Assembly: GCA_945901225.1 (NCBI GenBank)
Contig: CAMDKR010000005.1
Span: 1 to 35,804 of the forward strand
Source: Bordetella parapertussis
GTDB lineage: Bacteria > Pseudomonadota > Gammaproteobacteria > Burkholderiales > Burkholderiaceae_C
Direction of reading: 5' to 3'
Length of the DNA stretch: 35,804 bases
Positions within the stretch are counted from its first letter, which is position 1, and each line of letters begins with the position of its first letter. The translations under genes were made by a program, and so were the position numbers. The notes below the pieces were generated by a model, which searched no databases, had not been told where the DNA came from, and saw nothing but the letters and a program-made list of their open reading frames with translations. Below, piece by piece: positions 1 to 35,804 of this stretch.

Positions 1-1310
1 GCAAGCAAGGCAGACTGAAACGGAATGTTCGAATTGATACCGCGAATCACAAAACCATTGAGCGCATCCCGCATCTTGGCTATCGCATCATTGCGATCGC
101 GGCCATGAACGATCAATTTTGCAATCATGGAGTCGTAGTGAATAGGAATTTCACCTCCCTCTTGAACGCCGGTGTCAACTCTCACGCCAAACAAGTGCTC
201 TGTATCAGCTTGGTACATAGAGGTGGGTGGTGGTTGAAAACGAATCAGCCGACCGGTAGAGGGTAAGAAATTTCTGAAGGGATCTTCTGCATTGATTCGA
301 CATTCGATAGCCCAACCATCTCGGCGAATATCTGATTGCGCAAATGGGATTTTTTCGCCTGCAGCGACTCGGATCATCCACTCCACCAAATCTAATCCGG
401 TGATGCACTCCGTCACTGGGTGCTCAACCTGCAGGCGCGTATTCATCTCTAGAAAATAAAAACTCTGATCTTTACCGACAACAAATTCAACAGTTCCAGC
501 ACTTTGGTACTTAACCGCCTTTGCAAGTGCGACTGCTTGCTCACCCATCGCCTGTCGGGTCTCGTCGCTGATGAAAGGCGAAGGTGCCTCTTCAATCACC
601 TTTTGATGTCGGCGCTGAATTGAACACTCACGCTCATTTAAATACAAGACATTTCCAAACGCATCGCCGAGCAATTGAATTTCAATATGCCGAGGTTCTT
701 CTACAAATTTTTCAATGAAGACTCGGTCGTCTCCAAAGCTGTTTCTCGCTTCATTTCGGCAAGACGTGAATCCCTCATGGGCCTCTTTGTCGTTGAAGGC
801 TACCCGTAAACCTTTGCCACCACCGCCAGCACTGGCCTTGATCATCACTGGGTAGCCAATACCTTTTGCAATCTCAACGGCTTTTTCGGAGCTCTCGATG
901 GCTTCATTGACACCAGGAATGGTATTGACTTTTGCAAGCGCAGCCAATTTTTTTGAGGCGATTTTGTCGCCCATGGCTGCAATTGCTTCATGTTTGGGGC
1001 CAATAAAAACGATGGAATTCTCTTCACATTGCCGAGCAAAGTCTTCGTTTTCACTGAGGAAGCCATAGCCTGGGTGAATGGCTTGTGCACCTGTTTCTTT
1101 GGCAGCGGAAATAATCACCTTGCCCAAGAGATAGCTTTCACGGCTAGGCGCTGGACCAATGCACACTGACTCATCAGCCAAAGCAACATGGCGGGCGTTT
1201 TTATCCGCCTCAGAATAAACAGCCACTGTAGATATACCCATGCGCTTTGCAGTCGCAATCACTCGACAGGCTATCTCGCCTCTGTTTGCAATCAAAATTT
1301 TGGTAAACAT
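1..1310 (-). CDS. pccA: Propionyl-CoA carboxylase alpha subunit (biotin carboxylase part), 3' end cut by window edge
   Basis: ATP-dependent carboxylation of biotin, feeding the beta subunit that carboxylates propionyl-CoA to methylmalonyl-CoA in the cytoplasm. I read 436 uninterrupted codons from ATG at 1310 to the left edge. The protein begins [17 protein letters not shown], the standard biotin-carboxylase N-terminus. It then shows [10 protein letters not shown], the glycine-rich ATP loop [12 protein letters not shown] (around residue 160), [10 protein letters not shown] and [14 protein letters not shown]. The read stops at [14 protein letters not shown], so the C-terminal biotin-carrier domain (AMKM region) lies outside the window. 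The gene starts 16 bases after pccB and is co-directional with it. Without the C-terminus, an acetyl- or methylcrotonyl-CoA carboxylase subunit cannot be excluded from this protein alone; the adjacent pccB, meaB and mutase genes make propionyl-CoA by far the likeliest substrate. The ribosome site is weak. Confidence 0.9.
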
Positions 1311-1326
1311 TGCTTTTTCTATGCCT

Positions 1327-2859
1327 TTAAAGAGGAATGTTGCCGTGCTTGCGCCACGGGTTCTCAATTTTTTTATCTTTCAACATCACCAAAGAACGGC
1401 AAACTCTCTTGCGTGTCTCACTGGGAAGAATGACGTCATCTATGAATCCGCGAGCACCAGCGACAAACGGGTTGGCAAACCTTGCCTTGTATTCCGCCTC
1501 TTTGGATGCCAACTTCTCGGGGTCGCCTTTGTCTTCACGGAAAATAATTTCTACAGCACCTTTGGCACCCATGACAGCAATTTCGGCATGGGGCCAAGCG
1601 AAATTGACGTCCCCCCTTAAGTGCTTTGAAGCCATCACATCGTATGCACCGCCATAGGCTTTGCGAGTGATGACAGTAATCTTTGGCACAGTGCATTCAG
1701 CATATGCATACAAGAGCTTTGCTCCATGCTTGATGATGCCGCCGAATTCTTGCGCAGTGCCTGGCATGAAGCCGGGGACATCGACGAACGTAATAACAGG
1801 AATATTGAAGGCATCGCAAAAGCGGACAAATCTTGCGGCCTTGATACTGCTTTTGATATCCAAGCACCCGGCCAAGACCAAAGGTTGATTGGCAACAATG
1901 CCAACAGTTTGTCCAGCCATTCTTGCAAAACCAATCAAAATATTTTTTGCATAGTCCGGTTGGAGTTCAAAGAAGTCTCCGTCATCCACAGTTTTAAGAA
2001 TGAGCTCCTTCATGTCATATGGCATATTGGGGTTATCGGGAACCAAGCTGTCTAAGCTGGTGTCTATACGCTCTGCAGGATCGCCACTTGGGCGCACAGG
2101 CGGCTTCTCGCGGTTATTCAAGGGGAGGTAGTTGTACAAGCGCCTAAGCATCAAAAGTGCTTCTACGTCGTTATTGAACGCCATATCAGCCACGCCACTT
2201 TTGGTCGTGTGCGTTGCTGCGCCACCCAAATCTTCTGCACTGACCTCTTCATGCGTCACAGTTTTCACCACCTCAGGGCCAGTGACGAACATATAAGAAC
2301 TGTCCTTGACCATGAAGATGAAATCGGTCAACGCAGGGGAATACACAGCGCCGCCAGCTGAAGGGCCCATGATCATGCTGATTTGGGGAACCACGCCACT
2401 GGCCATGACATTGCGCTGAAATACCTCTGCGTAGCCACCTAAAGACGCAACGCCTTCTTGAATACGCGCACCCCCTGAATCATTCAAGCCAATAACGGGT
2501 GCACCCACTTTCAAAGCTTGGTCCATGATCTTGCATATTTTTTCTGCATGCGACTCTGACAAAGCACCACCATAAACAGTGAAATCTTGACTAAATACAA
2601 AGACAAGCCGTCCATTGATCATGCCGTAGCCTGTCACAACACCATCGCCAGGAATTTTGTTGGCCTCCATACCAAAATCGACGCAACGATGCTCGACAAA
2701 CATATCCCATTCTTCAAAAGTGCCTTCATCGAGCAAAATTTCTAATCGCTCTCGGGCGGTCAATTTCCCCTTGGCATGTTGCGCTGCGATTCGCTTCTCA
2801 CCGCCACCCATTCTGGCGGCGGCTCGCTTTTCTTCGAGTTGATGAATGATTTCTTGCAT
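1327..2859 (-). CDS. pccB: Propionyl-CoA carboxylase beta subunit (carboxyltransferase)
   Basis: Transfers the carboxyl group from carboxybiotin to propionyl-CoA, giving methylmalonyl-CoA. The protein has 510 residues, the usual PccB length. I chose ATG at 2859 ([20 protein letters not shown]) because an AAAGG ribosome site precedes it; the open frame extends 35 codons further upstream but that stretch is unlike the family. Carboxyltransferase hallmarks are visible: [18 protein letters not shown] near the N-terminus, [12 protein letters not shown] and [17 protein letters not shown] (oxyanion-hole glycines of the N-terminal crotonase fold), and [14 protein letters not shown] plus [12 protein letters not shown] in the C-terminal half. 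The protein ends [14 protein letters not shown]. It sits 46 bases after meaB and 16 before pccA, consistent with one transcript. No frameshift or missing motif seen. Confidence 0.95.
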
Positions 2860-2905
2860 GAATCTACCTTTGAAATTTTTGTACTCTGAAAGCAGCTTGA
2901 AGGGC

Positions 2906-3898
2906 CTACAAGGCCAGTAACTGACGAGCAGCTGTAGAAGCCGCGATACGCCCGTAGAGCACATCTTGCTCTAACAAGGGCAAATGAGAAGCCACTTTGG
3001 GATTTTGAATAAAAGCCATTTTCAGCCCTGTTTGGATTAACTCTTGCAACCACTTTAAGGACTGAGACTGCCGACGGTTTTGCCATTCGCCATTGTTCAT
3101 TTGAAGTTGTTTAAAGTCAGACACAACAGACCAAAAATCTGAAACACCATTTCCAGACAAAGCAGACAAGCTAAGAACTTTAGGATGCCACTTTTCAAGG
3201 GCCGTCATGGAATTTCTATGTCCGCCCAGCAAATGAAAAGCACTTTCAATAAATGACTGCGCCATGGAAGCGGCATTTTCATCTAAGTCAGATTTGTTGA
3301 TCAGAACCACATCTGCAATTTCCATGATTCCTTTCTTTATGGCCTGTAAGTCATCGCCAGCATTGGGAAGTTGCATGACAACAAACATATCTGTCATACC
3401 TGCTACGGTTGTTTCACTTTGCCCTACACCCATGGTCTCCACAATGACAATGTCGTAGCCAGCTGCTTCACAAAGCAAAATGCATTCGCGGGTTTTTTCT
3501 GCCACCCCGCCCAAGGTTCCACTGCTAGGGCTTGGACGAATATAGGCGGCAGGGTTGTTTGATAACAATTCCATCCGCGTTTTGTCACCCAAAATAGAGC
3601 CGCCAGATACGCTAGAAGAAGGATCAACCGCCAAAACCGCGACCTTATGTCCCTGGTTGATTAACCACATCCCTAAGTTTTCAATAAGGGTGGATTTGCC
3701 CACACCGGGGACTCCGCTCAATCCAATACGCATAGACTGACCCGTATGCGGCAACAACTGGGTCAACAGTTGGTCAGCTTGATTGCGGTGGTCTTCTCTT
3801 GAAGATTCCATCAAAGTGATGGCTTTGGCCAACGCACGTCTTTTAGAAAGCGCTTCAGCACTGGTTAAATCATGAAGAGTCTGAGCTAAATCTGTCAT
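2906..3898 (-). CDS. meaB: MeaB/ArgK-family GTPase, methylmalonyl-CoA mutase chaperone
   Basis: G-protein chaperone that gates cofactor loading and protects or reactivates B12-dependent methylmalonyl-CoA mutase. The protein has 330 residues. GTPase motifs: P-loop [15 protein letters not shown] (about residues 59-73), the MeaB signature [29 protein letters not shown] (switch/Walker B region) and the guanine-specificity NKSDLD. ATG at 3898 follows the mutase stop by 12 bases, so the two are probably cotranscribed and coupled. Older annotations call this family ArgK (a supposed arginine transport kinase); the mutase neighbour supports the MeaB role. The C-terminal helices used for dimerisation appear present (ending [12 protein letters not shown]). 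Nothing unusual in composition. Confidence 0.95.
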
Positions 3899-3910
3899 GG
3901 TGACTCAAAA

Positions 3911-6094
3911 TTATTTTTGAGCTTGAACAGCTTGCTCAATGTGCGAAAGGACATCGCGCGCACTGACGGGTATAGGGGTGCCTGGTCCGTAAATGCCTTT
4001 GACACCTGAAGCGTAGAGAAATTCGTAATCCTGTTTGGGAATCACACCGCCGACAAAAACTATGATGTCGTCTGCACCTTGCTTTTTTAGCTCGGCAATG
4101 ATGGCTGGCACCAAGGTTTTATGTCCGGCCGCCAAGGTCGAAACACCTACAGCGTGCACATCATTTTCAATCGCCTGTCGAGCGCATTCCTCGGGTGTTT
4201 GAAACAGCGGACCTATATCCACATCAAAACCCAAATCGGCAAATGCGGTTGACACTACTTTTGCACCTCGGTCGTGTCCATCTTGACCCAGTTTTGAGAT
4301 CATCACGCGTGGTCTTCTGCCTTGCTTGATGGCAAACTTAGCAATATCGTCTTTGAGTTGATTCCAATATTCCATGGTGTCTCCCTCATGGCCGCTGTCA
4401 TAAGCCGCAGCATAAATACCGCTGACCTTTTGTGTATCAGCTCTGTGGCGACCAAATACTTTTTCAAGTGCATCACTCACCTCACCCACCGTGGCGCGCA
4501 ATCGCATCGCCTGTATTGACAGATCAAGCAGGTTTTTGTCACCATTTTTCGCCGCTTCAGTGAGGGCGTCCAAGGCAAGCGCAACAGCATTGGAATCGCG
4601 GCTGGCTTTGACGCTGTGTAGCCGATCAATTTGGCTCAAACGAACCTTCACGTTGTCGATGTCTCTGACTTCTACGGAATCTTCTTGCGCGAGTTTGTAT
4701 TTATTGACACCCACAATCACATCTTGTCCGGAGTCAATGCGAGCTTGCTTGTCAGCAGCAGCAGCTTCGATTTTCAATTTCGCCCAACCAGAATCGACAG
4801 CTTTGGTCATGCCACCCATGGCATTGACTTCTTCAATGATTTTCCATGCTTCATCAGCCATTTCTTGCGTGACCGTCTCCATCATGTAGCTGCCAGCCCA
4901 TGGATCGATCACGTTGCTGATGTGGGTCTCCTCTTGAATAATCAATTGGGTGTTTCTGGCAATACGAGAAGAAAATTCAGTAGGCAAAGCAATCGCTTCA
5001 TCAAAGCTATTGGTATGCAGACTTTGGGTACCGCCAAAAACTGCCGCCATCGCTTCAATGGTAGTGCGCACAATATTGTTGTAGGGGTCTTGCTCAGTCA
5101 AACTCCAACCAGAGGTTTGACAGTGGGTTCGCAACATCATGCTCTTTGGATTTTTTGCGTCGAAATCTTTCATGATTCGAAACCATAAAAGCCTTGCTGC
5201 CCGCATTTTGGCAATCTCAAGGTAAAAATTCATGCCTATCGCCCAAAAAAACGATAAGCGAGGCGCAAACGAATCTACATCTAAGCCTTTGGCTAAAGCG
5301 GTTCGGACATATTCTTGCCCATCGGCCAAAGTCAGGGCGAGTTCTAAAGACTGGTTGGCTCCAGCCTCCTGCATGTGATAGCCGCTGATGCTGATGGAAT
5401 TGAATTTCGGCATGTGCTGGGCGGTGTAAGCGATGATGTCACCCACGATTCGCATACTGGGTTCAGGCGGGTAAATATACGTATTTCGCACCATGAACTC
5501 TTTCAGAATATCGTTCTGAATTGTTCCACTCAGCTGCTCTTGACTGACGCCCTGCTCTTCAGCCGCAACAATATAGCCAGCAAGAACCGGCAACACTGCG
5601 CCATTCATGGTCATGGAAACAGAGACTTTGTTTAGTGGGATTTGATCAAACAAGATCTTCATATCCTCGACAGAGTCAATTGCCACACCCGCTTTACCGA
5701 CATCACCCATGACCCTTGGATGATCTGAGTCATAACCTCTGTGGGTGGCCAAATCGAAAGCAACCGATACCCCTTGAACACCACTTGCCAATGCTTTTCT
5801 GTAAAAAGCATTGGATTCTTCAGCTGTTGAAAACCCAGCATACTGACGAATGGTCCAAGGACGTACGGCATACATGGTTGCTTGTGGGCCTCTAAGGTAG
5901 GGCGCAAAACCTGGCAAGGTGTCTGTATGCATAAGACCTTGCAAATCTTTGGCTGTGTACAAGGGCTTGACAGAAATACCGTCAGGCGTATTCCAATTCA
6001 ATCCCAAAAGATCAGAACCAGGGGAAGATTTTTGGGCGGCATCAGCCCATTGCTGCAAAGATGCTTGCGGGTACAAAGATTTTTCTTGGCTCAT
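3911..6094 (-). CDS. scpA: Adenosylcobalamin-dependent methylmalonyl-CoA mutase (single large chain)
   Basis: Interconverts (R)-methylmalonyl-CoA and succinyl-CoA by a radical rearrangement, linking propionyl-CoA to the TCA cycle. The protein has 727 residues from ATG at 6094 ([10 protein letters not shown]). A TTG eight codons upstream would overlap the preceding gene and adds non-family sequence, so it was rejected. N-terminal TIM-barrel: [23 protein letters not shown], then [21 protein letters not shown]-like sequence, [20 protein letters not shown], and [15 protein letters not shown]-terminal cobalamin domain: [14 protein letters not shown] with the base-off ligand histidine at about residue 607, followed by STLAAGHK and FVGGVIP. 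The length matches the fused MutB/ScpA type, so no separate small subunit is needed. It is also annotated mutB or mcm in other genomes. The gene starts 8 bases after the decarboxylase stop; no strong ribosome site. Confidence 0.96.
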
Positions 6095-6102
6095 AATAAA
6101 AA

Positions 6103-8388
6103 TCAATTCTTGACACAATCTGCAAAATAATGGGTCTTGCCTTGATCGTCTTTCACTTCAACCAGTCCATGGATATCTGTTTCAAAACCAGGGCATTGCA
6201 GGTTGAACTCACGTGCAAATTTCAAATAGTCGATGATTTTTTTATTGAACACTTCGCCAGGAATCAGCAGTGGAATGCCTGGAGGATAAGGCGTGACCAA
6301 GCTTGTTGTGATGCGACCTTCTAATTCGTCGATGGGCACTCTCTCTGTGTTGCGATGGGCTATTTGAGAGTAAGCATCACTGGGCTTCATCGCAGGTTTA
6401 AGGTCGCTCAAATACATTTCTGTGGTGAGTTTTGCTATGTCAAATTTTGAATACAAGGAATGAATATGGTGGCATAAGTCACGCAGGCCCATCCTTTCAT
6501 AACGGGCATACTTTTGACAAAACTCGGGCAAGATGCGCCACATGGGCTGATTTCTGTCGTAATCGTCTTTGAACTGCTGCAAAGCAGTTAACAAAGAATT
6601 CCAACGTCCCTTGGTAATGCCAATGGTGAACATGATGAAAAAACTGTAAAGGCCGGTTTTTTCAACAATCACGCCATGTTCTGCTAAAAATTTTGTCACG
6701 ATGCTTGCAGGAATTCCGGCCTTGTCAAACTTGCCATCCAAATTCAAGCCAGGCGTGACAATCGTTGCCTTGATGGGGTCCAGCATATTAAACCCATCGG
6801 CTAAATCGCCAAAGCCGTGCCAATTGGGGTCTTCATTTTTCTTTTTACGTCCCTTTTTCTCCGCTTTGATGATCCAGTTATCAGCGCGACCAATTCCATC
6901 TTCCACCAGGTTTTCTGGCCCCCACACCTTGAACCACCAATCCTTGCCATATTCTGCGTCCACCTTGCGCATGGCGCGGCGAAAATCTAAAGCCTCCGCA
7001 ATGCTTTCTTCAACCAAAGCGGTTCCGCCGGGCGGCTCCATCATCGCAGCAGCCACATCGCAACTTGCAATGATGCTGTATTGAGGACTTGTGCTGGTGT
7101 GCATCAAATAGGCTTCATTGAACAAATGCCTGTCTAAGTGATGTGTTTGAGAGTCTTGCACCAACACATGACTTGCTTGACTGATACCCGCAAGCAGTTT
7201 ATGGACGGACTGTGTGGAATAAACCATCGCTTCTTTGGGTCTGATGCGCTTTTTACCCATGGCATGGTAAGTGCCGTAAAAAGGATGAAAAGCTGCATGG
7301 GGCAACCAAGCCTCGTCAAAGTGCAAGTTGGGAATGTAGCCATCCAACATATTCTTGATGGTTTCAGTGTTGTACAAAACACCGTCATAAGTGGATTGAG
7401 TCAGGGTCAATACCTTGGGTTTGAGTGTGCTGCTTGCTTTTCCTTTGAGCAAAGGGTTGGCTTTGATTTTGGCTTCAATTGCAGCAGGTTCAAACTCGCT
7501 TTGGGGAATAGGACCAATGATGCCGAAATGGTTTCTAGTGGGCTTGAGAAAAACAGGTATAGCGCCGGTCATGATGATGGAGTGCAAAACGGATTTGTGG
7601 CAGTTTCTGTCCACCACCACCACATCCCCAGGCGCTACCGTGTGGTGCCACACAATTTTGTTGGACGTGCTGGTGCCATTGGTAACGAAAAAACAATGGT
7701 CAGCATTGAAAATTCGCGCTGCATTTCGTTCACTTTCACCAATAGCGCCGTCATGGTCAAGCAGTTGCCCGAGCTCCTCAACCGCATTGCAAACGTCGGC
7801 TCTGAGCATGTTTTCGCCAAAAAACTGATGAAACATTTGACCCACAGGGCTCTTTAGAAAAGCAACACCACCCGAATGCCCAGGGCAATGCCATGAGTAG
7901 GAGCCGTCCTCTGCGTAATCCAGCAAAGCTTTGAAAAAAGGTGGCTGAACCCCCTCTAAATAACTTTTAGCCTCGCGAATGATGTGTCTCGCAACAAACT
8001 CAGGCGTGTCTTCAAACATATGGATGAAGCCATGCAACTCGCGCAAAATGTCATTGGGCAAATGACGTGACGTCTTTGTTTCGCCGTAGACATAAATGGG
8101 GACATCCGTATTTTTACGCCGAACTTCGTCAATAAAACTTCGAAGGTTCACCACGGCAGGGTCTAAATCTGGACCAGGCGTGAATTCTTCATCGTCGATT
8201 GAAAGGATAAAAGCACTTGCACGTGATTGCTGTTGTGCAAACTGACTCAAGTCGCCATAGCTGGTGACGCCCATGACTTCATAGCCTTCGCTTTCAATAG
8301 CTTGGGCCAGCGCTCGAATACCAAGCCCCGAGGTATTTTCAGAACGAAAGTCTTCGTCAATGATGACGATGGGGAAACGAAATTTCAT
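6103..8388 (-). CDS. PLP-dependent ornithine/lysine/arginine decarboxylase
   Basis: Fold-type I PLP decarboxylase of the large Orn/Lys/Arg family, converting a basic amino acid to its diamine (putrescine, cadaverine or agmatine) and consuming a proton. The protein has 761 residues. An N-terminal response-regulator-like wing domain (about residues 1-130; [19 protein letters not shown]) is followed by the PLP core. Core motifs: [43 protein letters not shown] (356-372) and the Schiff-base lysine in STQSVHKLL (Lys397). The C-terminal domain carries [19 protein letters not shown] at 8388 has a GGAG six bases upstream. A lysine-rich patch ([10 protein letters not shown]) sits around residues 500-520. 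I cannot tell which basic amino acid is used. The stop lies 8 bases before the mutase start, so readthrough into the methylmalonyl genes is likely. Confidence 0.93.
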
Positions 8389-8432
8389 CAGCTACTCCGA
8401 GCGAGGTCAAACACAATAGAACAAAGTCTGAA

Positions 8433-8460
8433 GTTTACCTGTCGAGCGCACTGATACAAT
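8433..8460 (+). promoter_or_regulatory. Candidate sigma-70 promoter for tRNA-Ser
   Basis: A TACAAT -10 box at 8455-8460 is preceded by TG one base upstream (extended -10). A GTTTAC-like -35 lies 16 bases before the -10. The predicted start (around 8467) falls just ahead of the mature tRNA 5' end at 8470. This is a visual match only; the -35 is imperfect. Confidence 0.5.
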
Positions 8461-8469
8461 GAAAAGACT

Positions 8470-8560
8470 GGAGAGGTGGATGAGCGGTTTAAGTCGCACG
8501 CCTGGAAAGCGTGTGAGGGTTAATAGCCCTCCGCGGGTTCGAATCCCGCCCTCTCCGCCA
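8470..8560 (+). tRNA. tRNA-Ser (anticodon GGA)
   Basis: Serine tRNA reading UCC and UCU. The 91 bases include an encoded 3' CCA. The acceptor stem GGAGAGG (8470-8476) pairs perfectly with CCTCTCC (8550-8556), followed by the discriminator G and CCA. The anticodon stem CACGC/GCGTG encloses loop CTGGAAA, giving anticodon GGA. The long variable arm (GAGGGTTAATAGCCCTC region) is typical of serine tRNAs, and the T arm has GGGTTCGAATCCC. It is flanked by a candidate promoter and an intrinsic terminator, so it looks like a single-gene unit. Confidence 0.98.
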
Positions 8561-8583
8561 TTAAGCAGCCATCAAAAACATAA

Positions 8584-8612
8584 AACCAGCCCTTGGGCTG
8601 GTTTTTTTTATT
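8584..8612. terminator. Bidirectional intrinsic terminator shared by tRNA-Ser and the small lipoprotein gene
   Basis: Inverted repeat AACCAGCCC / GGGCTGGTT (8584-8592 with 8595-8603). On the plus strand it is followed by an eight-T run (8602-8609), ending the tRNA transcript. On the minus strand the same hairpin is followed by TTTTATGTTTTT, ending the lipoprotein transcript. The lipoprotein stop codon (8608-8610) lies in the plus-strand T tract. Confidence 0.85.
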
Positions 8613-8748
8613 TTTTGGCGTCGTCAGATTTGAACCATCCACCGACAGTATCTGCAACCGAGTCATAGGCAGATGACATCGTAGAGCAAGCACTCAGGCA
8701 AAAGCTCATGCAAAAAACAATTGAAATAGATTTGAGTGTGCGAGTCAT
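8608..8748 (-). CDS. Small predicted lipoprotein, 46 residues
   Basis: Short gene that I do not recognise as a named family. The translation starts MTRTLKSISIVFCMSFCL and continues SACSTMSSAYDSVADTVGGW, ending FKSDDAKK. It has a positively charged N-terminus, a hydrophobic core (ISIVFCMSFCLS) and a lipobox LSAC with the modified cysteine at position 21. The predicted mature peptide is only 26 residues, with serine next to the cysteine at +2, which suggests outer-membrane sorting. An AGGA ribosome site lies five bases before ATG at 8748. The gene ends in the shared terminator hairpin. It resembles entericidin-type or other short envelope lipoproteins in layout, but that is only inference. The start, ribosome site, lipobox and terminator together make it convincing as a real gene. 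Confidence 0.75.
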   Translation of the reverse strand: MTRTLKSISIVFCMSFCLSACSTMSSAYDSVADTVGGWFKSDDAKK

Positions 8749-8871
8749 GGTTTTCCTAAAAAGTTATAAAGCTGTTGAACGGATGATAGTGGACTTGAAC
8801 GGGCCACGAGGACTGAAAATTGGCGCTTTGGTATTAAAAACAAAAAATTCTTCGACCGTCTTGTCAATGCC

Positions 8872-9333
8872 CTAGAGCATATCGGGCGACTGGACAGTGA
8901 CCAATATGGATTGATCTCCCTCTTGACGCAAGCGCGAGCGCAACCACCATACAGCGCCTTTTTTCACTGAGCACTCTGGCTTTTGAAATCCCAGCACCAT
9001 GGCAACAGCTTCACCCAAGGTTGGTTGATGACCAATCACCAGTACTGTATTTTTGCTTGACGGCCACTGCACAGCAGCCAGCAACATATCGGCCGTGCTT
9101 TGAGGCGTGATCGCAGAACTCAGCTTGTATTTTCGACCCAAAGCCATCGCAGTCTGCTCTGTGCGCTTGGCAGGACTACAGAGAATACGTGTGCCCTCTG
9201 GCAGTTGGCGTTCAAGCCATTGGGCCATTCGAATAGCTTGCCGTTCACCGCGGGGCGTCAAGCATCTGCTCATATCGTCCTCACCAGGGGCAGCTTCATG
9301 GGCTTCGGCATGTCGCCACAAGATCAAGTCCAT
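8872..9333 (-). CDS. sixA: SixA-type phosphohistidine phosphatase (histidine phosphatase superfamily)
   Basis: Probable small phosphohistidine phosphatase. The 153 residues are the expected length for SixA and too short for the GpmA-type mutases. Catalytic RHG-like motif LILWRHAEAHE at residues 3-13 (phospho-acceptor His8), CLTPRGERQA, SPAKRTEQTA (phosphate-binding Arg) and the second catalytic histidine in VIGHQPTLGEAV. It begins one base after the ppk1 stop, so it is almost certainly cotranscribed and perhaps translationally coupled. In E. coli SixA acts on phosphohistidine of PTS-Ntr or ArcB proteins; whether it does so here, or acts on a polyphosphate-linked substrate as the ppk1 neighbour might hint, is not visible. 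Confidence 0.88.
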   Translation of the reverse strand: MDLILWRHAEAHEAAPGEDDMSRCLTPRGERQAIRMAQWLERQLPEGTRILCSPAKRTEQTAMALGRKYKLSSAITPQSTADMLLAAVQWPSSKNTVLVIGHQPTLGEAVAMVLGFQKPECSVKKGAVWWLRSRLRQEGDQSILVTVQSPDML

Positions 9334-9334
9334 A

Positions 9335-11380
9335 TCAATTTGCTTTCCGGTATCTTTTCATCAACTCAGTTTGAGCACTCAGACCCTCAGAAGAGCCTGC
9401 AACAAATTGCGGGTGGTAAGAGCCATCAGCACTAAGCAACCAAGCGTCTGAAGAGTCATACAAATAAGCAACCAAGCATTCATCCACGATTCTTTGGCGA
9501 AGCTTGACGTCTAAAACTGGCCAAGCTATTTCAATGCGCCGCATCATGTTTCTGTTCATCCAGTCAGCACTAGATAAATACAAATCCTCTTTGTCTCCAG
9601 AGCGAAAGTAAAAGACCCGCGAATGCTCTAAAAATCGTCCGATGATAGATCTCACACGGATGTTGTCTGTGAACCCAAGATTTGACGCGGGAAGAATACA
9701 AGAGCCCCGAACAATCAAGTCAATTTTGATGCCACATTGACCCGCTCTAACCAAATCTTTAGCCAAGCTTTGGTCTGTCAAACTGTTCATTTTTAAGATG
9801 ATCCGCCCAGGAATACCGTCCTTTGACGCCTTGATTAACTGATCAATGGTGGCGCTTAACTTGGATTGCAAATTAAAAGGTGCAACCCAAAGATGCTTCA
9901 ACTTAGGCAAGCGCCTCTGACTGGCAAGTTGTGAAAAAACATGTTCAATATCAGAAGTGATTTGACTGTTTGAAGTTAAGTAACTGATATCTGTATAAAG
10001 TCTTGCTGTGCGAGCGTTGTAGTTTCCGGTCGACAGATGTGCATATCGAACCAGGCGATTACCCTCCTTACGGGTAATCAAAAGCATCTTGGCATGTGTC
10101 TTAAGGCCGACCACACCATAAACCACCTGTGCACCTATAGACTCAAGTCGCTCTGCCCAATTGATATTAGCCTCTTCATCAAAGCGTGCCTTGATCTCCA
10201 CGACTGCAGTCACTTCTTTGCCTCGACGTACAGCCTCTCTCAGCAGATCCATTAACTCCGAATCTATGCCCGTTCGGTATATGGTTTGCTTGATTGCCAA
10301 TACCTTAGGGTCATCGACAGCTTGACGTAAAAAATCCAAAACCCCAGAGAAACTCTCAAAAGGTTGATGAATCAGAACATCTTCTTTTTGCAGCCTCTCA
10401 AAAATAACTTCTTCTTTATTCAGTTGATGCGGGTATGAACCCTGATGAGGCGGGAAAAGCAATTCTGGTTTATCAACCAAATCGATGATTTGACTCAAAC
10501 GGACCAAATTCACTGGACCATGCACTCGGTACAAAGCATTGGAGGGAAGCTTGAACTGATGCATCAAAAAATTTGCAAGGTGATCTGAGCAACCCGCAGA
10601 GACTTCGAGGCGAACTGCTCGTCCAAACTGCCTATGCTCTAACCCATGGCGCAAAGCTGTCCTTAGATTTGTCACATCTTCCTCATCGACAAGCAGGTCG
10701 GAATCGCGGGTCACACGAAACTGAGAAAAATGACCCACTACGCGGTCGGGGAATAAGTCAGTTAAATGAGAGCGAATAACGCTGGAGAGCGTCACCATCA
10801 GAGTCGTTGATGAGCCATGAAATTTGGCAGGTAACTTGATGACTCTGGGCAAAGATCGCGGCACCTTCACAATCGCAATTTCGTTTTCGCGTCCAAAAGC
10901 ATCTTTTCCAGACAGCTTCACAATGAAATTCAGAGATTTGTTTGCCACCATCGGAAAGGGGTGCGCAGGGTCCAAACCAATCGGAGTCAAAAGCGGTTTA
11001 ACCTCACGGTCAAAATACTCTTTCACCCATTTTTTTTGAGCTAGGTTTCTTTCGCTATGGGTAATAAGGTGTATGCCATTTGCTTCAAACGCTGGGATCA
11101 ACTCTTCATTGAAAACTCGGTATTGCTCATCAACCAAATCATGGGCAGAGTTGGAAATTTGTTCGTAGGTGTCTTCTGTAAAAGAAGATTTATCAGCTTT
11201 TTTATCAAGGCCATGCAGATGAAGCGCAACCCTGACCTCAAAAAACTCATCCAGATTTGAAGAAACTATACATAAATAGCGTAATCGTTCGAGCAAAGGT
11301 ACATTTTTTCTCTTGGCCCAGTCCAATACCCTTAAGTTAAAAAGCAGGGTGCTTGCATCACGATCAATAAAATCCTTCAT
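9335..11380 (-). CDS. ppk1: Polyphosphate kinase 1
   Basis: Polymerises the gamma phosphate of ATP into inorganic polyphosphate (reversible). The protein has 681 residues, normal for PPK1. The N-terminal domain begins FIDRDASTLLFNLRVLDWA with SSNLDEFFEVRVA at 40-52. Two phospholipase-D-like catalytic halves follow, with the autophosphorylated histidine in LKTHAKMLLI (His429) and the second in EHSRVFYF (His586), plus SADWMNRNMMRRIE. ATG at 11380 has an AAAGG ribosome site. It sits 70 bases after glmM; the pst-pho genes usually found between them in Burkholderia are absent, and ppx does not follow. sixA follows immediately. A partial Pho-box-like sequence lies upstream. Confidence 0.96.
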   Translation of the reverse strand: MKDFIDRDASTLLFNLRVLDWAKRKNVPLLERLRYLCIVSSNLDEFFEVRVALHLHGLDKKADKSSFTEDTYEQISNSAHDLVDEQYRVFNEELIPAFEANGIHLITHSERNLAQKKWVKEYFDREVKPLLTPIGLDPAHPFPMVANKSLNFIVKLSGKDAFGRENEIAIVKVPRSLPRVIKLPAKFHGSSTTLMVTLSSVIRSHLTDLFPDRVVGHFSQFRVTRDSDLLVDEEDVTNLRTALRHGLEHRQFGRAVRLEVSAGCSDHLANFLMHQFKLPSNALYRVHGPVNLVRLSQIIDLVDKPELLFPPHQGSYPHQLNKEEVIFERLQKEDVLIHQPFESFSGVLDFLRQAVDDPKVLAIKQTIYRTGIDSELMDLLREAVRRGKEVTAVVEIKARFDEEANINWAERLESIGAQVVYGVVGLKTHAKMLLITRKEGNRLVRYAHLSTGNYNARTARLYTDISYLTSNSQITSDIEHVFSQLASQRRLPKLKHLWVAPFNLQSKLSATIDQLIKASKDGIPGRIILKMNSLTDQSLAKDLVRAGQCGIKIDLIVRGSCILPASNLGFTDNIRVRSIIGRFLEHSRVFYFRSGDKEDLYLSSADWMNRNMMRRIEIAWPVLDVKLRQRIVDECLVAYLYDSSDAWLLSADGSYHPQFVAGSSEGLSAQTELMKRYRKAN

Positions 11381-11450
11381 ACTGCCTTTGCAAAAAGGTT
11401 GGCTTTCACCGTGCTATTTTGAATCATTAGATGTATCGAATATTTCTAAA

Positions 11451-12779
11451 TTATGACAAACATTCGGCTAAATATGACGCGTATTTTGCTGAAATTTCTT
11501 CTTCTTTAGCTTCAACCATGATGCGCAAAAGCGGCTCTGTTCCACTTTCACGGATCAATACCCTGCCATTTGGGCCTAACTCTTTTTCAACACTGGCTAT
11601 CCTCGACTGAAACTCTGGATGGACGCGCCAATCAAGTTCAGGAGAAATTGAAATATTTAATAAACACTGCGGGAACAAAGGTACAGCCTGTAGCAATTCA
11701 TAAAGGCTTGATTTCATTCGCAAACAAGCCTGTAATACTTGCAAGGCGCTGATCAAACCATCCCCAGTTGAATGTTTGTCAAGCATCAGCAAATGTCCCG
11801 AACCCTCTCCTCCCAATACCCAAGCTTGTGAAGTAAGTTCTTCTAAAACATATCTGTCGCCAACCTTGGCTCGGGAGAGCTTGATGTTTAACTTTCTCAA
11901 ACCCTCTTCAATGGCGTAATTCGTCATTAAGGTACCAACAACACCTGATACCGTTTCGCCTTGATTGATTCGATCGAGCGCCAGGACATACAAAAGTTGA
12001 TCGCCGTTATAAAGTCGACCTTTGTTGTCGACCCATTGCAACCTATCGGCATCTCCATCAAGTGCAATACCAAAATCGGCATGATGGGAAAGGACCGCCT
12101 CCACCAATGCTTGTGGATGGGTAGCGCCTACGTCCTGGTTGATATTGACCCCATTGGGGGCGCACCCAAGCGAAATGACTTCAGCACCTAGTTCTGCAAA
12201 GATTTTGGGTGCCACCACGTAGGCTGCGCCATGGGCTGCATCGACCACAATCTTTTTCCCCTTGAGGGTCAATTGGTTATCAAAAGTGCTTTTGCAAAAT
12301 TCTATGTAGCGTCCTGCGGCATCATCGAGTCGCTTTGCCTTACCCAAGTGAATCGATTCCACCCACTGCGGCTCTTGCGATAAAGCCGCCTCAACAGCCA
12401 ACTCCCAAGCATCATCCAACTTAGCACCCGCAGCAGAAAAAAACTTGACACCATTGTCACCAAAAGGGTTGTGGGACGCGCTGATGACCACACCCAAGGA
12501 CGCTCTGAGTGCCCGCGTAAGGTAGGCAACAGCAGGGGTCGGAATGGGGCCAAGTAAAACAACATCTACGCCAGCTGAATTAAAGCCCGCCTCAAGTGCT
12601 GACTCCAACATATAGCCAGATATCCTGGTGTCCTTGCCAATCAAAACTTGTGGGCGAGGATCGTGTTGCTTTAAAACTTGACCTACAGCATGGGCCAAGC
12701 GAAGCATGAAGTCAGGCGTGATAGGAAATTGACCTACTGTTCCACGTATGCCATCGGTACCAAAGTAGAGTCTTTTCAT
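11451..12779 (-). CDS. glmM: Phosphoglucosamine mutase
   Basis: Converts glucosamine-6-phosphate to glucosamine-1-phosphate for UDP-GlcNAc, the precursor of peptidoglycan and lipid A. The protein has 442 residues. N-terminal [20 protein letters not shown]; phosphoserine loop [14 protein letters not shown] with catalytic Ser102; metal-binding DGDADR at 241-246; sugar-binding GGEGSGHL; and C-terminal phosphate site [18 protein letters not shown] at 12779 lies 21 bases downstream of folP, the standard ftsH-folP-glmM order. The last codons and stop overlap a partial Pho-box-like sequence ahead of ppk1. No anomaly in the reading frame. Confidence 0.97.
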
Positions 12780-12800
12780 AGGGAAATAAGATTGTTGAGC

Positions 12801-13688
12801 TTAGCTAATATTGTCGCAAATAACTGCATCTGCCTTCCAGACAGACAATGCTGCAACTGTCTGAGCGACCGCATGTACTCTCAAAATTCTTGCTCCACGC
12901 TCTAGCGCGAGTACTGCAGCCGCCACGCTTGGCACCAATCTTTGGTCTACACCTAAGCCACTGACAGCACCCAGTGAAGATTTATTCGACCAACCCACCA
13001 TGATGGGTCGTCCGAAATGAAGCAATAGCGACTGCTTACGCAAAATTTCAAAATTCTGAGCAACAGATTTGCCAAACCCAATGCCAGGGTCAAGCACAAC
13101 TCGGCTTTGATCAATGCCAGCTTCATCCATCAAGGCCAGTTGCTTTTGAAAAAAACCATTCAAGTCATCCATGACATTGCCGGTCATTGGATGTAATTGC
13201 ATGGTGGCAGGTTCGCCGTGCATATGCATCATGCAAAGCCCACATCGGCTCGCAGCCACAGCTTTCATGGCGCCTGTTTGGCGAAAAGCCCAAACATCAT
13301 TAACAATATCAACACCTGCGTCCAAAGCCTTTTTCATGGTTAGAGGATGGTAGGTATCGACAGATACAGGAATATTCCATTGGATGACTTGTTGCAAAAC
13401 GGGTGCAAGACGTTGCCACTCTTCATCAGCGTTCAAAGCCTTCGCACCGGGTCGAGTGGACTCGCCACCAATATCCACAATATGGGCGCCCTCTTGGACC
13501 AATTTTTCTGCATGAGAAATTGCTGCAACACTGTTTGCATAGTGCCCTCCATCTGAAAAAGAATCGGGTGTGACATTGACGATGCCCATCACCAGAGGAT
13601 GGGTCACATCCAACTCAAATCGAGTGGTTCGCCACAAAGCAACATGGGGCCGAGGCCCCATGTTCATTGTCGATTCAGCTACGGCCAT
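12801..13688 (-). CDS. folP: Dihydropteroate synthase
   Basis: Condenses p-aminobenzoate with 6-hydroxymethyl-7,8-dihydropterin pyrophosphate in folate synthesis; the target of sulfonamides. The protein has 295 residues. Family motifs are clear: VMGIVNVTPDSFSDGG (pterin/pyrophosphate loop), VDIGGESTRPGA, SVDTYHPLTMKKALDAGVDIVNDV, the MHMHG site, LDPGIGFGKS and VGWSNKSSLG. The ATG shares its A with the ftsH stop (TAATG), so translation is probably coupled to ftsH. The N-terminus has about 15-20 residues before the core; an internal start (MNMGPRP) is possible. Confidence 0.96.
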   Translation of the reverse strand: MAVAESTMNMGPRPHVALWRTTRFELDVTHPLVMGIVNVTPDSFSDGGHYANSVAAISHAEKLVQEGAHIVDIGGESTRPGAKALNADEEWQRLAPVLQQVIQWNIPVSVDTYHPLTMKKALDAGVDIVNDVWAFRQTGAMKAVAASRCGLCMMHMHGEPATMQLHPMTGNVMDDLNGFFQKQLALMDEAGIDQSRVVLDPGIGFGKSVAQNFEILRKQSLLLHFGRPIMVGWSNKSSLGAVSGLGVDQRLVPSVAAAVLALERGARILRVHAVAQTVAALSVWKADAVICDNIS

Positions 13689-15601
13689 TAGGCAGCGGTA
13701 GGTGACGGGTTAGGTTGCACGGCAGGTGTTCCACCACTTCCATCGCCAGAAGATGGTGTGCGTGGGGTCCAGTCCTTGGGTGGACGGGGAGGACGACCAG
13801 CCATGATGTCGTCGAGCTGATCGCTGTCGATGGTTTCCCATTCAAGCAAGGCCTTGGCCATTGCATGCATTTTGTCTGAGTTGTCTTCAATCAAACGACG
13901 CGCAAGTGAGTATTGCTCATCAATGATGCGACGAACTTCAGCGTCTACCTTTTGCATGGTGGACTCACTCATATTGGTCGTTTTGGTGACTGAGCGACCT
14001 AAAAATACTTCGCCTTCATTTTCAGCGTAAACCATGGGGCCTAATGCCTCGGTCATCCCATAGCGCATGACCATATCGCGCGCAATCTGGGTGGCTCTTT
14101 CAAAGTCATTGGATGCACCCGTGGTCATTTGGTTCATAAAGACTTCTTCAGCAATACGGCCACCAAACAACATGCTGATTTGACTCAACATATAGGTGCG
14201 GTCATAGCTGTAGCGGTCTGCCTCGGGAAGACTCATGGTGACACCAAGAGCCCTGCCCCGTGGAATGACAGTGACTTTATGGACCGGATCGCATTTGGGC
14301 AAAAGCTTGCCAATCAAAGCGTGACCTGACTCATGGTAGGCCGTATTACGTCGCTCTTCCTCGGGCATGACCATGCTTCTGCGTTCAGGACCCATCAAGA
14401 TTTTGTCTTTGGCTTTTTCGAAATCTTGCATTTCGACGACTCGGGCATTGCGACGTGCCGCCATCAAAGCAGCTTCATTGGTCAGATTGGCCAAATCTGC
14501 ACCACTCATGCCTGGGGTACCACGCGCAATGACGCTGGGAGAAACATCTTGCCCCACAGGAATTTTGCGCATGTGCACATTGAGGATTTGTTCGCGGCCC
14601 CGAATGTCGGGCAGGGTCACATAAACCTGGCGGTCGAAACGGCCTGGGCGCAACAAAGCAGCGTCCAAGATGTCTGGGCGGTTGGTGGCAGCCACCACGA
14701 TCACGCCCAAGTTGGTTTCAAAGCCGTCCATCTCGACCAGCATTTGGTTCAAAGTTTGCTCGCGCTCGTCGTTGCCACCGCCCAAACCGGCGCCGCGTTG
14801 GCGACCCACCGCATCGATTTCATCGATGAAGATGATGCAGGGAGCGTTTTTCTTGGCGTTTTCAAACATGTCGCGCACGCGGGCCGCGCCCACGCCGACA
14901 AACATCTCGACAAAGTCGGAACCCGAAATGCTGAAGAAAGGCACCTTGGCTTCACCGGCAATGCCTTTGGCCAGCAAGGTTTTGCCCGTGCCGGGAGGGC
15001 CCACCAGCAGCAAACCGCGGGGAATGCGACCGCCCAGTTTTTGGAATTTTTGCGGGTCTTTTAAGAAGTCGACCACCTCTTTGACTTCTTCTTTGGCCTC
15101 GTCGCAACCCGCCACATCGGCAAAGGTAACAGTGTTGTTGTTCTCATCGAGCATGCGCGCTTTGCTTTTGCCAAAGCTGAAAGCACCGCCTTTGCCGCCG
15201 CCTTGCATTTGGCGCATGAAGTACACCCAGACACCAATCAGCAACAGCATCGGGCCCCAGCTGACCAGCAAGGTCATGAGCAAAGAGCCTTCTTCGCGCG
15301 GTTTGACATCGAACTTGACGTTGTTGGAGATCAGGTCGCCAACCAAGCCGCGATCAAGGTAAGTGGCATTTGTGCGAACCTTGCGATCATCGGTAGTCGT
15401 CGCGATGATTTCGGTGCCACCCTGTCCCTCTTGAATGGTTGCCGACTTGATACGCTTGGCTCGAACCTCATCCAAAAAATCAGAATATGCCAGATAGCCA
15501 TTGCCAGCAGCACCTCGGGTATCGAATTGCTTGAAAACTGTAAAAAGTACCAAGGCAATTACTAACCAAACGGCCACTTTAGAAAACCAGGGGTTGTTCA
15601 A
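13688..15601 (-). CDS. ftsH: ATP-dependent zinc metalloprotease FtsH
   Basis: Inner-membrane AAA+ protease that degrades misfolded membrane proteins and regulators such as LpxC and sigma-32. The protein has 637 residues. Two transmembrane segments (about 8-24 and 107-127) bracket a periplasmic domain. Walker A GPPGTGKT is at 201-208, Walker [16 protein letters not shown] follows, then the second region of homology with arginine fingers ([13 protein letters not shown]) and the zinc site HESGH at 423-427. The third ligand is probably in [12 protein letters not shown]. The C-terminus is a proline-rich tail. The start codon is TTG with GGAG six bases upstream; a TGA four codons before it rules out further extension. 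The AAA part is noticeably richer in G+C than the rest. FolP overlaps by one base. Confidence 0.97.
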
Positions 15602-15637
15602 TGCAGACTCCAGTCAAAGCAAAATAAGGGAATACAA

Positions 15638-15667
15638 ATAATTTGAGATCATTTTAGGCTTTTCAAG
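15638..15667 (-). promoter_or_regulatory. Candidate ftsH promoter (sigma-70 type, possible sigma-32 -35 element)
   Basis: On the minus strand TTGAAA (15661-15666) is followed by 17 bases and AATTAT (15638-15643), a reasonable sigma-70 match. The -35 reads CTTGAAA, the sigma-32 -35 consensus; 13 bases on is CTCAAATT, a 5/8 match to the sigma-32 -10 consensus CCCCATTT. The -35 lies within a perfect 14-base palindrome (15661-15674). Visual match only. Confidence 0.4.
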
Positions 15668-15728
15668 CTTGAAAGATACTTTTGTGTGTTTTCTGCCATA
15701 TAAACGGTACGGTTTTAGAGCTGAATCC

Positions 15729-16382
15729 TCACTTGAGACCAATTCCAACTATAAAGTTCTCAGAAGAGTTGCTTCTGCTGGCCTTTGGCTTTATGGGCTT
15801 AACAACCTTGAATGTGTCTTTAAACAGCTTAACCAATTGGGAATAACCGCTACCGTGAAAGACTTTCACCACCAACGCACCTTGGGGGCTGAGATGGGAA
15901 ACGGCAAACTCTACCGCCAACTCCACCAAATGCGCCATTCGGGCAGCATCAGCAGACTCGATCCCAGATAAATTGGGCGCCATGTCAGAAATCACCGTAT
16001 CGACACTGCGCCCAGCTAGGTGTTCGACCAGTTGGGTCATCACTTCTGGTTCGCGAAAATCCCCTTGCAGAAAATGGACGCCCTCTATGGCGTCCATTGG
16101 CAATATATCCAGTGCAATGACGGTTCCATCCAATTCGCCAACGGCAGCACCCTGTGGTGCCATACAACGCCGTGTGTACTGACTCCAGGCCCCAGGAGCA
16201 CTGCCAAGATCGACAACAACCATGCCGGGGCGAATCAGGTTCAGGGTCTCGTTAATTTCTTTGAGTTTGTAGGCTGCCCTAGCGCGATAGCCTTCTTTTT
16301 TTGCAAGCTTGACATAGGGGTCATTCACATGGTCGTTCAACCACGATTTATTGACTTTCTTGCTTTGCGTTTTGACTTTCAA
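15729..16382 (-). CDS. rlmE: 23S rRNA (uridine-2'-O) methyltransferase RlmE (FtsJ/RrmJ)
   Basis: SAM-dependent 2'-O-methylation of U2552 (E. coli numbering) in the 23S A-loop, a late step in 50S maturation. The protein has 217 residues. SAM motif [14 protein letters not shown] at 56-69. The K-D-K-E tetrad is complete: Lys39 (AAYKLKEI), Asp133 ([10 protein letters not shown]), Lys173 (VVKVFHG) and Glu208 (SENFIVG). The N-terminus [19 protein letters not shown] is typical of betaproteobacterial RlmE. The start is TTG at 16382, with AAGGA seven bases upstream; no in-frame ATG fits the family N-terminus. It is divergent from yhbY and upstream of ftsH, a common arrangement. Confidence 0.95.
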
Positions 16383-16417
16383 ACATGCTTCCTTGTGCTG
16401 AGAAGATAATACCCGTT
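16383..16417. promoter_or_regulatory. Compact divergent intergenic region between rlmE and yhbY
   Basis: Only 35 bases separate the two start codons. GATAAT (16405-16410) is a possible -10 for yhbY, and the overlapping minus-strand TATTAT (16411-16406) a possible -10 for rlmE. No good -35 is visible for either strand. A start from GATAAT would place the yhbY transcript at or next to its ATG. Confidence 0.3.
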
Positions 16418-16894
16418 ATGGCCTCAATAAAACTCACCCCAGTACAAAGAAAAACGCATCGCGCTTTAGCCCATCACCTCGATCCTGTTGTGATGATTGG
16501 CAACGATGGCCTGACCTCCGCTGTCGTCAAAGAAACTGATCGTGCTTTAACCTCACATGGACTTATCAAAATCCGAGTTCTTGGTGACGATAGGCAGGCG
16601 AGAGAAGTTATTTTTCAAGCGCTTGCCGATCAACTCAATGCGGCGCCCATTCAACACATTGGAAAGTTATTGGTGCTTTGGCGACCACAAGCTGAAAAAG
16701 AAAAACCTGTCAAAGAAGAACGACAGGCTGGGCCACGAGAGTTCAAGGTTCTGAAATACAGCAAGCGAGGCGGCCAAAGACCTGAAATGAAACGCGTCAC
16801 TGTTTTGGGTAACGAAAGACTGACGGCGGGCGGTCAAATCAAACGCGCTAAACCCAAAATCAAGTCCATCAAAAAAAGCGCTCAGAGCGAATAG
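16418..16894 (+). CDS. yhbY: YhbY-family RNA-binding protein (CRM domain)
   Basis: Small CRM-domain protein associated with pre-50S ribosomal subunits in E. coli. The protein has 158 residues from ATG at 16418 (MASIKLTPVQRKTHRALAHH). An ATG 11 codons upstream is open but adds non-family sequence. The CRM core spans about residues 5-95, with the RNA-binding GxxG loop in VVMIGNDGLTSAVVKETDRAL and HGLIKIRVLGDDR, ending IGKLLVLWRP. A basic, probably disordered tail of about 60 residues follows (KEKPVKEERQ, KRAKPKIKSIKKSAQSE), longer than in the roughly 97-residue E. coli protein. It is the only plus-strand protein gene here, divergent from rlmE and convergent with greA; ribosome-linked neighbours fit its role. 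Confidence 0.92.
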   Translation: MASIKLTPVQRKTHRALAHHLDPVVMIGNDGLTSAVVKETDRALTSHGLIKIRVLGDDRQAREVIFQALADQLNAAPIQHIGKLLVLWRPQAEKEKPVKEERQAGPREFKVLKYSKRGGQRPEMKRVTVLGNERLTAGGQIKRAKPKIKSIKKSAQSE

Positions 16895-16900
16895 CGCATC

Positions 16901-17377
16901 CTAAAGATAGGACACCTTGACGATTTCGTAGCCTTTGACGCCCCCTGGGGCTTCTACTTTGGCAATATCGCCCTCTTCTTTACCAATGAGCGCTCTGGCT
17001 ATGGGGCTGCTGATATTGATGAGGCCAAGCTTTAAATCAGCCTCGTCCTCTCCCACAATTTGGTAGGTGACAAGCTCTCCAGAAGTTTCTTCTTCAAGCT
17101 CAACCGTTGCACCAAAAACAACGCGTCCACCAGCATCAACTGAAGAAGGGTCGATGATTTGTGCAATTGAGAGTTTGCTCTCAATCTCTTGAATACGTCC
17201 TTCAATAAACCCTTGCCTGTCTTTGGCTGCGTCATATTCAGCGTTTTCACTCAAGTCACCTTGGGCCCTAGCCTCGGCGATGGCATTGATCACCCATGGT
17301 CGATCCACGGTTTTGAGGGTGTGCAACTCTTGTTTGAGCTTTTCTGCACCGCGTTTAGTGATGGGTATCGTTGCCAT
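16901..17377 (-). CDS. greA: Transcription elongation factor GreA
   Basis: Rescues backtracked RNA polymerase by stimulating transcript cleavage. The protein has 158 residues, the exact family length. The N-terminal coiled-coil ends in the acidic tip [20 protein letters not shown] (tip residues Asp and Glu in GDLSENAEY), followed by the C-terminal FKBP-like domain ([36 protein letters not shown]). It begins 18 bases after carB on the same strand, matching the carAB-greA grouping known from pseudomonads and other proteobacteria, and is probably on that transcript. Its stop is 6 bases from the convergent yhbY stop. Confidence 0.97.
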
Positions 17378-17395
17378 GGGGTGTCCAAATAAAAA

Positions 17396-20300
17396 TCACG
17401 CCACCAATTGGGCGTGCAATTCCTGCAGAGAATAGACGTCTAAATTGTCAAGGTATTTCATTCCCTCAACAGCAGCTTGTGCACCAGCGATCGTCGTGAA
17501 AGTGGTCACCCTGGCAAGCAGTGAAGAAATCCGAATTTGGCGTGAATCTGCGATAGCGTTGCGACGCTCTTCAACTGTATTGATGACCAAAGCAATCTCA
17601 TTGTTTTTAAGCATGTCCACCACATGGGGGCGCCCTTCAGTCACTTTATTGACTGCCACTACATTCAAGCCAGCGGCGCTGATAGCGGCAGCCGTGCCCT
17701 TGGTAGCCACCAATTCAAAGCCATAGTCGATAAGCGCTTTTGCTATCAAAACAGCGCGGTCTTTGTCACTGTTTTTGACAGTCAAAAACACCTTACGAAC
17801 AAGATCAGTAGGTCGAGGCAATTTTGTTCCCGCCCCTAATTGGCTCTTTACAAAAGCTTCGCCAAATGTTTTACCAACACCCATGACTTCGCCAGTCGAC
17901 TTCATCTCTGGGCCCAAAATCGTATCCACGCCAGGGAATTTCACAAACGGAAAGACCGCTTCTTTGACGCTGAAGTAAGGTGGGATGACTTCTTTACCAA
18001 TCCCTTGGGCCTTTAAAGATTTACCCACCATGCAACGCGCAGCGACTTTAGCCAGTTGGATGCCCGTTGCCTTGCTGACAAACGGGACGGTTCGGCTTGC
18101 TCTGGGATTCACCTCCAGAACATAAATCACATCCACGCCATCTTTATGCTGAATAGCAAATTGCACATTCATGAGGCCCACAACTTTGAGACCGTGAGCC
18201 ATCGCAGTTGTTTGTCTTTTGATCTCATTGATCGTGCTAGTGGAAAGAGAATAAGGTGGCAAGGAGCAAGCAGAGTCGCCGCTGTGAACGCCAGCTTGCT
18301 CGATATGCTCCATCACACCGCCAATAAAGACTTGTTCGCCATCGCATATGGCATCCACATCGCATTCAATGGCATCGTTCAAAAAACGATCAAGTAAAAC
18401 AGGGGAATCGTGACTCACCTTGACCGCTTCACGCATGTAACGCTCAAGGTCGCGTTGCTCGTGAACGATTTCCATGGCTCTTCCACCCAACACATAGCTG
18501 GGACGCACCACCAGTGGATACCCCAATTTGGCAGCTTGTGAAAGTGCTTCTTCTTGCGTTCTGGCTGTTGTATTTGGAGGTTGACGAAGCCCTAATTGGT
18601 GCAGCAGTTTTTGAAAACGCTCACGATCTTCGGCAGCGTCAATCATGTCAGGACTGGTACCAATGATGGGAACGCCAGCAGCCTCGAGACCCAACGCCAA
18701 CTTCAAAGGGGTTTGACCACCGTACTGAACAATCACGCCAAAGGGTTTTTCTTTGTCGACAATTTCCAGAACGTCTTCCAAGGTCAAGGGTTCAAAGTAA
18801 AGACGATCGCTGGTGTCGTAATCAGTAGAAACCGTTTCAGGGTTGCAATTGACCATGATGGTTTCATAACCATCTTCCCTCATGGCCAAAGCGGCGTGAA
18901 CACAGCAATAATCGAACTCAATTCCTTGACCAATCCGGTTAGGGCCCCCACCTAAAACCATGATTTTTTTATTGCCAGAAGGCGCCGCCTCACACTCATC
19001 TTCATAGGTGGAGTACATATAGGCCGTGTTGGTAGCGAATTCAGCAGCACATGTATCCACTCGTTTATAAACAGGCCTGACACCACAAGCATGCCTGAAA
19101 GCACGAACAGTGTTTTCATCGGTTTTCAACAACTTTGCCAAACGTCTGTCAGAAAAACCCTTCTGCTTCAGTTGCTTGATTTCATCTTTGGAAAGTTCGG
19201 TCAATGAATGCTTTTCAAGCTCAAGTTCAATCTTGACAATGTCTTCAATCTGTACCAAAAACCATTTGTCTATTTTTGTCAAAGCATAAACTTCGTCAAC
19301 TGTCATGCCTTGAGCAAAAGCGTCACCCACATACCAAATTCTTTCAGGACCAGGTTCGCCAAGTTCTTTTTCAAGGGTCTCCCTGTCCTGGGTTTTTTCG
19401 TTCATGCCATCAACACCCACTTCCAATCCGCGCAAAGCTTTTTGGAAAGACTCTTGAAAAGTTCTGCCCATGGCCATGACTTCACCCACCGACTTCATTT
19501 GGGTGGTTAGACGGCTGTCAGCAGTTGGAAATTTTTCAAAAGCAAAACGCGGTATTTTGGTCACCACATAATCAATGCTAGGCTCAAAACTGGCGGGCGT
19601 TGCACCTGCTGTGATGTCATTTCTCAACTCATCCAGGGTAAAGCCAACAGCCAATTTAGCGGCCACCTTGGCGATGGGAAAACCAGTGGCTTTGGAGGCC
19701 AAAGCGGATGACCTAGAAACCCGGGGGTTCATCTCAATCACGACCATACGACCATCTTCTGGATTGATCGAGAACTGAACATTGGAGCCGCCCGTATCCA
19801 CACCAATTTCGCGCAATACAGCCAAACTGGCGTTTCGCATGATTTGATACTCTTTATCAGTCAAAGTTTGAGCAGGCGCCACCGTGATCGAGTCGCCTGT
19901 ATGCACGCCCATGGGGTCTAGGTTTTCAATAGAACACACGATGATGCAGTTGTCGGCTTTGTCGCGAACAACTTCCATTTCATATTCTTTCCAACCGAGC
20001 AAGGACTCTTCAATCAACAGTTCTTTGGTGGGAGAAGCCTCAATTCCGCGCTTGCAAATCGTTTCAAATTCTTCCGCGTTGTAGGCGATACCGCCACCAG
20101 TCCCACCCAATGTAAAGCTTGGACGAATAACGACGGGAAAGCCTACTGTTTTTTGAACGCTCCAAGCTTCTTCTAGAGTGTGAGCAATGCCAGACCGAGC
20201 TGAGCCCAGTCCAATTTTGGTCATTGCGTCTTTGAACTTTAATCTGTCCTCCGCCTTGTCAATGGCATGAGGCGTAGCACCAATCAATTCGATGGCTTTT

Positions 20301-20650
20301 CCAGTATGCAGCCCGGTGTATTTATCCAAAATACCGTTACGCCATAAATCTAAAGCGCAGTTGAGTGCAGTTTGTCCACCCATGGTCGGCAAGATGGCAT
20401 CCGGTCTTTCCTTGGCAATGATTCTCTCAACCGTTGGCCACGTGATGGGTTCGATGTAAGTGACGTCTGCAGTAGCAGGGTCGGTCATGATGGTGGCGGG
20501 GTTACTGTTGATCAAGACAACCTTAAAGCCTTCTTCCCTTAAAGCTTTACAAGCTTGCACACCTGAATAATCAAATTCACATGCCTGACCAATCACGATG
20601 GGGCCAGCTCCAATGATGAGAATACTTTTTAAATCTGTGCGCTTAGGCAT
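17396..20650 (-). CDS. carB: Carbamoyl phosphate synthase large subunit
   Basis: Makes carbamoyl phosphate from bicarbonate, ammonia delivered by CarA, and two ATP, for arginine and pyrimidine synthesis. The protein has 1084 residues, full length. Two ATP-grasp halves are visible: the first begins [26 protein letters not shown]-like sequence with [13 protein letters not shown]; the second has [20 protein letters not shown] and [15 protein letters not shown]. Between them lies the oligomerisation domain ([25 protein letters not shown]). The C-terminal MGS-like allosteric domain (about the last 150 residues, [27 protein letters not shown] onward) is where UMP and ornithine bind in E. coli. Its ATG lies within the last codons of carA (8-base overlap), favouring coupled, equimolar translation. 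Confidence 0.98.
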
Positions 20651-21815
20651 GGGCAGGCACCATCATGGAATCAATAAAGCGATCGAATAAATACCCAATG
20701 TCGTGCGGCCCAGGAGAAGCCTCTGGGTGCCCTTGGAAACTGAATGCTGGCTTATCCTTTAAAGCCAAACCTTGCAAACTGCCATCAAACAAACTGATGT
20801 GAGTACTACGGATATGGGAAGGTAGCGTTTTATCGTCCACCGCAAAACCATGGTTTTGACTTGTGATGCATACGCGACCATTGTCTAAATCCTTGACAGG
20901 ATGGTTGGCGCCATGGTGTCCAAATTTCATTTTGTAAGTTGACGCACCACTGGCCAAGGCCAAAATTTGATGACCTAAACAGATACCAAACAAAGGCAAC
21001 CCCGTCTGCAAAAACATCTGGGTGGCTGAGATGGCATAGCTGCACGGGCCTGGGTCACCGGGCCCATTGGACAAAAAGACGCCATGAGGTTTGAGCTTTA
21101 AAACTTCTTGAGCGGTGGTTTGGGCAGGCACCACAGTAACCCTGCAACCTCGCTCAGCCAACATGCGAAGAATATTGCGTTTAACGCCAAAATCATAAGC
21201 GACAACATGGGATTGGGGCTGGGTTTGCTGACCATAGCCAGCACCTAAGACCCACTCTGACTGACGCCATTCATAGGGATTTTTCACTGAAACTTTTTGC
21301 GCCAAATCCAGACCCGACATGGGTGGTGCGCCTTTGGCAGCAGCTACTGCAGCTTGTAAGTCATCATCCCTGACTGATGCACCTTCAGGCAGAGCCAAAA
21401 TAGCCCCGTTTTGCGAACCCTTTTCTCGCAACAACCTCGTCAGCATTCGCGTATCGATATCCGCAATGGCTACACAATTATTTTTCTTTAAATAGGAAGA
21501 CAGATTCGAATCAGCTCTGAAGTTTGAATGCGTCAGCGGTAAGTTTTTAATCACCAGTCCCGAGGTATGAACTTGAGTCGATTCATCATCTTCAGGATTG
21601 GCCCCATAGTTACCAATATGGGGGTAGGTTAAGGTCACAATTTGTTGGCAATAACTTGGGTCAGTCAAGATTTCCTGATAGCCCGTCATAGAGGTATTGA
21701 AAACCATTTCACCTACACAGGTGCCAGATTGACCGATGGAAGTACCTACAAAGACAGTGCCGTCTGCGAGCGCCAAAATGGCGGGAGGATGTTTTCCCTG
21801 AAGAGACAAAAGCAC
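20643..21815 (-). CDS. carA: Carbamoyl phosphate synthase small (glutaminase) subunit
   Basis: Hydrolyses glutamine and channels ammonia to CarB. The protein has 390 residues. The N-terminal CPSase domain starts [21 protein letters not shown], with [18 protein letters not shown]. The class I glutamine amidotransferase domain has [14 protein letters not shown], the nucleophile in FGICLGHQ (Cys279) and the His-Glu pair in [10 protein letters not shown] (His363, Glu365). The start is GTG at 21815, with GGAG six bases upstream; this gives the usual CarA N-terminus. It overlaps carB by 8 bases. The 119-base region upstream carries inverted repeats that could form a regulatory leader. Confidence 0.97.
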
Positions 21816-21939
21816 TCAGATCTCCGAGTTTGATGACGCCCTTGCTGCACGAGAGACAACTCTCAATGTCATGGTTCAAGGGGTTGGCTTTTTGTCGAGC
21901 GAAGGGCGTGCGGGGTTAGGTATGAAGTTGTTCATTATA
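21816..21939 (-). promoter_or_regulatory. carA leader with -10 box and long-range RNA stem potential
   Basis: On the minus strand a perfect TATAAT (21934-21939) overlaps the upstream methyltransferase stop; its -35 is poor (ACGAAA at 17 bases). Downstream, ACGCCCTT (21902-21909) is perfectly complementary to AAGGGCGT (21836-21843), enclosing a GAGAG-TTGT-CTCTC hairpin (21851-21864). The 3' arm ends nine bases before the carA ribosome site. A competing 5-bp pairing (GCACG 21907-21911 with CGTGC 21847-21851) uses part of the same 5' arm. No U-tract follows, so an intrinsic attenuator is not evident. A 19-codon open frame (21876-21935) also runs through the leader. Confidence 0.5.
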
Positions 21940-22765
21940 GCCTTGAGCCAAGTTCGTTTCGTATGCTCTCGGTCTTGATGGCCTGAATGGAACTGGCGTG
22001 AAGGCAGATAGCAGCAGCAGCCGCAACATTCAATGATTCTTGCCCCCCTGGCTGTCGTATACGGACAGCTTGGAAAATCGATTCTGACCATTGAGCGCTA
22101 TGCCCTCTTCCTTCGTGGCCAAAAATCCACGCAAGAGGTGAAGGCAATTGATGTGAGGCAAGCAGTTCATCTAAAAAATTGCCGTGGTGAGAACTGGTTA
22201 GAACGATAGGAAGAGATGTCGCCTGTATATGCTCTATCGTTACACCCTCAACAATAGCAAGGTCAAAATGGGCACCCATGGCTGCACGAACCACTTTATG
22301 GGTCCAAAGCCCTACTGTATTAGGTGTGGTCACCATTTGTTTGAATCCAAATGCTGCTGCACTTCGCAAAATGGATCCAGCGTTGCCAGGATCTTGCATT
22401 TGATCGAGAACCACCGTGGACATCTGTGGATTAAACAAAGATGGGAGTGGCAAAGAGATAACAGCGGCCATCAAAGGAGGCGAATGAAGAATGCTCAGTC
22501 CATCCATTAAAGAGGACGGGATTTGCACCAACTTAACAGCTTGAGCAGACCAGTTATTGATCATCTCTGATGGACAATCGTCTCTGAAAATCAGGGTTTG
22601 AAAATCTAAACCCTTTGCCCGTGCAGCCTCGCATAAATGGTCGCCTTCAAGCCAAACGAGTTTTTTATCTTTTTCTACACCAGTAGATTGTGACCACTCA
22701 CGCAACTCTTTGTACCAAGCATTGTGCCTAGAGGTGATTTTTTCAACGGTATATTGCGAATTCAT
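21935..22765 (-). CDS. TrmH/SpoU-family RNA 2'-O-ribose methyltransferase
   Basis: SAM-dependent SPOUT methyltransferase acting on rRNA or tRNA; the exact target is not readable from sequence. The protein has 276 residues. An N-terminal substrate-binding domain ([35 protein letters not shown]) precedes the knotted SpoU domain with its three motifs: motif 1 [21 protein letters not shown], motif 2 [10 protein letters not shown], and motif 3 [23 protein letters not shown]. The layout is closest to 23S rRNA Gm methyltransferases of the RlmB/TsnR type. The ATG overlaps the rnhB stop by 4 bases (ATGA), so it is the last gene of the envelope operon. Its stop codon overlaps the -10 box ahead of carA. 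Confidence 0.92.
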
Positions 22766-23373
22766 GGTCTATGGCTTTTTCCTAAAAGCTTAGCAACCGG
22801 CGCAAAGCTTCGACGATGTAATTCGCATGGGCCGTGCTCTTGCAATGCGCGTAAATGCACTTGCGTGCCATAACCCTTATGTGCCAAAAAACCATAGCTT
22901 GGAAATTGGGAATCTACCTCTGCACACCAACGATCTCGCTCTACCTTGGCAAGAATAGATGCGGCAGAAATACTGGCCACTGTCGCGTCGCCCTTGACAA
23001 TGGCCTCAGCACGAATATCGAGCACCGGTAAACGATTGCCGTCTACCAGAACCTTGGTTGGTTTGAGTCGCAGACCCTTGACGGCTCTTTGCATGGCCAG
23101 TAATGTGGCTTGCAAAATATTTAACTGGTCAATTTCTTGAACACTTGCAGAAGCAATGCAAAAACACAATGCTTTGGCTTTGATCATGTCGTAGAGCTGC
23201 TCTCTTTTCTTTGGCGTTAACTTCTTTGAATCAGCCAAGCCTGATATGGGAGAAAGATCATCCAGAATAACGGCTGCAGCAAATACGGGGCCCGCAAGTG
23301 GCCCACGGCCAGCTTCATCCACACCGGCCACCAAACCCGGCAAATCCCAGTCTAGAGATTTTTGCTTAAGCAT
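22762..23373 (-). CDS. rnhB: Ribonuclease HII
   Basis: Cleaves RNA in RNA-DNA hybrids, including single misincorporated ribonucleotides. The protein has 203 residues. The signature [14 protein letters not shown] carries Asp19 and Glu20; further metal ligands fall in VLVDGNRLP (about residue 112) and in the [13 protein letters not shown] region. The conserved [13 protein letters not shown] follows. It overlaps lpxB by 8 bases upstream and the RNA methyltransferase by 4 downstream. The lpxB-rnhB adjacency is standard in beta- and gammaproteobacteria. Confidence 0.97.
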
Positions 23374-24520
23374 GAGACGCCATAACCTTATCTACCGCAT
23401 CGGTAACCAATCCAGAAGTATCTTGCGTTAATTGCCAATGCAAATCTGTAAAACGTAACTTCATTTTCTCAACAAGATTTGGAGCTTCCAGCCAAACAGC
23501 TATTTCCTTGGCCAACGCGGAAGGTGTCGCTTGTTCTTGCAACAACTCAGGAACAATGAAATCTTGGCACAAGATATTGGGCAACCCCACCCACGCTTGG
23601 AGTCTTTTTCGACGAATGATTTGCCAGCTAAGCCATGGCATGTGATAGGCAATAACCATGGGACATTTAAACAGCGCCGCTTCAAGTGTGGCGGTTCCAC
23701 TGGCAACCATGGCTGCATCAGCTGACGCAAGTGCGGTATGGCTTTGCCCCTCGAGCAGAATCAAGTTCTGAGGATGTGTGAATCTTAATTTCAAAGAATG
23801 CACAAGCTGCATCTGTCCAGGGGCAACGGGGAGCACGAACCCAACACCTGGGTATTGCTGCTCTAGCAGCCTTGCAGCTGCAAAAAAAAGCGGGGCCATA
23901 TGCTCAATTTCTGAAGTGCGACTGCCCGGCAGCAAAGCAATTAATTTTTGATCGGGTGACACACCCAAAGACTGTCTGGCGAGTACCTTATCTGGAGACA
24001 ACGGTATGCTTTTTGCCAAAGGATGTCCGACATAGGTTGCTGCAATCCCATGTCTTTGAAGCAAGGGTGGTTCAAACGGGAAAAGACACAGCACATGATC
24101 GACACTTTGGCGAATCTTGTCTAAGCGCTCGGCTCGCCATGCCCAAACGGAGGGGCAAACGAACTGCATGGTCGCAATACCTTGACGCTTTAAAGCAAAA
24201 GCTAAATCCAAATTGAAATCTGGGGCATCGACCCCCATAAACACATCCGGAGGTTTTTCAAGCAAACGATGCAAGAGAGATTTTCTTATGCCGGTGATTT
24301 CTCTGTAATGACGCAATACTTCAACATAGCCGCGCACGGCTAACTTTTCTTGTGGCCACCATGCATCAAAACCCAATGCCTTCATTTTGGGTCCGCCAAT
24401 CCCATGCAAGGCAACACCTGCCCAATGTGACTGCAGACCGGGCATGACCAAAGACGCCAATAAATCGCCAGAAGCCTCTCCTGCCACCATGGCTATGCAA
24501 GGTTTCAAGGTTTTGGCCAT
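23366..24520 (-). CDS. lpxB: Lipid-A-disaccharide synthase
   Basis: Joins UDP-2,3-diacylglucosamine and lipid X to form the lipid A disaccharide at the inner membrane face. The protein has 384 residues from ATG at 24520 ([19 protein letters not shown]), close to the 382 of E. coli LpxB. A TTG at 24553 would add 11 residues and overlap lpxA; neither start has a clear ribosome site, so this start is moderately certain. Family sequence includes [68 protein letters not shown] and [11 protein letters not shown] (GT-B nucleotide site). It sits between lpxA and rnhB in the usual order. Confidence 0.95.
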
Positions 24521-24542
24521 GAGGTTTTTGGAGTGCGAAAAG

Positions 24543-25337
24543 TCAGCGAACAATGCCGCGCTGCGGCGAAACAGCGCTTAGGAACTCTGACATCAATGCA
24601 GTGACTTCTTTACCTTGTGGCTGAGCAAGTCCCAGTGAATCAATCGACTCAATAGATTTCTCAAGAGTCAATCCATCTCTATAGAGAATTTTGTATATGG
24701 CCTTAACCGTTTGAATCTGCTCTGGCGAAAAACCACGCCGCTTCAATCCTTCAAAATTCATGGACCGCGCTTGCGCAGGTTGCCCTTGGCACATGACAAA
24801 GGGCGGCAGATCTGCAAATAACAATGAATTCATTGCGGTAAAACTGTGAGCGCCCAATTTGCAAAATTGGTGCACCACAGTAAAGCCGCCCAAAATAACC
24901 CAATCGCCCACATGCACATGGCCAGCCAATTGGGTGTTATTTGCAAAAATAGTGTGGTTGCCAATTTGACAGTCGTGCGCCAAATGAACATAGGCCATGA
25001 TCCAGTTGTCATTTCCTATCGTGGTGACACCTTGGTCACCAGCAGTTCCAATGTTGAAGGTACAAAACTCTCGAATGACATTTCGGTCCCCAATGATCAA
25101 TTCACAGGGTTCGCCAGCATATTTTTTATCCTGAGGTACAGCGCCTAAAGAGTTAAATTGAAAGATCTGGTTGTCCCGACCAATGGTTGTTCTGCCCTCA
25201 ATGACACAGTGCGAACCAATGCGCGTACCCGATGCAACTTTGACATGCGGGCCTATGGTGGTAAAAGGCCCAACACTGACAGAGTCGTCTAATTGCGCAG
25301 AGGGGTCAACCAGCGCTAAAGGGTGAATATCAGCCAT
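24543..25337 (-). CDS. lpxA: UDP-N-acetylglucosamine acyltransferase
   Basis: First step of lipid A synthesis: transfers a 3-hydroxyacyl chain from ACP to UDP-GlcNAc. The protein has 264 residues, the usual length. The left-handed beta-helix is evident from repeated hexapeptides (I/V-G-x-x repeats from [13 protein letters not shown] to about residue 190), followed by a helical C-terminal domain ([20 protein letters not shown]). The catalytic histidine sits in [10 protein letters not shown] (His121). ATG at 25337 begins 7 bases after the fabZ stop. LpxB follows within about 22 bases. Confidence 0.97.
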
Positions 25338-25344
25338 TAGCGCC

Positions 25345-25782
25345 TCAATCTATGGTGCGCATGGTGCACATCAAATCTGCCTCCACTGCCAAAGCTTCAC
25401 CCACCCAAGCTTTTGCTTTGAATTTAAAGATCCCCGCCTTCATACGATCTAAGTCGATGCACAATGTCAAGGCATCACCGGGTTCAACAGGCCGTTTAAA
25501 ACGCGCATTATCGATACCTGCAAAGTAGTAGACCGTGTTGTCGTCTGGCACCACGTTCAGTGTGTCAAAAGCCAATAATGCAGCTGCTTGGGCTAAAGCT
25601 TCAAGCATCAACACACCTGGCATGACCGGCCTGTGAGGAAAATGGCCATTGAAAAAAGGTTCATTGATCGTGACATTTTTCAATGCTTTGATCGATTTTC
25701 CTTTTTCTAAACTTAACACTCTATCGACCAACAGAATTGGATATCGATGAGGAAGCATTTTTAAAATTTGATGGATGTCCAT
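25345..25782 (-). CDS. fabZ: 3-hydroxyacyl-ACP dehydratase FabZ
   Basis: Dehydrates 3-hydroxyacyl-ACP in fatty acid elongation, competing with LpxA and LpxD for the same substrate. The protein has 145 residues. The hot-dog fold is marked by [18 protein letters not shown] and the active-site stretch [20 protein letters not shown], with catalytic His47 and Glu61. Next come [19 protein letters not shown] and the terminal strand. It is set between lpxD (12 bases upstream) and lpxA, the conserved position that balances phospholipid and lipid A synthesis. Confidence 0.97.
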
Positions 25783-25794
25783 GATGTAACCTCT

Positions 25795-26769
25795 TTAGGG
25801 GAGTCCAGACTCCAATTGCTTGATTCGATCTCTAAGGGAATGTAACTGCCGCAAAGTTGCTGCATTTTTTTGCCAAGACTCGTTGCTATCAATAGGGAAA
25901 ACGCCGCTGTAGGTGCCAGCTTTCAAAAGTGAACGCGTGACCACTGATGCCGCAGAAACATGGACATGGTCTACCAGCTGCAAATGCCCAAGAACAATAG
26001 CACCTCCGCCTAAAGTGCAGTGAGCGCCTATTTGGGCGCTGCCTGCAATTCCAACGCAACCGGCCATGGCGGTATGTGCGCCTACCGATACGTTGTGGCC
26101 GATTTGAATCAAATTGTCCAACTTGACGCCGTCTTCGATAACGGTATCTCCAAGCGCGCCACGATCTATGCAGGTATTAGCGCCTATTTCAACAAAATGA
26201 CCGATTCGCACCGAACCAAGTTGCTCAATCTTTACCCAAGTACCCTTGTCAGGCGCAAACCCAAAACCATCCGCACCAATCACGACGCCGGGGTGGAGAA
26301 TGCAGTCTTCTCCAATAGAGCAAGCTTGGGAGACAGTAACGCTGGATTTAAGCCAAGTTCGCCTACCAATCACCGCATGGGCTTCGATGACACACATAGG
26401 GCCAATACGCGCTGTTGGATCAATCCTCGCCAAGGGATGAATAAAAGCACTGGGATGAATCAAAGGTTCGTCATTTGCGGGCAGCAGGCTTGACCAAAGC
26501 TGAGTTACACGCGCCCAATAAGCGTAAGCATCGTCAACCACGATCGCCGCCCCACGCATGGATGCCATGTCGCCCATAGAAAGAGAAACCACGACACATG
26601 CGGCTTTGGAACTGATCAACTGGGACTGGTATTTCGGATGGCTTAAAAAAGCCAACTCATGCTGACCGGCAGAAGACAAGGTTGACAGACCGGTAATTTC
26701 GATGTCGGGCGAGCCTTGCAAATCTCCGCCCAAGCGGTCAACGAGTTGTCCTAATGTCAGACGAACCAC
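25795..26769 (-). CDS. lpxD: UDP-3-O-(3-hydroxyacyl)glucosamine N-acyltransferase
   Basis: Third step of lipid A synthesis: N-acylation of UDP-3-O-acylglucosamine. The protein has 324 residues. The N-terminal uridine-binding domain ([38 protein letters not shown]) is followed by a hexapeptide-repeat beta-helix ([20 protein letters not shown] to about residue 290) with [12 protein letters not shown] and the catalytic histidine region [18 protein letters not shown] short C-terminal coiled helix ([16 protein letters not shown]) follows. The start is GTG at 26769, four bases after the skp stop; the nearby ATG overlapping that stop is in another frame and closes at once. Confidence 0.95.
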
Positions 26770-26773
26770 GCCA

Positions 26774-27280
26774 TCACTTACCGGTATTGATGGCTTTAAT
26801 CACTTTTTCAGTGATGTCGTGTTTAGGGTTGATATAAACAGCTTCTTGCAAAATCAAGTCGTATTTTTCGGCTTCAGCTACTTGCTTGACAACCTTATTG
26901 GCTTTTTCCAAAACCATTTGCAACTCTTCATTCTTTCTTGCGTTGAGATCTTCTTGAAATTCACGGCGCTTGCGCTGAAATTCACGGTCCTGATCAGCAA
27001 GTTGACGCTGCTTGGTGGTTCGCTGTGTTTCAGACAGTGTAGGTAAATCACGCTCGAGTTTTTCAGAATTGGTTTTCAAAGAGTTGCCCAAATCGACTAA
27101 CTCTTTTTCGCGCTTGGAGAACTCTTGCTCTAATTTGGTTTGAGCCACTTTAGCGGTATTGGCTTCGCGAAAAATTCGATCGGTATTGATAAATCCGACC
27201 CTAAAGTCTTCGGCCCACAAAGGCATGCCAATAGTCAGTAAGGAACTGGCCAGCAGATAACGTATGAAGAGATGTTTCAT
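26774..27280 (-). CDS. skp: Periplasmic chaperone Skp/OmpH family
   Basis: Periplasmic holdase that binds unfolded outer-membrane proteins and delivers them toward BamA. The protein has 168 residues from ATG at 27280, which overlaps the bamA stop as TGATG. The signal peptide [23 protein letters not shown] is followed by mature [14 protein letters not shown]. The middle is a long charged coiled coil (about residues 45-115, [21 protein letters not shown] and [15 protein letters not shown]-type repeats), forming the tentacles of the trimeric jellyfish fold. The C-terminal strand [19 protein letters not shown] is typical of the family. A TTG one codon upstream is also open. Confidence 0.94.
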
Positions 27281-29619
27281 CAAAACGACGTCCCAATTTG
27301 GAATTGAAAGGATTGCATTCTATCGCCTTCGAATTTACGGATAGGCTTGGCCATGGCGAACCTCAAAGGACCTACAGGTGAAATCCAGCTAAGTCCTACC
27401 CCAAAAGAGGAACGCAACTGATCCAAGTCGATACTGTCATCAAAAACATTACCTGCGTCTATAAAAGAATACAAACGTAGCGTTCTGTCGTTTCCTACCC
27501 CAGGAAATGGAACATAAAACTCCGTGTTAAGCAAGAGCTTCTTTGACCCACCCACTGGACACCAACCACTGGAAACGCATCCGGTATCTTTGGGGCCTAA
27601 GGAGCCTTGTTGAAATCCACGAACTGAGCCCAAGCCGCCGGCATAGTAGTTCTTGAACACAGGATAGTTTTTACCACTCATGCCCTCACCGTAACCAAGT
27701 TCAGCGTTGATGGCGAATGTGTATTTTTTACCAAGGGGGAAGAATTCTTGAAATTGAGCGTTGTTTCTGTAATAACGCGTATCTCCAACGCCAAGCTCAC
27801 CATTGAGTTTCACCAACCGCCCCTTGTTAGGGGCCAATAGGCTGTCACGACTGTCTCTGGCCCAGCCAATGCTGAGGGGAATAGCTTGGCTGGTAGCGCC
27901 GAATTCTTTGATGTAATTTGTGTAAGCGGTAGGTATATTGGCACCCGTATTGATTTTGGTTTGTTCAAAAGCCGCACTTACAAATACCGTGTCGATTTCA
28001 GCAAATGGAATGCCAAAAGTGATACCTAGTCCGGAGGTCCCCAAACTGTAATTACCACTGTCAACCAAATAGGGTTTGCTGGAGCGGTGGTAGGCATTAA
28101 GAGACCTGGAAACGCCGTCTTCTGTGAAATAGGGGTCAGTGGTGCTGATATTCAAAACACGGTTGTATTTGCTGGTATTGACCTGAATACCTAAAGAATT
28201 TCCCGTGCCAAAGAAATTTTCTTGGCTGATACCAAAAGAAAGAAACAGTTTTTCAGCACTGGAGAATCCTGCCCCCAACTGCAAAGAACCCGTTGGCTTT
28301 TCAGTAACTTTGAGGTTGATGTCAACCTGATCGGGTGAACCTGGGACCTCCTGAGTGTCAATGGTGACTTCAGTGAAATAGCCTAAGCGGTCAACGCGGT
28401 CACGCGATAAACGAATACGGTCACCGTCGTACCAAGAGGACTCCATCTGCCTAAATTCGCGACGAATGATGTCATCTTTGGTTCGATCGTTTCCTGAAAT
28501 ATTGATTCTGCGGACATACGCCCTGCGAGAGGGGTCAGCCTGCAACACCACTTGCACTTGGTTGGTGGCTCTGTCGACCTCTGTTCGAGGTTCTACACGG
28601 GCAAATGCAAAGCCAAAGTTTCCGAAATAGTCTGAAAACGCCTTGGTTGTTTGAACCACATCTGCGTGGTTATAGGGTTGCCCAGGCTTAATCGAAATAA
28701 GTGACTTAAATTCACTGTCACGCCCCAAGTAATAGCCTTCCAACATGATGCGTGAAACAACAAAGCTGTTTCCTTCTGTGACGTTGACAGTGATGCTGAT
28801 GTCTTGTTTGTTCGCAGATATGGCAACTTGGGTGGAGTCAACACGAAATTCAAGGTAGCCTCTAGAGAGGTAGTACGACTTGATGCTTTCCAGGTCGGCG
28901 TTGAGCTTTGCTTGGGAATAACGATCCGCTTTGGTATACCAAGACATGTAGTTGGGTTCTGACAAGTCCATCTGGTCTTTGAGCGTAGATTCATCAAACA
29001 CTTTGGCGCCAACGATGCGCAAAGACTTGATGCGAGCAACGTCGCCTTCAACCACGGTGAAATTCAGGTTAACCCGATTGCGATCTGAAGGGGTGACCGT
29101 TGACACAACTTCAGCCCCATACAAGCTCTTGTTGATGTATTGACGCTTGAGCTCTTGTTCCGCTCTGTCAGTGAGCGCCTTGTCGTAGGGCCGGCCCTCC
29201 GCTAAGCCTATGTCCTTGAGCGCTTTACGCAATGTATCTTTGTCGAACTCTTTGATGCCAACAAAATCTACTGCGCCAATGATGGGGCGCTCTTCAACAA
29301 TCACAACCACAACAGCCGCATTGACTTCAATCCGGACATCTTTGAACAAGCCCAGCGCAAAGAGGTTTCGAATCGCCAAAGTGCCTTTTTCATCAGTGTA
29401 ATTTTCTCCAACCCGAAAGGGAACAGTGGCCAACACCGTTCCGGGTTCTGTTCGCTGCAAACCTTCAATACGGATGTCTTGGATCTGAAAAGGCTCAAGC
29501 GCGTGTGCACTTGGCAAAAAACAAACACATAAAAGTAAGACGCGGAGTAATTTAAAGGCCGCAAAAAAAGGATTTGAATTCATAAATGATGGAAATGGTG
29601 AGAGGTAATTCATGGGCAT
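27280..29619 (-). CDS. bamA: Outer membrane protein assembly factor BamA
   Basis: Central beta-barrel of the BAM complex that inserts outer-membrane proteins. The protein has about 779 residues. A signal peptide (hydrophobic VLLLCVCFLP, cleavage after SAHA) precedes five POTRA domains (about residues 40-440, beginning FQIQDIRIEGLQRTEPGTVL). A 16-strand barrel carries the loop-6 motif GSVRGFQQG and ends in aromatic Phe (FQFQIGTSF), the usual barrel signal. ATG at 29619 overlaps the rseP stop (TGATG); ATGs at 29613 and 29583 are alternatives, and 29583 would give a more compact 28-residue signal peptide. None has a strong ribosome site. Confidence 0.96.
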   Translation of the reverse strand: MPMNYLSPFPSFMNSNPFFAAFKLLRVLLLCVCFLPSAHALEPFQIQDIRIEGLQRTEPGTVLATVPFRVGENYTDEKGTLAIRNLFALGLFKDVRIEVNAAVVVVIVEERPIIGAVDFVGIKEFDKDTLRKALKDIGLAEGRPYDKALTDRAEQELKRQYINKSLYGAEVVSTVTPSDRNRVNLNFTVVEGDVARIKSLRIVGAKVFDESTLKDQMDLSEPNYMSWYTKADRYSQAKLNADLESIKSYYLSRGYLEFRVDSTQVAISANKQDISITVNVTEGNSFVVSRIMLEGYYLGRDSEFKSLISIKPGQPYNHADVVQTTKAFSDYFGNFGFAFARVEPRTEVDRATNQVQVVLQADPSRRAYVRRINISGNDRTKDDIIRREFRQMESSWYDGDRIRLSRDRVDRLGYFTEVTIDTQEVPGSPDQVDINLKVTEKPTGSLQLGAGFSSAEKLFLSFGISQENFFGTGNSLGIQVNTSKYNRVLNISTTDPYFTEDGVSRSLNAYHRSSKPYLVDSGNYSLGTSGLGITFGIPFAEIDTVFVSAAFEQTKINTGANIPTAYTNYIKEFGATSQAIPLSIGWARDSRDSLLAPNKGRLVKLNGELGVGDTRYYRNNAQFQEFFPLGKKYTFAINAELGYGEGMSGKNYPVFKNYYAGGLGSVRGFQQGSLGPKDTGCVSSGWCPVGGSKKLLLNTEFYVPFPGVGNDRTLRLYSFIDAGNVFDDSIDLDQLRSSFGVGLSWISPVGPLRFAMAKPIRKFEGDRMQSFQFQIGTSF

Positions 29620-30980
29620 CAAGTCAACCAGCGCAAAACATCGTTAAACAAAGCCGTGAACATCATGAGTGCCACCACGGAAAGACCCATGACTTGCAAT
29701 CGCTCAAGCCACAATTGGGAGGGGGGGCTTCCTGTAACAAACTCCCAAAGATAATACATCAGGTGTCCACCGTCCAACATAGGCACCGGGAGCAGGTTTA
29801 AAAGCCCAATACTCAGACTGATCAAGGCTAAAAATTGAATAAATGGCCGCCACCCTTGTTCCGCTGTTTTGCCTGCGAATTCAGCCATGGTAAGTGGCCC
29901 ACTCACCTGCTGCCATCCATTGGAAGTGGTAACCAAATTTCCAACAGCCGCCAAGGTCATTTTTGATTGAGCCATCAGCGTATCGAATGCCATACCCAAA
30001 CCTGATAGGGGTCCATGCTGAACCCACACCATCTCAGGTTCCCCCCCGATCACTGCATCAATTTTTGCAATTTTTTTGCCTTCTATTTCCCTGAACTCTG
30101 GGCGAATGCTTAAAGATCGAACTTTTCCATTGTTTGACTGTACTTCCCACAGTTGAGTGTCAGTGGAGGATCGAATAAGTTGAATCAAATGTTGCGCATC
30201 ATTGACCGCCATGCCATCTACCTTCAACACCAAGTCACCCGCAAGCAAACCTGCCTTAGCGGCAGGCCCGGTCTGCACAACTTTGACAATCTCAGGCTTG
30301 GAATAAGGACCTGCAATTCCCATCAATGACATTGCGGAACGCTTACCATCTGGGTCCCATCCCGAAAAAGAAATATCCACGATCCGATTGACCTGAGATC
30401 GCGATGACAAGACTTCCAACTGAAAATCCTGTTGATCGTGGGAAGCCTGCGTGACCAGTCCTCTTAAGTGGTCCATGCTTTGCACCGTTTCCCATTCTTG
30501 GGAATTCACAGAGAACTTTTGCACCAAGTCCCCACTGCGAAGGCCAGCAGTCTCTGCGGCAGAAGCCTTTAGCGGTGTGCCAATGATGGCTGCAAGCTGC
30601 TGACTTCCCATCCAATGCACAAAAGCATATAAAAAAAGCGTCAGCACTAAATTAGCCAATGGCCCGGCTATCACTATGCAGGTTCTTGCAAACAAGGTCT
30701 GACGGTTAAAAGCCGATGGGGCTTCACCTAGCTCCACCGCTTGGTCACGCTCGTCAAGCATTTTGATGAAGCCGCCTAAGGGAATGGCGCAAATGGTGAA
30801 CTCTGTGGGAAGCCCCACCCCAGGCTGAATACGCTGCCATCGCCAAATCGGCCTACCAAAACCGATGGAAAAACGTAAAACCCTTACCTTGAACCATAAA
30901 GCTGCGCGGTAATGCCCATATTCGTGAACAAAAATCACGGTTGTCAGTGCAACCAAAAAAGCCAGTAAGGTCATGCCCAT
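29619..30980 (-). CDS. rseP: Site-2 protease RseP (RIP zinc metalloprotease)
   Basis: Intramembrane metalloprotease that cuts anti-sigma factor RseA in the sigma-E envelope-stress cascade and clears signal peptides. The protein has 453 residues. The zinc site VHEYGHYRAALWF in the first transmembrane segment (HEYGH, residues 19-23) and the third ligand motif LLNLLPVPMLDGGHL near the C-terminus are intact. Between them lie two PDZ domains (around residues 115-200 and 205-290; the second shows GPAAKAGLLAGDLVLKVDG). About four transmembrane segments. ATG at 30980 follows dxr by 9 bases; an ATG two codons on is an alternative. BamA follows with a one-base overlap. Confidence 0.96.
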   Translation of the reverse strand: MGMTLLAFLVALTTVIFVHEYGHYRAALWFKVRVLRFSIGFGRPIWRWQRIQPGVGLPTEFTICAIPLGGFIKMLDERDQAVELGEAPSAFNRQTLFARTCIVIAGPLANLVLTLFLYAFVHWMGSQQLAAIIGTPLKASAAETAGLRSGDLVQKFSVNSQEWETVQSMDHLRGLVTQASHDQQDFQLEVLSSRSQVNRIVDISFSGWDPDGKRSAMSLMGIAGPYSKPEIVKVVQTGPAAKAGLLAGDLVLKVDGMAVNDAQHLIQLIRSSTDTQLWEVQSNNGKVRSLSIRPEFREIEGKKIAKIDAVIGGEPEMVWVQHGPLSGLGMAFDTLMAQSKMTLAAVGNLVTTSNGWQQVSGPLTMAEFAGKTAEQGWRPFIQFLALISLSIGLLNLLPVPMLDGGHLMYYLWEFVTGSPPSQLWLERLQVMGLSVVALMMFTALFNDVLRWLT

Positions 30981-30989
30981 GGGGGATCT

Positions 30990-32186
30990 TTATTTCAATT
31001 TCAGGGCAAATTGTTGTGCAACAGAACGGGTTCGCTGGTCCAACTCTAGTAAGTCCTCCAAATGCACAGGGGTTTGGGGAATGACTGATTCCATCGTAGC
31101 CACATTCAAATGATGGATTTGGTCGAAACGGATTCGTTTGTCTAAAAACGCAGCGACAGCTACTTCATTCGCAGCATTGAGCACTGTCGTACTTCCAGAA
31201 GTAGCCTCCAAGGCCTGCCATGCCAATTTCAAACCCGGAAAACGCTCATGATGCCCATGGTCATCAAATGACTCAAAGGTCATGGCTGGAAGGTTGCGAA
31301 AATTCAAGTTGTCAGCACCTGAAGCCATTCGCTGCGGCCAAGAAAGGCCATAGGCAATGGGTACACGCATATCGGGCGTACCCAGCTGCGCAACGACTGA
31401 GCCATCGACAAACTGCACCATGGAGTGAACAATGCTTTGGGGATGAATAACCACCTCTAAACGCTCAGGCGAAATGCCAAATAAGTATTTAGCCTCAATG
31501 ACCTCCAAAGCCTTGTTCATCATGGTCGCTGAGTCGACAGAAATTTTTCTGCCCATCACCCAGTTGGGATGAGCACAAGCTTCTTCGGGGGTGACATCAT
31601 GCAAAGTAAGCGGGTCGCGCAGCCTAAATGGTCCACCCGACGCCGTCAGAATGATTTTGTCGACACTGCTCTCCCATGAAGCAGGATCGTGAGGTAAGGA
31701 CTGAAAAACAGCAGAATGCTCACTGTCAATAGGCAAGAGTTTTGCGCCACCTGTTTTGACAGCATCCAAAAACAGCTGGCCGCCAACAACCAAGGCTTCT
31801 TTGTTGGCCAATAGCAATCTTTTTCCCGCTTTGGCAGCAGCAATGCATGAAGACAAACCAGCTGCACCCACAATGGCCGCCATGACAGTGGTAACACGTT
31901 CATCAGAGGCGACTTGATCCAAGGCTTTAGCACCGCTTAACACCGTGGTGGACAAGTTTTCCGAGCGCAAACGGTCACGTAAAACATGGGCTGCATCTTC
32001 ATTCACCATCACGGCGAAGACGGGGCGAAATTGCGCGCACTGAGAAAGCATTAAATCAACTTGCTTTGCCCCCGTCAGAGCAAAAATTTGAAACTGCTCA
32101 GGATGACGCGCAACCACATCCAAGGTATTGACGCCAATTGAGCCCGTCGAGCCCAAAACAGTCAGTGTTTGTTTCAAAGCATTCAT
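30990..32186 (-). CDS. dxr: 1-deoxy-D-xylulose 5-phosphate reductoisomerase
   Basis: Second step of the MEP isoprenoid pathway, NADPH-dependent, giving 2-C-methyl-D-erythritol 4-phosphate; the fosmidomycin target. The protein has 398 residues. N-terminal NADPH site LTVLGSTGSIGVNTLDVV, LLLANKEALVVGG, the metal and substrate region LPIDSEHSAVFQSL, flexible-loop sequence ILTASGGPFR, HPNWVMGRKISVDSATMMNKALEVIEA (in part), and a C-terminal helical domain. ATG at 32186 overlaps the cdsA stop by 4 bases (ATGA). Also called ispC. The missing uppS nearby is discussed separately. Confidence 0.97.
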   Translation of the reverse strand: MNALKQTLTVLGSTGSIGVNTLDVVARHPEQFQIFALTGAKQVDLMLSQCAQFRPVFAVMVNEDAAHVLRDRLRSENLSTTVLSGAKALDQVASDERVTTVMAAIVGAAGLSSCIAAAKAGKRLLLANKEALVVGGQLFLDAVKTGGAKLLPIDSEHSAVFQSLPHDPASWESSVDKIILTASGGPFRLRDPLTLHDVTPEEACAHPNWVMGRKISVDSATMMNKALEVIEAKYLFGISPERLEVVIHPQSIVHSMVQFVDGSVVAQLGTPDMRVPIAYGLSWPQRMASGADNLNFRNLPAMTFESFDDHGHHERFPGLKLAWQALEATSGSTTVLNAANEVAVAAFLDKRIRFDQIHHLNVATMESVIPQTPVHLEDLLELDQRTRSVAQQFALKLK

Positions 32187-33016
32187 ATCAAAGCCAACAT
32201 CACCGCCAAAGGCAGCGTTGGTAAAAGTGCATCAATACGATCAAGTATGCCACCATGACCCGGTAAAAGTTGACTGCTGTCTTTGGCTCCCGCACTGCGC
32301 TTGACCAATGATTCAATCAAATCGCCGGCCACGCTCATCACAACCAAAAAAAGCAAGCCCGATACCAACACCAAGAAACCATGCCCATAAAGTCTGTCAA
32401 AGATACTGTTGGATTGCCAAGAAAAATAGTCTGCGGTGGTCAGCCAAGCAAATGAAAGCAAGAAAACTCCTGCCACAGCACCTGCGACTCCCTCCCATGT
32501 TTTGCCTGGACTGATGTGGGGAGCTAGTTTATTTTTACCAAAAGCCTTGCCAGAAAAATAGGCTGCAATATCGGCCATCCAAACCACCAAAAGTACAGAC
32601 ATTAAAAATTCAATACTGAAAATTTTGGCGGCCATCAGTGCTAACCAAGTACAGCATAAAAGAAGAAGACCAACACCCCACTTTAAAACCAATGGAATTC
32701 GGGACCACCTCTGTACACCGCCTGCCAGTAAAAACCCAGCTATCAAGACCCATAAGCCTCCCAGCAGCAGCCAAAAGCGACGGTCAAAGAAATGAATGGC
32801 GTTGAACAGCCAAACCAAAGAGCAAAAAATAATGCAAAGACCAGCCATCCACAAAGAGGGGGAAAATCCCAGCTGATTAAGTCGCCCCCATTCCCAAGCG
32901 GCTGCGCTTACCAACACCATGCCAGCTAAAGCGATCCAAAAAGGGTCTGGATGAAAAAGCGCTGGGATCAACATCCCCAACAAGACCAATGCGGTCAAGA
33001 TTCGCTGCTTAAGCAT
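32183..33016 (-). CDS. cdsA: Phosphatidate cytidylyltransferase CdsA
   Basis: Makes CDP-diacylglycerol from phosphatidate and CTP, the branch point of phospholipid synthesis. The protein has 277 residues from ATG at 33016 (MLKQRILTALVLLGMLIPAL); the frame is open 16 codons further up, but that would run into frr. Multi-pass membrane protein with about eight hydrophobic segments (for example LLLLGGLWVLIAGFLLAGG, VGLLLLCCTWLALMA). The CTP/metal signature is at the C-terminus: LIESLVKRSAGAKDSSQLLPGHGGILDRIDALL. It starts 13 bases after the frr stop, leaving no room for uppS, and overlaps dxr by 4 bases. Confidence 0.96.
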   Translation of the reverse strand: MLKQRILTALVLLGMLIPALFHPDPFWIALAGMVLVSAAAWEWGRLNQLGFSPSLWMAGLCIIFCSLVWLFNAIHFFDRRFWLLLGGLWVLIAGFLLAGGVQRWSRIPLVLKWGVGLLLLCCTWLALMAAKIFSIEFLMSVLLVVWMADIAAYFSGKAFGKNKLAPHISPGKTWEGVAGAVAGVFLLSFAWLTTADYFSWQSNSIFDRLYGHGFLVLVSGLLFLVVMSVAGDLIESLVKRSAGAKDSSQLLPGHGGILDRIDALLPTLPLAVMLALI

Positions 33017-33029
33017 GGCAAGACATGGA

Positions 33030-33590
33030 TTAAACCGCCATGATTTCTTGTTCCTTGGAAGCAATCAGTTTGTCTATGTCGACAATATGCTTATCGGTTA
33101 CTTTTTGAATATCCGCCTCTGCTCGCTTTTGATCATCTTCAGAGGCAGATTTATCTTTCACCAGTTTTTTAACAGACTCATTGGCGTCACGGCGCAAATT
33201 TCTAACAGCCACCTTGGCGTTTTCACCTTCAGTACGGACCAACTTGGTCATTTCTTTTCGCCGCTCCTCTGACATGGGAGGCATGGGCACACGAATCAAA
33301 TCACCCATGGATGCAGGGTTGAGGCCTAAATCGCTTTCGCGAATGGCTTTTTCAATCTTAGGGCCTAAGCCTTTTTCCCATGGCTGAACACTGATCGTTC
33401 GAGAATCGAGCAAAGATATATTGGCTACCTGAGATAGCGGTGTTGGGTTTCCGTAGTACTCCACCATCACGTGATCAAGAATGCCAGGATTGGCACGTCC
33501 AGACCGAATTTTGGACAAGGTATTGCTAAAGGCCGCAATCGATTGGTCCATTTTGTTTTCTGTAATTTTTTTTATCTCAGCAATATCCAT
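33030..33590 (-). CDS. frr: Ribosome recycling factor
   Basis: Splits post-termination ribosomes together with EF-G. The protein has 186 residues, matching the family. I chose ATG at 33590 ([21 protein letters not shown]) because a GAGG ribosome site lies five bases upstream; the longer open frame overlaps pyrH and is not family-like. The three-helix bundle is visible: [21 protein letters not shown], then the small beta domain ([22 protein letters not shown]), then [20 protein letters not shown] and the long final helix. It lies 26 bases after pyrH. Confidence 0.98.
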
Positions 33591-33616
33591 CTTTTCCTCT
33601 TTGAAATTGACAGACT

Positions 33617-34339
33617 TCAGGCAAACACCAGTGTGCCTTCGTCTTCGCCCATGACCACGCGCTTGAGAGCGCCGTGCTTGAAAATAGAAAACACCGTGAT
33701 AGGGAGTTTTTGGTCCCGACACAAAGCAAATGCTGTGGCATCCATGATGCCTAAATTACCCTGAATGGCTTGATCAAAACTGATCTTGACATAACGGGTT
33801 GCTGTTGCATCCTTGTTAGGGTCAGCAGAATAAACGCCGTCGACTTTGGTGGCCTTGAGCACCATCTCGGCACCAATTTCTGCGCCCCTGAGTGCTGCAG
33901 CAGTATCGGTGGTAAAAAAAGGGTTGCCAGTTCCAGCAGCAAAGACCACCACCTTGCCCTCTTCTAAATATTGCAATGCTTTGGGGCGGACATAAGGCTC
34001 CACCACTTGCTCAATACCGATGGCAGACATCACACGTGCCGTCAATCCAGCCTTGTTCATCGTGTCAGCCAACGCCAAAGCGTTCATCACTGTTGCGAGC
34101 ATGCCCATGTAATCCGCTGTCGCGCGGTCCATGCCCACAGACCCGCCTGCAACGCCTCTGAAGATATTACCCCCACCAATCACTACAGCCACTTCTACCC
34201 CGAGACGGGTAATTTCAGCAATTTCTTCAACCATGCGAACAATGGTGGCTCGGTTGATACCAAAAGCATCATCCCCCATCAAAGCCTCGCCAGACAATTT
34301 CAGCAATATCCGCTTATAGGCTGGTTTTTTTAATGTCAT
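33617..34339 (-). CDS. pyrH: UMP kinase
   Basis: Phosphorylates UMP to UDP, feeding all pyrimidine nucleotides; bacterial hexameric type of the amino-acid-kinase fold. The protein has 240 residues. N-terminal [21 protein letters not shown], the glycine-rich [15 protein letters not shown], the UMP-binding region [15 protein letters not shown], and ATP-binding sequence [23 protein letters not shown] and [21 protein letters not shown] precedes ATG at 34339. It is separated from tsf by an intrinsic terminator, so it may have its own promoter or rely on readthrough. Confidence 0.98.
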
Positions 34340-34383
34340 TCAGGCCTCCAATGGAATGAGAGTTTAACGAGTTAGTACAAGCC

Positions 34384-34409
34384 AAAAAAAGGGGACTTTC
34401 GTCCCCTTT
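34384..34409 (-). terminator. Intrinsic terminator or attenuator between tsf and pyrH
   Basis: Minus-strand stem AAAGGGGAC / GTCCCCTTT (nine pairs) closed by a GAAA tetraloop and followed by a seven-T run. A strong rho-independent terminator by appearance, just after the tsf stop (34417). Confidence 0.88.
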
Positions 34410-34416
34410 GTGAAGT

Positions 34417-35310
34417 TCAAGCAGATTGTTTGGCTGCGGCTACTTGCGCAGCCACCTCGGCGGCAAAGTCATCAACTTTGCGCTCTATGCCCTCCCCGAC
34501 CACATAAAGTGTGAAGGACTTGACTGTGGTCTTAACCGATTGGAGCATTTGAGCCACGGTCTGTTTGTCATTCTTAACAAAAGCTTGGTCAAACAAAGAC
34601 ACTTCCTTGAGGTACTTTTGAACAGAACCCTCAATCATTTTGGCTGCGATGTCAGCAGGCTTGCCGGATTCGGCGGCCTTGGCTGTTGCAACAGAGCGCT
34701 CACGCTCAATCAATTCGGCAGGAACGTCGGCGCTGGTCAGTGAAACAGGCTTCATGGCAGCCACATGCATGGCAACATCACGCGCGGCTGACTCGTCACC
34801 CGCGTATTCAATCAAAACACCAATGCGCGTACCGTGCAAATAGGAAGTCAAGGCAGTGTCGCCATGAAACAGTTTGAAACGTCGAAAACTCATGTTTTCG
34901 CCAATCTTGCCAATCAAGCCTTTACGCACATCCTCTAGCGTTGGACCAAAACCATCTTGTTCATAGGCCAATGCACCCAAGGCCTCGATATCAGCAGGTT
35001 GGTGCTGCGCGGCCAACTTGGCAGCAGCCTGAGCCAAGCCCAAGAAACTGTCGTTCTTGGTGACGAAGTCAGTTTCACAATTGACCTCGATCAAGGCGCC
35101 AGAATGGCCTTCGATAAAACTGCAGACAACGCCTTCAGCTGTCACGCGGGAAGAAGCCTTACTGGCTTTGCTGCCTAACTTGACCCGAAGTAATTCTTCA
35201 GCTTTGACCATATCGCCATCAGCTTCGGTCAAAGCTTTTTTACACTCCATCATGGGTGCATCGGTTTTGGCTCGCAGTTCGGCGACCATGCTTGCTGTGA
35301 TTGCTGCCAT
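34417..35310 (-). CDS. tsf: Translation elongation factor Ts
   Basis: Guanine-nucleotide exchange factor for EF-Tu. The protein has 297 residues. The N-terminal UBA-like domain [27 protein letters not shown] carries the [12 protein letters not shown] signature; the core exchange motif is [12 protein letters not shown] (TDFV). A second subdomain and the C-terminal module ([24 protein letters not shown]) follow. An AGGAG ribosome site precedes ATG at 35310. It sits between rpsB and pyrH, with terminator-like hairpins on both sides. The tail is alanine-rich. Confidence 0.98.
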
Positions 35311-35348
35311 AAATACTCCTGTTTATTCAATAGAGGAAATGTGTTGTG

Positions 35349-35374
35349 AAAAAGGGGCCTCTTGAGCCCCTTTT
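35349..35374 (-). terminator. Intrinsic terminator or attenuator between rpsB and tsf
   Basis: Minus-strand stem AAAAGGGGC / GCCCCTTTT (nine pairs, seven-base loop TCAAGAG) followed by a short T run, 20 bases after the rpsB stop. Similar to the hairpin after tsf; partial readthrough would set the rpsB:tsf ratio. Confidence 0.75.
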
Positions 35375-35393
35375 GAATGACTCATAGCGAGAG

Positions 35394-35804
35394 TTAAGCT
35401 TGTGCAGAATTTTCCACTTCCACAAACTCGTCAGAACCTTCAGCAACGGCTTTGACCACATCGTTGACCGCATTGGCACGGCCTTCCAAAATAGCATCTG
35501 CAATACCGCGAGCGTAAAGCGTGACAGCCTTAGAAGAGTCGTCATTGCCAGGAATGATGTAGTCGATGCCTTCGGGTGAGTGATTGGAATCAACAACCCC
35601 AATCAAGGGAATACCCAGCTTTTTGGCTTCTGCAATGGCGATTTTGTGAAAGCCCACATCGATCACAAAAATCGCATCAGGCAAAGTGGCCATGTCTTGA
35701 ATGCCACCAATGTCTTTTTCAAGTTTTTCAAGCTCGCGCATGAAAACAAGTTGTTCTTTTTTAGACATGGCGTCAAGACCCACTTCTTGCTGCGCTTTCA
35801 TGTC
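35394..35804 (-). CDS. rpsB: 30S ribosomal protein S2, 5' end cut by window edge
   Basis: Ribosomal protein of the small subunit. Only the C-terminal 136 codons are present (of about 250); the gene runs off the right edge, and the codon at 35802-35804 is GAC, so the methionine at 35801 is internal. Family sequence is clear: [63 protein letters not shown] (in part), and [24 protein letters not shown]. It ends in an acidic tail ([15 protein letters not shown]). It heads the rpsB-tsf-pyrH-frr series. Confidence 0.96.

Follow-up and report, generated by a model that had tools for sequence, protein, structure and literature searches.

The enzyme encoded by carAB supplies two pathways, to arginine and to pyrimidines, and because it feeds both, its control, exerted by arginine and pyrimidines in other bacteria, is a classical problem. 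The question raised by the locus described here was whether the short gap ahead of carA holds an element through which that control might be exerted, and of what kind. The window, i.e., the whole stretch of DNA analysed, comprises 35,804 nt of Bordetella parapertussis (GCA_945901225.1, contig CAMDKR010000005.1, positions 1-35,804), and the leader is read on its minus strand. On that strand, a predicted RNA methyltransferase gene (22765-21935, its name read from its own sequence) is followed after a gap of about 120 bases by carA (21815-20643) and then by carB (20650-17396), the last two named from their protein sequences, with carA encoding the carbamoyl-phosphate synthase small subunit. A predicted -10 box, TATAAT (21939-21934), overlaps the TAA stop of the methyltransferase gene, and its position would place the transcription start within a conserved R-C-U-U-U region, ACTTC in the window (21928-21924). 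Further on are the two arms of a stem, P1, whose 5' arm ACGCCCTT (21909-21902) and 3' arm AAGGGCGT (21843-21836) are perfect 8-bp complements with 58 bases between them, just as the initial annotation had it. That annotation had also correctly placed within P1 the hairpin GAGAG-TTGT-CTCTC, our P2 (21864-21851, with GAGAG at 21864-21860, TTGT at 21859-21856 and CTCTC at 21855-21851). Ahead of P2 is an internal loop (21896-21875) containing GACAAAAAGC (21896-21887) and CCCCTTGAA (21883-21875), which are complementary to the start of carA. The Shine-Dalgarno GGAG (21825-21822) stands ten bases past the P1 3' arm, inside a ribosome-site (RBS) hairpin, ACTCGG-AGAT-CTGAGT (21829-21814), that also takes in the first two bases of the GTG start codon at 21815; the sequence of this hairpin was seen in the clade of the window only, the main type of relatives having CGGAGAACCCAGTG instead. 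Codons 1-7 of carA, GTGCTTTTGTCTCTTCAGGGA (21815-21795), hold the start codon and the conserved 3' partner of the internal loop in a third putative helix, P3.

Relatives were collected through CarA. It was matched in 68 of 84 genomes within the genus, and at family and order level the counts were 287 of 299 and 280 of 300. From these came 143 carA upstream regions (a few genomes being represented twice), of which 23 with fewer than 24 of 34 start bases alike or with a short flank were dropped, and the 120 kept were reduced to 89 at 95% identity. Leaders L065, L070, L077 and L078 were left out of the 85-row set behind the consensus and a count of loop CCC with coding GGG, and the same four plus L126 were left out of the arm-swap, start-region, relatives and loop-start tests. 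The consensus, drawn by eye, reads TATAAT-..RCUUU-...-GUACGCC-(AGCGC)-...CAAGCC..UCCC..ACAAAAGCAGCC-(P2)-GCGC..GGGCGUACCCG-...-CGGAGAACCCA-GUG-CUU-UUG-UCU-CUU-CAG-GGA, and the sub-clade that holds the window leader (L002-L006) keeps this layout, with a shorter and rearranged loop.

A perfect TATAAT was present in 101 of the 120 regions, the window copy counted, its last base lying 116-184, and usually 116-146, bases ahead of the start codon. A transcription start mapped downstream of 21902 would have cut the 5' arm from the message; the predicted box in the window puts the predicted start upstream of that position, and a scan for sigma-70 pairs found no -10 with a good -35 upstream of carA. 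The positions 6-10 past the box were nearly fixed as R-C-U-U-U among 84 leaders (purine in 84, C in 83, T in 82, T in 76 and T in 72), and this brings to mind carA P1 of E. coli, which starts GUUUGC, has three U residues, shows UTP-sensitive reiterative initiation and is also under several DNA-binding factors (PMC6245113). It is conceivable, then, that pyrimidines act on carA at initiation, by UTP-sensitive slippage or start selection at this U-run, and that the main task of the hairpin is to protect the message or to insulate the ribosome site. We consider this rather unlikely as the whole explanation: the run in the window is UU followed by C, whereas in E. coli single changes that break the run of three T abolish the effect (PMC6245113), and control in the start region leaves unexplained both the covariation of P1 and P2 and the complementarity of loop and gene start that are described below. 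The likeness to E. coli P1 thus lies in a U-run at the predicted start, and the difference is that the E. coli control acts at initiation, with no structured leader in the available part of PMC6245113. Nonetheless, the fixed R-C-U-U-U and the GUUUGC precedent make a second, transcriptional layer possible. By eye, GUUU or RCUUU runs about 7-10 bases past the -10 box were also seen in carA promoters of several families, namely L148, L154, L158, L160, L174-L176, L182 and L184.

Whether the stem is more than a chance complementarity was addressed through compensatory changes. Taken singly, the window leader has an ordinary predicted folding energy (-26.0 versus -21.43 +/- 3.19 kcal/mol shuffled, z -1.43, with 14 of 200 shuffles as good). 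Among 56 non-redundant leaders, at most 85% alike, the arms of P1 nonetheless proved matched to each other: in an alignment-free test, each leader's own arms paired at -21.05 kcal/mol and swapped arms at -18.04 (z -8.3, 0 of 2000 permutations), a z that overstates independence since the leaders share ancestry. A model-based alignment of 82 leaders had standard pairs in 85.9% of cells and changes on both sides in 18 of 19 pairs; the cells with both-side changes numbered 188, against 57.5 when shuffled and 14-52 when slid. Realignment of 84 leaders with a second model (alignment A5) gave 191 such cells against 62.0 shuffled and 35-54 slid, although the pairs showing double changes, 14 of them, did not exceed the shuffles in number (115/500). 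All leaders are akin, and shuffle statistics of this kind count one family repeatedly. With a null that keeps the tree, on 80 leaders of A5 (L105, L116, L118 and L078 left out), the summed score of the 19 pairs was 415, against 0.7 +/- 30 and a maximum of 79 in 100 simulations. Seven of the 19 pairs passed when only the structure pairs were tested, and the top five of all pairs were structure pairs. When all pairs were tested, covariation was significant for one pair only, both on A5 and on A4 (an alignment without the weak L048 and L116), where the one pair passed at E < 0.05 and a second stood at 0.05. RNAalifold on the MAFFT alignment A1 returned zero pairs, probably because that alignment set the GTACGCC and GTCGCCC types one column off; A1 was replaced by the covariance-model alignments, and as these lean towards structure, the swap test is the fairest control.

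The compensatory changes that the initial annotation had asked for were thus present in both P1 and P2, and the stem it quoted shows double changes even among the nearest relatives, namely CCCTT/AAGGG in L002, CCCTAA/TTAGGG in L005 and CCCC/GGGG in L010. Taken together, the comparisons indicate that the carA leader is a real, conserved, covarying structured RNA. The same cannot be said of the competing pairing proposed alongside the stem, in which GCACG would exchange partners to CGTGC. Both strings exist (21911-21907 and 21851-21847), and by eye their pairing is intact in the nearest relative, L003, and is interrupted by one or more mismatches in L004-L007, L010, L012, L013 and L021; a pairing not kept in close relatives was abandoned, and as an alternative pairing that between the loop and carA codons 1-7 fits better.

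The breadth of the element was examined with two covariance models. R1, trained on 15 leaders that included congeners and excluded the window, matched the window leader at E 3.4e-9, and gave weak opposite-strand matches in four leaders (E 0.0016-0.4). R2, trained on 82 leaders with the window copy included, matched it at E 1.3e-15; the genome from which the window comes had a single match. Across the family, R2 matched 130 of 299 genomes, in 65 of 141 genera, and found no match in the other 169, a count in which many matched genomes had supplied training leaders and from which stricter filters may lose weak matches. In 104 of 108 judged matches, carA followed on the same strand within 1-40 bases, 25 of the 133 in total being left unjudged for want of a listed CarA position. 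The four placed otherwise comprised one strong match, in a genome with two CarA matches, and three at E of about 0.001-0.007. An order-wide search matched 32 of 300 genomes at E <= 0.05, seven strongly and 25 weakly, and all seven strong matches, the window's own genome among them, were within its family. These matches and the compensatory changes bear out the claim that a structured leader precedes carA. Within the same family, L098, L110, L114, L125 and L144 have an MLP-type carA start and leader arms GCCC..GGGCG; on the strand of carA their matches to R2 are weak (E 3e-4 to 5e-3, in a search of a small set), the better match of L110 falling on the opposite strand, and these leaders are possibly a third variant.

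The initial annotation had suggested a comparison with Rfam, and there the leader found no counterpart: no family matched it, the sole Rfam match in the window was a tRNA, and eight leader loci gave nothing meaningful at E up to 10. Brewer et al. described, in 2021, a carA (SRC-12-1) motif as an orphan riboswitch candidate. The published account has 30 representatives, mostly Polynucleobacter, forming an extended imperfect hairpin directly before carA in Betaproteobacteria, with a promoter upstream and the hairpin reaching the RBS, and it speaks of “little covariation support” and a possible riboswitch (PMC8632094, 2021). The window leader is likewise directly upstream of carA and an extended imperfect hairpin (P1 plus P2), and as to the promoter and RBS layout it has the predicted TATAAT and the GGAG, no -10/-35 pair having been found. 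It differs from the motif in belonging to another family, in its 130 genomes and clear covariation, in an extended P1 and in a loop complementary to codons 1-7. This comparison was made with the description in the text. Polynucleobacter-type leaders were gathered by a 26-base pattern from L168/L169, which returned at least 80 records; at least 49 of the matches listed were titled Polynucleobacter, including P. necessarius, and the others bore broader MAG names. Of these records, 68 were used and cut to 15, which come from nearly one genus and amount to about a single observation. A sequence profile of our leaders aligned colinearly with 11 of the 15 over both arms and the loop, weakly (E 0.046-1.1, 8.7 to 4.3 bits) and above the best of 300 decoys (1.5 bits), and R2 did not match the Polynucleobacter leaders L167-L169 at E up to 10. 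Given the weak alignment above decoys and the lack of a covariance-model match, the window leader was taken to be probably homologous, short of proven membership; it is probably a divergent, wider and better supported version of the carA motif. Among the matches listed in a search of titles and abstracts of the open-licence literature, there was no other report on a carA leader RNA, and the available part of PMC2965389 holds nothing on carA.

What, then, might the structure do? The internal loop of the main type is antisense to the start of carA: ACAAAAGCA and UCCC lie opposite UGCUUUUGU and GGGA, in an order that would allow a single helix. The longest perfect run between loop and start averaged 6.2, against 4.3 in shuffled loops (highest of 200 shuffled means, 4.7), and the mean predicted duplex was -11.99, against -8.50 +/- 0.34 for shuffled loops (best of 300, -9.65); twelve stretches from elsewhere in the gene gave -6.20 to -9.12. 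The coding side is nearly invariant. Of the 89 non-redundant regions, 75 have GGA as codon 7 and 82 have CTT as codon 2; these figures, like those of the full-length subset that follows, are inflated because the sequences had been chosen by the similarity of the start stretch itself. In the full-length subset (43 non-redundant of 61 full-length carA genes), codon 7 was GGA in 43/43 and codon 2 CTT in 39/43, and GGC was the commonest codon in 34 of 36 other glycine columns. Third-position GC was 0.18 in the first codons of carA versus 0.72 later (14 genomes of the 56), but the first codons of carB are also AT-rich (0.32 versus 0.82), which makes low GC alone ordinary. Beyond the proposed helix, alanine codon 17 was GCA in 35 of 38 carA relatives, against their GC-rich usage.

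In the window, the predicted minimum fold contains P3 (-36.1), and the fold in which P1 is forced reaches -32.6. P1 is the predicted fold of prefixes of 90-120 bases, and from 125 bases on the alternative fold takes over. Pairing of the third start-codon base is 0.97 in the P3 fold versus 0.30 in the P1 fold, and that of codons 2-4 is 0.87 versus 0.24. In both folds, however, the first and second bases of the start codon are already paired within the RBS hairpin (0.98-1.00 and 0.91-0.94), and P3 therefore adds less there than the energies suggest. The order within the window's loop also differs, GACAAAAAGC coming before CCCC, and thus only the start part of P3 would form alongside the pairing of loop CCCC to the P1 3' arm. 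Across the 56 leaders, the nested ensemble held P1 in 43 and P3 in 7, with pseudoknots outside the scoring.

Covariation gave P3 less than it gave P1. It was not significant for the loop against codons 1-8 (z -1.3 to -1.6) or for the CCC/GGGA part (-0.5), and swap tests of the loop with the P1 3' arm, and of the 5' end, the 5' arm and the 3' arm with the coding side, were unsupportive. Loop CCC and coding GGG did co-occur (65 leaders with both, 13 with the coding side only, 3 with the loop only and 4 with neither, n = 85, Fisher p 0.027), as did codon-2 CTC with loop CAAG (4/6 versus 17/78, p 0.032); with phylogeny left in, both are suggestive only. A point against P3 is that L065 and L070, which have no hairpin, retain identical start codons. 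Both come from species of the genus to which the window belongs. With the entire hairpin lost, about 47 bases remain from TATAAT to GTG, and a promoter-like box, the RBS and codons 1-7 are kept; these leaders are, in effect, natural deletion mutants. In the Polynucleobacter set, the loop did not clearly face codons 1-8 (-3.84 versus -4.63 shuffled; for a shorter loop, -3.30 versus -2.76 +/- 0.36). It faced the ribosome-site region, at -14.0 versus -11.5 +/- 0.75 over -30..0 (0 of 300 as low), and over -24..0 was not below all shuffles.

The precedent of other bacteria might lead one to expect a different device. Pseudomonas aeruginosa carA is subject to attenuation with a leader peptide, and P. 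syringae has a small transcript, P32 (PMC4997734); the window does contain an 18-codon ORF at 21872-21816, MTLRVVSRAARASSNSEI, with an in-frame ATG at 21872, three arginine codons and a TGA stop directly before the carA GTG (TGAGTG). Of 84 leaders, 5 have such an ORF, every one of them in the clade L002-L006 to which the window belongs, and the remaining 79 lack it; the 12 bases ahead of its ATG are without a Shine-Dalgarno, and the leader is without a terminator, so a conserved leader peptide or attenuator was rejected and control through this ORF seems very improbable. Between 21600 and 22100 there were two terminator-like matches only, none of them a terminator in the leader: one is inside carA, and the other is the RBS hairpin at 21829-21814, where the opening codons of carA make up the T-rich tail. 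The initial annotation had been right, then, that this is no classical attenuator. Going by the description of the Pseudomonas system, the gene is the same and its control is likewise placed in the 5' UTR, and the difference from transcription attenuation there is that the window leader has neither terminator nor conserved leader peptide (PMC4997734). Elsewhere in the order, carA leaders seen by eye in other families (L147-L153, L155, L157-L159, L162, L164-L166, L174, L177-L179, L181, L183 and L184; for example ACGGGATAGGGGCCACCTGTCCCGTTTTTG in L159) have a promoter-like box and a GC-rich hairpin of about 10 bp, often with a T-run, tens of bases before carA, and could be transcription attenuators, perhaps comparable to that of Pseudomonas. 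Four others (L154, L175, L176 and L182) have CCGTAGCGCC..GGCGCAGCTACGG-like arms, similar in layout and other in sequence, again by eye.

In translational riboswitches, alternative leader folds hide the RBS or the start codon. The carA leader resembles them in having two alternative predicted folds, one of which lies over the initiation region, and is unlike them in that the partner strand is inside the coding region. Our preferred reading is that the leader RNA is probably a translational switch of carA, and the regulatory role near translation initiation that had been proposed from the first is supported to the extent that the leader is a probable cis-regulatory element of the gene. In one state, P1 and P2 would be formed; in the other, the internal loop would pair with the start of carA as P3 and block it, and translation initiation would be controlled by the choice. 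In the window, the two would be mutually exclusive nested folds, with loop CCCCTTG replacing the 5' arm on the 3' arm and GACAAAAAGC taking the last start-codon base and codons 2-4. In the majority of relatives, such a pairing would need a pseudoknot, with P3 added to an existing P1.

A switch needs a signal, and our guess is a small molecule from either the arginine or the pyrimidine pathway, which would make the leader a riboswitch. A bolder version, which we advance tentatively and regard as possible without being likely, is a new riboswitch class spread across the window's family, which we take to be Comamonadaceae-like; it would sense an end product of carbamoyl phosphate use, open or close the helix between the loop and the first seven codons, and so replace ArgR; arginine, ornithine, a pyrimidine nucleotide or carbamoyl phosphate itself would be the candidate signals. 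ArgR is a DNA-binding repressor, and a search of 41 genomes of the genus did not find its domain (PF01316), the control search being positive in 9 of 14 named genomes.

The hairpin could instead be bound by a protein regulator, either a repressor of translation or an RNA chaperone, that holds or melts P1 and P3. A protein of this sort would suit the long stem that, with its asymmetric and conserved internal loop, lies immediately 5' of the RBS, and the leader nearly always has one location per genome, which makes a dedicated regulator or auto-control possible. The one candidate protein sought was ArgR, and we judge this alternative unlikely. A constitutive 5' UTR element, serving mRNA stability or translation efficiency with no switch, would sit well with the loss of the hairpin in the two species of the genus. 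That too is improbable, as a conserved loop complementary to the start would reduce efficiency, and the element has matches across 65 of the 141 genera examined.

If the translational switch is taken as the working reading, the carA leader is of an ordinary kind, and what is new is its breadth, its support and the mechanism proposed for it. An orphan candidate with 30 sequences gains probable, far larger and covarying relatives, together with a concrete prediction of how it would act on carA; ligand screens gain a better aptamer model, and the mechanism could be tested with a few mutants.
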